Source: an uncultured Bacteriovoracaceae bacterium (GTDB taxonomy: Bacteria > Bdellovibrionota > Bacteriovoracia > Bacteriovoracales > Bacteriovoracaceae). Taken from it: a stretch of 64,000 bases of DNA. Shown here piece after piece: positions 1 through 64,000 of the stretch; position 1 is the stretch's first letter; the number at the start of each line of letters is the position of its first letter. A program made the translations under genes and the position numbers. The notes under the pieces were generated by a model that did no database searches, was not told the DNA's origin, and worked only from the letters and a program-made list of their open reading frames with translations. The DNA lies in contig CALHBF010000012.1 of assembly GCA_937931205.1 (NCBI GenBank), positions 1 through 64,000 of the forward strand, given 5' to 3'.

Positions 1-23
1 GGCATACCTTTTGGCCTTTTGGC
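1..23 (+). other. Right arm of a hairpin cut by the window edge
   Basis: Bases 5-18 (TACCTTTTGGCCTT) are identical to 8239-8252, the right arm of the perfect hairpin that ends the second gene. The left arm would lie just outside the window. It is probably the end-of-transcript hairpin of the preceding gene. What is seen is only the shared arm; the pairing is inferred. Confidence 0.4.
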
Positions 24-157
24 TTCTGGTTATTCTAAGTATTTGATATTGAAAGAAAGATTAGTAGATATTAAACGTTTGTTCTGGAAATGTTTTCCGC
101 TCTTAAAAGATTAAGCCTTTATTAAAAAAATCTTGAGAAAGTATCGATAAGACAAGC

Positions 158-3100
158 ATGAGTAGATATAAACGTATCATACTTCTTGCTGGTTTCTTTT
201 CGTTCGTTGGAGTGGGTTTCTCCAATGGCCTGTTATTTAAGAAAAATACCCAAGTTGAAGAAGTTATTGAATATGATGAGGTTGTTCGCAAGGTTAAGAA
301 GGTTCAGCGTAAACCGTCTAGTATTCATAGTAAAAAACATAAGACAATCGTAACCGCGGGAGAGCTTCCTTTTGCTAAGGAATCGGTGAACTCTGAAGAC
401 GTTCCAAGTGAGCGTTTTGCGGCCAATAATGAATCTTTTGAAGATACCTCTATCAGTGGCAGTGCTGGCACAAATTCTTCGTCTTCTTCTTCTCCATCAC
501 AAACTTATTATCCTCAAAGTTTGGGGCAGGGAATTCCAGCAGGCTCAGCTCGTGCACATACCGCTGCTCCTGCTGTGGCTGCAGCTTCATCAGCATCGGC
601 CATTGGTTCAGCAACTTCCAACTTGGGTGGAGGAATGTCCTTCGGAAATGTGAGCACAGGCAACTCAAGTGATCAAGGAAGTGGTGTATCTATTTATCAA
701 GTTCAATCCATTCAAATGAAGAGTGGAAAACTCATTATTAAGGGTGCAAATCTTCACACGGTTAAAAATATCACCCTTAAGTCAGGTGGAAACTCTATTG
801 CTCTGTCAAAAATCTCTGCTTCTTCTTCAGAACTTGTTGCGATGGGATTTGATACTCTTAAATTAATCACTGGCAAAGTCTATTCGCTGATCATCGCTGA
901 TGCTTATGGTTCTTCAACTTATCCAATCTCAATTGAATTGGCCGATGGTGCAGTGACGATGAGAAAGCTAGCACCTTTGGGTGCTTCTGAAGATGGATAT
1001 ATCCTAAAATGGGATGCCAGTTCTCAGCGCTGGATCGCAGCTCCTGATGAAGTAGGTGCAGGACCTGATGGCGGAATCACTTCGATCACTAAAGGAGCGG
1101 GTATTGTTGGCCAGGGAGCAAGCATTACCACAGTAGGCTCTATTGCTGTTGATGTAGGATCAAATGCAGGACAGATTCCTCAGTTTGATGCCGACAAAAA
1201 ACTTGTTCTTCAAAGTGATAATAGAATCAGCTTTACAGAGAATGCAGAAGAGTTTGTTTTTGGTATGTTTAGTGAAGTATTTAAACTTCGCAATCAGACT
1301 AATGATACAGATATTTTTTCAGTTGTTGGAAATGACTTTTTAGTTCGTGGGCAACAAGTGTGTTTGAGTGATGGTACCAACTGTCCAGCTGCAGGAGCTG
1401 CAGTTGAGTCAGTGAGTGTCTCAGCTCCTTTAACGATGTCAGGAACCACCACTGTCTCTCTTGGACTAGCGATTGATAATACAACGATTGGTTTAAATGG
1501 TTCAAGTCAACTCTCAATTCCTAATGCTGCGATTACTGCTAATAAACTAAATCAAATGGGTGCAACACCAGGGCAAGTATTAAAATGGAATGGAACTACT
1601 TGGGCCCCTGCCGTAGATACTGATACGGGGATTACGACTGAAGCAGACCCCCTTGTGCGAAATTTTGCTCGCACTGATGCCAGTGTTCCTGCAAGTTGTA
1701 ATCAAGATGAGACATGGGTTCATGATGTCATACTCGACGCTTTTGTTTGTCGAGACATACAAATCACAACTTCTCACATCAGTGACCTTGCTCTTCATTG
1801 GGATGTGGCCACAGGTGGTATTAATTATGCCGGTGGGAGAGTGGGGATTGGTAATACGACTCCGACTGAAGCTCTTGATGTGACAGGAGTTATTGCTGCC
1901 AGTTCGGCCATGAAAGTGGGATCAAATACAGCAGGTACTGGTAGTATTCGTTTATCAAATACCGGAAGTATTCATTGGCGTAATAATTCCAATACTGCAG
2001 ATGTTTTTGGACTGAGAAAAGACACCACTGATAATTTCTTTGTTGGTAACGGCAATTTACAATTAGCGGCCGGTGGTGGAACTCCTACCATGTACATTGG
2101 GAACAACAATAGTAATGTAGGAATCGGAACGAATACTCCTTCACAAAAACTAGAAATTTCTGGAGGGGGAATTGGAATCACAGGCATTTATCCAGAAATT
2201 CGTTTCAATGAGACAGATACGACAGGTCAGGGAAAAGTATGGCGTCAGGTTTTAGATGGAAAACATTTAAGATTTGATCTGGATGTGGATGGGGACGGAA
2301 ATATGTCTCCTTATACAACTGTGCTCCAATTAAACTCCAATGGGAACGTGGGAATAGGAACATTAAATCCTACTGCTAAGTTAGAAGTAGTCGGAGTGGT
2401 GAAGGCCACTGGCTTTGAAGGACCGATGACTTCAACTTCTGTTTCAACTGGAACCGGTTCTGCAGCAGCCCCAGCTTACTCATTTAGTAACAGTTCAAGT
2501 ACAGGCCTATTCTCTTCAACGGCGGGAACCATCGGCATTTCATCGGGTGGCACTCACACCTTTAGTTTTACCAGTGGAGGAATTAGTTCTTCGACTGCTG
2601 GTGGCGCATCGATAGCTACTGCTGCAGGAGTTGCCGCAAACCCAACATTTAGTTTTGCTGGCGATGAAGACACTGGTTGGTACAGTCCCCTTGCTGATAC
2701 ACTTGCGGCCTCTACGGGTGGTGTGGAGAGAGTGAGAATTAGTAGTACTGGGAATTTTGGAATTGGAACAAATGCGCCTACTGGGAAACTTCATATCTCT
2801 GGTCCTTTGAATATGGCCAATGAAGGGTTTGTCATTACTGATACCTCAGCTCCAGGTGGATTCTTTAAGTTCACCGATGGTACAGCTGTCGCTACTGACT
2901 TCGTTCCTATTCTTCATGGTAAAGGGATTGCGGCAAATCCTCTTGATTCTGGCAGATATGGTGTGATGCTTATTGGTGAACCAGGATTGGATAAAACACA
3001 TAGCGGAGCTGTTAACATTAATGGACGCCTTAATGGAGCTGCTTTAACAGAAGCACCTGTTCTCGTTGTCAATAATTTTACGACTGAATTGATGAGAGTG

Positions 3101-5431
3101 AGTCATGATGGGAAATTAGGGATTGGTTTAAATGCCCCTGAAGCCCCCATTCACCTGAGAGCACCAACAGGTGGAACAGCATTAGTCATGGACCACTATG
3201 TTGATGCGACAACTTCTGCTGGTCTTGTTTTTCGTAAGGCCCGAGGAACAAGTGCCGCTCCGACAGCGGTAATGAACAACGATTACCTTGGGAATTTTGG
3301 AGCAAGAGGTTTTGGTGCAACTGCTTTCTCAAGTAACATGAAGGGAGTCTTTGCAATTAAGGCCACTGAAAATTGGACAGACACTGCTCAAGGAACGGCC
3401 CTGGTGTTTGAAACGACTCCTAATTTAAGCATTACTAGACAGGAGTCTATGAGAATTACGGGGGATGGAAGAGTTGGAGTAGGAACGACCACACCGGGCA
3501 CAAAACTTGAAGTGCGATCAACTACTCAGGATGCAAGTGCTTCAGCTCTTCGCTTATCAAGCTCTGATGGCACATTTGCCGTCAATCAAGAACTCCAAAT
3601 GGAGTTTGCCCAAAATACGAATGTTATTTCTAAAATGGGGATGAATTATTTTGGGCCAGATTGGGGATTTAATTTTTATGGATACAATTCTGTCTTAAAT
3701 GCCACTCCCATTATGAGTATGCGAGGCAATGGTAATGTGGGTATTGGTACTACGAATCCTACCACCAAACTTGAAGTCGATGGAGTGATTAAGGCCACCG
3801 GTTTTCAAGGGCCGATGACTTCAACTACTGTTTCTAGTGGTACAGGTTCATCTGCTGCTCCTTCATATTCATTTAGTAACAGCGCCAGCACTGGTTTTTA
3901 TTCTCCAGCTGCGGGAGTCGTCAGTATCTCTTCTGGAGGTACGAATACTTTTAACTTTACTGCTGGTGGATTTAGTTCTCCAACAGCAGGTGGGGCTTCT
4001 ATTGGCTCAGTTGCAGGTGTTGCAGCTGCTCCTACTTTTAGCTTTGCAGGAGATGAAGATACAGGTTGGTATAGTCCTCTTGCCGATACTCTTGCAGCAA
4101 GTACTGCAGGGGTTGAGCGCATGAGAATTGATGCAAGCGGGAGAGTTGGAGTAGGTGGAGTACCACAATCAAAGTTAAGTGTTAATGATCTTTATCTCAA
4201 TACGACTGATGCCATAAGTGGACTTGGTTTATCCATTCAAGGTTCCCTCAATGACTATGGTGGGATTACTCTGTGGGATAGAGATGGAAATCCTGCAACT
4301 ACCAATGATGGAGATACAACGGTCTATTGGGGTGATGATGTCGCTGACAATCTGCGTTTTGCTTACAAGGGGTCAGGTCTTGCGATGTCTGAGAAAATGC
4401 GCATTACTTCTGCAGGAGATGTGGGGATTGGAACTACAGCGCCAAATGCGAAGTTAGATGTTTCAGGATCAATGCACATTGGTACAACCTCAACGACGGG
4501 TCTGTTTTTCACGCCCGCCAACGATACTTTAAGCATTAGCTCACTTGCTACTCTTCAAAAGAGTGGAGCAAGCTTGTTTATTGGTTCTACTGGTTATACA
4601 GGACAAATGTTTTATACAAGTAATCTAGAGCGTATGCGTATAGATGCAGCTGGAAGTGTTGGAATCGGCGTAACCGCACCATCTCAAAAATTAGAAGTTA
4701 ATGGCAGTATTTCATCGACATTAACTGCTGATAACAGCACTTCACGCAATATTTATTTCGGAATGGCCTCTGATACTTCGAATGCGATGAACGGTTATGA
4801 TGCAGGAGATGCCTGGATGGTACTCAATGGTGGTGCGAATAGTGGACGCAATCGTTTTGTCTTTGCGGGTAATCAGACGCGCACTTTGGATGTCAATCTT
4901 CATGATGGAGACTTAACACTCAATTCAGGTCGAATTGGAGTCGGTATTGCCTCTCCTTCTGAGAAAATAGAAGTGAATGGAAACGTCAAGGCCCAGGCCT
5001 ATCTTTATACTTCAGATGTTCGCCTCAAAAAGAATGTCAAAACTTATGATAATGCCCTTGTTCAAATTCTTGCCCTTCGCGGGGTGAAGTTTGATTGGAT
5101 TGAGAATGATAAACCAGAAGTAGGGTTTATTGCTCAGGAAGTTGAGGCCATTGAGCCTAATCTAGTCGTTACCAGTGATATCGACGGTATTAAATCTGTT
5201 AAATATGCCAACATGGCGGCTATTTTAGTAGAAGCTTTTAAAGAGCAGCATAAGAAAGTTGAAGAGAATAAAAAACTCTTTATGGTGATGCACGAAGGAC
5301 TAGAACTTCGTGTCAGAAAACTAGAGAGAGAGATTGCTTCTTTAAAAGAAGATAATATAAAGATCAAAGAAGAAAATCAAAGACTCAAAGAAGATCTTGA
5401 ACTCATCAAGAAACATCTTAAAATAAAATAA
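158..5431 (+). CDS. Tail-fibre-like surface adhesin with C-terminal peptidase S74 chaperone (MAT-like)
   Basis: A 1757-residue fibre. An N-terminal hydrophobic segment (about residues 5-27) can anchor or export it, followed by a Ser/Ala-rich stalk (about 85-170). Eleven or so GIGTxxPxxKLxV motifs follow, typical of trimeric beta-helical phage fibres. The C terminus is an S74 intramolecular chaperone: the SDVRLKK motif gives Ser1619 and Lys1624, the Ser/Lys+5 spacing of the self-cleaving dyad, and a coiled coil fills about 1690-1757. Cleavage would release about 139 residues. No phage genes surround it. Bdellovibrio mosaic adhesive trimer proteins have the same plan, so a prey-binding fibre is likely (inference). 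Its stop codon overlaps the next start (TAATG). There is no strong Shine-Dalgarno; the start is chosen because the anchor follows directly. Confidence 0.85.
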   Translation: MSRYKRIILLAGFFSFVGVGFSNGLLFKKNTQVEEVIEYDEVVRKVKKVQRKPSSIHSKKHKTIVTAGELPFAKESVNSEDVPSERFAANNESFEDTSISGSAGTNSSSSSSPSQTYYPQSLGQGIPAGSARAHTAAPAVAAASSASAIGSATSNLGGGMSFGNVSTGNSSDQGSGVSIYQVQSIQMKSGKLIIKGANLHTVKNITLKSGGNSIALSKISASSSELVAMGFDTLKLITGKVYSLIIADAYGSSTYPISIELADGAVTMRKLAPLGASEDGYILKWDASSQRWIAAPDEVGAGPDGGITSITKGAGIVGQGASITTVGSIAVDVGSNAGQIPQFDADKKLVLQSDNRISFTENAEEFVFGMFSEVFKLRNQTNDTDIFSVVGNDFLVRGQQVCLSDGTNCPAAGAAVESVSVSAPLTMSGTTTVSLGLAIDNTTIGLNGSSQLSIPNAAITANKLNQMGATPGQVLKWNGTTWAPAVDTDTGITTEADPLVRNFARTDASVPASCNQDETWVHDVILDAFVCRDIQITTSHISDLALHWDVATGGINYAGGRVGIGNTTPTEALDVTGVIAASSAMKVGSNTAGTGSIRLSNTGSIHWRNNSNTADVFGLRKDTTDNFFVGNGNLQLAAGGGTPTMYIGNNNSNVGIGTNTPSQKLEISGGGIGITGIYPEIRFNETDTTGQGKVWRQVLDGKHLRFDLDVDGDGNMSPYTTVLQLNSNGNVGIGTLNPTAKLEVVGVVKATGFEGPMTSTSVSTGTGSAAAPAYSFSNSSSTGLFSSTAGTIGISSGGTHTFSFTSGGISSSTAGGASIATAAGVAANPTFSFAGDEDTGWYSPLADTLAASTGGVERVRISSTGNFGIGTNAPTGKLHISGPLNMANEGFVITDTSAPGGFFKFTDGTAVATDFVPILHGKGIAANPLDSGRYGVMLIGEPGLDKTHSGAVNINGRLNGAALTEAPVLVVNNFTTELMRVSHDGKLGIGLNAPEAPIHLRAPTGGTALVMDHYVDATTSAGLVFRKARGTSAAPTAVMNNDYLGNFGARGFGATAFSSNMKGVFAIKATENWTDTAQGTALVFETTPNLSITRQESMRITGDGRVGVGTTTPGTKLEVRSTTQDASASALRLSSSDGTFAVNQELQMEFAQNTNVISKMGMNYFGPDWGFNFYGYNSVLNATPIMSMRGNGNVGIGTTNPTTKLEVDGVIKATGFQGPMTSTTVSSGTGSSAAPSYSFSNSASTGFYSPAAGVVSISSGGTNTFNFTAGGFSSPTAGGASIGSVAGVAAAPTFSFAGDEDTGWYSPLADTLAASTAGVERMRIDASGRVGVGGVPQSKLSVNDLYLNTTDAISGLGLSIQGSLNDYGGITLWDRDGNPATTNDGDTTVYWGDDVADNLRFAYKGSGLAMSEKMRITSAGDVGIGTTAPNAKLDVSGSMHIGTTSTTGLFFTPANDTLSISSLATLQKSGASLFIGSTGYTGQMFYTSNLERMRIDAAGSVGIGVTAPSQKLEVNGSISSTLTADNSTSRNIYFGMASDTSNAMNGYDAGDAWMVLNGGANSGRNRFVFAGNQTRTLDVNLHDGDLTLNSGRIGVGIASPSEKIEVNGNVKAQAYLYTSDVRLKKNVKTYDNALVQILALRGVKFDWIENDKPEVGFIAQEVEAIEPNLVVTSDIDGIKSVKYANMAAILVEAFKEQHKKVEENKKLFMVMHEGLELRVRKLEREIASLKEDNIKIKEENQRLKEDLELIKKHLKIK
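2341..2760 (+). repeat. Internal duplication in fibre gene, copy 1
   Basis: About 420 bp encode a module running from a GIGT motif through GPMTST and DEDTGWYSPLADTLAAST to the next GIGT motif. Copy 2 lies exactly 1389 bp downstream with no insertion or deletion between the copies. The encoded residues are mostly identical while many synonymous positions differ, so the duplication is not recent. Confidence 0.8.
3730..4149 (+). repeat. Internal duplication in fibre gene, copy 2
   Basis: This is the second copy of the module described at 2341-2760, in frame at a constant 1389-bp offset. It shows how the fibre shaft grows by duplication of whole modules. Confidence 0.8.
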
Positions 5432-8214
5432 TGAAAAAGATTATTTCGTTCTTCCTATTCATTATCCCAGCAAGTTCTTTTGCAGTGGGGAATCAAGGGA
5501 CAGGTTACATTGTCCCACAAGGAACAACTGTTCGAATCAATGAGCATGGGACTTGTAAGAAGGTGAATAACGGAAGTGCAAGTTATCATTTTTTTATTGG
5601 TGCGAAGGCGGCGAGTGAATGGAGCAGTTTTGTAACGAATCCTCCAGCTGGGATGTCACTTTCTAATTGTGATTTAACTTTTCGATCATGTCTTGATATT
5701 AAAAAGGCCAATCCATCTGCGACCAGTGGCAAATATACTATTGATGTAGATGGCGTGGGAGTAGGATATCCTGCTATTGATACCTACTGTGATATGACGA
5801 CCGATGGCGGAGGTTGGACTCTCGTCTGGTCGAATACTCGGACAGGAACAAATAAACCAACAGAGAATATTTTGTGGAATAGTGCTACAAACACAACTCC
5901 GCTTTGTTCCCAAGCTCAGGGATCAGGAGTTGATTGCAGCAATTACTTAAATTCAGATAAGGAGTCATTTAATTATTTTGTGGGACTTAAGTGGTGGGAT
6001 CGCATTGCTGATAGAAGAAAGAATGTAGAGTTTCTTTATCAATGGGCATCAAACTTCGGACAGCCTATTGAACAGATGAGTAAGTTTAATATTCAGCGAA
6101 CAAATGAATCCCGTCTTTTTATGTTACAGGCAAAAAATCTCTCTATCTTAGCGGGCGATAAAACTCCAGGGCTTTATAGCCTTCACTTCAAAAACATCAT
6201 TCCTTTTTCAACTCTTGATAAAGATCATGATGCTCACGTTGGTACTTGTTCAGTTCAGTATGGAAATCCATATTGGTATCAGGCCTGTTGGCAAGGAAGC
6301 ATCATGGGAAAATCGGAAGCTTCCGTTATGAGTTATCAAAACGGTGCCTATTATATGGGGTCAAATAATGCTTGGGGAGATCCATCAGGGACTGGAGCTG
6401 GGAACGGTTGGTTTTTTGTTCGTGAATACGACTACCTCTCCAATTGCACTGAAATCAAATCAAAGTTCCCATTATCTCCATCAGGAAAATATTGGATCGA
6501 TCCTGATGGTTCAGGGGGAAATGCTCCTTTTCTTGCGAAATGTGATATGACCACCGATGGTGGTGGATGGACACTCGTGATGAATCAGAAGGCAGATACA
6601 GGTGGTTTTTTTGCTGATGCCACCCAAGCGGAACTTCATAATCTTAACAATCCAGATGCAGATTTATATTCGGTACTTTCAAGAATTGAAGGCTTCAGAT
6701 CAATACAAGGAAATTTCACTTTTAAGATTAACTGGCCAGGTTATCCTCAGAGAAATATTTGGAGACAAAGAACAGACCCTTCCGTGGATCAGCCTGTTGC
6801 GGGTTACGTACCTTTGCTAATTGATTCTTCAAGTGATAACTGGGGTGGTCTTGAGAGAAACTGTTCCATCAATTGTGCATCTTCTTTTATTGATGGTTCG
6901 GTTAATCATGGTAATTGGTACTATGCGATAGCCTCCTACATGGCCTATTTCGGGAGCGGTATACCGAGTTCAACAGCGATCATTCCTACTGACAATGGTG
7001 TTAATCAAACTCAACTCTGGGTAAGAGATGATTCGTTTCTTTTGCGTGAGCCTCGGGATTGCCAGGAAATTATGGAATACGGTCTCTCTACTGGAGATGG
7101 TCTCTATTGGGTTGATCCCACAATGTCAGGAAGCTCGACTCAAGTCTATTGTGATATGACTACTGATGGTGGTGGATGGACATTAGTATTTAACCATAAC
7201 ATTGCCGGCGGTTATTTCAGCAATGCTACAGATTCTCTCTCAAAAAATACTTCAAGTCCGACAAGTAACCTTTATTCAATCCTTGATAGACTCGATGATT
7301 TCAAGGCCAATCAACGATATATTTTCAGAATCAATTGGCCGGGTGAAATAAGTCGAAATATATGGATGCAAAAAACCAACCCCACTATTGATCAAGCAGT
7401 TGCTGGATATGTTCCTTTGAGTATTGATCAATCGGGTAAATCGTGGGGAGGACTTGAACGAAATTGTAGTGTCGGTTGTACTTCCTCGTTAATGGACGGT
7501 TCTGTTAACAATGGTTGGTGGCATTACGCTATAGGTGCTTTTGGTTCTTATTTAGGTGGAATTCCCAACTATAGTGATACTGCAGGTGCAACACACGTTC
7601 AGCTTTGGACCAGAAGAGCGGAGGGACATTTCACACAAAGAAGTTGTAAAGAAATCAGAGATGCTGGACTCTCAGTTGGAGATGGCCTTTACTACATCGA
7701 TCCTGATGGCGTCGGTGGAGAATTACCATTTAGAGTTTATTGTGACATGACTACTTCAGGTGGTGGATGGACAAGAGTGGCCTATTCTAATGGAAGTGTG
7801 ACAACTGTTAATGTCCCTCAGGACTTTTTTGTCAGTACCGTTAATAAGTCTGTTATTGGTCAAATAGGTCTTGCGAATATGGCCTCGTCTCTAAATACGG
7901 AGTGGTTTTCCAGATTGATAGGCACTACAGATGCCATGTTTAAAGCTCCTTCTTATGCTGGATCACCTTTTATTGATGTTGGAATGGGAGAGTGGAACTA
8001 CGATGTTCCTCGTTGTACTGGAACGCTCTTACATACAGCTCGTACTTCAGGCTGTCCTGGTCCTGGAGGGAATGATAATTACGATACTGCTGATAGATTC
8101 AATCTTTCCTTCAACAATGGTAGTAGTGCCATTGTTCCAAATTACTTCAATAGTGGTAATGAGCTTTGTTACTCTGGACGAGGCAATTGTGCTTTCGAAT
8201 TCTTCTTACGCTAA
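5431..8214 (+). CDS. Secreted protein with four fibrinogen-like (GGGWT) domains
   Basis: A 927-residue protein with a clear signal peptide (first 19 residues, ending SFA). Four modules each hold a Cys, an IDPDG-like stretch and the fibrinogen-related hallmark YCDMTTxGGGWT. The GGGWT motifs start at residues 126, 377, 580 and 777. Modules 2 and 3 also share a following block (RNIW, QPVAGYVPL, GGLERNCS). Such domains in ficolins and intelectin-type proteins bind glycans, so a lectin-like role at the cell surface is plausible but inferred. The ATG overlaps the stop of the fibre gene (TAATG), which suggests translational coupling and a joint task. A hairpin follows five bases after the stop. Confidence 0.8.
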   Translation: MKKIISFFLFIIPASSFAVGNQGTGYIVPQGTTVRINEHGTCKKVNNGSASYHFFIGAKAASEWSSFVTNPPAGMSLSNCDLTFRSCLDIKKANPSATSGKYTIDVDGVGVGYPAIDTYCDMTTDGGGWTLVWSNTRTGTNKPTENILWNSATNTTPLCSQAQGSGVDCSNYLNSDKESFNYFVGLKWWDRIADRRKNVEFLYQWASNFGQPIEQMSKFNIQRTNESRLFMLQAKNLSILAGDKTPGLYSLHFKNIIPFSTLDKDHDAHVGTCSVQYGNPYWYQACWQGSIMGKSEASVMSYQNGAYYMGSNNAWGDPSGTGAGNGWFFVREYDYLSNCTEIKSKFPLSPSGKYWIDPDGSGGNAPFLAKCDMTTDGGGWTLVMNQKADTGGFFADATQAELHNLNNPDADLYSVLSRIEGFRSIQGNFTFKINWPGYPQRNIWRQRTDPSVDQPVAGYVPLLIDSSSDNWGGLERNCSINCASSFIDGSVNHGNWYYAIASYMAYFGSGIPSSTAIIPTDNGVNQTQLWVRDDSFLLREPRDCQEIMEYGLSTGDGLYWVDPTMSGSSTQVYCDMTTDGGGWTLVFNHNIAGGYFSNATDSLSKNTSSPTSNLYSILDRLDDFKANQRYIFRINWPGEISRNIWMQKTNPTIDQAVAGYVPLSIDQSGKSWGGLERNCSVGCTSSLMDGSVNNGWWHYAIGAFGSYLGGIPNYSDTAGATHVQLWTRRAEGHFTQRSCKEIRDAGLSVGDGLYYIDPDGVGGELPFRVYCDMTTSGGGWTRVAYSNGSVTTVNVPQDFFVSTVNKSVIGQIGLANMASSLNTEWFSRLIGTTDAMFKAPSYAGSPFIDVGMGEWNYDVPRCTGTLLHTARTSGCPGPGGNDNYDTADRFNLSFNNGSSAIVPNYFNSGNELCYSGRGNCAFEFFLR

Positions 8215-8218
8215 AAGG

Positions 8219-8252
8219 AGGCCAAAAGGTACGCCGCCGTACCTTTTGGCCT
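8219..8252. terminator. 15-bp perfect hairpin between convergent genes
   Basis: Arms 8219-8233 and 8238-8252 pair perfectly over 15 bp with a CCGC loop. It lies between two convergent genes and could stop both transcripts, but neither side has a T-tract, so it may act as a 3'-end stabiliser or Rho block instead of a classical intrinsic terminator. Its right arm recurs at 5-18. Confidence 0.6.
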
Positions 8253-8259
8253 TGAGTGA

Positions 8260-8730
8260 TTATTCTTCGAGTAAACTTCTTAGCATCCAAGCTGTTTTTT
8301 CATGAAGCTGCATTCTTTGAGTAAGAATATCAGCTGTTGGTTCATCGGCCGCTTCTTCTACGATAGGAAAAAGACTTCTGGCCGTTCTCACGACAGCTTG
8401 CTGACCTTCAACGAGATGAGCGATCATATCTCGTGCCATAGGAACTCCCGGAACTTCTTTGATAGAAGTTAGTTTAGCGAATTCTGAGTATGTTCCTGGT
8501 GCCGGGTATCCAAGAGCACGAATGCGTTCAGCAATCATATCTACAGCAAGTGCCAGCTCGTTATATTGACCTTCAAACATTAAATGAAGAGTGTTAAACA
8601 TGGGACCTTTCACATTCCAGTGAAAGTTATGAGTCATAAGATACAGAGTGTAGGTATCAGCTAGAAGATGATTGAGTCCTTTGGCAATTTTCTCTCTGTT
8701 TTCTTCATTTATTCCGATATCAATTTTCAT
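8260..8730 (-). CDS. dps: Dps ferritin-like DNA protection protein
   Basis: 156 residues, the usual Dps length. The ferroxidase ligands are all present with canonical spacing: His37 (in HWNVKG), His49, Asp64 and Glu68, each six positions after the Listeria Dps numbering. The protein forms a 12-mer that oxidises iron with hydrogen peroxide and shields DNA in starvation. An AAGGA ribosome site lies seven bases before the ATG. It is convergent with the lectin-like gene. Confidence 0.93.
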
Positions 8731-8930
8731 ACATCATCCTTTGGTTAGGGGTCTTTGTTTTATTGTAACTCTGATCTATGAAGTGGGACAAAAACTAAAA
8801 ATGATGCGGGGCCGTGATTTTGCAGCGCTCATCATTTGTATTTGTAAAGTACTAAGCGAATTTCGCATTCAGCCATGTAAGAATTTGTAAAAGTTTGGGC
8901 CTAATAACCGAGTAAATAAATCAAAAACCA
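8731..8930. other. Intergenic region between dps and nrdB without a gene
   Basis: I find no convincing gene here. On the minus strand TACAAT (8762-8767) could be the -10 box of dps. A short palindrome, GCGAATTTCGC, sits at about 8856. The NrdR boxes begin just after this stretch. Confidence 0.4.
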
Positions 8931-8946
8931 CTACTAAATCTAGTTA
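8931..8946 (+). promoter_or_regulatory. NrdR box 1 (weaker)
   Basis: CTACTAAATCTAGTTA keeps the core CTA-A-AT-TAG of the NrdR consensus (acaCwAtATaTwGtgt), with 11 of 16 positions matching by eye. Its centre is 41 bp, about four helical turns, before box 2, so both lie on the same DNA face. Confidence 0.7.
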
Positions 8947-8971
8947 TATTAGCCGTCAAAATATTGGCAAA

Positions 8972-8987
8972 ACACTATATCTAGTGT
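8972..8987 (+). promoter_or_regulatory. NrdR box 2 (near-perfect)
   Basis: ACACTATATCTAGTGT matches the NrdR consensus at all but one position. NrdR is the ATP/dATP-sensing repressor of ribonucleotide reductase genes. The box overlaps the first in-frame ATG upstream of nrdB (8984), which argues that this ATG is not the true start. Confidence 0.88.
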
Positions 8988-9094
8988 TTTTCTTTTCTTT
9001 TTGCTTTGCAAATGTCGGATCAACTAATACGCTTAATCTAAGACAAGACAAAATTGAAAACTACCACACACATCATGAAGAAGGAGCTGCTGGT

Positions 9095-10084
9095 ATGAAC
9101 ACTGAGCCACTATTAACACCATCAAATGACCGCTTTGTATTATTCCCAATTAAACACCACGATATTTGGGATATGTATAAAAAAGCTGTAGCAAGCTTTT
9201 GGGTTGCTGAAGAAATCGATCTTTATCCAGATCTAGGTGATTGGAACGCATTGAACGAAAATGAAAAACATTTCATTTCTCATGTCCTAGCATTCTTCTC
9301 AGCTTCAGATGGTATCGTTAATGAAAACCTGGCGATGCGTTTTTACAACGAAGTTCAGCTTCCTGAGGCCCGCTCTTTTTACGGGTTCCAGATTGCTATG
9401 GAAAACATCCATGCAGAAACTTACGGTCTCCTGATCGATACTTACATTAAAGATGAAGCTAAAAAAGATTACCTTTTTAAAGCTATTGATAATATCCCAT
9501 GCATTAAGAAGAAAGCTGACTGGGCCATGAAATGGATTAATGGCAACAGCTCATTTGCAGAAAGACTAGTGGCCTTTGCTGCAATTGAAGGGATTTTCTT
9601 CTCTGGTTCATTCTGTTCAATTTTCTGGTTAAAGAAGCGTGGTCTTATGCCAGGTCTAACTTTCTCTAACGAGCTTATCTCTCGTGATGAAGGTTTACAT
9701 ACTGACTTCGCTTGTCTTCTCTACAGAGATTACATCCAGGATAAGCCAAGTGAATCTCGTATTCGTGAGTTAATTATTGAAGCGGTTGATTTTGAGTGTG
9801 ATTTCATCACAGATGCTCTTCCTGTTTCATTAATTGGAATGAATGCTGAATCAATGAAAGAGTATATTCGCTTTGTTGCTGATCGCCTTATGCGCTCTCT
9901 AGGATATAACAATATTTGGGATGCAAAAAACCCATTTGATTGGATGGAACTGATTTCTATGCAAGGAAAAACAAACTTCTTTGAAAGAAAGGTTTCTGAG
10001 TATCAAAAAGCAGGTGTTGCTAATTCTTCTAAAGATGGCGCATCAGGGTCTCAGTTTAACTTTTCAACAGATATGGATTTTTAA
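9095..10084 (+). CDS. nrdB: Ribonucleotide reductase class Ia, beta subunit
   Basis: 329 residues from the ATG at 9095, preceded by AAGGAG nine bases upstream. The longer frame from 8984 runs through an NrdR box and is rejected. The protein carries the diferric-tyrosyl cofactor that supplies the radical to NrdA. The ExxHxxxY motif gives Glu103, His106 and radical Tyr110, and the FWVAEEIDL segment gives the first acidic ligand region. Both this segment and the C-terminal tail ending DMDF resemble eukaryotic R2 more than E. coli NrdB. nrdA follows 10 bases later, so the pair is an operon under NrdR. Confidence 0.95.
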
Positions 10085-10094
10085 GGAGTAGAAA

Positions 10095-12443
10095 ATGTTC
10101 GTTACAACACGTTCAGGGAAAAGAGAACCAGTTCAATTCGATAAAATTACTCACCGTATTGCTCAGCTCACTTATGGGCTTGATCCTCAATACGTAGATG
10201 CTATTGAAGTCGCTCGTCGTACGATCAATGGTTTATTTGATGGCATCAGCACTGAAGAGCTAGATAATCTTTCGGCAGAAGTTTCGGCCTATATGACTTC
10301 TACTCACCCGGATTATGCTCGTTTGGCAGGAAGAATTGCTGTCGCAAACCTTCACCGTCAGACTTCTGATTCATTCATCGAGACAATTGATAAACTTTAT
10401 AATTTCTCTAATGAGTTTACTGGTGAGAAACAACCTCTTGTTTCAGAAGAGTTCTATGGTTTTGCTCGTGAGTACAGAGACAGAATCGAAGCAGAAATTG
10501 CTTACTCACGTGACTTTGAATTCGATTATTTCGGTTTCAAAACTCTTGAGAAATCATACCTTTTAAAGGTTCATGGAAAGATCGTTGAGCGTCCTCAGCA
10601 CCTTTTCATGCGTGTTGCTCTTGGTGTTCAGCCAGGCAATATCGAAGAAGCGATGAAAACTTATCACCTCATTTCTGAGGGATATTTCACTCATGCTTCA
10701 CCAACTCTTTTCAACGCTGGAACAAATAAAGCACAAATGTCTTCTTGTTTCCTCGTTGCGATGAAAGACGATTCAATTGACGGAATTTACGAAACGTTGA
10801 AGCAGTGTGCTCTTATTTCTCAGTCAGCAGGTGGTATTGGTCTATCAATCCACAATATCCGTGCAAAAGGTTCTTTCATTAAAGGAACTAACGGAACTTC
10901 TAACGGTATCGTTCCGATGCTTCGTGTATTTAACGATACTGCTCGTTACGTGGATCAAGGGGGCGGTAAGCGTAAAGGTGCTTTCGCAATCTATCTTGAG
11001 CCTTGGCATGCTGATATCGAAGATTTTATCGATCTTAAGAAAAACCACGGTAAAGAAGAAATGCGTGCTCGTGACCTTTTCTACGCTCTATGGACAAACG
11101 ATCTATTCATGAAGCGTGTTGAGGCCGATGCTGACTGGACTCTTATGTGTCCAAACAAATCACCAAATCTTGCTGATACTTACGGTCGTGAGTTTGAAGC
11201 TCTTTATGAGAAGTATGAGAAAGAAGGACGTGGTGTTCGTACGGTTAAAGCTCGTGAGCTATGGTTTAAAATTGTTCAGTCTCAGATTGAAACAGGTATG
11301 CCATTCATGCTTTTCAAAGATGCTGCTAACATGAAGTCAAACCAGAAGAACCTTGGAACAATCAAGTCTTCTAACCTTTGTACAGAGATCATGCAGTACA
11401 CTTCTGAAAAAGAAATTGCTGTTTGTAACCTTGCTTCACTTGCTCTTCCTATGTTTGTAAAAGATGGGAAATATGACCATAAAGGACTTTATGATGTGAC
11501 TTATCAGGTTACTCGTAACCTTAACCGCATCATCGATCTTAACTACTACCCAGTAGAAGAAGCTCGTTATTCAAACCTTAAAAACCGTCCTATTGGAATT
11601 GGTGTTCAAGGTCTAGCTGATACGTTCTTTAAAATGCGTCTGCCATTTGATTCGGCTGAAGCAAGACAAGTAAATAAAGAGATTTTTGAGACAATCTATT
11701 ACGCTGCTCTAAGTGCTTCTGTTGATCTTGCAAAAACTGATGGTCACTACGAGTCTTATGAAGGATCTCCGATCTCTCAAGGCATCCTTCAGCATGATAT
11801 GTGGGAAATGAAAACAACTGATCGTTGGGATTGGACAACTCTTCGTGGGAAAATCAAGCAATACGGAGTGAGAAACTCACTTCTGATGGCACCAATGCCT
11901 ACAGCTTCTACTTCTCAGATCCTTGGTAACAACGAATGTATCGAGCCAGTAACTTCTAACATCTATACTCGCCGTGTTCTTTCTGGAGAGTTTGCGATGG
12001 TTAACAAGTTCCTCGTTCGCGATCTTATTAAGCTTGGTATGTGGAATGAAGAGATGAAGGATAGAATTATTGCTCACAATGGCTCTGTTCAATACATCGA
12101 ATCTCTTCCTCAAGATCTTAAAGAACTTTATAAGACTGTTTGGGAAATTAAGCAGAAGTCGATCCTTGAAATGGCCGCTGACCGTGGAGCATTCATCGAT
12201 CAATCTCAAAGCTTGAACATCCATATGGAAGATACAAACTTTGGTAAACTTTCTTCGCTTCACTTCACAGCTTGGAAGCTTGGTCTTAAAACAGGTATGT
12301 ACTACCTAAGAACTCGTCCAGCAGTTGATGCGATCAAGTTCACAATTAAAGAAACTGCTGCTGTTAAGTCTATGGCCCAGCAACAAGAAGCTTTAATGTG
12401 CTCACTCGATAATCCAGAAGCTTGTGTGTCTTGCGGAAGCTAA
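10095..12443 (+). CDS. nrdA: Ribonucleotide reductase class Ia, alpha subunit
   Basis: 782 residues. An N-terminal ATP-cone (about 1-95) gives allosteric control by ATP/dATP. The catalytic set is complete: Cys218, Asn427, Cys429, Glu431 and Cys444. These positions coincide with the numbering of mammalian R1, showing how eukaryote-like the enzyme is. The C-terminal CVSCGS carries the redox cysteines reduced by thioredoxin or glutaredoxin. An AAGGAG site overlaps the stop of nrdB. A strong terminator follows. Confidence 0.96.
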
Positions 12444-12466
12444 GACGACATAAGATACTTGTCTTG

Positions 12467-12500
12467 AAAGGGCACCATTGACGGTGCCCTTTCTTTTTTT
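12467..12500 (+). terminator. Rho-independent terminator of nrdBA
   Basis: A 10-bp perfect stem (AAAGGGCACC at 12467-12476 with 12483-12492), a six-base loop, and then CTTTTTTT. Confidence 0.92.
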
Positions 12501-12511
12501 AGGGGTCAAAC

Positions 12512-13162
12512 TTGTTCTGGGAAGACTTTGTTCAAGCAACGTGCTTACCAAATAACTGTGGATGTGAATTGATTCGCTTTGGAGAGTGGATCAGGCAGCC
12601 TGCAAATTTCTTTTCCTCTTTGTCCTACGTCTTCATTGGAGTCAGACTTCTTTTCATTTCTAAAACTTTTTATCAACGATTTTGGTCATCACTCTGTATT
12701 GTTTTAGGAATAAGTAGCCATCTGGCCCATGCAAGTTTCGTACAAGTCCTTATGAGTATGGATTTTACTTCTATTATTACTCTGATGATTTACCCGCCTC
12801 TGACCATCCTGACTCAAAAAAAGAGTAGAGGATTTCATCTAGCGAGCGTTTTTTTGAGCTCACTCATTATTTTTGGATTAATGTTCTATTTGCCTAAATG
12901 GATTAAAATCATCTCAAGTCTTGGCCTCTTTGCTATGATTCTTATTTATCATATTAGATACATGAAAAATGAATTAAGACATGGCACTTTCTTGGGAAGT
13001 TTGGGTCTTCTCACATTGGGTTTTTTATTTTTTATGCTGGATGAGGCCAAGATTTTTTGTGTTCCTGATACTTGGTACCAGCTTCATTCCCTGTGGCATA
13101 TTTTAACAGCACTGGCCTTGTTTATGTACGGGAAGTGGTCATTTCATTCGGGAAGATGGTAA
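12512..13162 (+). CDS. Alkaline-ceramidase-like (CREST superfamily) membrane hydrolase
   Basis: 216 residues with several membrane segments. The zinc site of alkaline ceramidases is present with exact spacing: Ser69-x3-His73, Asp84 eleven residues on, and His192-x3-His196. An N-terminal CELIRFGEWIRQPAN stretch with downstream serines is usual in bacterial relatives. The enzyme would hydrolyse the amide of ceramide or a similar lipid in the membrane. The start is TTG, with AGGGGT five bases upstream. It overlaps the next, convergent gene by 19 bases. The family assignment is mine from motifs, and the substrate is inferred. Confidence 0.72.
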   Translation: MFWEDFVQATCLPNNCGCELIRFGEWIRQPANFFSSLSYVFIGVRLLFISKTFYQRFWSSLCIVLGISSHLAHASFVQVLMSMDFTSIITLMIYPPLTILTQKKSRGFHLASVFLSSLIIFGLMFYLPKWIKIISSLGLFAMILIYHIRYMKNELRHGTFLGSLGLLTLGFLFFMLDEAKIFCVPDTWYQLHSLWHILTALALFMYGKWSFHSGRW

Positions 13163-13968
13163 CTCATATCCGTCTTTTTACTTTCAAATTCATCCACTTT
13201 CGCAGGAATAGGGAAGTGAGGTCTAAATGGGATTTGCCATTTATCAGGCGTTTTTTGAAGTACTAGAAACTTTTCATTACTTTGGATATCAAAGCCCATT
13301 TTTTTGAGTTCATGATAAGCTTCGCGCTCCTCAATCTTAAGCCCGTCTTGATAGAAAGCAATTGGCCCAACACCGGTATGAAGAGAAACTCCTCCCTTCT
13401 TAAGGACTCGCAAAGTCTCCGAAAGAAATTCAAATTTGTACTTAATATTGGAAAGCAAATTATAGCTGTAGATGAGATCAAACCTTTCATCCCCATAAGG
13501 GATAGCATTTCCATAATCAAGATCTCGGAAGAGTAGATAGGGAAGTTCGATTTCTTTTAATTCTTCAGGGGTAAAGATTCCTGCTGCTAAAGCGCTGCCG
13601 CCAATGTTCTCACGGCGGTAAATGTTATGATTTTTTCTCCTGTTAATGACATAGAATTCAACATCAGGAAATTTCTTTTTAAGCTCCATTAGGGCCAGTC
13701 CATTACCTGCACCAATTTCCATAACTCGTGTTTTATCTCTCAGCAAACGATTCGCCGTAATTCTCTCTTCAATGACTTCTTCTAGAGTATAAGGATTATA
13801 GGCCTGATTCACCTGAGCTAAGTGATGGACCCGATCTCCTTCTTGTTGTTGTTTATTAAAGCTCTCCCAATTAGTCTTATTCATCTCTTCACCAGTCTGA
13901 AAGTATAAAGACAGGGCAAAGAAGATAACAAGACATGAAAAGGCGAATATAAATTGCTTTAAGTACAT
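13144..13968 (-). CDS. Membrane-anchored class I SAM methyltransferase
   Basis: 274 residues. An N-terminal hydrophobic anchor (about 5-23) is followed by a methyltransferase domain whose motif I reads EIGAGNG (84-90). FDLIYSYNLL and VLKKGGVSLHTG follow in the usual order. The anchor places the catalytic domain either at the cytoplasmic face or outside. The substrate is not evident. The 3' end overlaps the ceramidase-like gene on the other strand by 19 bases. Confidence 0.7.
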   Translation of the reverse strand: MYLKQFIFAFSCLVIFFALSLYFQTGEEMNKTNWESFNKQQQEGDRVHHLAQVNQAYNPYTLEEVIEERITANRLLRDKTRVMEIGAGNGLALMELKKKFPDVEFYVINRRKNHNIYRRENIGGSALAAGIFTPEELKEIELPYLLFRDLDYGNAIPYGDERFDLIYSYNLLSNIKYKFEFLSETLRVLKKGGVSLHTGVGPIAFYQDGLKIEEREAYHELKKMGFDIQSNEKFLVLQKTPDKWQIPFRPHFPIPAKVDEFESKKTDMSYHLPE

Positions 13969-14050
13969 GATGGTATCAAATCTGATTTATCTTCTTTTGA
14001 CAATTTTTTTAGGGATACCTACAATTGACTCTCAAGACTAAAGAGGGATT

Positions 14051-14497
14051 ATGAAATTTTTTACTTTGGCATTATTATTTATCACTTTTTCAGCTTGGGG
14101 TTATGAACCTGATAAACTGGGCGTCGGTATGATGATCGGAAACCCTACAGGTGTGAATGGAAAATACTGGTTAGAGGGAGACCGTGCAGTAGATGCAGGA
14201 CTAGGGATGTCTTTTGGAAGACGCTCTGAACTGAGCATCCATGGGGATTACCTGTTTCACCAACGAGAAGCTCTTTATTACAACGATGTTCATCCACTGG
14301 ATCTTTATTATGGTATTGGTGGCAGAATGGAGTTCTCTGAGGGGCTGGAGATCGGAGTAAGGCTTCCTGTCGGGATTACTCATTTTTTCGAAGAGCGTAA
14401 TGCTGATGTCTTCACTGAAGTTGCGCCAGTTGTTGATTTCATTTCTAAAGTTGGAATTGAATTCCACTTTGTATTAGGTGCAAGATACTATTTCTAA
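14051..14497 (+). CDS. Small outer-membrane beta-barrel-like protein
   Basis: 148 residues with a signal peptide (cleavage after about residue 18, SAWG). The mature part alternates short Gly/aromatic-rich strands (GVGMMIGNPTGVNGKYW, DAGLGMSFG, LGARYYF) and ends in Phe, a signature of barrel proteins assembled by BAM. At about 130 residues it could form a small barrel. The specific function is unknown. An AGAGGG site lies before the ATG. Confidence 0.62.
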   Translation: MKFFTLALLFITFSAWGYEPDKLGVGMMIGNPTGVNGKYWLEGDRAVDAGLGMSFGRRSELSIHGDYLFHQREALYYNDVHPLDLYYGIGGRMEFSEGLEIGVRLPVGITHFFEERNADVFTEVAPVVDFISKVGIEFHFVLGARYYF

Positions 14498-14504
14498 AAA
14501 AATA

Positions 14505-14542
14505 AGCTGCTCGTTGTTTCAAGACGAGCAGCTGTCTTTTTT
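14505..14542. terminator. Bidirectional terminator between convergent genes
   Basis: A 10-bp stem (AGCTGCTCGT at 14505-14514 with 14524-14533) is followed by a T-rich tract on the plus strand. An A-run before the stem serves as the T-tract on the minus strand. Confidence 0.88.
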
Positions 14543-15071
14543 ATTTAACTTTAAAGCTAAATTCATCCAGCTTTTTTGAGTGATTCTTATCAAAGATGAC
14601 GATCTTAATTGTTTCACTTCCCGGTTTCACTTCGATGGTTTTGCCAGGAATAACCTCACCGGAATAATAAGCGTTAAAATAGATGGTATCTTTGCCCTTT
14701 AGCTGAGCTTTGGTGAGTTCCCCTAGGATACGTGGGGGCTGCTCCAGTCCTAGGCTAATTTTGGCAGTGGCCAATAGGTTCTTGTAGCTATCAAGGTTTT
14801 TGACTTGGAGATTAACCGGAAAAGGCACTAATAATTTGATATTAACTTCACCTTCTAGGTCACAAGTCTTATTAAATTTCGTTTTATATTTTAAGATCTC
14901 AAAGATATCCGTCGGTCTTAGGTTAAATTTGTTGCAGCCTTTGATCTTGAAGTTATCTTTAGATTGGTCGAATAGCCTAATGAGAGCAGATCGATTAGAT
15001 TGAGTAGTTGCATTAGCTGAAGACAAGAACAAGCTTAAAACTAAAAGTAAAATGTACATTTTATGGCCCAT
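14541..15071 (-). CDS. Secreted protein of unknown function
   Basis: 176 residues, or 172 if the second Met (15059) is used. A signal peptide ends near SANA. Two cysteines in the mature N-terminal half (KGCNKF and NKTCDLEG) may form a disulfide. The C-terminal half looks beta-rich, with phrases such as GKTIEVKPGSETIKIVIFD that suggest an immunoglobulin-like fold. I do not recognise a family. It shares a bidirectional terminator with the gene on its 3' side and is divergent from a response-regulator gene. Confidence 0.6.
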   Translation of the reverse strand: MGHKMYILLLVLSLFLSSANATTQSNRSALIRLFDQSKDNFKIKGCNKFNLRPTDIFEILKYKTKFNKTCDLEGEVNIKLLVPFPVNLQVKNLDSYKNLLATAKISLGLEQPPRILGELTKAQLKGKDTIYFNAYYSGEVIPGKTIEVKPGSETIKIVIFDKNHSKKLDEFSFKVK

Positions 15072-15125
15072 GGGTTGAAGTCAAGTTGCAAGCAGACTAA
15101 AATAATGAAGTCCTAGGAGATCATT

Positions 15126-15833
15126 ATGATGGATGATTCGTTGAAAGGAAAGACTCTACTGGTAGTTGATGACGAGAACGATCTTCGTGAGATTATTGCT
15201 TCTGAGCTTGAGTATTTTGGGGCCACCGTTTTTCAAGCTGATTCTGTTAAGAAGGCCCTTGAAATTCTAAACTTTCATTACGTAGATTTGATTATCTCTG
15301 ATATTCGTATGCCAGGTAGTACAGGGGTAGATCTCCTGAAGAAGGTGCGTTCAGAAAACAATGCCGGACCTGCTATTATTCTCATTACCGGATTTGCTGA
15401 TATTGATTCCTCAGAAGCCTTTGCTCTTGGAGCAGAGTCGCTTATTCATAAGCCTTTTGATATCGATTCACTTTTAAAGTGTGTCCTTACCTTCACTCAA
15501 AAGTTTCCTGAACGTTTTAATCGAACAGAGAATGTTGAGGGACCTTTTCATTTCTACCTTTCGGGAAATCTAAAAGATGAGTTGGGGAAAAATCTAATTC
15601 TAGGAAGAGGTGGGATGAAAATCTGTTATAAAGATCAGCCAACACCTCTTGGTGCTCTAAGAGCAATAGAGCTTCATTTCAAAGATCAAACGCTAAGGTT
15701 TGATGGGATCATTCGCTGGAAAAAGATCCAAGGTGAAAAAGTTTGTGTGGGTGTAGAGTTTGTGAAACTGGATCAGGATATGGTTTCATTGGCCACTCCT
15801 TTCCAAGAAGTCACTCCTTATATCCCTTTTTAA
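15126..15833 (+). CDS. Response regulator: receiver domain plus PilZ-like domain
   Basis: 235 residues. The receiver domain (about 8-122) has the acidic pair Asp15/Asp16, phosphoacceptor Asp59 in SDIRMPG, and the HKPFD lysine. The second half (about 135-235) resembles a PilZ domain by its ending, which reads like CVGVEFVKLD, but the usual RxxxR and (D/N)xSxxG c-di-GMP motifs are not visible. It may therefore be a non-binding PilZ relative used for protein contacts. No kinase gene lies beside it. TAGGAG lies upstream of the ATG. It overlaps msrA by four bases, convergent. Confidence 0.72.
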   Translation: MMDDSLKGKTLLVVDDENDLREIIASELEYFGATVFQADSVKKALEILNFHYVDLIISDIRMPGSTGVDLLKKVRSENNAGPAIILITGFADIDSSEAFALGAESLIHKPFDIDSLLKCVLTFTQKFPERFNRTENVEGPFHFYLSGNLKDELGKNLILGRGGMKICYKDQPTPLGALRAIELHFKDQTLRFDGIIRWKKIQGEKVCVGVEFVKLDQDMVSLATPFQEVTPYIPF

Positions 15834-16318
15834 TTTCTGATATAGTGGCAGGTATACCCTGCAGGGTATTTCTGTAGATAATCCTGATGTTCTTCCTCAG
15901 CAGTCCAAAAACGATCAAAGGCTTCAACTTCGGTCACCACCGGTTCTACAAACCTTTTTAGTTTATTAACTTCATCGATAACCGCATAGGCTTCTTGTTC
16001 TTGATCCTGATCATGAAAGAAGATCGCCGAACGATATTGAGTTCCTTTATCATTTCCCTGACGATTAGGAGTAGTTGGGTCATGAATTCTAAAAAAGAAG
16101 TGGAGAAGTTCTTTGAAAGAGAGCTGGTCCTCATCAAAGAAGATATCGATGGCCTCAGCATGGCCGGTAATTCCTGTGCAAATCTCACGATAAGTGGGCT
16201 CTGGCAAGGTTCCGCCCGTATATCCTACTTGGGTATCTAGAACGCCCGGAAGTTTTCTGATCAATTCTTCAACTCCCCAAAAACAGCCTCCAGCAAGTGT
16301 CGCTCTTTTTTTATTCAT
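15830..16318 (-). CDS. msrA: Peptide methionine-S-sulfoxide reductase MsrA
   Basis: 162 residues. The catalytic GGCFWGVEE motif places the nucleophile at Cys12. Further hallmarks are GYTGG, the YREICTG segment and HAE. It repairs oxidised methionine using thioredoxin. A C-terminal CHYI supplies a possible recycling cysteine. It is divergent from an RNA methyltransferase gene. Confidence 0.95.
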   Translation of the reverse strand: MNKKRATLAGGCFWGVEELIRKLPGVLDTQVGYTGGTLPEPTYREICTGITGHAEAIDIFFDEDQLSFKELLHFFFRIHDPTTPNRQGNDKGTQYRSAIFFHDQDQEQEAYAVIDEVNKLKRFVEPVVTEVEAFDRFWTAEEEHQDYLQKYPAGYTCHYIRN

Positions 16319-16352
16319 AATCCCAGACCCCTTAGTGTTTTTAGATACCTTT

Positions 16353-16361
16353 TGCTATAAT
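16353..16361 (+). promoter_or_regulatory. Extended -10 promoter element placing +1 at the start codon
   Basis: TGCTATAAT is a perfect extended -10. The last base is six bases from the ATG at 16368, so transcription would begin at or next to the start codon. No Shine-Dalgarno is present. The mRNA is predicted to be leaderless. Confidence 0.6.
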
Positions 16362-16367
16362 CACTAT

Positions 16368-17246
16368 ATGAAAAATATGAAAGGTGAACAAGGTTTCGTT
16401 GAATTCTATTCTCAGATGTACGGAGAGCGCTGGCCCGCACTAAAACAAGCACTGTTAAGCGAGCATCAGTACGTGGCGGTGGCCAATCCTTACTCAAACT
16501 TTAAATTCGATTTCACTCCGATTCAAAATGAAAGTATTCGGTTTGAGCATCACATTGCGCCGAATTTTGAGCGCCCGGCCCCAACAGAAGCTGGCTACTT
16601 TAATTATTACTTGATGGATGCTGCCAGTATTCTTGCCGTAGAAGCCTTGAATATTGAGCCGGGTAATCGTGTGGTTGATCTTTGTGCTGCTCCAGGTGGG
16701 AAAAGCCTTCTATGCGCTTATAAGCTCAAAGAAACAGGCCTTCTCGTATCAAACGATCGATCGGCCGCTCGCAGAGCGAGAATTCATAAAATTTTTGATG
16801 AGTATATTCCAAAAACCAAACAGGCCAATCATAAAGTGACGGCCCATGATGCTACCAAATGGTGTCTTTACGAAAAATCGGTTTATGATCGAGTTCTTTT
16901 AGATGCTCCTTGCTCGTCAGAGCGCCACGTCTTGGAAGATGCTAAAGAGTTGAGTCTTTGGTCTGTTGGACGCACGAAGGCCATCGCGATGACTCAGTTT
17001 GCGATGCTTGCCAGCGCCCTTGATATTGTAAAAGTCGGCGGAAGAATCGTTTATTCAACTTGTGCTCTTTCAAAACTTGAAAACGATGACATTATTCGTA
17101 AGCTTTATCAGAAACGTGAAGGAAGATTTGAGCTTAAGCGAATGGAGTTTTCATTTGGTGAACCTACTGAGTTTGGGTGGCAGGTCCTTCCTGATCAGTC
17201 AGGTTGGGGACCCTTTTATCTGGCCATTATCGAGCGTATAAAATAA
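16368..17246 (+). CDS. RsmB/NOP2/NSUN-family RNA (cytosine-5) methyltransferase
   Basis: 292 residues from the ATG at 16368; an upstream in-frame extension lies antisense to msrA and is rejected. SAM motif I is DLCAAPGGKS (about 104-113). Motif VI DAPCSS has Cys182 and motif IV STC has Cys232, the two cysteines of m5C methyltransferases. Its size without a PUA or NusB domain resembles NSUN4-like enzymes, so the target is probably rRNA or tRNA. The initiation region lacks a Shine-Dalgarno (see the promoter entry). Confidence 0.88.
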   Translation: MKNMKGEQGFVEFYSQMYGERWPALKQALLSEHQYVAVANPYSNFKFDFTPIQNESIRFEHHIAPNFERPAPTEAGYFNYYLMDAASILAVEALNIEPGNRVVDLCAAPGGKSLLCAYKLKETGLLVSNDRSAARRARIHKIFDEYIPKTKQANHKVTAHDATKWCLYEKSVYDRVLLDAPCSSERHVLEDAKELSLWSVGRTKAIAMTQFAMLASALDIVKVGGRIVYSTCALSKLENDDIIRKLYQKREGRFELKRMEFSFGEPTEFGWQVLPDQSGWGPFYLAIIERIK

Positions 17247-17260
17247 TTCAAAGGAAAAAT

Positions 17261-17704
17261 ATGAACCCTAAAAATTTCAAATCAACCAAGCGCTTTTCCG
17301 GTTTTCCATGCACCCATCGTCAGTGGCGTGCCAGTTCTCACTGCCGTTTTGTCCATGGTTATTCTCGTGAGTTTTACTTTGAGTTTGAAGCGAGTGAATT
17401 AACTCCTGAAGGATGGGTCGTTGATTTTGGTGGCCTTAAAGAGCTTAAAGCATGGTTGAATCATATGTTTGACCATACTTTTCTAGTGGCCCAGGATGAT
17501 CCAGAACTTGCTACTTTTGAAGAGTTGCATAAGCGTGGGGCCATTCAGTTAAGAGTTCTTCCTAACCCAGGAATGGAAGGAACTTGTGAATTTGTTTATA
17601 ATGAGGCCAGCAAGATCTTGAAAAAGCTTTATGGTAATCGAGCTTGGATTTCTTTTGTAGAAGTCAAAGAGAATGAAAATAACTCAGGACAATTTATTCC
17701 ATAG
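17261..17704 (+). CDS. 6-pyruvoyl-tetrahydropterin synthase / QueD family protein
   Basis: 147 residues, starting at the ATG with AAAGGA seven bases upstream. It has the short T-fold of this family: a His-rich start (CTHRQW, SSHC, VHGY), VVDFGGLK, a MFDHTFL segment and a VEVKE end. In classical QueD the zinc ligands are AxH plus HGH; here the last position reads HGY, while an extra His sits in CTHRQ, so the site seems rearranged. The subfamily role (queuosine or another pterin path) is not decided by context. It follows the RNA methyltransferase by 14 bases. Confidence 0.75.
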   Translation: MNPKNFKSTKRFSGFPCTHRQWRASSHCRFVHGYSREFYFEFEASELTPEGWVVDFGGLKELKAWLNHMFDHTFLVAQDDPELATFEELHKRGAIQLRVLPNPGMEGTCEFVYNEASKILKKLYGNRAWISFVEVKENENNSGQFIP

Positions 17705-18590
17705 TTAAGTCATTGAGCCACGCTAAGAGTATTGAATCCTCTTCGCGTGGTTCATATATCTTTTGGTTTAGTCTCTGCAGATGATTGGCCACAGGGAAAT
17801 TCTTTACCCAATCATTGAAAAAGTCCTCATTGCCATAATGGACAATCGCTGACTTTAAGCACTTGAGAAGATGGATAGGATAGGCATTCATATCTGCAAT
17901 AATATATTCAAATTCCGCTTCAAATTTTTCGTTCTTAAGAAGGTCATCAAAGACCCCTTTATCCATTTGGAGTGCGAGCAATTTATAAAGCCCAAGCTGG
18001 CCTTGATAGCTTAAGTTCGAGTGGTAGAAATGATCGGCATGAATCAGGTCATGAAGGCAGAAGCCAAGATAATCCCTCTCTCCTAAAATATAGTCCCTCA
18101 TCTGTTTTTCTTTCGTGATCAAGGTTAGACAACGTCTGCCATTTTTTTGCTGATCCAGCACCTCACGGGGAGTTGGGATTTTAAACATCAACTCTAAGGG
18201 ATATTTGTTCGTTGAAAAATTTAATAGGGCACGATTGATTGTCGGCGGAGTTGATTTGAGAGCAAATTTGTTAAAGAGGTCTCCGATAGACAGACCATCA
18301 AGCCTCTTCCGAACGTTCGGCTCTAGCGGTATATGAGCAGGAATAGGGCCTGTTAACTGATGTTCTATGTTATGGGTGGTATTACTGGAGCCTGGCCAAG
18401 TGCCCGGGTATCTCAGCGAAAGGGCAATGATAATATAGTGGGCACAAAGCTCTGCCTCTGAAATTTGTTTTTGGGTAAAAAGCTCTAATGATTTATGAAA
18501 TAGATCCAGAAATTTTGGTACTTCAACCTGAAGTGAATCAAGACTAATTAGCTTTTTTTTAAATCGACCTGATCTTGAGGATGACTTCAT
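17694..18590 (-). CDS. Conserved-looking hypothetical protein with HDLIHADHFY motif
   Basis: 298 residues from the second Met (18590), which has AAAGAG upstream; a longer frame to 18644 would cover the promoter of the divergent small gene. The protein starts very basic (RSGRFKKK) and then is helical. The run CLHDLIHADHFYH has four His and two Asp within about 13 residues and could bind metal. There is no signal peptide or membrane segment. I do not recognise the family. Confidence 0.55.
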   Translation of the reverse strand: MKSSSRSGRFKKKLISLDSLQVEVPKFLDLFHKSLELFTQKQISEAELCAHYIIIALSLRYPGTWPGSSNTTHNIEHQLTGPIPAHIPLEPNVRKRLDGLSIGDLFNKFALKSTPPTINRALLNFSTNKYPLELMFKIPTPREVLDQQKNGRRCLTLITKEKQMRDYILGERDYLGFCLHDLIHADHFYHSNLSYQGQLGLYKLLALQMDKGVFDDLLKNEKFEAEFEYIIADMNAYPIHLLKCLKSAIVHYGNEDFFNDWVKNFPVANHLQRLNQKIYEPREEDSILLAWLNDLTME

Positions 18591-18609
18591 GGAACACTCT
18601 TTCTTATTT

Positions 18610-18618
18610 TGCGATAAT
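18610..18618 (+). promoter_or_regulatory. Extended -10 promoter element for the small basic protein
   Basis: TGCGATAAT fits an extended -10. Transcription would start near 18625, leaving a short leader with the strong AAGGAGG site at 18631-18637. Confidence 0.5.
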
Positions 18619-18642
18619 GTCACATCTTTCAAGGAGGTTGTC

Positions 18643-18879
18643 ATGAATAATCACACAATCGAGAGGATATGGCGCCAGAATGGAGCTAAAAGAAACCTAA
18701 GAGTTCGATTTCAGGATTGGAATCAGCATATTCGTTATTTTGTTATTGTAGGTGAAACCACCGATCGCCGCCGACTAGTAGGAAAGTTGGATTCAGGTGA
18801 GCCTATTTCCTATTCTAAAAAATCTCGTGGTTGGTATGTTTATTATCCAAGCTCCGAGTTCGATGCTCATGCTGTGTAG
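18643..18879 (+). CDS. Small basic protein of unknown function
   Basis: 78 residues. The ATG at 18643 is chosen because AAGGAGG sits five bases upstream. It is rich in Arg and Trp/Tyr (ERIWRQNGAKRNLRVRF, YFVIVGETTDRRRLVGKLD, RGWYVYYPSSEFD) and looks like a compact beta fold. It is cytosolic, with no Cys. No family is recognised. It is divergent from the HDLIHADHFY protein. Confidence 0.65.
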   Translation: MNNHTIERIWRQNGAKRNLRVRFQDWNQHIRYFVIVGETTDRRRLVGKLDSGEPISYSKKSRGWYVYYPSSEFDAHAV

Positions 18880-18924
18880 CTAAATCGTCGTTGCTCAATT
18901 AAGTTTGATTTCTGAGTCGTATTG

Positions 18925-19383
18925 TTAAGGTTTTAATCTTACATAAATAGTTTTGTCTACACGAGCAACGAGGACTTTTTGTTCATCAAAGATTTGGACT
19001 TCAAAATGGACATCCATTTTTTTGTTTTCCGATACATGCTTTTTTACTTCTTCGATTTTATCTAAAGTCAGAACAAACTCAGCAGTAACTTTTCCGCGAC
19101 CAGGTTTTTTGAATTCAATGAAAGCAGATTTATCCCAAACAATATATTGATTGCCCAAATTTTTAATAAGCATCAGCATGTACCAAGGATCAACCATTGA
19201 ATAAAGCGAGCCACCAAACTGTGTCCCTACATAGTTTTTATTATAAAAAGTAAGAGGCATTTCAACTTTGATATAACGGAAATCTTCGCTGATCTCGGTA
19301 GGACGAACAGCTGCGCCAAAAAATGGTCCGTAAAAGCGAATAAGTCGATCTAGAAAAAGTTTTCTTATTTCAGCAATACTCAT
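18925..19383 (-). CDS. DUF4442-type hotdog-fold thioesterase-like protein
   Basis: 152 residues. FGGSLYSMVDPWYMLMLIKNLG is the hotdog helix region as seen in DUF4442 proteins, and VWDKSAFIEFKKPGRGKV follows as a typical strand. It probably acts on acyl-CoA or acyl-ACP. Its start overlaps the stop of the upstream PaaI-like gene by four bases, so they form an operon with the tetR gene. Confidence 0.75.
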   Translation of the reverse strand: MSIAEIRKLFLDRLIRFYGPFFGAAVRPTEISEDFRYIKVEMPLTFYNKNYVGTQFGGSLYSMVDPWYMLMLIKNLGNQYIVWDKSAFIEFKKPGRGKVTAEFVLTLDKIEEVKKHVSENKKMDVHFEVQIFDEQKVLVARVDKTIYVRLKP

Positions 19384-19811
19384 TTTTGAACCTTTGTAAC
19401 ATGGCTTTCAGCAAAGGCAATGAGCTCACCTTCAAGAGTTGTGACCTCACCTTTCATGAAGATGAACTGTCTGGTTTCTTTAAGCACAGTGGCCTGAACT
19501 CGGCATTCTTTCATGGATGGTAAGAATGCCTTTAAAAATGTCACGTTCAAAGAAAGGGTAAGACATGGCCCTTGAGATGAAATGAATGATAAAGGGCCAA
19601 AAACCTCGTCTAGTGCCGCTGAAAGGAATCCACCCTGATAGATACCTGTTGGATTGGTAAACTTCTGTTTAAAAGGAAGTTTAGCAATAATTTCTTTACC
19701 AGGAACGATAGAGAGATATTCAATCCCAAGTTCTTCCATACTAGGAGGAGGTAACTGAAGAGTAGGGGCAACTTCTTTAAATTTTTTTATTAATTCATCG
19801 TATTGAGACAT
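19380..19811 (-). CDS. PaaI-family hotdog thioesterase
   Basis: 143 residues. The pattern is NPTGIYQGGFLSAALDEVFG, then SLNVTFLKAF, then ATVLKET and a C-terminal GELIAFAESHVT, as in PaaI-type acyl-CoA thioesterases (the HGG motif is QGG here). It would free CoA from acyl groups. It sits between tetR (3 bases upstream) and the DUF4442 gene (4-base overlap). Confidence 0.82.
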   Translation of the reverse strand: MSQYDELIKKFKEVAPTLQLPPPSMEELGIEYLSIVPGKEIIAKLPFKQKFTNPTGIYQGGFLSAALDEVFGPLSFISSQGPCLTLSLNVTFLKAFLPSMKECRVQATVLKETRQFIFMKGEVTTLEGELIAFAESHVTKVQK

Positions 19812-19814
19812 CGT

Positions 19815-20360
19815 TTACTTCTTAATACTTTTGATAAAGTTTTTTAAGTTTTTTCTTACAATCGCATGATCTCCTGTCAATCTTGCAAGTTGAATACTTC
19901 CTTGAAGAAGGGAGAGAGTGATGGATGTCGCTTCTTTAGATGAAATGTTAATTTCCATCTTTTTATAAAGCGAGCTGACCCAATCATGATGAAGTTCATG
20001 AAGCTTCAAAACTTCTTTTTGAATATCTTGGTCAATAATGGCCCATTCAAGTGAGAGGGCCGAAAGTGGACAGATCCGGTTTTTTTCACAAATCCATACA
20101 ATTAGTTTGTCACAATATTTGAGGATCGCTTTTTCTGGTGTATTATTAACACAACTTTGCGTCCAATCATTGAAAGCGTCTTGATAGAACCGGTATAGCT
20201 CTATGGCCAGTTGATTCTTGCTTGAATAATGGTGATATAGTGAGGATTTCTTAATGGATAATGAATCGGCCAGCTCCTGCAGGCTAAAACCATGAAATCC
20301 TTTGATAAGAAGCATTTTGCTGGCTTCATGTAAGATCGATGTACGTGTTGATGTATTCAT
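19815..20360 (-). CDS. TetR/AcrR-family transcriptional regulator
   Basis: 181 residues. The N-terminal helix-turn-helix spans about 8-50 (GFHGFSLQELADSLSIKKSSLYHHYSSK split by the turn), with the canonical LYHHY end. The ligand domain is all-helical with CIGEKN-like cysteines. It is first in an operon with two hotdog proteins and divergent from a thiolase gene. A perfect 20-bp palindrome lies 12 bases from its start. It probably senses an acyl-CoA or fatty acid. Confidence 0.9.
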   Translation of the reverse strand: MNTSTRTSILHEASKMLLIKGFHGFSLQELADSLSIKKSSLYHHYSSKNQLAIELYRFYQDAFNDWTQSCVNNTPEKAILKYCDKLIVWICEKNRICPLSALSLEWAIIDQDIQKEVLKLHELHHDWVSSLYKKMEINISSKEATSITLSLLQGSIQLARLTGDHAIVRKNLKNFIKSIKK

Positions 20361-20371
20361 GAAACCATGAT

Positions 20372-20391
20372 AACCTACCGATCGGTAGGTT
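20372..20391. promoter_or_regulatory. TetR-type operator, perfect 20-bp palindrome
   Basis: AACCTACCGATCGGTAGGTT is identical to its reverse complement. It lies between the divergent tetR-hotdog operon and the thiolase operon, so one dimer pair could control both directions. Confidence 0.88.
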
Positions 20392-20407
20392 GTAAAAGGA
20401 AAATATC

Positions 20408-21679
20408 ATGAAACAACGTAAAGTCGCTATCTTGGCCGGTAAAAGAATTCCCTTTGTAAAATCGATGTCTGATTATCTAGGACAATCAAATTATGATTTG
20501 CTTTCCCATGCCTTTAACTCACTTGTCGCTGATCAAAAATTAGAAGGACAGGAATTAGGCGATTTTATTTCAGGTGCAGTGATGAATCACCCCTTTGATT
20601 GGAATCTTTCTCGAGAAGTTGTTCTCGGATCAAAGCTCTCATTTCAGACTCCAGGATTAAATATACAACGTGCCTGTGGAACAGGACTTGAAGCCGCAAA
20701 TCTTGTGGGTTTAAAAATTGCTACAGGACAAATTGAGGTTGGAATTGCTGGAGGTACAGATACGAATTCTGATATCCCATTCATCGGGGAGAGAAAATTA
20801 ACTCATAAGTTAATTGAACTTCAGAATGCTAAGACTCTGGCCGATAAAATCAAAGTTGTTCTTTCCATTTCTCCCAAACTGCTAAAGCCTCTTCTTCCTG
20901 TTGTTAAAGAGCCTAGAACAGGTCTTTCGATGGGTGAGCACTGTGAATTGATGGTAAAAGAGTGGAAGATTTCCCGAGCTGAACAAGATCAGCTTGCTTT
21001 TGAGTCTCATCAGAAGGCAAGTCGTGCCTATGAAGAAGGTTTTCATCAAGATCTTATTGCTGAATTTCGTGGCATCAAAAAAGATACGATCACTAGAAAA
21101 GAAACTTCATTAGAAAAATTGGCAAAATTAAAACCTGCCTTTGATAAATCAGGAACAGGAACTCTGACTGCTGGAAACTCAACTCCTCTAACAGATGGTG
21201 CAAGCGTTGTTCTCTTATCAAGTGAAGAGTGGGCCAAAAAGAATAATAAAGAGATTCTTGCATATCTTAAAGATGTGGAAGTCGCCGCTGTTGATCATGT
21301 CAATGGTGCAGGTCTTCTTATGGGACCGACGCTCGCTGTAAGCAGACTTTTGGAAAGAAATAATATGAAGCTCTCGGATTTTGATTTTTACGAAATTCAT
21401 GAAGCTTTTGCTGGACAAGTTCTTTGTACATTAAAGGCCTGGGAAGATCCTAAATACTGCAAAGAAGTTTTGGGACGTGATGAAGTTCTTGGACCAATTG
21501 ATCGAAACAAGCTGAATGTGAAAGGTGGAAGCTTGGCACTGGGTCACCCTTTCGCTGCAACAGGTGGAAGAATTTTAGCAACGAGTGCTAAGATCCTGAC
21601 ACAGAAAGGTTCAGGTAAAGTTCTTATTTCTATTTGTACTGCTGGTGGAATGGGTGTTGCAGCGATTGTGGAGAAGTAA
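20408..21679 (+). CDS. Acetyl-CoA acetyltransferase / 3-ketoacyl-CoA thiolase (FadI-like)
   Basis: 423 residues. The acyl-accepting Cys90 is in QRACGTG, His is in EIHEAFAGQ and in GGSLALGHPFAATGG, and the second catalytic Cys is in ICTAGGMG. The length and inserted region (about 120-165) fit the FadI subfamily. It performs the last step of beta-oxidation or its reverse. An AAAGGA site precedes the ATG. The TetR operator lies just upstream, and a thioesterase gene follows two bases after the stop. Confidence 0.9.
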   Translation: MKQRKVAILAGKRIPFVKSMSDYLGQSNYDLLSHAFNSLVADQKLEGQELGDFISGAVMNHPFDWNLSREVVLGSKLSFQTPGLNIQRACGTGLEAANLVGLKIATGQIEVGIAGGTDTNSDIPFIGERKLTHKLIELQNAKTLADKIKVVLSISPKLLKPLLPVVKEPRTGLSMGEHCELMVKEWKISRAEQDQLAFESHQKASRAYEEGFHQDLIAEFRGIKKDTITRKETSLEKLAKLKPAFDKSGTGTLTAGNSTPLTDGASVVLLSSEEWAKKNNKEILAYLKDVEVAAVDHVNGAGLLMGPTLAVSRLLERNNMKLSDFDFYEIHEAFAGQVLCTLKAWEDPKYCKEVLGRDEVLGPIDRNKLNVKGGSLALGHPFAATGGRILATSAKILTQKGSGKVLISICTAGGMGVAAIVEK

Positions 21680-21681
21680 TC

Positions 21682-22203
21682 ATGCACATGATCTTACGGA
21701 CATTATGGGCGTTTATCTGCAAAAGATTTTTAACGCCTATGAGTTTTGATGGTGAGAGCGTCATTACAATGCGGGTATTACCAACTGATTTAGATGTGCT
21801 TTGGCATGTCAATAACGGCGTCTACTTCTCCTATATGGATTTTGGTCGATGGGATTTGATCTTTCGTAATGGATTGTTTGATCTTCTTAGAAAAAACGAC
21901 ATGTATGCAGTAGTGTCGGGTGAATCCATGCGCTTTAAAAGATCTCTCAAGCTTTGGGATAAATTTACATTGAAGACCAAAGTGATGGGAAGAGATGATA
22001 AGTACTTTTTCATCAATCAATATTTCTATTCTCAAAAAGGCGATTTAATGGCCACCGGGCTTGTTAAAATTCGCTATCTTCATCGAAAACACGGAGTTGT
22101 CTCTCCTGAAAAGATACTAGAACTGGCAGGTTCAAATCTGCCCATAATGAGTAAGGAATTGTCAGATCAAGCCTTTGATTTTGAACAATCATTCTTAAAA
22201 TAA
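21682..22203 (+). CDS. Acyl-CoA thioesterase, 4HBT hotdog type
   Basis: 173 residues; the GGAG inside the thiolase 3' end serves as ribosome site for the ATG at 21682. The motif DLDVLWHVNNGVYFSYMDFGRWD is that of the 4-hydroxybenzoyl-CoA thioesterase-like family, with Asp and HVNN in the active-site helix. It is co-transcribed with the thiolase, so the TetR regulon holds three hotdog enzymes in total. Confidence 0.85.
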   Translation: MHMILRTLWAFICKRFLTPMSFDGESVITMRVLPTDLDVLWHVNNGVYFSYMDFGRWDLIFRNGLFDLLRKNDMYAVVSGESMRFKRSLKLWDKFTLKTKVMGRDDKYFFINQYFYSQKGDLMATGLVKIRYLHRKHGVVSPEKILELAGSNLPIMSKELSDQAFDFEQSFLK

Positions 22204-22242
22204 TTTTAGAATCTCTTTACATTGAAATTAAATTCGTCATTT

Positions 22243-22288
22243 AAGCGTGGAATCCACTCAAATTAAACTTTGTGTCAGAGCCACGCTT
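22243..22288 (+). promoter_or_regulatory. Alternative inverted repeats in the 5' region of the repeat-protein gene
   Basis: AAGCGTGG (22243-22250) can pair with CCACGCTT (22281-22288), or its GTGG can pair with the nearby CCAC (22254-22257). The two pairings exclude each other. It may be the terminator of the upstream operon or a leader structure; the sequence does not decide. Confidence 0.35.
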
Positions 22289-22330
22289 CTTTCCAAGTAA
22301 ATTTTTTCATTCATACTTCCATCCATCGTT

Positions 22331-22346
22331 AGCTGAATGATCAGCT
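22331..22346 (+). promoter_or_regulatory. Leader hairpin just before the ribosome site
   Basis: AGCTGA-ATGA-TCAGCT is a six-bp perfect stem ending five bases before TAAGGAG. It could stabilise the mRNA 5' end of the following secreted-protein gene. Confidence 0.4.
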
Positions 22347-22362
22347 TTAATAAGGAGAAGAT

Positions 22363-23529
22363 ATGAAAAAGCTTGTTCTGATGTCTGCATTTTTAGCTGT
22401 AGGTGGGGTTCATGCGAAGGAGATTGGAATTTATAAAATTCCAGCAGAAGGAATTGAGTCTGCAAAAGCATTTTATTCTGTTGATGAAGAAAGTAAAAAA
22501 GTAGATCTGAATTTAGCTGTTCGTGCAAAAAAAGGAAATGATTTTGAGACAACTTATCAAAAAGTTCCTTTCGATGGTCTTCACTACGATGCCGCTGAAT
22601 CAAAAATTATTCTCACTCAAGATGGGAAAATTATTGATTGTGCAAAAGTAAGTGAAGAGTGGGGTAAGAAAATTATTACAGATGAAAACTGTAAACTGGT
22701 AACGAAGAAAATCGTAATCGAAGATCGTGAATATCAAAAACGTCAGTACTTCAAAGTGGCCATCTCTGAAGTTGAAGGCAAGAAGAAAACTGATCCAGAA
22801 CTGAATGGTAAAAAGAAAGTTGACCCTGAGTTTGCTGGAAAGAAAAAAGTTGATCCAGAGCTTAACGGTAAAAAGAAAGTGGACCCTGAGCTTGCTGGAA
22901 AGAAAAAAGTTGATCCAGAGCTTAATGGTAAAAAGAAAGTTGACCCTGAGCTAGCTGGAAAGAAAAAAGTAGATCCAGAGCTTAACGGTAAAAAGAAAGT
23001 TGACCCTGAGCTTGCCGGAAAGAAAAAAGTCGATCCAGAGCTTAACGGTAAAAAGAAAGTAGATCCTGAGCTAGCTGGAAAGAAAAAAGTCGATCCAGAG
23101 CTTAACGGTAAAAAGAAAGTTGACCCTGAGCTAGCTGGAAAGAAAAAAGTAGATCCAGAAGTTTTTGGTAAAAAGAAAGTTGATCCTGAACTAGCTGGTA
23201 AAAAAACTTCACCAGAACTAGATGGGAAGAAAAAAGTAGACCCAGAAATTCTTGGTAAAAAGAAAGTTGATCCTGAGCTAGCTGGTAAAAAAACTTCACC
23301 AGAACTAGATGGGAAGAAAAAAGTAGATCCAGAAATTCTTGGTAAAAAGAAAGTTGATCCTGAACTAGCTGGAAAAAAGAAAGTCGATCCAGAGCTTAAC
23401 GGCAAAAAGAAAGTAGATCCTGAACTAGTTGGAAAGAAAAAAGTAGATCCAGAAGTTCTTGGGAAAAAGAAAGTTGATCCTGAACTAAATGGTAAAAAGA
23501 AAGTAGATCCAGAAGTGATTGACGCTTAA
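22363..23529 (+). CDS. Secreted protein with 25 tandem KKKVDPELxG repeats
   Basis: 388 residues. The signal peptide is cleaved after about residue 18 (VHA). Residues 19-139 form a non-repeated domain with two cysteines (IIDCAKV and ENCKLV) that could make a disulfide. From residue 140 to the end come 25 units of 10 residues (two of 9) built on KKKVDPE plus a variable three-residue spacer (LNG, LAG, ILG and others). The tail is highly charged with balanced Lys and Asp/Glu, and probably extended. AAGGAG precedes the ATG. No family is recognised; a role at the envelope, in binding polyanions or as a scaffold, is only a guess. Confidence 0.78.
   Translation: MKKLVLMSAFLAVGGVHAKEIGIYKIPAEGIESAKAFYSVDEESKKVDLNLAVRAKKGNDFETTYQKVPFDGLHYDAAESKIILTQDGKIIDCAKVSEEWGKKIITDENCKLVTKKIVIEDREYQKRQYFKVAISEVEGKKKTDPELNGKKKVDPEFAGKKKVDPELNGKKKVDPELAGKKKVDPELNGKKKVDPELAGKKKVDPELNGKKKVDPELAGKKKVDPELNGKKKVDPELAGKKKVDPELNGKKKVDPELAGKKKVDPEVFGKKKVDPELAGKKTSPELDGKKKVDPEILGKKKVDPELAGKKTSPELDGKKKVDPEILGKKKVDPELAGKKKVDPELNGKKKVDPELVGKKKVDPEVLGKKKVDPELNGKKKVDPEVIDA
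22780..23523 (+). repeat. Tandem 30-bp repeats (25 units, 60-bp super-repeat)
   Basis: Twenty-three 30-bp and two 27-bp units are all in frame (744 bp). In the first half, pairs of units alternate (LNG then LAG), giving a 60-bp super-period. The 27-bp units (KKTSPELDG) occur twice within a duplicated 87-bp block. This indicates recent slippage or unequal crossing-over. Confidence 0.95.
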
Positions 23530-23554
23530 TTTATCAGTCACTACCTTTGAGATG

Positions 23555-23584
23555 GGCCAGAGATAATCTCTGGCCTTTTTTTTT
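23555..23584 (+). terminator. Rho-independent terminator of the repeat-protein gene
   Basis: A nine-bp perfect stem (GGCCAGAGA with TCTCTGGCC), a TAA loop, and then a run of nine T. Confidence 0.93.
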
Positions 23585-23604
23585 ACCTTTGTTATTCTCT
23601 TTTC

Positions 23605-24267
23605 ATGAAATCTATTAAAGTGAAGTATCCGACTCAAACTCAATTGGTCAAAATCGCAGATAAAAATTTTGTTCTCGAAGTGATTCGCTCGTTGGATGAG
23701 GCGATTGATATCTTATGTGGAGAACTTTCCGAAGAAGAACAAGCTGATCCCTTTGCTGAAGATCTTTGTCCTTATTTTGGAATTCTCTGGCCCGCGGCCC
23801 GCGCTCTGTCGACCTACTTAGGTGAACATCCCGAGCTAATGAGAGGAAAGACGGCCATTGAACTTGGGTGTGGCCTAGGTCTACCTAGTCTGGTGGCGAC
23901 TCATTTAGGAGCTGATGTTCTTGCAACAGATTTTCATCCCGATGTAGAAGAATATTTTATGCGAAATACTCGTCATTCTAATCTATCGGTAAAGTACCAA
24001 CGTCTTAACTGGCGAGAGGGAAATGCTCTTGGCACTTACGACATTGTACTTGGATCAGATATTCTCTATGAAAGTAAGCATGCCAGAGAAGTTGCAGAAG
24101 GGTTGATAAAGTACACCCGACCAGGATCTTGTATTTTATTGGCCGATCCCGGGCGGGCCTACCTTCAAAAGTTCTTAGATGCCATGAATGAACTAGGTCA
24201 TAAAGAAGAAGTTCACTTCGTTGACATAGACGGAAAAGAACAATTTGTGATTAAGTTTATGGTGTAA
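23605..24267 (+). CDS. Protein lysine methyltransferase-like (METTL21/ETFB-KMT type)
   Basis: 220 residues. The order FGILWPAARALS, then motif I ELGCGLGLPS, then ATDFHP, then DIVLGSDILYE is that of the Methyltransf_16 family (seven-beta-strand lysine methyltransferases such as METTL20/21). The target protein is not evident; electron-transfer flavoprotein beta is one known target of relatives. The gene stands alone, 20 bases after a strong terminator. Confidence 0.75.
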   Translation: MKSIKVKYPTQTQLVKIADKNFVLEVIRSLDEAIDILCGELSEEEQADPFAEDLCPYFGILWPAARALSTYLGEHPELMRGKTAIELGCGLGLPSLVATHLGADVLATDFHPDVEEYFMRNTRHSNLSVKYQRLNWREGNALGTYDIVLGSDILYESKHAREVAEGLIKYTRPGSCILLADPGRAYLQKFLDAMNELGHKEEVHFVDIDGKEQFVIKFMV

Positions 24268-24269
24268 GA

Positions 24270-24341
24270 TTAATGCTGCAAAACTTGAGTGAATAAAAAT
24301 AGTCCACAAGCTGCTGATAGAATAACTAATTTAAAGATCAT
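24270..24341 (-). CDS. 23-residue single-span membrane microprotein
   Basis: The frame encodes MIFKLVILSAACGLFLFTQ plus four residues (23 in all), nearly all hydrophobic with one Lys. An excellent ribosome site, AGGAGGAGGG, lies a few bases before the ATG, much stronger than for most genes here. The stop is three bases past the end of the convergent methyltransferase gene. Translation is inferred from the ribosome site and composition only. Confidence 0.5.
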   Translation of the reverse strand: MIFKLVILSAACGLFLFTQVLQH

Positions 24342-24426
24342 CTTCCCTCCTCCTAAGAAAAAAAATCTTGATTCATGATTCTATTCCATTTGGAAGAAAG
24401 AAGCTATCTCTTTAAGTCCGACAGAG

Positions 24427-25008
24427 TTAGTCGGCATACTTCACACTACATCCGTAGGCTTTCGTTTTTGCTGTTTTGATTTTCTGTCCACTGATTAGTT
24501 GAGTAAGTGTCTCGTCTACAAAGTTTTGGGCCTTCGGAATTGAGGCCTGGTTGGTATCAGGGATGTTATCGATGGCCCCTTCATAAACTCGTTTTCCTTC
24601 CGGATTGATGACATACATATGAGGAGTGGTTTTGGCCTCATACATTTTGCCAACCTTGCCTTCGGGATCTAGGAGAATATGGGTTGCTCTTGATTTATAG
24701 GCATGAGCTTCGCGGTAAGCTTCCTGAGGCGTAACATGGCCCTGTTTGCCAGGAGCTGAAGAGATGATGGAAAGCCAAATGATTCCTTTCGCTGTCCATT
24801 TGTCCTGAAGGTTCTGCATGTTCTTTGAGTCGTAGTGTTTACGAACAAAAGGGCAACCGTGGTTTAGCCATTCCAGCACCACGGTTTTTCCTTTAAAGTC
24901 AGCAAGACTGATATCAGTGTTATATTGATTTTTGAGTGTGAAGTTTTGTTGCGCTAGTGCGGTCATAGGCGCGCATACCAATAATAGGGTCGCAATCATC
25001 CATTTCAT
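24427..25008 (-). CDS. Periplasmic thioredoxin-fold (redoxin) protein
   Basis: 193 residues with a signal peptide (cleavage after ALAQ). The thioredoxin fold has WLNHGCPFVRKHYD with a single active-site Cys52, then a long insert, PHMYVINPEG (the cis-Pro region) and a C-terminal AYGCSVKY. This is the AhpC/TSA-like secreted family common in Proteobacteria and Bacteroidetes. AGGAGT precedes the ATG. Its first 89 bases overlap the 3' end of the upstream peroxidase gene in another frame, so the two are translationally linked. Confidence 0.78.
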   Translation of the reverse strand: MKWMIATLLLVCAPMTALAQQNFTLKNQYNTDISLADFKGKTVVLEWLNHGCPFVRKHYDSKNMQNLQDKWTAKGIIWLSIISSAPGKQGHVTPQEAYREAHAYKSRATHILLDPEGKVGKMYEAKTTPHMYVINPEGKRVYEGAIDNIPDTNQASIPKAQNFVDETLTQLISGQKIKTAKTKAYGCSVKYAD

Positions 25009-26302
25009 TGAGTACTCCTGGTTCGACTAAAAAATGCTGTAAAGACAGATCTGTTAATCCTACCATGAGAAAGCAATAAAGATCAGTAGCTTCTTCCATT
25101 GAGAAGCCGATCATTCTAGGTAACTTTTCAACAGGAGCGGCCGATCTCGCTCTTAGTCTGGTGCGTTCACGATCTGTATCAAGGATAATAGGATCGTGAT
25201 AGCGAGTGTCACCATAGGGGTTCCATTCCGCATGCATCAAGGCCCTCATGGGATGATTGTAGTGAACGACAACATCCCACATATTTTTAAAGTAACCATT
25301 GTGCATATAAGGTGGAGTGAGTCCTGTGTTTCTTAGAGGTGGAACTCGGAACTGATAGATCTCGGCAAGACTGCCTGTTACTTCAGCTCGACCTAGATCA
25401 TCTCCATTCTTTTTACCGGGCCCGAGCTGAGGGATCATGACATTTTGGAATCCAAAAGAACTCATGTGAGCTCCTGTGTGACAATTCACACACTGACCCT
25501 TTTCATAAAAAACAACTGCTCCACGTTTCATCTTTTCACTCATTAGTTCTTTTCTACCACGAAGATAAAGATCCCAAGGTGTGTTAATGGCAAGAAACTG
25601 GAAGCGTTGAAATTCGGCCAAGGCATTGGCCACGTGAGCGATGTTGTAATTTGTAACACCAGGGTAAGCTGCTTGGAACATTTCTTTATATTTTTTAGCA
25701 AAGCGACTTTTGAAAATTCGTTCCACTGCGTTCTGCCAAGCAGTCACATTATCAAGCTTGGAGTCTTTGCCAAGCATCTCTTCAGGGTTTGAAATAGGGA
25801 AGAGTGCCTGAACAGCTAGAAGAGAATTTAAGCTTGAAGCGATTTCTTTAAGCTGTGGATTCGGGCCATTAAGGAGAGGTTCCGGACTTATCCATCCGCC
25901 TTGAGCGTGATAGGCCACTCGACCATCCCAGAATAGATGAGGGATTTCTTTGAAACCAAGGTTAAAGAGTTGAGGAGTATGGCGTGGAAGAATAACTCCA
26001 CTGGCCTGCTGTCTAAAATCAGCTACGCCTTCTGCACCCTCACCAAGGCCTAGAGGTAGCGCATCTGCTGTTTGGCCACGTCCGCTATGGCAATCGTGGC
26101 ATGAGATATTATTATTTCCTGAAAGGGCTGTTTCAAAATAAAGGGTGAGTCCTAGTTTAAATAGTTCCTCATTCTTTGTGCCTGGGTAATCAAGAGCACG
26201 AACCTTAAAGTCCTTAATGTATTTATCAAGTTTAGCTTCGGTGGGTGAGCAAAGAGCGGCTAAAGAGTAACAAAACGCAACGACCACAAAACAACATTTC
26301 AT
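24920..26302 (-). CDS. Di-haem cytochrome c peroxidase / MauG-family protein
   Basis: 460 residues from the ATG at 26302, which has AAGGG nine bases upstream. The signal peptide ends around residue 19. Two haem sites are seen: CHDCH (Cys68, Cys71, His72) and CVNCH in the second half. PPLRNTGLTPPYMHNGYF is the conserved stretch before the distal region. It would reduce peroxide or modify a protein in the periplasm. The last 29 codons, out of frame over the redoxin gene, look unlike the family and may be a late extension. Confidence 0.85.
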   Translation of the reverse strand: MKCCFVVVAFCYSLAALCSPTEAKLDKYIKDFKVRALDYPGTKNEELFKLGLTLYFETALSGNNNISCHDCHSGRGQTADALPLGLGEGAEGVADFRQQASGVILPRHTPQLFNLGFKEIPHLFWDGRVAYHAQGGWISPEPLLNGPNPQLKEIASSLNSLLAVQALFPISNPEEMLGKDSKLDNVTAWQNAVERIFKSRFAKKYKEMFQAAYPGVTNYNIAHVANALAEFQRFQFLAINTPWDLYLRGRKELMSEKMKRGAVVFYEKGQCVNCHTGAHMSSFGFQNVMIPQLGPGKKNGDDLGRAEVTGSLAEIYQFRVPPLRNTGLTPPYMHNGYFKNMWDVVVHYNHPMRALMHAEWNPYGDTRYHDPIILDTDRERTRLRARSAAPVEKLPRMIGFSMEEATDLYCFLMVGLTDLSLQHFLVEPGVLNEMDDCDPIIGMRAYDRTSATKLHTQKSI

Positions 26303-26434
26303 GAAGAACAACCCTTGAGAACGTTTTCATTTTTAGAGGTAGTGATCGTATTGTTTGATATACCCAACGGCAAGAATTTTTTTATAATGCACCGCCGTTA
26401 TTAAAAGGTTTTTTAAGACGAATAGTTCCCTCTT

Positions 26435-26443
26435 TGCTATAGT
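26435..26443 (+). promoter_or_regulatory. Extended -10 promoter element for yebC
   Basis: TGCTATAGT fits an extended -10 and puts transcription start near 26450, with the TAGGAG ribosome site at 26468-26473. Confidence 0.45.
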
Positions 26444-26479
26444 TAAGTCTCGAATTTAATTTAAGTCTAGGAGTCTTGA

Positions 26480-27220
26480 GTGGGACGTAAATGGAACAAC
26501 ATTAAAATGAAAAAAGCGGCCGCAGATAAGCAGCGCTCGCAAAGTTACACGAAAGTTTTAAGAGAAATTACAATGGCCGTAAAAAGAAGTGGCCATGCTG
26601 AAGTTGATGCCAACTTTGGTCTAAAAATCGCTCTTCTAAAAGCACGTGAATATAACGTTCCCAAAGACAACGTAGATAAGGCCATCAAAAAAGGCCTTGG
26701 TGCAGATACTTCTGCTTGGGAAGAAATCAACTACGAATGTTACGCCATTGATGGTGTTGCCGTATACGTTGAAGCTGCTACTGATAACCCTACTCGAACT
26801 ATTTCTAATATTCGTTCTTATTTTAACAAATATGGTGGATCGATCGGAACACCTGGATGTCTTCAATTTGTCTTCGAGAGAAAAGCTACTTTCTCAATCA
26901 AAGAAGAGAATATGAAGGGAATGTCTTCGGATGATCTGATGATGGAGCTTATTGACTTTAATATTGATGATGTTGAAGTTGAGGATGGATATGTGACTGT
27001 GAAAGGTCCAGTAGAGTCATATGGTGATATCTATAAGAAGCTTGAAGAGCTAAGTATTAAAGTTGAGGAAGCTGAGCTTGAGCGTCTTCCTCTGAACACC
27101 AAAGAAGTTACTAAAGAGAGCTACGAGAAGATTATGAAGCTTATCGATGTTCTTGATGGTGATGATGATGTTCAAAAGGTTTATCACAATATCGAGTGGA
27201 ACGAAGCTTTTGCTGAATAA
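26480..27220 (+). CDS. yebC: YebC/PmpR-family protein
   Basis: 246 residues, the usual length. It starts with GTG (MGRKWNNIKMKK), preceded by TAGGAG. Family hallmarks are GHAEVDANFGLKIALLKAREYNVPKDNVDKAIKKG cut by short linkers, YECYAIDGVAVYVEAATDNPTRT split similarly, and NKYGGSIG. Members act as transcription regulators or as ribosome-associated factors that relieve stalling. A terminator follows within 12 bases. Confidence 0.95.
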   Translation: MGRKWNNIKMKKAAADKQRSQSYTKVLREITMAVKRSGHAEVDANFGLKIALLKAREYNVPKDNVDKAIKKGLGADTSAWEEINYECYAIDGVAVYVEAATDNPTRTISNIRSYFNKYGGSIGTPGCLQFVFERKATFSIKEENMKGMSSDDLMMELIDFNIDDVEVEDGYVTVKGPVESYGDIYKKLEELSIKVEEAELERLPLNTKEVTKESYEKIMKLIDVLDGDDDVQKVYHNIEWNEAFAE

Positions 27221-27231
27221 TTAAATTGATG

Positions 27232-27257
27232 AGGCCCACTTATGTGGGCCTTTTTTT
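27232..27257 (+). terminator. Rho-independent terminator after yebC
   Basis: An eight-bp stem (AGGCCCAC with GTGGGCCT), a TTAT loop and seven T. The T-tract runs straight into the GGAGG ribosome site of the next gene, so any transcript of that gene must read through or start inside this element. Confidence 0.88.
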
Positions 27258-27267
27258 GGAGGTCAAA

Positions 27268-28029
27268 ATGAAGTGGTTCATACTTTTGATGATGTTTCCA
27301 ACAGTTACTTTTTCTCAGACAATTAAAGACATTGAATACAAAGTAGGCGATGTCACTCTTAAGTCCAAACTAGTCCTCCCTAAAAAAACAAATGGCAAAA
27401 AACTTCCTCTCGTAGTGCTTTTCCCGGACTGGATGGGAAATGGAGAGTTTCTTTTAAATAAGGCAAAAGAGATTGCGAAGCTTGGCTATGTCGCTTTGGC
27501 CGCCGATGTTTATGGGAATGGTAAAGTTGCTCACGATGCAATTGAAGCTGCAAAACTTGCAGGAGAGCTTAAAAAAGGTCAGCGGGAAGAATTAAGAAAG
27601 AGAGTCAAGGCCGGAATTGATTTTGGTAAATTTCAAAAAGAAGTGGATGCGAGTCGTGTGATAGCGATTGGATATTGCTTTGGTGGGACGGCAGTGCTTG
27701 AGCATGCAAGAAGTGGAGAGTCACTTGCTGGCGTCGTAAGTTTTCACGGCAATCTTGATACTGAAAATCCTGGAACAAAATTTAATACTAAACTTCTTGT
27801 TCTTCATGGGGCCATTGACCCTTATGTAAAAAAAGTGGATATCGAAAAGTTTCGTGATGAAGTGAATAAGGCGCGGGCCGATTATCAATGGATTGAATAC
27901 AGTGGAGCTGTTCATGCTTTTACCAATCCCGAAGCTGGGAATGATATCGAAAAAGGTGCGGCCTACAATTCAAGTGCAGATATGAGGTCTTGGCAGCATT
28001 TCAGAGATTTTCTGCAAGAGGTATTCTAA
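27268..28029 (+). CDS. Secreted dienelactone-hydrolase family protein
   Basis: 253 residues from the ATG with GGAGG six bases upstream. A signal peptide is likely (cleavage after about residue 17, TFS). The catalytic triad is Cys137 (GYCFGG), Asp184 (HGAIDPYV) and His216 (AVHAF), the Cys-Asp-His type of dienelactone hydrolases. The substrate is probably an ester or lactone in the periplasm. A terminator overlaps its stop codon. Confidence 0.88.
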   Translation: MKWFILLMMFPTVTFSQTIKDIEYKVGDVTLKSKLVLPKKTNGKKLPLVVLFPDWMGNGEFLLNKAKEIAKLGYVALAADVYGNGKVAHDAIEAAKLAGELKKGQREELRKRVKAGIDFGKFQKEVDASRVIAIGYCFGGTAVLEHARSGESLAGVVSFHGNLDTENPGTKFNTKLLVLHGAIDPYVKKVDIEKFRDEVNKARADYQWIEYSGAVHAFTNPEAGNDIEKGAAYNSSADMRSWQHFRDFLQEVF

Positions 28030-28054
28030 GACCTATCTCTGATAGGTCTTTTTT
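28028..28054 (+). terminator. Rho-independent terminator overlapping two convergent stop codons
   Basis: A ten-bp stem (AAGACCTATC at 28028-28037 with 28041-28050), a TCT loop and a T-run. The stem contains the end of the convergent metalloprotease gene (stop at 28033). Confidence 0.88.
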
Positions 28055-29262
28055 AATTCCTCAAAGATTCTCTCATTCATATTTCCGCTGCGTGAGCACA
28101 TCAGATCGCTCACATCAATTTGATAATTCACATAGGCCTCAATCTTAGTATCGTAGAACTCATGATAACAGTCAGGAAGCCCCAAAACATGGCCAAACTC
28201 ATGGCGAAGTGTCCATTGAGAGTCAAATTCATCCAATGATGAGTTGGCATCCATCACAATTCGATCTCCACCCAGTTTATTCACATGAGCAGTGACACCT
28301 TTTTGAAACTCAAGAGTTGGTCCTGAGTAGTAGAAGGATAATTTAAGACTCCATTCTTTAAAGCGATACTCATCTTCAATATTCTGTTGAACGAAATCTT
28401 TAATGACTTGCGATTTAGGAGTGGTGAAAGGAATAAATGTTTCGGAATCACTCCAAGAAACATCATTTCTTTTTGCATCTTTTTTTATTTTAAAGAAGGT
28501 GTCCCAGTTCTTGGAAGCAATAGGGAAGTATTTATGGTAATGCTTAACTACGGCGTTCTTTTTAATGGCCTCAAGAACTTTCTTTTCACAGCTCTTTCTG
28601 GACTTCCAGTCATTCTGACAAATCTTGATTAAGGCATCTGTCGTTTCTTCCAGTTTTTCTTTAGAAAATGATTTGATGTTACTTAAAGCTTGGACATCAA
28701 TTTTATTTTGGGTCAGATAGTAGTATCCACGAACATCTCTTCTTTCTTGCCCAACCAAAAGTTCTTTAGAAGGATTAAGGAGTTTATAGCGAGCGGCCAT
28801 ACTGTAAAGGCCATATATCTTTCTGGCCTGAGTGGTGAACTCTTTATCATCGATATCCAATTGTTTTGTAAAAGGTGTCTGCCCAGTGATCACTTCTCTC
28901 ATTTGAGAAGGAAGCTGAGCTATGATTTCTTTACTTTTATCTTCTACAATTTTGGCAGAATAGATATAGGGTTTCTCAATAGGAACTCCGGCTCCTCGAT
29001 TGTTGGCCGTTGTTAGTTGAATGGTACTTTCAGCAGTTCTATCTTCATTAATAACTTTAAGCCAAGAGCTAAGGCGATTTCCGTAAGTAATGGCCTCCTC
29101 GATGGCATTATCTTTTTTACCGATAAACTTCTGAGATGAGTTTTGTTTAAGAAGAGCTTGATATTCTTCATGGCCCATTTGTGGATCAAGATGATGATCG
29201 ACACCTGCCCATCCAGAGGAGGTCAGCATGAAGGTAATGAGTGCCAGAGCTTTAGTATTCAT
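28033..29262 (-). CDS. Secreted zinc metalloprotease-like protein
   Basis: 409 residues with a signal peptide (about 1-19, SGWAG). Near the C terminus RHEFGHVLGLPDCYHEFYD contains HExxHxxG followed by LPDxYH, a metzincin-like zinc site with its third ligand probably in the DCYH stretch. The N-terminal 270 residues are rich in Lys/Glu and unrecognised; they may be a propeptide. The start codon itself is inside a predicted hairpin (29260-29284). It fits the set of secreted hydrolases in this window. Confidence 0.7.
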   Translation of the reverse strand: MNTKALALITFMLTSSGWAGVDHHLDPQMGHEEYQALLKQNSSQKFIGKKDNAIEEAITYGNRLSSWLKVINEDRTAESTIQLTTANNRGAGVPIEKPYIYSAKIVEDKSKEIIAQLPSQMREVITGQTPFTKQLDIDDKEFTTQARKIYGLYSMAARYKLLNPSKELLVGQERRDVRGYYYLTQNKIDVQALSNIKSFSKEKLEETTDALIKICQNDWKSRKSCEKKVLEAIKKNAVVKHYHKYFPIASKNWDTFFKIKKDAKRNDVSWSDSETFIPFTTPKSQVIKDFVQQNIEDEYRFKEWSLKLSFYYSGPTLEFQKGVTAHVNKLGGDRIVMDANSSLDEFDSQWTLRHEFGHVLGLPDCYHEFYDTKIEAYVNYQIDVSDLMCSRSGNMNERIFEELKKTYQR

Positions 29263-29284
29263 CCTTTTGGCTTTTCAAAGGATG
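29260..29284 (-). promoter_or_regulatory. Hairpin that pairs the start codon of the metalloprotease gene
   Basis: CATCCTTT on the transcript pairs with AAAGGATG, eight bp with a nine-base loop. The right arm holds both the AAAGG stretch and the ATG start, so folding would block initiation. Control by a small RNA, a protein or temperature is possible. Confidence 0.45.
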
Positions 29285-29394
29285 TGCCAATAAAGAGGAT
29301 GTGAATTTGGGTAAATAGTGGATGGGAAGTGTTAGATTTTTATACGGATATTTAAAAATGATCAATCTTTAGGCAATAGTTAGAATATCTTTTT

Positions 29395-30543
29395 CTATGG
29401 ATAGCAAAGCTTCTTCAAGGTGTTTTTTAAGGTTGCTATTGATTTTTTAGCAAAGAGACACGTTTTATCTTTGGCCCCACAGTGCTTTTGACATTGCTTG
29501 ATTTTGTCGTTGATTTTATTTAAGTCGAACTGATCTCTCTTTTCACATTGTTCTTTAATGACATTATCTAAAAATTGAAATCCTAATTTTTCAATGAAGA
29601 GTTCGTTGATACTAAGTTTGAACTCATCACATTTGTTGATCTGTTTTTCATCTGCTTTTGATTTTCTTATTTCTCCCAGTCCATGCTTATGGGCCATCTC
29701 TTCAATCCATGGAATATAATAAGAAACATTCGCATAGGCAGTAGAATCATGAACATGGTAATGAGTGTAGTACATTGATTCGTAATTCATCTTCACATAC
29801 TGAGTGATACCTTTTTGAAAAAATGCGCCGTCTTTAGTTTCAACGAAGAGAGGGCTACCTGAATCTCCAGGAAGGGGTCCTCCAGAAAGGTTATTATAAA
29901 AAAGAACTTCTGAGTTTTTCTTATTTAAAGAAAGAGAGCGATAGGTTTCGAGAGTAAAACTTTTGCTTTCGATATTCTTGAGATCGCTTTTTATAACTGG
30001 AAGATTTTGGATGTAGTCATTGAGTTCAGCGCTAAACATTTGCTTGTCTTGTTTTGGTAAGACTTTTAAGAGTGCCGTAAAGTAGTCAGGATAGGGACTT
30101 GTAATATGAATAGATCGTCCGACTAGTTTTAATTTTTCATGAAGAACATCACCTGTATCTAGAGTGACAGGATGAAAGTCATGAGGATCTATTTCAGTTT
30201 CAAGTTTAATAATGGCGATATCATCAGTGGGTGTGTAGTAGCCGTATTTAGGGTGAAGGATATTTTTTTCGACGGAATATATTTTACCATTAACGATTAT
30301 TGGTTGATAAGAGGCTAAACAGTGGGCTGCAGTGAGGATTGAGTTTCTCGTCAGGATTGATCCTGTACATCTGAATTCATTTGAAGGAGTAAGGATGGAA
30401 ACGATCTTTTTTTCCAACTTGTGATCTGCTTCTAATTGATCCCCATTAGCGATATTGGAAACATTTACAGACTGTTCCCTGTCGTTTTTGCCACAAGAGA
30501 TGATGACGATAAATAACAATAAAAGGATCGGCCGGAGATTCAT
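29395..30543 (-). CDS. Trypsin-like (S1) serine protease lipoprotein
   Basis: 382 residues. Lipobox IISC gives a lipidated Cys17. Trypsin motifs are in order: TAAHC (His), TDDIAIIKLE (Asp) and LPGDSGSPLF (Ser). After the protease domain (about 45-290) a Cys-rich tail (CEQRK-, CQKHCGAKDKTC-like spacing) could form disulfides. It would act at the outer membrane. The start has no Shine-Dalgarno, but TATAAG lies six bases before the ATG, so a leaderless mRNA is possible. Confidence 0.88.
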   Translation of the reverse strand: MNLRPILLLLFIVIISCGKNDREQSVNVSNIANGDQLEADHKLEKKIVSILTPSNEFRCTGSILTRNSILTAAHCLASYQPIIVNGKIYSVEKNILHPKYGYYTPTDDIAIIKLETEIDPHDFHPVTLDTGDVLHEKLKLVGRSIHITSPYPDYFTALLKVLPKQDKQMFSAELNDYIQNLPVIKSDLKNIESKSFTLETYRSLSLNKKNSEVLFYNNLSGGPLPGDSGSPLFVETKDGAFFQKGITQYVKMNYESMYYTHYHVHDSTAYANVSYYIPWIEEMAHKHGLGEIRKSKADEKQINKCDEFKLSINELFIEKLGFQFLDNVIKEQCEKRDQFDLNKINDKIKQCQKHCGAKDKTCLFAKKSIATLKNTLKKLCYP

Positions 30544-30645
30544 GATCGACTTATACTTTTATGGAGCTTCATTGAAAAGAGTGTAAGTAATATTGACAGA
30601 GGAGGAGAAGGGGGATTTTGCTTGATTTTTTAAGCGGTTAGCAAA

Positions 30646-30671
30646 GCGAGAGGGCCCTAAGACCCTCACGC
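30646..30671 (-). terminator. Probable terminator of the fumarase operon
   Basis: On the minus strand GCG-T-GAGGG pairs with CCCTC-T-CGC (eight bp with one mismatch), followed by a short T-rich stretch. It lies 11 bases after the stop of the beta subunit. Confidence 0.5.
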
Positions 30672-30681
30672 AGATAAGTAA

Positions 30682-31251
30682 TTAAAGAACTTCTTTCATC
30701 TTAGCTTTTGAAGCCTCATCAACTTCTTTATGAAGAGAGTTACCATGAGAGTCCATTGTTACAACGACTGGAAAATCTTCAACTGATAATTCCCAGATCG
30801 CTTCAGGTTGACCAAACTCTTCTAGGTAGAGACCATCAACCGATTTGATTTTTTCAGCAAGAACTTGAGCAGCTCCACCGATAGCATGAAGGTAAACACA
30901 TCCATACTCTTTACAAGCATCAAGTGTTTTTTGTCCCATTCCACCTTTACCGATGACTCCTACGATTCCGTAGTCACGGATAACTTCCCACTGATATGGC
31001 TCTTCACGGATAGAAGTCGTTGGACCTGCGGCCGTTACTGTCCACTTGCCAGTTTTTTTATCTTTCATTGTCACTGGGCCACAGTGATAGATGATTTGGT
31101 TTTTAAGATCTACAGGTGGCTTGTTGCCATCATGCAGATACTTATGAACGGCATCTCGGCCTGTGAATAGCTTACCAGTGATAAGAACCATGTCTCCAAC
31201 TTTAAGTTCTCTTACTGCTTCAACGCTAAAAGGGTATTCGAGTCTTTTCAT
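30682..31251 (-). CDS. Class I fumarate hydratase, beta subunit
   Basis: 189 residues. Conserved features are the GDMVLITGKLFTGRDAVHK start, GPTTSIREEP, VGKGGMG-like glycines and HAIGGAAQ. It is the C-terminal half of class I fumarase and pairs with the alpha subunit nine bases upstream to make the 4Fe-4S enzyme that interconverts fumarate and malate. A related role in tartrate hydration is possible, but fumarase is the usual function in such pairs. Confidence 0.9.
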   Translation of the reverse strand: MKRLEYPFSVEAVRELKVGDMVLITGKLFTGRDAVHKYLHDGNKPPVDLKNQIIYHCGPVTMKDKKTGKWTVTAAGPTTSIREEPYQWEVIRDYGIVGVIGKGGMGQKTLDACKEYGCVYLHAIGGAAQVLAEKIKSVDGLYLEEFGQPEAIWELSVEDFPVVVTMDSHGNSLHKEVDEASKAKMKEVL

Positions 31252-31260
31252 TGGGGTCTC

Positions 31261-32364
31261 CTAGTAAAGCCATTTTTTTATTTTAAGATTTGAATCAAGA
31301 ACTACACCTTGGCGACGGAATGCCCAGCACATGTATGAAATTGAAACAAAGAATGAAGCAGGTACGCGGTTAGCGTGAGTAATTTTACAAGACAGAAGTG
31401 TTGTCTTACCACCAAAGCCCATCGGCCCGATTCCAAGCTCATTACACGTTTTTACGATTTCTTTTTCAAGCTTATCAAGTTCAGGCATAGCATTTGAATC
31501 ATCAAGTTTGCGAAGAAGTTGTTTCTTAGCATACGAAGATGAATCAGCACGGTCTCCACCGATACAAACACCAAGAGAACCAGGACCGCAGCCTTTACCC
31601 TGAGCTTTATAAACAGCATCGATAATAACTTTACGAACACCTTCAAGATCACGGCCTGCTCCTAGAGCAGTATCAGGAAGAGAGTATTGAGTAGAAGTGT
31701 TCTCACATCCTCCACCTTTAAGCATCAGTTTAATTTCAACTTCTTTTTTATTGTGTTCATAGAAGTGAATTGAAGGATGTCCTTCACCAACGTTTGATCC
31801 TTCATTCTTACCAGTAATTGAGTTTACTGAGTTTTGACGAAGGTAGCCCTTCTCAGTTGCAAGCGTTACTGATTTCTTGATCAGCTCTTTAAACGGAGTC
31901 TGGTGAAAACCTGGCGGATGGTAAACAAAGAAAATCACTGTTCCTGTATCTTGGCACAGAGGCTGAGATTTAAGTTTTGCCAGATCAATGTTGTCGTTAA
32001 TGATGTTCATGGCATAGGCAGCAGTCGTATTTGCAACTTCCTGCTTTTTAGCAGCAAGGATGGCATTGAAAACATCATCAGGAACTTCTGTAGAAGTACG
32101 ACGAATAAGTTCAACGATTGATTCCATTGTTTGTTTTTTTGGATCTAATTTAGGAGCAACTTTTTTGGTCGCAACTTTTTTTGCAGGAAGAGCTTTTTTA
32201 GTAGCTGTTTTTTTAGCAGGAGCAGCTTTCTTAGCAGTAACTTTCTTTGTTGCCACTTTTTTAGCTGGAGTTTTTTTAGCAGTAGCTTTTTTAGCTTGAG
32301 GACGAGCTTTTTGGGCAGGACGGGCCTTTACTGAAGCCTTCTTAGAGGCTGCTTTCTTAGTCAT
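31261..32364 (-). CDS. Class I fumarate hydratase, alpha subunit with histone-H1-like N-terminal tail
   Basis: 367 residues. Residues about 80-367 are the normal alpha subunit, with Fe-S cysteines in PLCQDTG, GGGCENTS and GCGPGSLGVC. Residues 1-79 are a Lys/Ala/Pro/Thr tail with 27 Lys and 2 Arg, built of AKKxxAKK and PAKKxATKK units like histone H1 and bacterial HctB/AlgP tails. The tail is truly at the start: TAAGGAG stands before the first ATG (32364), while the internal Met80 has no ribosome site. This tail is not a normal part of the family. DNA or RNA binding is the natural guess, but other polyanions are possible. Confidence 0.9.
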   Translation of the reverse strand: MTKKAASKKASVKARPAQKARPQAKKATAKKTPAKKVATKKVTAKKAAPAKKTATKKALPAKKVATKKVAPKLDPKKQTMESIVELIRRTSTEVPDDVFNAILAAKKQEVANTTAAYAMNIINDNIDLAKLKSQPLCQDTGTVIFFVYHPPGFHQTPFKELIKKSVTLATEKGYLRQNSVNSITGKNEGSNVGEGHPSIHFYEHNKKEVEIKLMLKGGGCENTSTQYSLPDTALGAGRDLEGVRKVIIDAVYKAQGKGCGPGSLGVCIGGDRADSSSYAKKQLLRKLDDSNAMPELDKLEKEIVKTCNELGIGPMGFGGKTTLLSCKITHANRVPASFFVSISYMCWAFRRQGVVLDSNLKIKKWLY

Positions 32365-32449
32365 AAAAATCTCCTTAAATATGCCCCTATCATAGACCCA
32401 AAAAACTAGCTTGTTAACAATAGACTAGAAAATTTTATTAAGTGTTTGC

Positions 32450-32477
32450 CTTGACAGCTAAAAAACAGGCCCCATCT
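32450..32477 (+). promoter_or_regulatory. Sigma-32 (RpoH) heat-shock promoter of hsp20
   Basis: CTTGACA (32450-32456), 13 bases, and then CCCCATCT (32470-32477) fit the E. coli RpoH consensus CTTGAAA-N13-15-CCCCAT closely. Transcription would start near 32484. Confidence 0.85.
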
Positions 32478-32482
32478 TGTGG

Positions 32483-32496
32483 TTAAGAGCTCTTAA
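32483..32496. promoter_or_regulatory. 14-bp perfect palindrome at the hsp20 transcription start
   Basis: TTAAGAGCTCTTAA is a perfect palindrome exactly where the RpoH promoter would start transcription. It may be an extra operator. It does not match the CIRCE element. Confidence 0.45.
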
Positions 32497-32532
32497 AGAT
32501 TTTTTTTGAATTCATTTTTTTAGGAGGACACT

Positions 32533-32955
32533 ATGTTAGATTTTCAACTTCAGCCATTTGCTCAAGTACTACGAGCACTTGATCAAGAATTTACTCAGAA
32601 TTATCCCAATAAGGCCCAGTCATTTTGGAGCTTAGAAGAGGATGAAAAATCTTTTTATCTGGTTTTAGACACTCCAGGAGTCGCCAAAGAGGCCATAGAT
32701 ATTGAAATTATCGGGCATGAACTGGTCGTTAAATGGAATCCTGAGGCACGTCCTCGCAAGAGCATTGCCGGTGGAGTAAGACCAAAGAATTATGAGCATC
32801 GCTTTAAAATGAGCGATCAGGTTGATCCTGCAAAAATCGAGGCTAGCTACACTTATGGAGTGCTGGAGTTAAAACTCGGGAAAAGAGATGCCAATATTAG
32901 TAGAAAAATTTCAGTTTCAGATGCTTCAAATTCTGGAGATAATCTGAAAAACTAA
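32533..32955 (+). CDS. Small heat-shock protein, Hsp20/alpha-crystallin family
   Basis: 140 residues. The alpha-crystallin domain (about 34-128) includes YLVLDTPGVAKEAIDIEI, the polar loop with R/K, and SYTYGVLELKLGK, where the family normally has GVLTL. It is an ATP-independent holdase that keeps unfolding proteins soluble. TAGGAGGA precedes the ATG. The RpoH-type promoter upstream gives a direct prediction of heat induction. Confidence 0.92.
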   Translation: MLDFQLQPFAQVLRALDQEFTQNYPNKAQSFWSLEEDEKSFYLVLDTPGVAKEAIDIEIIGHELVVKWNPEARPRKSIAGGVRPKNYEHRFKMSDQVDPAKIEASYTYGVLELKLGKRDANISRKISVSDASNSGDNLKN

Positions 32956-32982
32956 ACATTCCTCCCAGGAAAATGTTTTAGG

Positions 32983-33009
32983 GGCCCAGGCATTCGCTTG
33001 GGCCTTTTT
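32983..33009 (+). terminator. Rho-independent terminator of hsp20
   Basis: GGCCCAGGC pairs with GCTTGGGCC (nine pairs, one G-T), with an ATTC loop and then TTTTT. It ends 18 bases before the osmC start. Confidence 0.85.
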
Positions 33010-33027
33010 ATTTATAAGGATTTAATT

Positions 33028-33432
33028 ATGTCTCTCATGAAGATTGAGTATCAGGGAAATTTTAGAACAAGTGCAACTCACTTGGATTCAGGCAATAACA
33101 TCATTACCGATGCGCCAAAAGATAATAATGGTAATGGGGAAGCATTCTCTCCTACAGATCTTTTATCAACTTCACTCGCTAGCTGTATGCTGACTATTGC
33201 GGCGATGAAGGGACGCTCTCTTGGGGTTGAGCTTCGTGGGGTTCAGGTTGAGATTCAGAAGAAGATGGCGGCAAGTCCTCGGAAGGTTGCGGAGATTGTT
33301 CTAAAGTTTCATTGGAATGGTCTTGATCAGACTCTTGAGCCTTCGGTGATGGATCAACTGAAGGAAGCTGCTCTGAATTGTCCTGTGGCTCTGTCTCTTG
33401 ATCCGTCTGTGAAGAAGACGATGATTTGGTAG
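33028..33432 (+). CDS. OsmC-family peroxide-resistance protein
   Basis: 134 residues from the ATG with AAGGA eight bases upstream. The two redox cysteines of OsmC/Ohr are present: TSLASCMLT and ALNCPVALS. The start DAPKDNNGNGEAFSPTDLLS is typical of the YhfA/OsmC branch. It reduces organic peroxides. The last 239 bases (from 33194) are also coding on the other strand, for the C-terminal tail of a subtilase; of the two, this conserved frame is clearly the older. Confidence 0.9.
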   Translation: MSLMKIEYQGNFRTSATHLDSGNNIITDAPKDNNGNGEAFSPTDLLSTSLASCMLTIAAMKGRSLGVELRGVQVEIQKKMAASPRKVAEIVLKFHWNGLDQTLEPSVMDQLKEAALNCPVALSLDPSVKKTMIW

Positions 33433-34927
33433 GTAGAGGGGTCTGAATCTCCTCTACTTCTTTTTTTTCTTTCTTTTTCTTTTCAGTTTTAACCGGAGCG
33501 ATTGTTTTAGGAATCTCTGGAATAAGCTCCGGGCCATCATCAAGATCTTCAGTCACTTCACTTGGTGCGATAGGAACTGGAATTGATTCCATCAACTTTT
33601 TAGTCGCTTCCTCGTAGACCTTAGCAGGTGAGAGGTTAAAAGAAACTTCATCCTGAATCGGTACAATTTCAAGAGTTGCTAGCTGAATGGCATGCTCAAT
33701 AGAGATTTCACGACTCAGGTTCGCTGCTTTTAATGCTTTGGCGTTATTGGCCACGGCCTTTGAGATAAGTTTCTCTTCAAGGCTTGGTTTTTGATCACCT
33801 GTTTCCAGAATAATTTTTTTAATCTGCCAAGGTTTTAACTTCGGATTGGCATTCATCATCTGCGCCGCCAGATTTGAGATATAAGGAGCTGCCATTGATG
33901 TACCTGAAGAAGTCGAGAAAACATTCGTTCCGTCAGTTGAATAAACTTTAGGAATAATGGACTGGATACCAACACCAGGTGCTCCGATATCTACTTTGTT
34001 TTTACCAAAGTTGGAAAAGCTTGCAAGATAATCTCCATTGGTAGCAGCTACGGCAATGGTGTTATCAAGTTTGACTCGTGACGGATAGTGGTGGAAAAGG
34101 TCGTTATCAAGACCTGAGTTTCCTGCTGAAAAAACAAAAAGGATATTTGGATATCTCTTAATTGTTTTAATGGCCGATTCATAAAGATCATTAAAGTAAT
34201 CATCAATGTACTGACTCAAAAGTGGAGCGGGGATTTGCTCACCAGTTGACTCCAGATACATCTCTTGGAATTTGGTCGCTATGTTCTTGTAGGTAATACC
34301 ATATGAGGCATTCACAATATTAATTTTTTTAATAGAGAGATAAAGACAAATCTTTGCAAATTTCTTATTCACACGACTCAAAGACAGTTTAATTTCTCTT
34401 TTAAACCTGACCTCTCCCTTAATCTGTGAGGGAGTTTGAGGAGTTGCCTCAATTTCACTTTCCACTGCTACGACTGGCACATCAATATGAAGTCCACGAA
34501 TAGGGAAAATATTAATATTCTCACCTTCACGAAGAGCAATGGAAGCAACCACTGTTCCGTGAATATGTTTTTTAAATTTTTTCAGATCATTTCTAAATTC
34601 GGCATCAACTTTTTTTTGCCCAAACCACTCGTATTCTTCTGGAGTAAGTCCGGCCTTCATCCCTTTGGCACGCAACTGGCGATATTTTAAAATATCTGAA
34701 AGAAGGTCTTGCTGGATGACAGGTGCAGTAATGTGGGAGTTGTCGTGGAAATTCCATCCGTGCAGCTTTTTTCTTAGCTCAGGATCAATGATCTCTTCAT
34801 CCGTTTCTTGTTTTAGGATTTTAGGACGCAAGAATTCGTGATCCAGATCAAAACCTGTATCAATAATTCCAATTGTTGCTCCATAAAGACCGGAGCTCAT
34901 AAATAAAGCGGCCAAAAACCATTTCAT
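33194..34927 (-). CDS. Secreted subtilisin-like (S8) serine protease with disordered tail
   Basis: 577 residues with a signal peptide (about 1-16). The catalytic residues are Asp23 (IIDTGFD), His123 (HGTVVAS), oxyanion Asn270 (SAGNSG) and Ser344 (GTSMAAP). Because Asp23 lies so near the signal peptide, there is no room for an N-terminal propeptide, which is unusual for subtilases. Residues about 440-577 are a Pro/Glu/Ser/Gln-rich tail, and residues from about 499 are read antisense to osmC. TACAAT lies seven bases before the ATG and there is no Shine-Dalgarno, so the message may be leaderless. Confidence 0.88.
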   Translation of the reverse strand: MKWFLAALFMSSGLYGATIGIIDTGFDLDHEFLRPKILKQETDEEIIDPELRKKLHGWNFHDNSHITAPVIQQDLLSDILKYRQLRAKGMKAGLTPEEYEWFGQKKVDAEFRNDLKKFKKHIHGTVVASIALREGENINIFPIRGLHIDVPVVAVESEIEATPQTPSQIKGEVRFKREIKLSLSRVNKKFAKICLYLSIKKINIVNASYGITYKNIATKFQEMYLESTGEQIPAPLLSQYIDDYFNDLYESAIKTIKRYPNILFVFSAGNSGLDNDLFHHYPSRVKLDNTIAVAATNGDYLASFSNFGKNKVDIGAPGVGIQSIIPKVYSTDGTNVFSTSSGTSMAAPYISNLAAQMMNANPKLKPWQIKKIILETGDQKPSLEEKLISKAVANNAKALKAANLSREISIEHAIQLATLEIVPIQDEVSFNLSPAKVYEEATKKLMESIPVPIAPSEVTEDLDDGPELIPEIPKTIAPVKTEKKKKEKKEVEEIQTPLPTKSSSSSQTDQETEPQDNSEQLPSVDPSPKAQESDQDHSNETLEQSPQPSEDLPPSSSESQPEPHEAQPQESVPSSPQ

Positions 34928-34971
34928 AGCAAGTATTGTAGAAGAGAAAAGAGAGGAAGTTTAGTAAGAAA

Positions 34972-35002
34972 AAGGGGCCACCTGTTAAAAAAGTGACCCC
35001 TT
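34972..35002 (-). terminator. Rho-independent terminator of yceI
   Basis: On the minus strand AAGGGGTCAC pairs with GTGGCCCCTT (nine of ten pairs) and runs into T5. It lies 11 bases after the yceI stop. Confidence 0.75.
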
Positions 35003-35013
35003 CGGCGGAGGAA

Positions 35014-35601
35014 TTATTTATTAGCCCAAAGAGTAACGTTAATATCGAAAATGTCTTTGATCAGCTTATCACCTAGGCTCTTCCCTAGATCAGCAAGTCC
35101 TTTACCTGAACCGTATTGAACATTATAGAGAGTACGGTCAACTTTAATGATTGATTTAGCAGTAAAGTTTTTATCAGTTTCTTTAACATCAGTAGCTGTG
35201 AATGTTACTGGGTGAGTTTTCCCACGGATAGTAAGATCAGCAACAACTTCTAGGCCTTTTGCCGTCTTTTTAGAAGATTTAATGGCAAGTTTTGCTTCTG
35301 GGTGCTTACTAGTCGCAAAGAAGTCTTCGTGCTTCAAGTGACCAGCTAGTTTTCCTGCCATCTCACCTTGAAGGTCAGTAACAGATAGTTGATCCATATT
35401 CATCGTTACAGTTCCGGCCGTGATAACGCCGTCTTTAACTTGAAGGCTTCCGTCTTTTACCGGAACAAATCCACGGTGCTCAGAAGCGATTTTGTAGCCA
35501 ACCCATTCAGCTTTAGTTTGAGAAGGGTCAATTTTATAAGTTGCTTGAGCAAGGGCCGCAAATGAGCTAAAAGCGATCGTAAGTGCTAGTAATGTCTTCA
35601 T
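35014..35601 (-). CDS. YceI-family periplasmic lipid-binding protein
   Basis: 195 residues from the ATG at 35601, which has AAGGAG six bases upstream. The signal peptide ends near ALAQA. The mature part has the YceI lipocalin-like barrel: YKIDPSQTKAEWVGYK at the start, GSLQVKDG, LKHEDFFATSKHPEA and VTLWA at the end. Relatives bind polyisoprenoid or lipid ligands. It is divergent from a LysR gene, 97 bases apart. Confidence 0.92.
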   Translation of the reverse strand: MKTLLALTIAFSSFAALAQATYKIDPSQTKAEWVGYKIASEHRGFVPVKDGSLQVKDGVITAGTVTMNMDQLSVTDLQGEMAGKLAGHLKHEDFFATSKHPEAKLAIKSSKKTAKGLEVVADLTIRGKTHPVTFTATDVKETDKNFTAKSIIKVDRTLYNVQYGSGKGLADLGKSLGDKLIKDIFDINVTLWANK

Positions 35602-35646
35602 AGAACTCCTTTTTGAAAAACATATGCTAGTATCATCTGGCAAACT

Positions 35647-35678
35647 TTGATAAAAAAAAAGACATATTTTTTAATCAA
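35647..35678. promoter_or_regulatory. Inverted repeat between yceI and the LysR gene
   Basis: TTGAT (35647-35651) and ATCAA (35674-35678), extended by A-run and T-run arms, form an imperfect dyad in the divergent promoter region. It could be a LysR-type binding site but does not match a known consensus. Confidence 0.35.
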
Positions 35679-35698
35679 CAGTATAAAAAAAACTTATT

Positions 35699-36571
35699 AT
35701 GACCTACGACCAAGTTCTAGTATTTCACAAAATTGTCGAGCTCGGGAGCTTCAAATCTGCGGCCCTGGCCCTCCATCGGACTCAGCCGGCCGTGAGTTTT
35801 GCTATCAAAAAACTGGAAGAAGAGCTTAGTGTTGAGCTTTTTGATCGCACAAGTTACAGGCCCTCACTGACTTGTTATGGGCACACGTTCTTTGAGCATT
35901 CTCAAAAAATTATGCAGGGGATGAGTGAATTAGAGGAGCTCTCTAAGAGTTTTATTCATAAAGAAGAGGCCCAGATTAAATTTGCGATTGAGGGGATTTC
36001 ACCTTTGCCTGATCTTTTGAAGGTCTTTAAAGATTTTCAGGCCAACTATCCTCATACGAGACTTCATCTGAGCTTAGAAATTCTTTCTGAGGCAGAGAGA
36101 AAGGTCCTGGATCGTGAAGTTGAAATTGGTATTACTCACTTTGTAAACCGCCATGATGAGCTTGAAGTAATTCCGATCACAGAAGTCAGACTTGTGCCAG
36201 TTATTTCAACTTCCCTTTATAAAGAGAAAGGAATTAAAAAACAAAGTGACCTCGCTGTTATCGATCAAGTTGTTGTAGCGGATCGCGGAGGTCCAAGCGG
36301 AGTTAGTTTTGGCCTCTTGGATAATGGGCGCAAATGGCGCATTCACGACTCAAAATTTAAAAAAGACATTATTCAGTCCGGCCTTGGTTGGGGGCATCTC
36401 CCTTATCATGAAGTGAGTAGAGAAATCGAAGAAGGCAGTCTTAAGATTCTTGATTTTGAAGATATTCATGAGCGTCTTCTTGATATTAAGTTGATTCGTC
36501 TCAAAAGAAATCAGTTAGGACTAGTCGGTAAGGCGATTTGGGATCGATTGAAAGCTTTGCGGGATCAGTAA
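35699..36571 (+). CDS. LysR-family transcriptional regulator
   Basis: 290 residues. The N-terminal winged helix (about 1-60) reads VFHKIVELGSFKSAALALHRTQPAVSFAIKKLEEELSVELFDR when joined across its parts, a textbook LysR helix-turn-helix. An effector domain follows (about 90-290). By the usual layout it regulates the divergent yceI and perhaps itself. The next operon starts 31 bases after its stop and may be co-transcribed. Confidence 0.92.
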   Translation: MTYDQVLVFHKIVELGSFKSAALALHRTQPAVSFAIKKLEEELSVELFDRTSYRPSLTCYGHTFFEHSQKIMQGMSELEELSKSFIHKEEAQIKFAIEGISPLPDLLKVFKDFQANYPHTRLHLSLEILSEAERKVLDREVEIGITHFVNRHDELEVIPITEVRLVPVISTSLYKEKGIKKQSDLAVIDQVVVADRGGPSGVSFGLLDNGRKWRIHDSKFKKDIIQSGLGWGHLPYHEVSREIEEGSLKILDFEDIHERLLDIKLIRLKRNQLGLVGKAIWDRLKALRDQ

Positions 36572-36602
36572 AAGCCGAGTAGAATTTTTATGAGGTCAAA
36601 TC

Positions 36603-39395
36603 ATGAAAATTCTCGTTCTTCTTTTATTAAGCTTTTCCGCTTGGTCACAGATCAGTTTGCCTGTTCCTTTGGTGAGCTTTGATCAAAACCCCTCAAATGT
36701 TTCTTGGAGAAAAATAGATTCTCCTCATTTTGAAATTATCTTCCCAGAGGAGGTAGAGGCCAAAGCTCAGATTGTCTCAAACATTCTTGAAAGTGCTTAT
36801 CCTATTGTTAGTAAAAGCTTAGATATTACTCCTAGAAAGATCAGTATTATTCTTCAAAGCAAAACGTTAAACTCTAATGGTTTTGTAACACTAGCTCCAC
36901 GTCGCTCAGAGTTTTTTCTCACGCCCTCAACTGATCCAGTAATGACAAATACGGAATGGCTTACGACTCTAGGGATTCATGAATTTCGTCATGTCGTTCA
37001 GTTTGAAAAAACAAGACAAGGTTTTACCCGCTATCTCTACATTCTTTTAGGGGAAGTGGGGGATGCATTAGGATTGGCCTTTTCTACTCCTCCTTGGTTT
37101 CTTGAGGGAGATGCTGTCGGTATTGAGACTGCTGTTACAAAGGGTGGACGAGGAAGACTTCCTTTATTTGAGCGTGACTTGAAAGCACTTGCTTTGAGTA
37201 AAGAATATAAAATGGACCAACTACTTTTTGGTTCCTACGATTTTTATACTCCCAATCATTATGTCTTTGGTTATTTCTTCACTAGCTTTTTAAGAGAAAA
37301 ACTTGGGGATCAGTACGCTCACCTTGTTGAGGAATCTGCGCGCACTTCTTATAATCCTCTGAGTTTTTATTTTCGTGCCGATGAATTTCTTGAGCGTCCT
37401 TTTGATGATTTCATTAAAGAGAAGATGAGGGAGATGATTGCTCTTTGGAGTAGTCAGCCTAAGTCAAATATCCCTTCTCAAAAGCTTTCTCCAGAAGTCG
37501 TAGAGGGGATGACAAGTTATCTTTATCCCCAGATGTTGGGTGAGAATAAGTTTTTTGCTCTTAAGCAAGGACTGGGAGATATCAATCAGTTTGTCATCGT
37601 TGATGGAGAAAAAGAAAAAACAATTTATTTTCCTGCTCCACTTGTAACTCTTCACCCGATTAAGGTGAGAGGTGATAAATTTGCAGTTATTGAACAGCAG
37701 TATCATCCGCGTTGGGGTCTTGAGGATTTCGGAACAGTAAAGGTTTTGGATCTTAAAGGCAGGGTTAAGTATCAAAGGAAAAATTTAAAATGGAAAACGG
37801 CCATTTTAAATCAAACAGGTACTCAGGTAGGAGGAATTGTTTGGAATGAAAAACAAGAACAGTTTTTATCTATCATTGATCTTGCTCGTGATGTTGAAGG
37901 ACAATTTCGTTTACCTCAAGGTTTTGTTGTAACGAGCTTTGACTGGATAGATGCTCAACAGTTAGTTTTTGTGGCCCAAAATCAAGAAAACTCTCTTAAA
38001 GGGATCTTCCTTTATGATCTTCAGACTCTGGAGGTTAAAGAGCTTTATCAACTGACGGAAGAGAATTTCGGTTTTGTCGCAAGTATCAATCAGCGTATTT
38101 TTATCGAATCTCCTCGATCTGGAGTTGATAATATCTATGAGTTGATTGAGGGAAATCTTTATCAACTGACTTCTTCGGAATTCGGCTCCTATGCTCCAAC
38201 ACTCTTTAATGAAAAGCTTGTGTTCAATGATTATTCTTTCAGAGGAATGAATGTTAAAGAACAAGATGTTCAGATTCTTGAATCAACTGAAGCGAGCGGA
38301 CCGGACCTATTTAAGAGATTCTTTGAAAAAGAAACTGTTTTTGAGAAAAAAGAGTTTACCAATTATCCATCTGAGAAATACTCACATGTTAAAAACTCAC
38401 TGAATTTTCACTCATGGAATCTACTTTCAAATCTTCTTTCACCTGCTGTAGCTGTTGAAGCCTTCTCACGAGATCTTTTGAATGAAAACTCGCTTTCGGT
38501 GGGGGCTCTTTATAATTATAACGAAGGGACATCTCAGGTTTATATTACTGGTGCTCATATGCGCCATTATCCGGTTTTCAGTTATAGGGCCGGGTTTGGA
38601 AGCAGGATGGCCAGAAGGAAAATTGGCGGCGGGCAAGAAACTCGTGATCGCTGGGAGGAAGGGGCCGTTGAAGGTGGAGTCACAATCCCTTGGAAAAAAG
38701 TTTCTGGACGTTTCCTGCAAACTTTTAACTTTTACGGCTTTAATAAATTGATTCATGCCACTGGCAGAAAACCTCTTGATAAAGGAGATTTGAATAAGGG
38801 AACTCTTTATTCACTGGGTGCGAATGTCTATATGAGTGCCATGTCTCGCATGAGTGCTCGTGATCTGCAAAGTCCTTGGGGGGCAAGTTTATTTGCTCAC
38901 TATGAATCAGGTCAGGATATTTCTGGTCGTGAGATAAGCGGTAAGATTTTCACTATCGATTCTCGTTTTTATTTACCAGGTTTCTTGAAGCATCATTCAT
39001 TCAATCATCAAGTGGCCTATGAAAAACAATGGGCAAACAGTTATGAGTATCAGAGCTTTATCCTCACTCCAAGAGGTTTAAACAGTTACTTCCTAGATGA
39101 TTACTTAAAATATTCTGCCAACTATATGGCGCCGCTGTTTTATCCCGATCTTTCAGTTGGCCGCTACCTTTACCTTAAAAGAGTTTCAACAAACCTCTTT
39201 TATGATCAGATTCATGGTCATTTGGGTGGATACCATTATGAAGGAAAGACGACTGGTCTTGAACTTTTGTTTGAAACATATTTATTACGCCTAACGACTC
39301 CCATTATTCTAGGGGTCCGTTATGCGCATGTTATCGATGGATTTGAAAATGATAATGTTGGATTCTTTATCAACACCAGCTTATCTGAGTTTTAA
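36603..39395 (+). CDS. Secreted metallopeptidase-like / beta-propeller / outer-membrane barrel fusion
   Basis: 930 residues with a signal peptide (about 1-16, SAWSQ). Residues about 35-280 look like a gluzincin peptidase: HEFRH at 126-130 (His126, Glu127, His130) and a downstream WFLEGDAVG with Glu168 as third ligand. Residues about 300-560 have repeated strand pairs like a TolB/WD40-type propeller. From about 600 to the end alternate aromatic strands (GALYNYNEGTSQVYITGAH, YRAGFGSRM, GVRYAHVIDG), ending in Phe, as in an outer-membrane barrel. The protein may display a protease on the cell surface. This domain order is seen, but its function is inferred. Confidence 0.72.
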   Translation: MKILVLLLLSFSAWSQISLPVPLVSFDQNPSNVSWRKIDSPHFEIIFPEEVEAKAQIVSNILESAYPIVSKSLDITPRKISIILQSKTLNSNGFVTLAPRRSEFFLTPSTDPVMTNTEWLTTLGIHEFRHVVQFEKTRQGFTRYLYILLGEVGDALGLAFSTPPWFLEGDAVGIETAVTKGGRGRLPLFERDLKALALSKEYKMDQLLFGSYDFYTPNHYVFGYFFTSFLREKLGDQYAHLVEESARTSYNPLSFYFRADEFLERPFDDFIKEKMREMIALWSSQPKSNIPSQKLSPEVVEGMTSYLYPQMLGENKFFALKQGLGDINQFVIVDGEKEKTIYFPAPLVTLHPIKVRGDKFAVIEQQYHPRWGLEDFGTVKVLDLKGRVKYQRKNLKWKTAILNQTGTQVGGIVWNEKQEQFLSIIDLARDVEGQFRLPQGFVVTSFDWIDAQQLVFVAQNQENSLKGIFLYDLQTLEVKELYQLTEENFGFVASINQRIFIESPRSGVDNIYELIEGNLYQLTSSEFGSYAPTLFNEKLVFNDYSFRGMNVKEQDVQILESTEASGPDLFKRFFEKETVFEKKEFTNYPSEKYSHVKNSLNFHSWNLLSNLLSPAVAVEAFSRDLLNENSLSVGALYNYNEGTSQVYITGAHMRHYPVFSYRAGFGSRMARRKIGGGQETRDRWEEGAVEGGVTIPWKKVSGRFLQTFNFYGFNKLIHATGRKPLDKGDLNKGTLYSLGANVYMSAMSRMSARDLQSPWGASLFAHYESGQDISGREISGKIFTIDSRFYLPGFLKHHSFNHQVAYEKQWANSYEYQSFILTPRGLNSYFLDDYLKYSANYMAPLFYPDLSVGRYLYLKRVSTNLFYDQIHGHLGGYHYEGKTTGLELLFETYLLRLTTPIILGVRYAHVIDGFENDNVGFFINTSLSEF

Positions 39396-40323
39396 GCAAA
39401 AGCTTGAAGATCTTGAGTTAGCAAGTGAAAGGAATGTCCTTTCACTTAATGGACGATATAAAGATCTCGATAGGCAGGCGCTCTATACAAGCTTTGAAGA
39501 TTTAGAAAATATTTTTAAAAGCAAATATGTTAAAGGCACCTGGCTTGACTTGGGTGGAGGTTCAGGCAGGACTTGTTTGCTTTATAGCTTTTTAACCTCT
39601 CAAGACTCAATAAATGTTGAAATTGATTCTGCACGAAGCAAAGTCACTGATGTCATGGCCTGTGACTTTAATCTTGCTGTTAAAAGTTTCTGTGCAGATC
39701 TTCTCAAGTGTTCATTACCTACAGCAGATACTTTTTTTCTTTATTTTCCAACTGGGCCTGTCCTAGACAGGGTTCTGGCCACCATGTCAGCTCGCACTAA
39801 CTTCGTCTTGATTGTTATCGAGTCGCACGGAGATTTAATTCCTAGAGTTGAAAAAGAGAGGGGATATGAGCTCGTTGAAAAAATCCCTCTTAAGTCCCAG
39901 AGGCATTATCCTTTTGCTCATATTTACCAAAAGAATCAGATCATCTCCGAGTTTTCTCCTCATCAACTGAGTTTTGTTGATGAGCTTTTGCTGATTCGTG
40001 ACTCACAAGGTGAATGGGTTGCTGATAGTTTTGGCCTGGAGTGGGAAGGAGGAGATCAGTACCAGTTTCTCCATCCACCACGAAGTATTCAGTGGTCTTG
40101 TGATTTTGTAGAAGTACTTTCAAAAGATCATGAACTTTATCCAGAACTTCTTCGCCTCAGCAAGTACCGACGTCAGGGAGAGCATCGATTTGGGTTAAGG
40201 ACTGGTGAAGAAAAATCAGGTTATATCAGAAAAATTCGAATTTCTCCTACCTTCGCACTAGAAATATCAACAGGAGAGTTGATAGAATGGAGAAGTCTTA
40301 AGAACATCTTGAAAGGAATCTAG
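39322..40323 (+). CDS. SAM-methyltransferase-like protein
   Basis: 333 residues. The motif WLDLGGGSGRTCLLYSF (about residues 75-91) resembles a methyltransferase motif I, followed by acidic INVEID at the end of the next strand and FFLYFPTGP as motif IV. The N- and C-terminal parts are unrecognised. Several in-frame ATGs exist (39322, 39328, 39349, 39355); 39322 has AGGGG upstream at good spacing and overlaps the previous gene by 74 bases. It belongs to a tightly packed four-gene block. Confidence 0.6.
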   Translation: MRMLSMDLKMIMLDSLSTPAYLSFKQKLEDLELASERNVLSLNGRYKDLDRQALYTSFEDLENIFKSKYVKGTWLDLGGGSGRTCLLYSFLTSQDSINVEIDSARSKVTDVMACDFNLAVKSFCADLLKCSLPTADTFFLYFPTGPVLDRVLATMSARTNFVLIVIESHGDLIPRVEKERGYELVEKIPLKSQRHYPFAHIYQKNQIISEFSPHQLSFVDELLLIRDSQGEWVADSFGLEWEGGDQYQFLHPPRSIQWSCDFVEVLSKDHELYPELLRLSKYRRQGEHRFGLRTGEEKSGYIRKIRISPTFALEISTGELIEWRSLKNILKGI

Positions 40324-40326
40324 CTT

Positions 40327-41352
40327 ATGTTACGTCTTTTTCCTCTTATCTTCCTTGCATCTTGTACTTTAGGTAGCCAAAAATTTGGTGGATCAAGGGC
40401 CTATCAATATTCGGCTTCAACAGATTATGATCAAAAAGAGTTGAAAGAACTTTCCAGTGAGATAGTGACTTCTTATAAAAAAGATCCACGTCAAATGCCG
40501 TGGGATAAAGTTTTCAAAAAATCAAATGGTCCTATTAAATCATTCTCTACAATTAGCTTTGAAACAATCATTCAGCCAACCCGGGCCGGTCTTGCTGGAG
40601 CGGATAAAATCTATTTGAGTCCAAAAGGTAAGCAAGTTCTTACTGAGAAGCTTTTAGTTATTTGGGAAGAGGCATTTGCTACGGCCAAAGATGAGAGCTT
40701 TAGTTATAAGAAAATGAAAGACCTTGCTGATAAGACTCAAATTCATAGCAAGTATGGGACAACAGTAAAAAACTATGGTGGAGACTATCAAAAAGGTCTT
40801 GAACCGGATGATATTTTCTTTAAAGAGAAAGGAAAAACTCTTTCTCCTCTAGCACTCTTTACACCGGTCTATGCTCGTGATCTTTCACTTCTTCTTGTCC
40901 CGGGCTATCAACTTTTCGGTGGACCTCGTGGCAATGATTATCAAAAATACTACATTGAAGAGGTGACTCGTGAAGAGCAATTGGATTCTCTTTTCACAAT
41001 GCTGGTAGAAATTGACTGGCAATCTACTCGTGAAGATAAAATCACAAAACAGAGCTTACAAGAAAAAGCGATTATAAAAATAAAGCTGACACCAATACTC
41101 TCTTACAAAAATTTCTCCCAAAGATTAATGAAGCAGGGTAAGGATATTTCACATGGACTTCCTAATTTGAACTGGGGAAGTTATGAAGCTCAAATCGATA
41201 TTCCAATTGAATTAGAAAAAATTTCTATGGACACTTCAATGGATGAAATAGATTCTTCACTTCTTCGTCCGATCTTAAAAAGTTATGCAGATTTATGTAT
41301 CATGATGACGGATCGACTTAATCACGATTTTAAAAGAATGAAGATTGATTAA
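40327..41352 (+). CDS. Lipoprotein of unknown function
   Basis: 341 residues. Lipobox LASC gives Cys13. The rest is a mixed soluble domain with no recognised motif; it contains ISFETIIQPTRAGLAGADKIYLSP and a VYARDLSLLLVPGYQLFGGPRGND stretch. It starts three bases after the previous stop, and its own stop overlaps the ThrE start (TAATG). Co-expression with the surface protease and exporter suggests an envelope role. Confidence 0.65.
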   Translation: MLRLFPLIFLASCTLGSQKFGGSRAYQYSASTDYDQKELKELSSEIVTSYKKDPRQMPWDKVFKKSNGPIKSFSTISFETIIQPTRAGLAGADKIYLSPKGKQVLTEKLLVIWEEAFATAKDESFSYKKMKDLADKTQIHSKYGTTVKNYGGDYQKGLEPDDIFFKEKGKTLSPLALFTPVYARDLSLLLVPGYQLFGGPRGNDYQKYYIEEVTREEQLDSLFTMLVEIDWQSTREDKITKQSLQEKAIIKIKLTPILSYKNFSQRLMKQGKDISHGLPNLNWGSYEAQIDIPIELEKISMDTSMDEIDSSLLRPILKSYADLCIMMTDRLNHDFKRMKID

Positions 41353-42563
41353 TGGAACAAGAAAATTTTAAAAGAAAAGTTCGCTTTATTACTTACTTTG
41401 GTAGAGTCCTTCACTCGGTGGGATCTCCGGCCCACACTCTTGAAGCCACGATGCAGGAGTTGTGTCGAAGATTTGGGCTTAAGGGTGAGATCGTATCAAT
41501 TCCCACTGCTTTTTTTGCTTCATTCACCGATGGTGATCAAGAGATTACGAAGATTCATCGTGCTGAGCCTGTTGGTGTGAATCTTGGAAAGCTTTCTCAA
41601 GTAGATACAATTTCTCAAGAAGTGATTAGCGGGCAAGTTTCCTATGAAGATGGAATTGCCAAGCTTGAAAGAGTTTTTCAAGACAATCACTCTTATGGCA
41701 AGCGTATGCGGATTGCTTGCTTCCTTTTGTCGGCCATTGGGTTTCTTGTACTTTTTGGCGGAAATTGGGGTGACCTGTTAGCTGTTGCCTTGGTGGGAAT
41801 TCTGATGGGCCTGCTTTCTCTTTTTAGACCGCTTGGTGTGGTTGCTCAATTATATGAAGCGATCGTGGCCTTCGTGGCTTCTCTTGCCACTTATATCATG
41901 GCCAAGTTTGTTCCTAGTTTAAACGTACCGGTGATTATTTTATCAGGTCTGATTATTTTCATGCCTGGGCTTAATATCACTATTGCTATCTCTGAAATTG
42001 CTACCCATAACCTGACTTCTGGAACCAGCCGTTTAGTAGGCGGTATTATGGTGACTTTAAAACTGACCTTTGGAGTCTTCCTAGGCTCTAAGATGGCCAG
42101 TTGGTTTCATGTCGCTCCTATTGATTTAGATTTTGGGCCTATTCCTCCTTGGGTTATTGCTATTACCCTGCCTTTAACGGCATTAATGTCGACAGTAAAC
42201 TTTAAGGCCTTATGGAGTGACTGGAAATGGATCACTATGGCCGGTATTTTTGGTTACCTCTCATCGCGTTTAGGAACTCATTATTTGGGACCTGAATTGG
42301 GAATCTTTTTTGGAGGAGCTTGTGTCGGAGCTGGATCAAACCTTTTTGCTCGGATTCTTAATAAGCCTTCCAGTCTTTTTCATTTCCCAGGAATCATTTT
42401 GCTAGTTCCAGGATCAATTAGTTACCGCTCGATGAGCTTTCTTTTTGAGCAAGATGTGATGGGTGGATTAAATATGGCCTTTCTTGCGTTGTCTTTGGCG
42501 ATGAGTTTAGTGGTAGGAATTTTTGTGGGAAATATTTTTGTGAGACCAAGAAGTAGTCTTTAA
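41352..42563 (+). CDS. ThrE-family threonine/serine exporter-like protein
   Basis: 403 residues. A soluble N-terminal region (about 1-115, with SPAHTLEATMQELCRRFGL) is followed by about ten membrane spans, as in ThrE, where the N- and C-terminal halves (ThrE_1 and ThrE_2) are fused. Relatives export threonine, serine or small peptides using the proton gradient. Translational coupling to the lipoprotein gene is likely from the TAATG overlap. Confidence 0.85.
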   Translation: MEQENFKRKVRFITYFGRVLHSVGSPAHTLEATMQELCRRFGLKGEIVSIPTAFFASFTDGDQEITKIHRAEPVGVNLGKLSQVDTISQEVISGQVSYEDGIAKLERVFQDNHSYGKRMRIACFLLSAIGFLVLFGGNWGDLLAVALVGILMGLLSLFRPLGVVAQLYEAIVAFVASLATYIMAKFVPSLNVPVIILSGLIIFMPGLNITIAISEIATHNLTSGTSRLVGGIMVTLKLTFGVFLGSKMASWFHVAPIDLDFGPIPPWVIAITLPLTALMSTVNFKALWSDWKWITMAGIFGYLSSRLGTHYLGPELGIFFGGACVGAGSNLFARILNKPSSLFHFPGIILLVPGSISYRSMSFLFEQDVMGGLNMAFLALSLAMSLVVGIFVGNIFVRPRSSL

Positions 42564-42618
42564 GAAGCGGTCAGTAAGATATTTTTGCCCGCTTGTTTCG
42601 AACCTTCCGATAGGGGCA

Positions 42619-42641
42619 TACTAGATTAATGCTAGCTAGTA
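42619..42641. promoter_or_regulatory. Inverted repeat upstream of the metalloprotease lipoprotein gene
   Basis: TACTAG (42619-42624) and CTAGTA (42636-42641) are separated by 11 bases, with a further GCTAGC between. It lies 17 bases before the start codon and next to the ribosome site, and could be an operator. Confidence 0.35.
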
Positions 42642-42657
42642 CCAAGGAAGGTAATGA

Positions 42658-43359
42658 ATGGGTAAATTGATTTCACTGTTAACACTAACATTTCTGTTTG
42701 TTGGTTGTAACAATACCCCAGTTGATTGTAGTGCAACAGATTCTAAACAAACGACTAACACAAAAACATGTACTGCAACTCCTGATCCCACTGAGCCTGA
42801 AACTCCTGTGGTAGATGCTGGTGAAGTCCCACCGGAAGCCTTGTTATTTAATGCTAACGTTGCCATCACTAACTTCAATGCCTCTCAAGAAGAAAAAGTT
42901 TTAAAGGCCATTGAAGCGATCAAAAAAGTTGTTCGCACTAAAGAGTTCAAAGAGCGAGTGTATAATTTCACTTATAATGGTCAAAGAAAGTTTGTAGACA
43001 ACAAAGGTCTGACAAATGAGCAGATTTATCAAATTGTGATCAATGGATCTGAAACGCTGATCCCTGGTAATAATAATCAGATGGATCTGGAACTTGAACT
43101 TTATACATCAAACTTCACTTCAACAGTTGGTTATACTTATCCCAATGTGACAAAAATTTGGATGAATACCAAGTACTTCAATTCTTATACTCCTGCTCAA
43201 GTGGCCGGAAACGTCTTCCACGAATGGACTCATAAGATTGGTTTTGATCATGCGAGTTCTTATTCAAAAGCACGTGACTATTCTGTACCCTATGGCCTAG
43301 GCTACTTGATGGTAGAGCTGATCAATAAAGATCAAGCGCCAGCACTGGCCGGGGAATAA
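42658..43359 (+). CDS. Zinc metalloprotease lipoprotein (metzincin motif)
   Basis: 233 residues. Lipobox FVGC gives Cys17. A Thr/Pro-rich linker (about 20-60) precedes the domain. HEWTHKIGFDH at 188-198 is a complete HExxHxxGxxH zinc site (His188, Glu189, His192, His198). A Met-turn-like GYLMVE lies downstream. The protein is probably outer-membrane attached and faces outward or the periplasm. AAGGAAGG stands upstream of the ATG. Confidence 0.82.
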   Translation: MGKLISLLTLTFLFVGCNNTPVDCSATDSKQTTNTKTCTATPDPTEPETPVVDAGEVPPEALLFNANVAITNFNASQEEKVLKAIEAIKKVVRTKEFKERVYNFTYNGQRKFVDNKGLTNEQIYQIVINGSETLIPGNNNQMDLELELYTSNFTSTVGYTYPNVTKIWMNTKYFNSYTPAQVAGNVFHEWTHKIGFDHASSYSKARDYSVPYGLGYLMVELINKDQAPALAGE

Positions 43360-43455
43360 ATCCTTAAGTAAGTAATCTTTTCTTCCTTTTTTGGAATTGA
43401 ACACTGGCACTCATATTGAAGAATGTCAGTGAGAACTTCCAAAAGAGGAGGAATG

Positions 43456-43701
43456 ATGAGCGAACAAAATATCCCACAAGATCCAGTTCAGAAAAAAAAA
43501 CGCCCACCCGTTGATCCCGTAAAAAAGCTCGAAGAAAAAGAAGAGAAACTCACTCGTGCTGAAGAAGAAGTGCGAGAAAATGAAAATGCCAGTCTTCAGG
43601 ACGAAAGTTATTCTTTTGATTCAGATAACACAGGGGTCGAAGAATACCACGATGTGGATGATGCGGTAGAAGTAAGAGAGGATGATGACTATCTACAATA
43701 A
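43456..43701 (+). CDS. Small acidic, disordered protein
   Basis: 81 residues from the third in-frame ATG (43456), which is best placed behind AGAGGAGG; an upstream ATG at 43423 has no ribosome site. The first 30 residues are Lys/Pro-rich (QKKKRPPVDPVKKLEEKEEKL split), and the rest is rich in Glu/Asp with no hydrophobic core. It is probably intrinsically disordered and cytosolic. No family is recognised. Confidence 0.6.
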   Translation: MSEQNIPQDPVQKKKRPPVDPVKKLEEKEEKLTRAEEEVRENENASLQDESYSFDSDNTGVEEYHDVDDAVEVREDDDYLQ

Positions 43702-43850
43702 GTGAATTTTAGTCAGAATTTTATCTAAAGATGAAATAAGAAATTAATGAGCTGATGTGCCTATTCTAAGGCCATTCTGTAGATCTTTACAGTAACCAAA
43801 GTTTGTAAGTATTAATTGATAGAGAAAATTAAAATTGTTTCTTATTTTAG

Positions 43851-43881
43851 CCCTTGAAAAAGTTCACACTTCCTTCAAGGG
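43851..43881 (+). promoter_or_regulatory. Hairpin that hides the ribosome site of the next lipoprotein gene
   Basis: CCCTTGAA (43851-43858) pairs with TTCAAGGG (43874-43881), eight bp with a 15-base loop. The right arm contains the AAGGGG ribosome site seven bases before the ATG (43888). Folding would reduce translation, so this is a candidate thermosensor or small-RNA target. Confidence 0.5.
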
Positions 43882-43887
43882 GCCGTT

Positions 43888-44394
43888 ATGAGAATTTTGG
43901 GTTTACTTCTTTTAGTCTTAATCGCTAGCTGTGGTAAGGATTCTTCTTCGAGCAAAAGTTCTTATGCTCGCCAAGAAGAAGAAGCAGGTGGACAAAAATG
44001 TCTGCTCAATCATAAATGGGTTAAGTGCTCAAGTCTTGCCGATGCAGATGGGCAAGGAGTCGATATTCTCGACACTCTGATTGATATTCCTGCTCAAGTA
44101 GGAAATGGCGTCATTACCTTTTCGCAGAGTGCAGTGAGCACTGACAAAGGAAGACGCATCAGCTGTACCACGAAAGTCGAAACGGGAGAAAGTTATCGCT
44201 ATGATCTAAAAGGCGATACGCTAATCCTTGATACCAATGGTTCTAAATTTGAGTATAAAAGATTTTCCGGCGGCCCAGGAGTCAAAGGCTCTTGGACATG
44301 GAAGGGATATCTTGATCGTGGAACTTTGAACGTTAAAACTCTAACGATCATTGGCAGTAACAGAGTTATTCTGAGAGATCACTGCGAGCTATAA
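43888..44394 (+). CDS. Lipoprotein of unknown function
   Basis: 168 residues. Lipobox IASC gives Cys15, followed by a Ser-rich linker. The mature domain has four further cysteines (KCLLNHKWVKC, ISCTT, DHCEL) that could pair, and a beta-rich pattern typical of small calycin-like lipoproteins. No family is recognised. It is convergent with a PAP2 gene, with five bases between stops. Confidence 0.65.
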   Translation: MRILGLLLLVLIASCGKDSSSSKSSYARQEEEAGGQKCLLNHKWVKCSSLADADGQGVDILDTLIDIPAQVGNGVITFSQSAVSTDKGRRISCTTKVETGESYRYDLKGDTLILDTNGSKFEYKRFSGGPGVKGSWTWKGYLDRGTLNVKTLTIIGSNRVILRDHCEL

Positions 44395-44399
44395 TTATT

Positions 44400-45134
44400 C
44401 TAAAACGAACCAATTAATGCCAAGCCTTTTGTCTCTTGATCAAAAATCGGAACAACTGTGAAGTTATGTTCCGATTTTTCTTTTCTTTTTTTATCTAGTT
44501 TGGCGATTGCCACACCGTAGGCCAATCCGATCGTTGCACCTGCTAGGACATCATGGACTCTGTGTCTGTTATCGTTGACACGACTTAGTCCAGAGAAGGA
44601 AGAAACAAGAAGTGCAGGCACACCCCATTTCCATCCATGTTCTTCTAAAATATAACCACCAAAAGCAAAGGCCGTTGTCGTGTGGCCGGAAGGAAAGGAG
44701 TTTCTTTCATTGTGCATATCAGGTCGTGGTTCTTGAATAGTATACTTTAAAACTGTTGTGACACTTGCTGCATAAGCAGTTGCTTTAAACATCCCTAAAG
44801 CTCGCTCAAAGCCAATCTTATTACCGGCGGCTCCATACATAGTCTGACCAATGACATAAAGGGCATTCGGAACCATCTGACCTGCCCAATCTCCATATCG
44901 AGAAAAATCTCCCAAGGGCTTATCATTGACAACTTTGTCATGAGCAACATCAATATTGTCCTCAAATACAATTGCCGCAAGTGTGGCAATACCACCATAA
45001 AGAAGAATTCTATCGGCAGTAGTCGTAACAGGGGAAGCCGCTTCTTCGCCCAATTCTTTAAGACCCCAGGCCAGTGAGTGTGAGGAATATTGGAGAGTAA
45101 AGAGAAGCAGGAAAAACTGAGATAATTTTTTCAT
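44400..45134 (-). CDS. PAP2-family phosphatase, exported or membrane-associated
   Basis: 244 residues with an N-terminal signal sequence. The three acid-phosphatase motifs are intact: KYTIQEPRP (Kx6RP), FPSGHTT (PSGH) and SRVNDNRHRVHD (SRx5Hx3D). Gly/Ala-rich helices lie between. It would dephosphorylate a lipid phosphate such as phosphatidate or undecaprenyl pyrophosphate at the periplasmic face. Confidence 0.88.
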   Translation of the reverse strand: MKKLSQFFLLLFTLQYSSHSLAWGLKELGEEAASPVTTTADRILLYGGIATLAAIVFEDNIDVAHDKVVNDKPLGDFSRYGDWAGQMVPNALYVIGQTMYGAAGNKIGFERALGMFKATAYAASVTTVLKYTIQEPRPDMHNERNSFPSGHTTTAFAFGGYILEEHGWKWGVPALLVSSFSGLSRVNDNRHRVHDVLAGATIGLAYGVAIAKLDKKRKEKSEHNFTVVPIFDQETKGLALIGSF

Positions 45135-45159
45135 CTCAACAACCTTAGGTAGAGGATGA

Positions 45160-45182
45160 AAAAAGCATATTCCCAGCTTTTT
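45160..45182 (-). terminator. AT-rich hairpin, possible terminator of the downstream-facing lipoprotein gene
   Basis: AAAAAGC (45160-45166) and GCTTTTT (45176-45182) form a seven-bp stem ending in T on the minus strand, about 70 bases past the stop of the lipoprotein gene. It is weak in GC, so this is a tentative call. Confidence 0.35.
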
Positions 45183-45250
45183 CCCAAATCAATCAAAATC
45201 TTGCGTTTAAATAAAGGGAGATAGAAAAGCTCAATCTTGCAAAGTGTATT

Positions 45251-45706
45251 CTACTTATCTTTGAAATTTTTCAGCACTTCTTTTGCTTCGATCGCAGTCG
45301 GCGGTTGCTGACCTTTCTTAAAAAGTTTGATCACTCCATGACGGGCATATTCGGTGATGGTGTAACTGGGAGCGGGATACTGGTAGTAGCGGCGATTGCT
45401 TCGGTAGTTATAGGGATAGGTATCAATCGTGGGATTTTCAATTCTAGTTTTTGATGAATCACTTTGATCAACAAAAGCAAAGAAATCAAATCCTTTTTCA
45501 GCTGTTATCTCGGCACATCTTCTTAGGAAGAAATTATAAACGGTATCGGAGTCGATAACGCTGCTTCCTTGAAACGTTACTTTGTACATATCATTCCCTA
45601 AACTCATTTCAGAGTAGCCGCTGCCGCCCCCTTCTTTGCGGTGGTAGCCAGTAGTACAACTGGTGAGAGTGGATAAGATAAAGAGTGTGATCACTAACTT
45701 TTTCAT
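45251..45706 (-). CDS. Lipoprotein of the CC0125/CC1285-like family
   Basis: 151 residues. Lipobox LTSC gives Cys17. The core MYKVTFQGSSVIDSDTVYNFFLRRCAEIT-like stretch followed by KGFDFFAFVDQS is the signature of this small lipoprotein family, whose function is not known. A Tyr/Arg-rich loop (about 95-112) is specific here. Confidence 0.7.
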   Translation of the reverse strand: MKKLVITLFILSTLTSCTTGYHRKEGGGSGYSEMSLGNDMYKVTFQGSSVIDSDTVYNFFLRRCAEITAEKGFDFFAFVDQSDSSKTRIENPTIDTYPYNYRSNRRYYQYPAPSYTITEYARHGVIKLFKKGQQPPTAIEAKEVLKNFKDK

Positions 45707-45715
45707 TTAATTCTC

Positions 45716-45747
45716 AAATAAAAAAGCTCCTCGCAAGGAGGAGCTTT
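45716..45747 (-). terminator. Rho-independent terminator of gpx-fadB-fadA
   Basis: AAAGCTCCTC (45723-45732) pairs with GAGGAGCTTT (45738-45747); on the minus strand the stem is followed by a T6 run. It separates fadA from the lipoprotein gene. Confidence 0.9.
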
Positions 45748-45755
45748 TGAAGACT

Positions 45756-49084
<3,329 letters not shown>

Positions 49085-49114
49085 GAGTAAACTCCTTATA
49101 GGCAGAGAACGAAC

Positions 49115-49600
49115 TTATTTTTTTAACTTGTTGAGAATAGTGTCTTTAATTTGCTCCGGTTTATCTTGAGGGGAGAATCTTGTGATCTCCTTCTCATGAG
49201 GAAGTACCAAGAACTTAGTAAAATTCCATTTAATGAATTCAGTTCCTAAAACTCCCGGAGCATGGCTCTTGAGATACTGATAAAGGGGTGAAGCATATTC
49301 ACCGTTAACATCAACTTTGCTGAACATAGGAAAAGTGACATCATAGCTGAGTGAGCAGAATTTTTTGATCTCTTCTTCATTACCCGGTTCTTGTGCTCCA
49401 AATTGATTGCAAGGAAAACCAAGAACGACAACTTGATCACCTAGTTCCTGATAAATTTTTTCCAAACCTTCATATTGAGGAGTGAAGCCACATTTGCTGG
49501 CAACGTTAACGATCAGCATGGCCTTATCCTTATAAGATTCCAGAGTGATGTCCTCGCCATTGATTGTTTTAACAGGAATGCTGTAAATTGTTTCTTTCAT
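49115..49600 (-). CDS. Glutathione-peroxidase-family thiol peroxidase
   Basis: 161 residues. NVASKCGFT gives peroxidatic Cys37, with a normal Cys rather than selenocysteine. GFPCNQFG contributes Cys64 and the Gln, and WNFTKF the Trp/Asn of the active site. Such bacterial enzymes usually use thioredoxin. AAGGAG precedes the ATG. It is the first gene of the unit with fadB and fadA, which may link lipid breakdown to peroxide defence. Confidence 0.92.
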   Translation of the reverse strand: MKETIYSIPVKTINGEDITLESYKDKAMLIVNVASKCGFTPQYEGLEKIYQELGDQVVVLGFPCNQFGAQEPGNEEEIKKFCSLSYDVTFPMFSKVDVNGEYASPLYQYLKSHAPGVLGTEFIKWNFTKFLVLPHEKEITRFSPQDKPEQIKDTILNKLKK

Positions 49601-49674
49601 AGTTTCTCCTTAACTGATAAAGTTTAACTCCCAAGATAAATTTTGTGTATTAAAGAAAGTTTGAGCAAATTAGT

Positions 49675-50310
49675 ATGAGTCAACGTCGTGCATCCAATGG
49701 TCGCAGATGTAATAACTGTCAGGTGAATGAAACCTATTGTGTATGCCGGCATATCAAACCTTTTCAAATCAAGACCAATGTTTCCTTAATTGTTCATGTG
49801 AGAGAATTAAAACTCACTTCCAATACGGCCCAATTTGCCCGGAAGATGTTGCCTGATAATGCAGAGATCTTTGTGAGAGGAAGAATGAACGATGATTTCA
49901 TCGCTGATCCTGTGGTTAAGCGTGAGGGAAGACCGCTTTTTCTTTACCCTCATGAAGATGCTCATGAGCTTAATGATGAGTTTCGTGAAAAATTCCCTGG
50001 TCCATATCACTTAATTATTCCAGATGGAAACTGGAGTCAGGCACGTAAAGTGAGAGCTCGTGAGGAATCATTTAAGCAAATGATGGCGGTTAAGCTGCCG
50101 GCGGGAATTATTTCCGAGTACGGACTTCGAAAAGCAATTCATCCTGAATGGGTTTCAACTTATGAGGCGATGACTTGGGCCCTGCATGCACTAGAGGGCG
50201 GCGATACAAAAGAGCGCCTGATGGGCTTTTTTAGAGCTTGGGTTAATCAAACGCAAAAGCTTCGTAGGGGAGAATTCGACCTCCCCCTTGAAGTTGAGTG
50301 TGAACCCTAG
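49675..50310 (+). CDS. DTW-domain tRNA-uridine aminocarboxypropyltransferase-like (TapT)
   Basis: 211 residues. A zinc-type cysteine set sits at the start (CNNCQVNETYCVC). The hallmark motifs follow: IIPDGNWSQARK (the DTW-type signature, DGxWxxAxK) and VSTYEA. Family members transfer the aminocarboxypropyl group of SAM to tRNA uridine-47 (acp3U). The start lacks a clear ribosome site. It overlaps the sigma-factor gene by four bases, convergent. Confidence 0.88.
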   Translation: MSQRRASNGRRCNNCQVNETYCVCRHIKPFQIKTNVSLIVHVRELKLTSNTAQFARKMLPDNAEIFVRGRMNDDFIADPVVKREGRPLFLYPHEDAHELNDEFREKFPGPYHLIIPDGNWSQARKVRAREESFKQMMAVKLPAGIISEYGLRKAIHPEWVSTYEAMTWALHALEGGDTKERLMGFFRAWVNQTQKLRRGEFDLPLEVECEP

Positions 50311-51035
50311 GCAGCTAGGATATCGATTTTTTCTTTGTCACAGTGGTCTTTAATGAGAGTCAGGGCTTCAGCGTGTAGCTGGCAAATCCGACCCTCAGAA
50401 AGATTGACTACTTTTGAGATGTCATAAAAGTTCAAATCTTCATAATACTTCAACTGAATAATAATTCTCATCGTACGCGGAAGTTCATCAAGAACAACAC
50501 TCAGTGTTTTCTTCAAAGAGTATTCCTCGAATTCACTGATCGAATCTCTTAGAGAAAGAGTCTCTCCTTCAACATACTGTTTAATTGTTTCACCTGATTC
50601 GTATTGCTCCATACGAATCATATCCTTTGATTTAAAAGGCAGAACGTTTTCAATCTCCTTACTCGTAGGACTTCTTCCTAATTCGATAGTGAGGTTCTTC
50701 TTCGCACTGAGGTATTGCTTTTGTTTGTTCCTCTCACTACGGGTCATCCAGTCCTGCTTCCTTAGTTCGTCGACAATTTCTCCACGAATCCTAAACTCAG
50801 CGTAGGTTTTAAACTGATTTTTCTTATCTTTCTTATACTTATTGAGGGCATCGATTAATCCGATCACTCCCACCATCACTAGATCCTCAAAATCGAGAAC
50901 CTGATGGCATTGATAGTGATAGTGCTTGGCCCAGTATCTAATTGTGGGCATAAAATTTTTTATGATTTCCTGCCGACAAGTAAATTGCGGATTAAGTTTT
51001 GTATCCAAGATGACCCCCGTGTGAAGTGAGGTCAT
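50307..51035 (-). CDS. fliA: FliA/sigma-28-type RNA polymerase sigma factor
   Basis: 242 residues from the ATG at 51035; a GTG 18 bases earlier is also possible, and neither has a good ribosome site. Region 2 (about 30-95) reads DLVMVGVIGLIDALNKY and KTYAEFRIRGEIVDELRKQDWMTRS-like blocks, the FliA pattern. Region 4 (about 175-230) includes NLSEGRICQLHAEAL as the -35-binding helix. It directs late flagellar and chemotaxis genes. No other flagellar gene is in the window. Confidence 0.88.
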   Translation of the reverse strand: MTSLHTGVILDTKLNPQFTCRQEIIKNFMPTIRYWAKHYHYQCHQVLDFEDLVMVGVIGLIDALNKYKKDKKNQFKTYAEFRIRGEIVDELRKQDWMTRSERNKQKQYLSAKKNLTIELGRSPTSKEIENVLPFKSKDMIRMEQYESGETIKQYVEGETLSLRDSISEFEEYSLKKTLSVVLDELPRTMRIIIQLKYYEDLNFYDISKVVNLSEGRICQLHAEALTLIKDHCDKEKIDILAA

Positions 51036-51128
51036 TATGGCATACAAAAGCACTCAACATAAGTGCGCCAATAGTTTTAGCAGGTTAGGGTATAAGTGTC
51101 TTAAAACATGGCCAGTGGATTGCCTTGT

Positions 51129-51389
51129 CTAGTTGGCAACCATGTCAAATTCATACTCTTCTTCATAGGAAGATGCTTCGTTGGTTTCAAGCCAACCAAG
51201 GTATTCATCCAGCTCCATGATCTCATCGCGGAAAATCACAACACGCCAGTTGGCCTGCTCTTGATTAAGCGAGTGAGCATCATTTTCGATAAGTTGATTT
51301 TGCACAGAGCTTGCGAGATCACTGAAGTTCATCTCTTCTTCAAGTCTAAGAATCTTTTTACCTTTCATGATGTAGTAGTGAGGGTTCAT
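51129..51389 (-). CDS. Small acidic protein of unknown function
   Basis: 86 residues from the ATG at 51389 with AAGAAGG nine bases upstream; a longer frame begins at 51425 without a site. It is rich in Glu with several Tyr/Trp (NWRVVIFRDEIMELDEYLGWLE, EEEYEFDMV). No signal peptide or Cys. No family is recognised. It lies between fliA and the sigma-54-promoted region and points away from the latter. Confidence 0.6.
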   Translation of the reverse strand: MNPHYYIMKGKKILRLEEEMNFSDLASSVQNQLIENDAHSLNQEQANWRVVIFRDEIMELDEYLGWLETNEASSYEEEYEFDMVAN

Positions 51390-51525
51390 GGAAATTACCT
51401 TCTTGGTAAATGGTGGAGGAATCAATCATTGATTCCTTAATTAAATGGTTCCAAAAAAAAGATGAGTTCACAAGTTCTTTTGAAAAAAATAAAAATAAAA
51501 AACTATTCACTCAGGCTTCTTACTT

Positions 51526-51545
51526 AGTGACACCATCAGTGACAC
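51526..51545 (+). promoter_or_regulatory. Direct repeats, candidate enhancer site for a sigma-54 activator
   Basis: AGTGACAC occurs at 51526-51533 and 51538-51545, 12 bp apart. The pair is centred about 100 bp before the predicted sigma-54 start (near 51634), the usual place for upstream activator sites. Confidence 0.4.
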
Positions 51546-51606
51546 TACTTTTAGTTTCAAGTTGGCACCAATGAATACTCAAATAGGGGCAAAACACGTT
51601 TTGGAG

Positions 51607-51622
51607 TTGGCACGATTTTCGC
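51607..51622 (+). promoter_or_regulatory. Sigma-54 (RpoN) promoter
   Basis: TTGGCACGATTTTCGC has a perfect -24 element (TTGGCACG) and GC at -12 with exactly ten bases between GG and GC. Only TTGC is TCGC. Transcription would begin about 12 bases on, near 51634. Confidence 0.78.
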
Positions 51623-51633
51623 TCTATAGGTTT

Positions 51634-51934
51634 ACAAGCTTCTCCTCCTCAGGAGTTTTAAGAATCAGGATGATTTTTAAAATTGAGGGGTAGGAACTTA
51701 ACAAATTTTTAAACTTCTTCATGGAAGACAGGTGGGTTCAAGGATGAACCATTCTCCCTCCCTCAGTGTCAGGATGACTATGACGGGGCCGGTGTTAGGA
51801 TGATACTGGTATGGGTAACTAGTGGAAATGTGGAGTTTAAAAATTGGCATGGATTATGCCTATTAACAACCAGAGACGCTAAGGAATGGTGTCACAAATC
51901 AACCCCAAGGACGGACAAATGAAGAGGAGGATTT
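51634..51934 (+). ncRNA. Candidate CsrA-binding (CsrB/RsmZ-like) RNA or leader with many GGA hairpins
   Basis: This 300-base stretch has no frame but about 13 GGA motifs, four of them AGGATGA. Six lie in loops of small hairpins: AATC-AGGAT-GATT (51663), GGTTC-AAGGAT-GAACC (51735), GTC-AGGAT-GAC (51768), CCGGTGT-TAGGATG-ATACTGG (51789), GGCAT-GGATT-ATGCC (51846) and GACGC-TAAGGAATG-GTGTC (51875). GGA in a hairpin loop is exactly what CsrA/RsmA binds, and clusters of it define CsrB-type sponge RNAs. A sigma-54 promoter lies just upstream. No terminator is seen before the microprotein gene at 51935, so it could also be its long leader. The fliA neighbour fits control of motility. Confidence 0.55.
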
Positions 51935-52048
51935 ATGGAAATGATGTTTGTTCTTGCTGGATGTCTCGGAATGATGCTCACTAGCCTTGTCCTTCAACGA
52001 GTGTCCTATCGGCGCTCATATGCAGCCTCAAAAACAAGTACTAAGTAA
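51935..52048 (+). CDS. 37-residue membrane microprotein
   Basis: The start MEMMFVLAGCLGMMLTSLVL is one hydrophobic span; the rest (QRVSYRRSYAASKTSTK) is a basic tail that would stay in the cytoplasm. GAGGAGG lies five bases before the ATG. It ends eight bases inside the convergent M24 gene. It is the only coding frame downstream of the sigma-54 promoter and GGA-rich region. Confidence 0.55.
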   Translation: MEMMFVLAGCLGMMLTSLVLQRVSYRRSYAASKTSTK

Positions 52049-52703
52049 GAGGCTCATCAGTGAGAAGGTCTTCGAAAAAAGCACCAAATTTACGATCACG
52101 GTCCCAGAGATGGATTTCTAAAATCCAGGCATTAGGTACGATGGATTCAGAAACCTCTTTGAGACTTCCCTTGTAGTGGACTTGATGAGGGAAATCCCCA
52201 ATACGATGTCCATCCTGATCCATGTTTAAATCAAATCCATAATTTTGAGCGACAGTTTTAGCAAAGTCATAAAGTGCTTCGCCCGTCTTATGGGTCTTCA
52301 TCCAATAATCTTTCACTTCATCAAACACTTGTTTTTGAGCAAGGCAGATTTTCTCGTGTTCAGTATTATTTCCAATAAAAAACGTCTCACCAAAATCAGC
52401 TTCATGATCATTGATGACCGGCCCGATATCTATGAAGAAAATGTCATTTTCTTTTAAGATGTAGTCTTGCGATTTGTCTTTGAAGTTGAGCAAAGTATTA
52501 GGACCAAAACGAAGCTTGGCAGGGTGCCATTGTTTTTGAATATCATGTTTTAGGCAAATCCCTTTATAGATTTCATGAGCATGAGCTTCAGTCATTCCAG
52601 CTTTAATATAAGTCCTCAACTCATAAGCAATATCCTTAGCAAGGTTTCTTGCTTGGATAAGTTTAGTGAGATCAAATTTATTTCCGAAATTCTGAATGCT
52701 CAT
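52041..52703 (-). CDS. M24-family metallopeptidase-like (aminopeptidase P/methionine aminopeptidase fold)
   Basis: 220 residues, so only the catalytic pita-bread domain. Metal-ligand positions can be followed: FIDIGPV (Asp), EADFGETF (Asp), GHRIGDFPH (His), LEIHLWD (Glu) and FFEDLL (Glu). It cleaves or binds N-terminal residues of peptides. It is last in the operon scoA-scoB-proB-yajQ-yqeY-M24, with a 14-base gap upstream. Confidence 0.82.
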   Translation of the reverse strand: MSIQNFGNKFDLTKLIQARNLAKDIAYELRTYIKAGMTEAHAHEIYKGICLKHDIQKQWHPAKLRFGPNTLLNFKDKSQDYILKENDIFFIDIGPVINDHEADFGETFFIGNNTEHEKICLAQKQVFDEVKDYWMKTHKTGEALYDFAKTVAQNYGFDLNMDQDGHRIGDFPHQVHYKGSLKEVSESIVPNAWILEIHLWDRDRKFGAFFEDLLTDEPLT

Positions 52704-52717
52704 GTTCTCAACTTTTT

Positions 52718-53128
52718 TTAAAGGGCAGCTTTAACTAGATCACTGGCACGCTTTCCATCGAAACGGCCTTTGATTTGAGGCTGAAGTTCTTTCATCACAG
52801 CACCCATATCTTTTGCACCATTGGCCTTGATTTGATTGATCATCTCAATCACTTCAGATTCTTCAAGGGCCTGAGGAAGGTATTCTTGAACAACGGCAAG
52901 CTCTGCTTTGATTTTTGCAATGGCCTCTTCATTCCCAGCATAAAGCTCTAGAGAGTCTGAAAGGCGTTTTGCGTGAGAAACAGTGATGCTCATTTCATCA
53001 GTTGGTTTTACTGCAGTGTTATTCTTAATGAATTCTGCTTTAAGCATACGAAGAGCATCAAGGCGAGATTGCTGTTTTGCTTTCATTGCTTCTTTAATAT
53101 CGTTATTCACTTTATCCATTAAACTCAT
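52718..53128 (-). CDS. GatB/YqeY-domain protein
   Basis: 136 residues. It is typical YqeY: MDKVNNDIKEAMKAKQQSRLDALRMLKAEFIKN across the first helices, VVQEYLPQALEESEV in the middle, GAKDMGAVMKELQPQIKGRFDGKRASDLVK at the end. Relatives resemble the tRNA-binding tail of GatB; the free-standing role is not settled. GGAG precedes the start. It is within the six-gene operon. Confidence 0.92.
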   Translation of the reverse strand: MSLMDKVNNDIKEAMKAKQQSRLDALRMLKAEFIKNNTAVKPTDEMSITVSHAKRLSDSLELYAGNEEAIAKIKAELAVVQEYLPQALEESEVIEMINQIKANGAKDMGAVMKELQPQIKGRFDGKRASDLVKAAL

Positions 53129-53137
53129 ATCCGCTCC

Positions 53138-53632
53138 TTAGCGTTTCATATTTTCCATAGAAATTTGCAGGTCTAGATCATTGTGGTTTCTTAAGAATGA
53201 GAATACTTCCTGAAGCTCATCAATTGATTTACTTTCAAGACGAAATTTTTCATCCATATACTGGGATTTTCCTTTAAAGCCAGATTCTTTAATCAGACGA
53301 TTCACTGTCTTTTGTGCGTCTTTATCAAAGCCGGCACTAAGTGTGAGAGTCATCTTGTACATACGGTTGCCCGTGGCCTCAATCTTTGACTCCTTCATTC
53401 CTTTAAAACTGATTCCTCGCTTACCCATGTTGGTGCGAAGAATATCAAGAAGAGCGCGAACTTTTGTTTCATCTTCTGCGCGCATCTCAATAACTTTTTC
53501 TTTCTCTTTGTACTCAATAGTTGCATTTGAACCTTTAAAATCAAAGCGTCCATTAACAACTTTAACAGCATTACCAATTGCGTTTGCGAGTTCCATGTCA
53601 TTGACTTTAGAAACAAGATCAAATGTGGCCAT
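53138..53632 (-). CDS. YajQ-family nucleotide/c-di-GMP-binding protein
   Basis: 164 residues, full length. Starts ATFDLVSKVNDMELANAI and has RFDFKGSN, the characteristic YajQ stretch, then KESGFKGKSQYMDEKFRLESKS-like blocks. In Xanthomonas a member binds c-di-GMP and acts with a LysR regulator; in others the role is open. It is in an operon between proB and yqeY. Confidence 0.94.
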   Translation of the reverse strand: MATFDLVSKVNDMELANAIGNAVKVVNGRFDFKGSNATIEYKEKEKVIEMRAEDETKVRALLDILRTNMGKRGISFKGMKESKIEATGNRMYKMTLTLSAGFDKDAQKTVNRLIKESGFKGKSQYMDEKFRLESKSIDELQEVFSFLRNHNDLDLQISMENMKR

Positions 53633-53646
53633 AAAATATTTTCCTT

Positions 53647-54741
53647 TTAATCTTTTAGAACTAAGTTATCTTTGTGGATGGCCACTCGTGAGTGCACATC
53701 CTTAATTATATCCGCGATCTCTGCTGATTTTCTGCCTTTAACCAATTCCATCTCACGAGCATTAAATTCACTGATACCTACTGCCAGGATTTTACTCTTA
53801 TATTTGATGGCAATAATATCTCCGCGATTAAATCCTCCGCTGACTTTCTTGATACCAATAGGTAGAAGAGAAGAGTTTCCTTTTAGCAGCGCTTCGGCAC
53901 AGCCTTCATCAACCACCACCCATGAATCATTCTTGGCAATCGTCTGAAGCCATGATTTGCGTCGAGACTTTTGTTTGAGAGGATTTCCAGTAAAGAGCGT
54001 TCCACCTTCGCCTCGAAGCAGACGTGTGATGGGAGTCTGAATGAGAAATGTTCCGATGATGACATCAATGCCATTCGGAGTAAGTTTCCTCACTGCTGCA
54101 ATCTTTGTGTCCATGCCACCTCGGCCGACACTGGTCTTGGCAGCAAACTTAACACCCGAGAAGTCATCTTTAAAGTCCACAACCTCAAAACGCTTTGCAT
54201 CCGGCTCTTTAGGGTTTTTATCAAAGAGTCCGTCAGCTTCTGTGAGAAGAATTAGTTTTTCAGCATCAGTCGCTTCAGTAATCATCACTGCTAACTGATC
54301 ATTATCTCCCACGGTAATCTCTGCAAAAGAAACCGTGTCGTTCTCATTGACGATAGGGAGGATGTTATTTTCAAGAAGGGTATTGATGGTATTGCGAATA
54401 TTTAAAAACCGCTTACGGTCTTTAAAATCTTCGTGAGTCACTAGAATCTGAGCACAGGAAACTCCAAGAGATCCTAGCACTTCAACATAGGCCTTCATTA
54501 AGAGTGGCTGGCCTAGGGCCGCACGCGCTTGCTGATAGGAAATCATCATTTTCTTTTCAACAGGTTTGGTGATGAGGCTTCCAGAAGCATTGATAGCACC
54601 TGAACTGACAAGAATTGGCTGAACCCCAAGAGAATAGAGGTTCTTAAGCTCTAGGGCGAGCTTTTGAATCTTTTCTATATCAACGCCCCCTTCCGGTTTT
54701 GTAACCGCAAGAGAGCCGAATTTAATAACAATTCTCTTCAT
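53647..54741 (-). CDS. proB: Glutamate 5-kinase
   Basis: 364 residues. The kinase domain (about 1-250) has VIKFGS, LVSSGAI, NENDTV and GRGGMDTKI. A C-terminal PUA domain (about 275-355) has VVVDEGCAEALLKGNSSLLPIGI-like sequence. It carries out the first step of proline synthesis. Its ATG overlaps the scoB stop (TAATG). proA is not in the window. Confidence 0.95.
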   Translation of the reverse strand: MKRIVIKFGSLAVTKPEGGVDIEKIQKLALELKNLYSLGVQPILVSSGAINASGSLITKPVEKKMMISYQQARAALGQPLLMKAYVEVLGSLGVSCAQILVTHEDFKDRKRFLNIRNTINTLLENNILPIVNENDTVSFAEITVGDNDQLAVMITEATDAEKLILLTEADGLFDKNPKEPDAKRFEVVDFKDDFSGVKFAAKTSVGRGGMDTKIAAVRKLTPNGIDVIIGTFLIQTPITRLLRGEGGTLFTGNPLKQKSRRKSWLQTIAKNDSWVVVDEGCAEALLKGNSSLLPIGIKKVSGGFNRGDIIAIKYKSKILAVGISEFNAREMELVKGRKSAEIADIIKDVHSRVAIHKDNLVLKD

Positions 54742-55397
54742 TAAAAAGTCATCTCCGGAATATCTCCATTAATAACTAAGGGCGCTTCGGTAAGTGACTT
54801 AATTTCTTCTACACTTACTCCTGGTGCGCGCTCAAGAAGATGGAATTTTCCATTTTCAAGTTTAAGAACTGCTAAATCAGTAACAACCAGCTTAACGCAA
54901 TCAACACCTGTGAGTGGCAGAGAGCACTTATTTAAAATTTTAGACTTTCCATCTTTGGAAGCATGACTCATGGCCACGATAATATTTTCAGCACCGGCAA
55001 CAAGATCCATCGCCCCGCCCATGCCTTTGACCATCTTTCCAGGAATCATCCAAGAGGCAAGTGCACCTGTAATGTCGACTTCAAATGCTCCAAGCACAGT
55101 CAGATCAACGTGTCCGCCTCTGATCATGGCAAATGAATCAGCAGATGAGAAAAATGCAGCTCCATCAATGACTGTTACTGTTTGTTTACCGGCATTGATA
55201 AGATCCGGATCAACTGTGGCTTCAGTAGGGAATTCACCCATTCCAAGAATTCCGTTCTCAGATTGAAACATCACTGAAATTCCCTTTGGGATATAGTTAG
55301 CAACTAGAGTAGGAATACCTATTCCAAGATTCACGTAGAAGCCGTCTCTAAGTTCTTTTGCAATTCTTTGAGCAATCTGCTCTCTTGATAGTGCCAT
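54741..55397 (-). CDS. scoB: 3-oxoacid CoA-transferase, subunit B
   Basis: 218 residues. The catalytic Glu lies in [11 protein letters not shown], as in the beta subunits of succinyl-CoA:3-ketoacid CoA-transferases. [19 protein letters not shown] is the conserved glycine-rich stretch. With subunit A it moves CoA to acetoacetate or a similar acid. It lies 12 bases after scoA and overlaps proB by one base. Confidence 0.92.
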
Positions 55398-55409
55398 ATA
55401 TAGTCTCGC

Positions 55410-56111
55410 TTATTTCTTAATTGTTTTTTGCTCGATACGTTTTTCAAATGTTCCTTTGATCACTCGATCAACATAAATTCCAGGAACATGAATGAAGTTG
55501 GGATCAAGCTCACCAGGTTCAACAATTTCTTCCACTTCAACCACTGTGATTTTTCCTGCTGAACACATCATAGGATTAAAGTTCGCTGCTGTTTTTCTAA
55601 AAATAAGATTTCCGAATTTATCAGCTTTCCAAGCTTTGATCAGAGCAAAATCTGCTTTAGGAAAAGCGCTCTCTAAGATGTAAGGACGGCCATCGATGAC
55701 TTTAACATCTTTGCCTTCGGCCACAATTGTTCCGTAACCAGTTGCTGTGAAGAAAGCAGGAATTCCTGCACCGGTTGCACGAATTTTTTCTGCAAGTGTT
55801 CCCTGCGGAGTAAGTTCTAATTCAAGTTCACCTGAGAGAACTTGTTTTTCAAAAAGAACGTTTTCTCCCACATAACTTGAAATCATTTTTTTTATTTGTT
55901 TTTGTTCAAGAAGAAGACCAAGTCCAAATCCATCAACTCCTGCGTTGTTTGAAACACAAGTCAGACCTGTTACTCCGCTTTTTTGAATGTAATGAATAAG
56001 GTTCTCAGGAATACCACAAAGGCCAAAGCCTCCGACCATAAGAAACATATTGCTAGTGAGACCTTTGAGTGCCTCGTCATAAGTAGAAACGACCTTGTTA
56101 AAGCCGGCCAT
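55410..56111 (-). CDS. scoA: 3-oxoacid CoA-transferase, subunit A
   Basis: 233 residues. The start [15 protein letters not shown] and the motif [16 protein letters not shown] are those of alpha subunits (CoA-binding), followed by [13 protein letters not shown] and [19 protein letters not shown]-like blocks. AAGGAG precedes the ATG. It is the first gene of the six-gene operon. Along with fadBA it points to ketone-body or acyl-CoA use. Confidence 0.93.
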
Positions 56112-56162
56112 GATGAACTCCTTTTCTATTAGTAAAAAGGTACTTGATTTAAGGTGAAGTGT

Positions 56163-56190
56163 AAAAAAAAAGCCCCTCTAAGAGGGGCTT
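56163..56190 (-). terminator. Rho-independent terminator of the endonuclease gene
   Basis: AAGCCCCTC (56170-56178) pairs with GAGGGGCTT (56182-56190), with a TAA loop; on the minus strand the stem is followed by a T8 run. Confidence 0.93.
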
Positions 56191-56200
56191 TATGTGCGGA

Positions 56201-57019
56201 TTAGAAATCTCCGATGGTGTCTGTTAACTCAGGGTGATCAATAAATGGGTTTCTTACCAGTTGGTGTTGGAAGATTTTGCTGTGACGCTCGATCTCTTCC
56301 TGATCCACTGGATCCATTTTATCCCAAAGACGAAGGATTACTTCTTCAGCTGGGTGAATAACCATGTTGTAACGAGTAGCGAAGTAGAAAAGAGCGCGAG
56401 CTACGTTACCTTGGTGTTCTTGCGGCGGGTTGAATACGTTGTTTCTCGAGTTGAAGCGAGAGATGTGACAGTAATCAAGATCTAGTGAATCTTGGTTAGC
56501 TGAAACATCACCGAATGGGTAGTTACCACGACGAGAGTTGGCAACTGAGTCAGTCGGGAATAAGTGGTGAAGATCTGATTTCTGCATTTCTTTTTGGAAG
56601 CGACCAGTAAACTTAGATTGAGGCCATGTATGCTCAGTATTTACTTCATCGTGACGGTTCATAGCATCACGTGTGCTTTCAAAGTAAAACTTCTTATCGC
56701 AGTAAACATCGCGAACGAAAGTTCCTTGATTGTCTTTTTGGATATCAAGCTCGCCGAACATTACGATTCTAGCATTTGTGTAGCCTAGAACGTTTTGTTG
56801 GTAGCATTTTGAGTTAGCGCCGGCCTCTCTACAAGATTCAACGATTTTATCGTAACCACCGTTCACAGGAACGTGTGAGCTGTTGAGAATCTTATGAAGC
56901 TGTTCTTTAGATACGCGCGGGTAACTTCTGTAAAAATCTTCTCCGTAGTATGCGAATCTTTCTTGAGCCGCATGCGCTAGAGATGTAAGAAAAGTAAGAG
57001 CTAGTAAAAGTTTTTTCAT
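56201..57019 (-). CDS. Secreted endonuclease I (EndA/NucM family)
   Basis: 272 residues with a signal peptide (about 1-17, AHAA). Hallmarks are NTEHTWPQSKF, DLHHLFPTD and NSRRGNYPFG of the His-metal nuclease family, plus DLDYCHISRF and cysteines for disulfides. It degrades DNA/RNA in the periplasm or outside. It fits digestion of prey nucleic acids (inference). A terminator separates it from scoA. Confidence 0.93.
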   Translation of the reverse strand: MKKLLLALTFLTSLAHAAQERFAYYGEDFYRSYPRVSKEQLHKILNSSHVPVNGGYDKIVESCREAGANSKCYQQNVLGYTNARIVMFGELDIQKDNQGTFVRDVYCDKKFYFESTRDAMNRHDEVNTEHTWPQSKFTGRFQKEMQKSDLHHLFPTDSVANSRRGNYPFGDVSANQDSLDLDYCHISRFNSRNNVFNPPQEHQGNVARALFYFATRYNMVIHPAEEVILRLWDKMDPVDQEEIERHSKIFQHQLVRNPFIDHPELTDTIGDF

Positions 57020-57144
57020 AGGATTCCGTTTCCTTTTTTAAAATCGTATGAAAGCCTAGCTTAAAAGTCACTTAATTTTTTCTAATATTTCACTTTAACA
57101 AAAATTTAACATTAGAGAGAGAAGTCCTTAACTTATCTTACAAT

Positions 57145-57708
57145 TCATCGCTCTGTGTAAGAAAGATAGAGCTCTACTTTCTCAATAGCTTTCTTGAGAG
57201 CGAGATTGATGTGCATCTTAGGGGATTCTAGCCCTGGATCAAGTGTAAGAAGCTTTGAGGCCCAGTGAGTCATGACTGGCAGTTGATGTTCTACAGGGTC
57301 CAAAGCGACCTTGCGGGCGTCTTCAGGGTAGGTTTCTTTTAAAATTTTACAAATACTTGCTTGGGGTTTGCGATTTTTGTCGAGGTAAGCACTGGCTCCA
57401 AACATACGGCAAATGGAAGGGCGAGTTTGATAGAGATGGCAGCGGTTGTTCTTGATTCCTATGCAGAACTGGTTAGTCTGCATGCTTTGTTCGATTTCTT
57501 GGAGGTAGTGGTCGGTAAGGTTGTTGTCATGAAAGTAGAGGGCCATGGGTAGCATCTCGAGTACGGATGCCTCTATCGAGGGGTTTTGGCAACACCTCCC
57601 GCAGTCGCTGGGGCACTGTAAATTATTCCCAGATTGGGCATGAGAAAATTCACGAGACATTTCTTCGTAAACTTTTAAAAGATTTTCACAAAATTCTCTG
57701 ATATCCAT
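57145..57708 (-). CDS. YkgJ-family cysteine-cluster protein
   Basis: 187 residues. The CPSDCGRCCQNP cluster and the later CHLYQTRPSICRMFG are the metal-chelating signature (zinc- or iron-binding) of this family. The function is not established; some relatives are near RNA or flagellar genes. AGGA lies five bases before the ATG. Its start codon is only eight bases from that of the divergent gene at 57717. Confidence 0.88.
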   Translation of the reverse strand: MDIREFCENLLKVYEEMSREFSHAQSGNNLQCPSDCGRCCQNPSIEASVLEMLPMALYFHDNNLTDHYLQEIEQSMQTNQFCIGIKNNRCHLYQTRPSICRMFGASAYLDKNRKPQASICKILKETYPEDARKVALDPVEHQLPVMTHWASKLLTLDPGLESPKMHINLALKKAIEKVELYLSYTER

Positions 57709-57716
57709 ACAATCCT

Positions 57717-58619
57717 ATGACTCAGTATTTTTTTGCACTTGTTAATCCGGAAGTCGAGAGCTTGTTCAAGCTGGAGATGAAGCTTTATTACCCTCAAATG
57801 AAACTGGCCTATTCTAGATCAGGTTTTTTTACTTTCAAAGGGGGGGATGAAAAAAAATTTCAACCATTAATGTGTCGTCTGTCCGGCCGCTGCATCGGCA
57901 AGATTGATCTTAAAGATCTGAAGGCACCTTTTTGGGCCTGGAAGAGAACTGAAGAGCTCAATCTATCACCAGAATTAACCCAAATATCCGACAATACTTG
58001 GTTCAAAATCGGAGAAACTGCTCGTCTGTTGATGATGGTCGGCGAGAACGAATATTGGTTAGGGGAGTATGAGTTAGAAGAAGATCATCTTCAAACTCCG
58101 GGTGAGGTTTCATTTCTTAAGGATATTGATTCACCATCACGGGCCTATTATAAAATTGCTGAGGCCGCTGAAGCTTTAAACCTTGATTTTGCCGAAGGGG
58201 TAAGGGTTTTAGAACTAGGGAGTGCCCCTGGTGGAGCTAGTCAGTTTTTACTTGAGCAGGGATGTGAAGTGATTGGTGTAGACCCAGCACTAATGGACCC
58301 TAAGATTTTAAAGTACCCTCGCTTCAAACATTTTAAAGCACCTTTTGAATCTCTTACAGAGAGAAGTATTAGGGATAGAATTGACTGGATTGTTTCAGAT
58401 ATTAACCTTCCACCGACTGTGGTGATTAAAGAGGTCTTGAGACTTGAATCGTTCTTGCAACCTAAAGGTCTTGTTCTGACTTTAAAACTTAATCAGGATA
58501 AACATTTGGAGCATCTAGGGAAAATCATTTCTCAGGTAGAGAAGGCAGGGTTTAGAATCTTTGTTAAACACCTACCGACTCACCGTAAAGAAGTTGCTCT
58601 TATAGCTTGGCGCTCATAA
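57717..58619 (+). CDS. FtsJ/RlmM-like rRNA 2'-O-methyltransferase
   Basis: 300 residues. An N-terminal part (about 1-90) resembles the THUMP-like half of RlmM. The catalytic part has VLELGSAPGGASQFLL (motif I, about 162-177), VIGVDPALMD, DWIVSDINLPP (motif IV with Asp) and a KGLVLTLKL lysine region. This matches the RrmJ/RlmM fold that methylates a ribose in 23S rRNA. There is no ribosome site before the ATG, as the upstream bases belong to the divergent ykgJ-type gene. Confidence 0.82.
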   Translation: MTQYFFALVNPEVESLFKLEMKLYYPQMKLAYSRSGFFTFKGGDEKKFQPLMCRLSGRCIGKIDLKDLKAPFWAWKRTEELNLSPELTQISDNTWFKIGETARLLMMVGENEYWLGEYELEEDHLQTPGEVSFLKDIDSPSRAYYKIAEAAEALNLDFAEGVRVLELGSAPGGASQFLLEQGCEVIGVDPALMDPKILKYPRFKHFKAPFESLTERSIRDRIDWIVSDINLPPTVVIKEVLRLESFLQPKGLVLTLKLNQDKHLEHLGKIISQVEKAGFRIFVKHLPTHRKEVALIAWRS

Positions 58620-59925
58620 AACCAGTTGGGAAAAACTGGTTGTGCGGGTCAAGCATCCCTTTAATCTCACCAAAGAAATTCTTCTCCGTTTGAGAGTAGA
58701 ATTTCTTAATGTAGGGTTGCTTCAGCATACCAATTCCATGTTCAGCAAATGGTGAACCTTCCCATTTTAGAACTTCATCATAAAGCTTAATGAATTCCTC
58801 ATCACATTTGGCCGCTTGAGTCTTCTCAGGCATATAATTGAAGTGAAGGTGAGCATCACCAAAGTGCCCAAATAGGCAGTAGCGAATGCCAATGTCTTTT
58901 GCGCTACGGTAGAAGTTTAAAAGTTCTTTGAATTTGTCAGGATGAACCTGAACGTCTGTTCCCTTTTTAACAACACCCATTTGTGAATTGACTTCAAAAA
59001 TAGCGCGAGGAACCGCCGCACGAATGTGGTGGAATTTTGACTCTGTGATTTCAAAAACCTGATCAATAGTTGTGTGTTCAAGATTTGAGAGGAAGTTCTC
59101 ATAAACATCTTCAAAATGCTCAGAGCGAATTTCCAAGAAGATTACATCCTGATTTACGCCCAGTTTTTCATCATCTTTGAGATAGTTCATGCAGTTGCTA
59201 TCCAGAAGCTCAACACTCACTAGTTTCTCTCGAAGATTTTGAACTTTTTGATGGATTTCTAAATGAGGAGCAATGTTTTCTTCCCAGCGAGGAAGGAGGA
59301 TGAAAACAAAATTGATATCAAAGTCTTCAGTTGTTTCAATCTCAACTTCAGTCACAATTCCTAGTTGTCCTTCTGTTCCGATCATCAGATCAATGGCCTT
59401 TTCCATACGAGGGAAAGGAGCATTTTTAAGAGTCTGGTACTTCTTAAAATCATTCTGATAATCTTTCAGGCTTGGAGTTTCAATAGGAAGTATATCGGTA
59501 CTTTTGAGTTCCTTTTCTTCACCATTAAAATCAAGATACTTTAAGCGTTTCACCTGACTTCTCATGGTTCCGAAACTATAGCATCTCTCACCCGTACAAC
59601 TGGTAGCGACGCCGGCCGAAATAAGGGCCAGCTGCTCAGTTGGCGAAGTCATGAGATTGCGACCAAAGCCTTTTAAGTAGGACTTCGCTTCTTGCCAAGA
59701 AACGGCCCCTTTCACTAGCAGGCGTTTTTCAGGCGTCAAAGACATGCTTGAAGGAAGTTTTGAGAGGTCACCAACGATGATCTCTTCATCTTTAAAAATC
59801 GTCTCTAAACGATCGTAGGGAATAACCGTCGAAGTTTGAGAAGAATGGTAGAATGATTTCTTATGAGTTTTTAAATGGGACTTTAGTTCGTCCAGGGAGT
59901 AAAATACTTTTGTTGAAATGGCCAT
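58600..59925 (-). CDS. FAD-linked oxidase (D-lactate dehydrogenase/GlcD type)
   Basis: 441 residues. The N-terminal FAD-binding domain (PCMH fold, about 1-215) includes TSPTEQLALISAGVATSCTGERCYSFGTMRSQV-like blocks and DLMIGTEGQLGIVTEVEI. The C-terminal FAD_oxidase_C part has FGHFGDAHLHFNYM and AEHGIGMLKQPY, motifs that bind the substrate acid. It oxidises a 2-hydroxy acid such as D-lactate or glycolate. It overlaps the rRNA methyltransferase gene by 20 bases, convergent. Confidence 0.88.
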   Translation of the reverse strand: MAISTKVFYSLDELKSHLKTHKKSFYHSSQTSTVIPYDRLETIFKDEEIIVGDLSKLPSSMSLTPEKRLLVKGAVSWQEAKSYLKGFGRNLMTSPTEQLALISAGVATSCTGERCYSFGTMRSQVKRLKYLDFNGEEKELKSTDILPIETPSLKDYQNDFKKYQTLKNAPFPRMEKAIDLMIGTEGQLGIVTEVEIETTEDFDINFVFILLPRWEENIAPHLEIHQKVQNLREKLVSVELLDSNCMNYLKDDEKLGVNQDVIFLEIRSEHFEDVYENFLSNLEHTTIDQVFEITESKFHHIRAAVPRAIFEVNSQMGVVKKGTDVQVHPDKFKELLNFYRSAKDIGIRYCLFGHFGDAHLHFNYMPEKTQAAKCDEEFIKLYDEVLKWEGSPFAEHGIGMLKQPYIKKFYSQTEKNFFGEIKGMLDPHNQFFPTGFMSAKL

Positions 59926-59977
59926 AATAGGATCTCACTTTTGGTCATATTCTAAACCCGATGAACTGGAGTTGTAT

Positions 59978-60334
59978 ATGAAAGTTGTTGTTTTAGGGGC
60001 AAGTCCGAGCCCGGAACGTTATGCTCATATGGCCTGGAAGCTCTTGGAGGAGTTCAAACATGAGGTAACTCTGGTGAACCCCCTTTATCAGGAAATTGAG
60101 GGCAGGGTTTGTTACCCCAATCTATCAGATCTCAAAAATATCGATACCGTTACCCTTTATGTCACCCCTAAGCATTTAAAACCTCATATGAGCGAGCTGA
60201 TTCGCTTAAAACCTCGGAGAGTAATTGCTAATCCCGGCACCTTTGATGCGGAATTAATGGGTCAATTAAAACAGGCCGGGATTATGGTGGATGATGCCTG
60301 TACCTTAGTTCTTCTCAGAACTGGGCAGTTTTAA
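59978..60334 (+). CDS. CoA-binding domain protein (YccU-like)
   Basis: 118 residues from the ATG at 59978 with GGAG seven bases upstream; an upstream extension overlaps the divergent oxidase gene and is rejected. The Rossmann-like CoA-binding pattern is visible: VVVLGASPSPERYAHMAWKLL, VTLVNPLYQEIEGR, and DTVTLYVTPKH with VIANPGT later. The function is unknown beyond probable CoA or nucleotide binding. Confidence 0.88.
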   Translation: MKVVVLGASPSPERYAHMAWKLLEEFKHEVTLVNPLYQEIEGRVCYPNLSDLKNIDTVTLYVTPKHLKPHMSELIRLKPRRVIANPGTFDAELMGQLKQAGIMVDDACTLVLLRTGQF

Positions 60335-60366
60335 GAGTAGAATTTACTCACCTCTGGTGTACGAAC

Positions 60367-60392
60367 GGGTGCAATTCGAGTACATTGCACCC
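60367..60392 (+). promoter_or_regulatory. Hairpin abutting the start codon of the U32 gene
   Basis: GGGTGCAAT (60367-60375) pairs perfectly with ATTGCACCC (60384-60392), loop eight bases, ending one base before the ATG (60394). There is no Shine-Dalgarno. An overlapping alternative pairs TGTACGAA upstream with TTCGAGTACA in this region, so two folds are possible. Confidence 0.5.
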
Positions 60393-60393
60393 C

Positions 60394-62841
60394 ATGAGAA
60401 ATACTGAATTACTTCTTCCTGTAGGAGACATGAATATGCTCCTAGCGGCCATCCACCATGGGGCCGATGCTGTTTATATGGGTGTGCCTTACTTCAATGC
60501 TCGTGGCAGAAGTCAGGATTTCTCCTATCAAGATCTCAAGGAAATGATTGATCTGGCCCATCTCTATGGAGTGAAAGTCAATCTTGCTTTTAACGTAGTC
60601 ATCTTTGAATCAGAAATTCCAAAAATTAAAGAAGCACTCGAAAATATTCTTCCCATGGGTCCTGATGCCTTTATTGTTCAGGATCTGGGACTGGCCAAAA
60701 TTATTCGAGAAATGGCCCCTACCCAGCGGATCCATGCTTCAACTCAAATGACAGTCACCAATGCTGATGCCATGGAGCTGGTCAAAGATCTTAAAATTGA
60801 TCGCTTCGTGCTAGGGCGTGAGAACTCAATCCCTGAAATTGAACTTATCCGCAGTCAAACGGATAAAGAATTAGAAGTGTTTGTTCATGGGGCACTTTGT
60901 GTGGCCTACTCTGGCCAGTGCTTTACTTCTGAATCCATCGGTGGGCGAAGTGCCAACCGTGGCCAGTGTGCTCAAAGCTGTCGCCTAGATTATGAACTAT
61001 GGGTTGATGATAAGCTCAAAGAGATGGGAGATAAAAAGTATTTTGTTTCTCCAAAAGACCTGATGGGTCTCTCAGAAATCAGTAAGCTCAAAAGTATTGG
61101 TGTTGATTCTTTCAAGATCGAAGGACGACTCAAAGCTCCTGAATATGTGGCCGCCACAGCTCATCATTACCGAGAAGTGCTTGATGGCAAGTCTTTGAAT
61201 ATGGAGGGGCGTGCTCAAGAGCTTTCATCGACTTACTCCAGAGGTTTTTTTACTGGTTGGCTCAATGGAGTGGATCACCAGAATTTGGTTGATGGAACTT
61301 TTAGTTCTCACCGCGGAATGCATATCGGCCAGATTGATTCGGTTAAAAACAAAACTATTTCCATTAAAACGGCCACTCCTCTCAAAGCTGGCCAAGGACT
61401 GCTATTTGTCTCTGATGGGGTGGAAGTTGGATCAAAAATTTTTAGTGCGAAGAATTTCAGTGGCAAACAAGAAGTTGAACTTGTGACTCGCATTGATGTT
61501 GCTCGAGATGCAGAAGTTTATCTTAATTCAGATGAGGGATTAGATCGAAAGTGGCAGAAGGGATGGACCTCTCGTGAGTTCCAGAAAAGAATTCCGCTTC
61601 ATATCAGTGCGGTTGCCCGTATTGGATCACCTCTCCATATTCGAGTTACTGATCCTGAGGGGAGAATCGTTGAAGTTCATTCGACAGAAGTGGTGGCAGA
61701 GGCTTCTGCTCGCCCAACAACGAGTGAAGTGATAAGTGATGAGTTAAAGAGCTTAGGAACGACCGCCTATATTGCCCATACTGTTGATTGTCAGATTGAT
61801 GATAATATTTTTATCAATCACAAATCTCTCAAAGATTTAAGAAAAGAGTTTGTTCGTTTAATGAATGAATCTCGTCTGGCCCGAGTGAATCCTTTGCTAG
61901 GAGATTTTCCTGCGAAGAAGCTTGCCAGTGTTCAGAGTACTCAGACCAAACTTAACATTCTGCTGCGCTCGTTGAAGCAGGTGGAGTATTTAAAAGAGCA
62001 TTTTGCTGATATTCAAAAAGATGCAGGACACATTGCTGGTGTTATTTTAGATTTTGAATTCGGTAAAGATTATGGGCCAAGCATTCAGATGTTAAGAGAT
62101 GTAGGTCTTCGCGCAGGAATTGCCACAACTCGAATTTTGAAGCCTAAAGAGTATTACAATTTAAATACCATCGTTCGTCACAACCCTGATTTTATTCTTG
62201 TTCGAAATCTTGGGGCCCTTAATTATTTAAAAGAGCAGACGAAGATTCCTCTTATCGGTGACTTCTCTTTAAACATCACCAACTCTTATGCGCTTGATTA
62301 CATTTTGAGTAAGGGCCTTGAGACTGTGAATTTAAGTTATGATCTTAATGGTGATCAATTGCGAGATGTGGCCCGCAGTAACCCAGCTGGGGCCGAGGTG
62401 ACAATTCACCAGTACATGCCTGAGTTTCACATGGAACATTGTGTGTTTGCTGCTTTCTTATCAAAGGGACATTCATTCAAGGACTGCGGAAAGCCGTGTG
62501 AGAAACATGAATTAAAATTAAAAGACCCTTATAATAACTGGCACTATTTGAAAGCAGATCATGAGTGTCGAAATACTTTCTTTAAAGCAACTCCTCAGTC
62601 AGCTTCATTTATGTTTGAAGAGCTAAAAGATTTAGGTGTTGGAACTTTCCGTTTGGAACTTCTCGATGAGTCAGGTGAAGCTTTGATGTTGAAGATCAAA
62701 AATTATCTGGGTCTTGTTAGCGGAAGCTTGAATTCTCGCCAAGTGGTAGATGCTCTTCGCATGGTAGAGACTTATGGCCTCTCTACTGGCCAGTTAGGTA
62801 AGAAAGATGGCTATAAAGATAAAAAACAAGTTAGAACTTAA
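60394..62841 (+). CDS. U32-family peptidase-like protein (RlhA/YhbU type) with C-terminal extension
   Basis: 815 residues from the ATG (TELLLPVGDMNML is the usual start). The U32 signature is complete: EVFVHGALCVAYSGQCFTSE, then GRSANRGQCAQSCR, giving cysteines for an iron-sulfur cluster. Residues about 330-480 fit the DUF3656-type domain of RlhA, and a further C-terminal half (about 520-800) includes EHCVFAAFLSKGHSFKDCGKPC, adding more cysteines. RlhA relatives hydroxylate cytidine in 23S rRNA; others act in ubiquinone synthesis. RlhA type is favoured by the domain order. Confidence 0.82.
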   Translation: MRNTELLLPVGDMNMLLAAIHHGADAVYMGVPYFNARGRSQDFSYQDLKEMIDLAHLYGVKVNLAFNVVIFESEIPKIKEALENILPMGPDAFIVQDLGLAKIIREMAPTQRIHASTQMTVTNADAMELVKDLKIDRFVLGRENSIPEIELIRSQTDKELEVFVHGALCVAYSGQCFTSESIGGRSANRGQCAQSCRLDYELWVDDKLKEMGDKKYFVSPKDLMGLSEISKLKSIGVDSFKIEGRLKAPEYVAATAHHYREVLDGKSLNMEGRAQELSSTYSRGFFTGWLNGVDHQNLVDGTFSSHRGMHIGQIDSVKNKTISIKTATPLKAGQGLLFVSDGVEVGSKIFSAKNFSGKQEVELVTRIDVARDAEVYLNSDEGLDRKWQKGWTSREFQKRIPLHISAVARIGSPLHIRVTDPEGRIVEVHSTEVVAEASARPTTSEVISDELKSLGTTAYIAHTVDCQIDDNIFINHKSLKDLRKEFVRLMNESRLARVNPLLGDFPAKKLASVQSTQTKLNILLRSLKQVEYLKEHFADIQKDAGHIAGVILDFEFGKDYGPSIQMLRDVGLRAGIATTRILKPKEYYNLNTIVRHNPDFILVRNLGALNYLKEQTKIPLIGDFSLNITNSYALDYILSKGLETVNLSYDLNGDQLRDVARSNPAGAEVTIHQYMPEFHMEHCVFAAFLSKGHSFKDCGKPCEKHELKLKDPYNNWHYLKADHECRNTFFKATPQSASFMFEELKDLGVGTFRLELLDESGEALMLKIKNYLGLVSGSLNSRQVVDALRMVETYGLSTGQLGKKDGYKDKKQVRT

Positions 62842-63388
62842 TTTCTGATTTCTCAATTTCCTTCCACTGTCCCAGTGGAAGGTCACCTAATGTAAGATTA
62901 GCAAGACTTTTGCGAATAAGCCTGAGAGTAGGATGTCCAACTGCTGCGGTCATTTTTCTAATCTGACGATTCTTTCCTTCAACGATAGTGATCTCAATCC
63001 AATAATCCATCACAGTTTTTCGGACTCGCACCGGCGGATCTCTCGGTGGGATTTCGGGTTGCGGATCAAGAATTTTTACTTTCGCAGGTTTGGTGAGGTA
63101 GTCTTCGATTTTAAGACCTTCACGCAATTTTTTTAATGCTTCCTCACTGGGAAGTCGCTCTACTAGTACCCAATAAGTTTTTGGTTTTTCATTCTTCGGA
63201 TTAAGAAGCTTCTCGATGAGCGGTCCATCATCAGTGAGAAGAAGTAGCCCTTCAGAGTCTTTATCAAGACGTCCGGCCGCATAGACCCCCTTAGGCAGAT
63301 CAAACTCTGCCAGAGACCTTGCTCCATCTTCCGGTGTGAACTGGGAAAGCACTCCATATGGTTTATGGAATAAAACGTATCGACTCAT
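62831..63388 (-). CDS. RsuA/RluB/RluE-family pseudouridine synthase
   Basis: 185 residues. It lacks an S4 domain, so it looks like RluE, which modifies 23S rRNA U2457. The catalytic Asp is in GRLDKDSEGLLLLT (about residue 42). KPKTYWVLVE and EGKNRQIRKM are the other motifs. It overlaps the U32 gene by 11 bases at the 3' ends. Confidence 0.93.
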   Translation of the reverse strand: MSRYVLFHKPYGVLSQFTPEDGARSLAEFDLPKGVYAAGRLDKDSEGLLLLTDDGPLIEKLLNPKNEKPKTYWVLVERLPSEEALKKLREGLKIEDYLTKPAKVKILDPQPEIPPRDPPVRVRKTVMDYWIEITIVEGKNRQIRKMTAAVGHPTLRLIRKSLANLTLGDLPLGQWKEIEKSEIKF

Positions 63389-63505
63389 GATTGATATCCT
63401 ATCATAAATACATACCTTAGACTTACAAAATCAAACTTCCCTTAATATTCCGTGCGCAAGTCTACCCAATTAGATATGAATAAGTTGATAACGAGGAGGA
63501 AGATC

Positions 63506-63586
63506 ATGGAAAAAATCATTCTCTTAATTGGACTGGGGTTGTTTTCAATAACAGCAACTTTGTTCTCGTCACTGGCGATGAACTAG
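63506..63586 (+). CDS. 26-residue membrane microprotein
   Basis: MEKIILLIGLGLFSITATLF plus six residues is a single hydrophobic span. GAGGAGG lies before the ATG at good spacing. It is too short for ordinary gene callers. It resembles the microproteins at 24270 and 51935 in size, span and ribosome site, but not in sequence. Confidence 0.5.
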   Translation: MEKIILLIGLGLFSITATLFSSLAMN

Positions 63587-63625
63587 TTCTTGACTCATCA
63601 CTCATTTGACCATTAAAACTTTGGC

Positions 63626-63976
63626 ATGAGTGATTATGAATTAGTTTATAGCGATGACCCGAATTTTTCTAAGCGTTGCAAGAAATGTAATAAGTATCCT
63701 TGTGCTTGCCCTAAAAGCGAGGACTTGAATCCCTCAAGTCATACTCTTAAACTTCGCCTTGAGAAAAATGGTCGTGGTGGAAAAATGGTTTCAGTTCTCT
63801 TCGAACTTCCTAATAATGAAGCCTATTTCAAAAATCTCGAAAAGAAATTAAAGGCCCTTTGTGGTACTGGCGGAGCTTATAAGAATAACATGATTGAGAT
63901 ACAAGGGGATCATCGTGAGAAAATGAAGGCCCACCTTGAGAAGATGGGCTTTAAGATTAAACTTGCGGGAGGATAA
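63626..63976 (+). CDS. SUI1/eIF1-like translation factor (YciH)
   Basis: 116 residues. An N-terminal zinc-like cysteine set (CKKCNKYPCAC) precedes the SUI1 fold: LKLRLEKNGRGGKMVSVLFEL, LKALCGTGGAYKNNMIEIQGDH-like blocks, and MGFKIKLAGG at the end. YciH-type factors influence start-codon fidelity. It has no clear ribosome site. Confidence 0.92.
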   Translation: MSDYELVYSDDPNFSKRCKKCNKYPCACPKSEDLNPSSHTLKLRLEKNGRGGKMVSVLFELPNNEAYFKNLEKKLKALCGTGGAYKNNMIEIQGDHREKMKAHLEKMGFKIKLAGG

Positions 63977-64000
63977 TTTTGTTCATCGCCTCGATACCAT

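Follow-up and report, generated by a model that had tools for sequence, protein, structure and literature searches.

In Pseudomonas and Azotobacter, CrcZ and CrcY are sigma-54 linked small RNAs that sequester an RNA-binding regulator, the target being Hfq/Crc. For CsrA, the antagonists described in the excerpts of PMC7652899 are small RNAs in Gammaproteobacteria and FliW elsewhere; according to the same excerpts, fliW is absent from Gammaproteobacteria and anti-correlated with BarA-UvrY, the makers of Csr sRNAs. The excerpts of PMC7652899 also give CAGGA(U/A/C)G as the repeat found in the hairpin loops of CsrB, and ANGGAN as the type of loop bound by RsmE. In the portion of PMC13407953 dealing with Geobacter, no CsrB-type sRNA is characterized, and in the portion of PMC5109040 dealing with Erwinia, csrB needs GacA and IHF, with no mention there of sigma-54 control of csrB. 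In Bdellovibrio bacteriovorus, the attack phase is reported to be under FliA-type control, and merRNA to be an abundant riboswitch RNA (PMC3627812, in part). In the open-licence PMC literature nothing was found on CsrA in Bacteriovorax, and among the matches listed no title concerned an RNA such as the one presented here, either for Bdellovibrio together with CsrA or for combinations of CsrB, sigma54, FliW and sRNA.

Here, a locus was analyzed in a 64,000-nucleotide stretch of DNA (the window) from an uncultured Bacteriovoracaceae bacterium, probably a predatory one. The sequence-only reading had proposed a CsrB/RsmZ-like RNA behind a sigma-54 promoter at this locus. We consider it fairly likely that the locus is a sigma-54 regulated module of CsrA control, composed of a CsrA-titrating RNA (unit A) and a CsrA-repressible mRNA for a tiny protein (unit B). 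Its features are the following:

50307..51053, - strand: gene of a FliA/WhiG-type sigma factor (TIGR02479 at 176.2 bits, just under the cut-off of 189.6; Sigma70_r2 and r4 over cut-off)
51129..51425, - strand: conserved 98-aa ORF, no Pfam match over cut-off
51524..51569, + strand: probable enhancer-binding-protein sites GTGACACCA, GTGACAC and TTGGCACC, proposed from sequence reading and upstream enrichment
51607-51623, + strand: sigma-54 type promoter of unit A, TTGGCACGATTTTCGCT, 10 of 11 consensus positions, start expected near 51633
51633..51843, + strand: unit A, candidate CsrB-like RNA, both ends predicted; covariance-model match at 51645-51759
51645-51655, + strand: hairpin CTCCTCAGGAG, absent from the six hairpins listed earlier
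51663-51675, + strand: hairpin with AGGATGA, aligns with H1 of relatives
51735-51750, + strand: hairpin GGTTCAAGGATGAACC, equivalent to H5, the terminal hairpin of relatives, here without a T-rich tail
51768-51778, + strand: hairpin GTCAGGATGAC, unseen in relatives
51792-51806, + strand: hairpin GTGTTAGGATGATAC, unseen in relatives
51844..51860, + strand: degenerate sigma-54 promoter of unit B, TTGGCATGGATTATGCC, 9 of 11 -24/-12 positions, 90 nt before the ATG
51861..51934, + strand: unit B leader, with GGAGG before the ATG
51875-51893, + strand: hairpin of the unit B leader
51935..52048, + strand: ORF of 37 residues with a single hydrophobic stretch and a basic tail, a conserved gene by the comparison given below
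52041..52703, - strand: M24 peptidase gene (PF00557, 63.1 bits)

The sigma-54 promoter of the sequence-only reading was recovered at 51607-51623. It was compared with the form TGGCAC-N5-TTGCW, in which ten bases separate GG from GC, and agrees at 10 of 11 positions; the genome encodes RpoN (Sigma54_DBD, E=2.8e-63). The pattern TTGGCAYN6YGCW occurs 24 times in this genome as compared to 3 matches for the reversed pattern. Upstream of 52 promoters of A and B units, TGGCCC was found in 35 and GGCACC in 27 cases (shuffles: about 4 each). Only promoters already fitting the consensus were kept in this set, so that GG and GC are conserved in it by construction; the upstream enrichment is unaffected by this, but the A and B units share a common origin and do not count as independent cases. 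Judged from their sequence and enrichment, the TGGCCC and GGCACC elements are probably sites of an enhancer-binding protein. The gene noted earlier as a nearby fliA is indeed that of a FliA/WhiG-type sigma factor, and of 24 named loci with the RNA, 18 have it some 1.3-1.4 kb upstream, L125 has it farther away, and in five it is beyond the contig. The 98-aa ORF is found at most about 600 nt upstream in 22 of the 24 loci, the contig ending too soon in the other two. The M24 gene is downstream in 14 loci and was not found in ten; in two of these ten, L131 and L144, the sequence extends more than 4 kb to the right. Thus, only the left side of the locus is fixed. The proposed tie of the RNA to motility is one of position only.

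Between 51634 and 51934, GGA occurs 15 times on the + strand and four times on the - strand, in agreement with the claim of far fewer motifs on the reverse strand; the earlier tally of about 13 was too low, and the four AGGATGA copies reported with it are present (51667, 51741, 51771 and 51797). An overlapping 301-nt stretch starting at 51693 holds 16 GGA and ties as the richest in the 64 kb with one on the + strand near 2100 (16 GGA); another GGA-rich 301-nt stretch of this strand lies near 42223 (14 GGA). As a raw count, the 15 motifs of 51634-51934 are not extreme, being about 2 sd above shuffles (10.6 ± 2.0, maximum 15), and unit A alone has 9 as compared to 6.9 ± 1.8 (maximum 11). The number of GGA in hairpin loops was determined from sampled folds and compared with 200 dinucleotide-preserving shuffles. 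It amounts to 5.98 for 51634-51934 vs 0.67 ± 0.56 (maximum 3.07) and to 3.99 for unit A alone vs 0.44 ± 0.51 (maximum 2.68), with none of the 200 shuffles as high in either case. Furthermore, the fold is unusually stable (z = -3.13; none of 100 shuffles equally stable). The six hairpins named in the sequence-only reading all exist; the one placed at 51789 spans 51792-51806, and the one at 51846 coincides with the second -24/-12-like element, which takes the place of the unit B promoter of relatives and as RNA can form a hairpin at 51846-51860 with GGA in its loop. A 40-aa frame (51800-51922) overlaps the GGA-rich region.

Direct DNA similarity gave fragments only, in 5 of 58 genomes at E<=0.01 with the window's own counted, after which the loci of relatives were reached via the surroundings of the M24 gene. 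There, unit A consists of a promoter and, behind it, an aligned stretch of 138-162 nt whose consensus reads ..CCGCCAGGATGGTAG..GTTTCAGGATGAAA..GCCTCAnGGAnnnGAGCGATGAGAGTCCAAGG..CCCATCCGGTTCAnGGAnGAACCACTTTTT. It is present in 23 of the 26 genomes of the genus including the window's, with only a partial copy at a contig end in G013, and was not seen in G006, G009 and G022. A covariance model (R1) of 19 relatives, from which the window had been left out, matched the window at 51645-51759 with 28.6 bits (E=7.4e-6; next best 12.1 bits) and had unit A as its best match in the whole genome, which is 86% complete (E=3.6e-4; next E=2.0), the E-values of R1 being rough.

The structure of unit A was tested on 26 distinct sequences, with 30 pairs in six helices forming hairpins H1 to H5; three of the sequences (L100-L102) are from another genus of the family, and two (L138 and L150) match a further genus (G058) in coordinates and score. 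Pairing is seen in 86.3% of the cells, and in 19 of the 30 pairs both partners have changed in a compensatory way. Covariation scored 0.300 vs 0.158 in shuffles (0 of 500 as high) and 0.08-0.15 when the structure was slid along the alignment; the latter comparison is biased towards the structure, which was drawn from the same 26 sequences. The loops of H1, H3 and H5 contain GGA in all 26 relatives, that of H2 in 12. Most rows of the two alignments used (A5 and A8) had been gathered by a pattern holding the last hairpin, and in one set also GAGCRRYG, so that the invariance of H5 and GAGC is partly selection; H1, H2, H4 and the GGA of H3 are outside this pattern. Thus, the stems vary while the GGA is kept, as expected for a CsrA ligand. 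The covariance search in related genomes suggested along with the original proposal therefore did return conserved GGA loops, and the property looked for in a CsrA-sequestering sRNA, several GGA in hairpin loops, is found in the window and, with three loops, in each of the 26 relatives. Neither the window nor the loci of seven relatives gave a match at gathering score to any Rfam family (release 15), and membership of the Rfam CsrB family (RF00018) was rejected at 14.3 bits vs a gathering score of 71 (E=0.1). The alignment and model of unit A define an RNA family without match in Rfam release 15. The proposal of a CsrB/RsmZ-like RNA behind sigma-54 is thus supported by the GGA loops, the covariation, promoters at the same place in relatives and csrA in the genome, and does not extend to membership of Rfam CsrB.

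When 290 genomes of the phylum were scanned with R1, 29 had a match at E<=0.1, and 24 of these were accepted as unit A RNA or close to it, namely 18 of the genus, G058, G029, G226, G265 and G267, and G134 with a DksA-leader form. In G034 and G277 the match was taken as a distant RNA that has two hairpins and a sigma-54-like site. The matches in G140, G261 and G294 were rejected, as no sigma-54 site was found for them and they read as coding sequence by eye; additional weak matches in G002 (two), G014, G021 and G226 were dropped since no such site was found there either. With any R1 match in 9 of 161 genera, most genera of the phylum are without one at E<=0.1. In addition, a pattern search returned 40 loci, of which 24 score at least 72.6 bits and 16 at most 22 bits or are unmatched at E<=1; they are mostly from Bacteriovoracaceae or Bacteriovorax stolpii, some being assigned to Bdellovibrio(nales), Halobacteriovorax or Proteobacteria only.

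The 37-residue ORF was followed with a profile, which identified it in 24 of the 26 genus genomes at E<=2e-6 (missing in G006 and G022). Built without the window, the profile has 51923-52045 as its sole match at E<=10 in 1796 six-frame segments of the window (E=5.8e-15), and the copies differ most at third codon positions. By these sequence comparisons the frame at 51935 is a conserved gene. In relatives, the promoter of unit B is followed by a leader about 75 nt long, which contains one hairpin of the CTAGGATGG type, and then by a ribosome-binding site with GGAG (seen by eye in 22 of 24 cases) and the ORF; 6 of 8 predicted pairs of the leader show compensatory change. A sigma-54 site lies 95-105 nt before the ATG in 22 of 24 distinct ORFs, the exceptions being the window (327 nt) and L060 (223 nt). 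Units A and B are often arranged in tandem in relatives, each behind a sigma-54 promoter. The unit B leader model has its best site in the window at 51861-51937, a weak match (15.6 bits, E=0.24). In four loci of the same genus (L048, L049, L050 and L056) at least two unit B copies stand in tandem, each with its own sigma-54 promoter, which is a local expansion of the tiny-protein family.

The absence of a CsrA gene had been named as a finding that would speak against the proposal; the genome of the window has one csrA, adjoining fliW. The encoded CsrA carries L4 and R44, which are RNA-binding residues, as well as N55, which is proposed for the FliW contact (excerpts of PMC7652899 and PMC13407953, respectively). 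A CsrA with its RNA-binding residues, as a CsrA-sequestering sRNA would need, is thus encoded. Among 26 RNA-bearing genomes examined out of the 29 R1-positive ones, CsrA was detected in 25 and FliW in 25; the sole genome missing both is G013, which is 84% complete, and all 25 with csrA also carry fliW.

From the computed elements (RNA family, GGA loops, promoters, conserved ORF, and csrA, fliW and rpoN) we infer transcription, CsrA binding, titration and repression of the ORF as follows. An enhancer-binding protein would activate the sigma-54 polymerase at 51607 and, in relatives, also at the second promoter. The GGA hairpins of unit A would then bind CsrA dimers and titrate CsrA off its mRNA targets, as CsrB and RsmZ do. 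Unit B would be the mRNA of the 37-residue hydrophobic protein; with a GGA hairpin in its leader and a GGA-bearing ribosome-binding site, it would be repressed by CsrA and freed when unit A, or FliW as a second antagonist, draws CsrA off. Against a function of unit A as a sponge speak that FliW already antagonizes CsrA in such genomes, that no more than three to four GGA hairpins are conserved in the unit A of relatives, and that the strong conservation of the H3-H4 core goes beyond what GGA binding alone explains.

The sequence-only reading had allowed for a free RNA or a leader of the frame at 51935. With two sigma-54 units, the free RNA fits A and the leader fits B. An alternative that we regard as unlikely is that the 300 nt are nothing but the 5' leader of the tiny-protein mRNA, with GGA hairpins that serve control of the ORF and no titration in trans. 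In its favour are the degenerate second promoter and the conserved ORF directly behind unit A in the window, with no terminator found on the + strand in 51400-52200, between unit A and this ORF or elsewhere. The window's own form of unit A has a hairpin like H1 (51663-51675) as well as the terminal one (51735-51750); H4 is missing, and two AGGATGA hairpins are extra. As its last hairpin is not followed by a T-rich tail, unit A may run on into the ORF here rather than end as a free RNA. Together with the degenerate second promoter, the two units look, by sequence, merged or merging into one transcript, which may be both sponge and mRNA. Against the leader-only alternative, 20 of 26 relatives have a T-rich tail (at least 5 T in 9 nt) behind the last hairpin, a separate promoter precedes unit B in relatives, and the GGA hairpins outnumber the needs of one ORF. 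A related small ORF stands behind unit A in 10 of 19 relatives, which would suit a leader; in the other 9 none was seen, with ATG starts alone counted and a few perhaps overlooked, and this absence argues for a free RNA.

Less probable still is a structured RNA with another job, in which the H3-H4 core would recognize a ligand or some other protein, with the GGA loops of secondary importance. The near-invariant GnCTCAnGGA..GAGCG..GAGAGTCCAAGG in the unit A of relatives would fit this idea, although the pattern that brought in most rows itself included GAGC and the last hairpin. On the other hand, the window form has no H4 and yet retains and adds GGA hairpins, GGA stays in the loop even where stems changed, and Rfam is without a match. 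A type I toxin-antitoxin pair of a tiny hydrophobic peptide and a regulatory RNA, as a peptide of roughly 30-37 residues and a single hydrophobic stretch beside a structured RNA might suggest, is very improbable. A and B follow each other on the same strand and share one type of GGA hairpin, so that they are not antisense partners, and the place beside the sigma factor gene is fixed.

The CsrA-control module favoured here may not be confined to this locus. Among the sigma-54 matches of the genome, unit A has the most GGA in loops (3.97 in 210 nt), followed by the leader of a DksA/TraR-type gene (1.64). The latter locus (L176:1501-2042, contig C13 near 231648) has a sigma-54 promoter, an upstream GGCACC-type site and a GGA-rich leader; its gene product (P0002) is over the Pfam cut-off and under NCBIfam cut-offs, and a counterpart in another genus (L105; 57% identity over 81 residues) also stands behind a GGA-rich leader. 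This locus may belong to the same regulon as unit A, and the switch may thus be part of a wider one. Short sigma-54-like units with two GGA hairpins were also seen in L106 (about 1538-1620) and L108 (about 1522-1600), in reverse-strand reading, where they precede a conserved gene (..DWIFYLKL..) in two other genera of the family.

Taken further, the locus could stand for a new family of CsrA sponges outside Gammaproteobacteria, made under sigma-54, occurring with FliW and paired with CsrA-repressed mRNAs of tiny membrane proteins, in a switch that may time the passage from swimming to growth in predators. We put this forward tentatively, as a broader reading that falls slightly short of an even chance; the link of the RNA to the predatory lifestyle is speculation. 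If the RNA binds CsrA, an antagonist of the sRNA type and FliW work in one cell with control via sigma-54, and a post-transcriptional lifestyle switch in these bacteria becomes testable.

As compared to known systems, unit A is like CrcZ/CrcY in its sigma-54 link and in the proposed sequestration of a regulator, whereas target and motifs differ. The merRNA of B. bacteriovorus belongs to the same phylum and is a proposed RNA sponge in a predator; it differs as a c-di-GMP riboswitch that is reportedly not conserved outside the Bdellovibrio lineage (PMC3627812, in part). The flaA mRNA of Campylobacter jejuni is, in a likewise FliW-bearing organism, a proposed CsrA ligand with a dual function in the CsrA-FliW network (PMC4894983). 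It is a flagellin mRNA, and no antagonizing sRNA is known there, in contrast to the dedicated structured RNA with a tiny ORF found here. With CsrB/RsmZ, unit A shares the many GGA in hairpin loops in repeats of the CAGGA(U/A/C)G type, in smaller number than the 22 GGA of E. coli CsrB (PMC7652899, in part), a CsrA in the genome and, in most relatives, a terminal hairpin with T-rich tail. It differs from them by the lack of family-level similarity (14.3 bits vs the gathering score of 71), by its place behind a sigma-54 site instead of the control by GacA/UvrY that is typical of Csr sRNAs, and by its coexistence with FliW and its coupling to the mRNA of a tiny protein.
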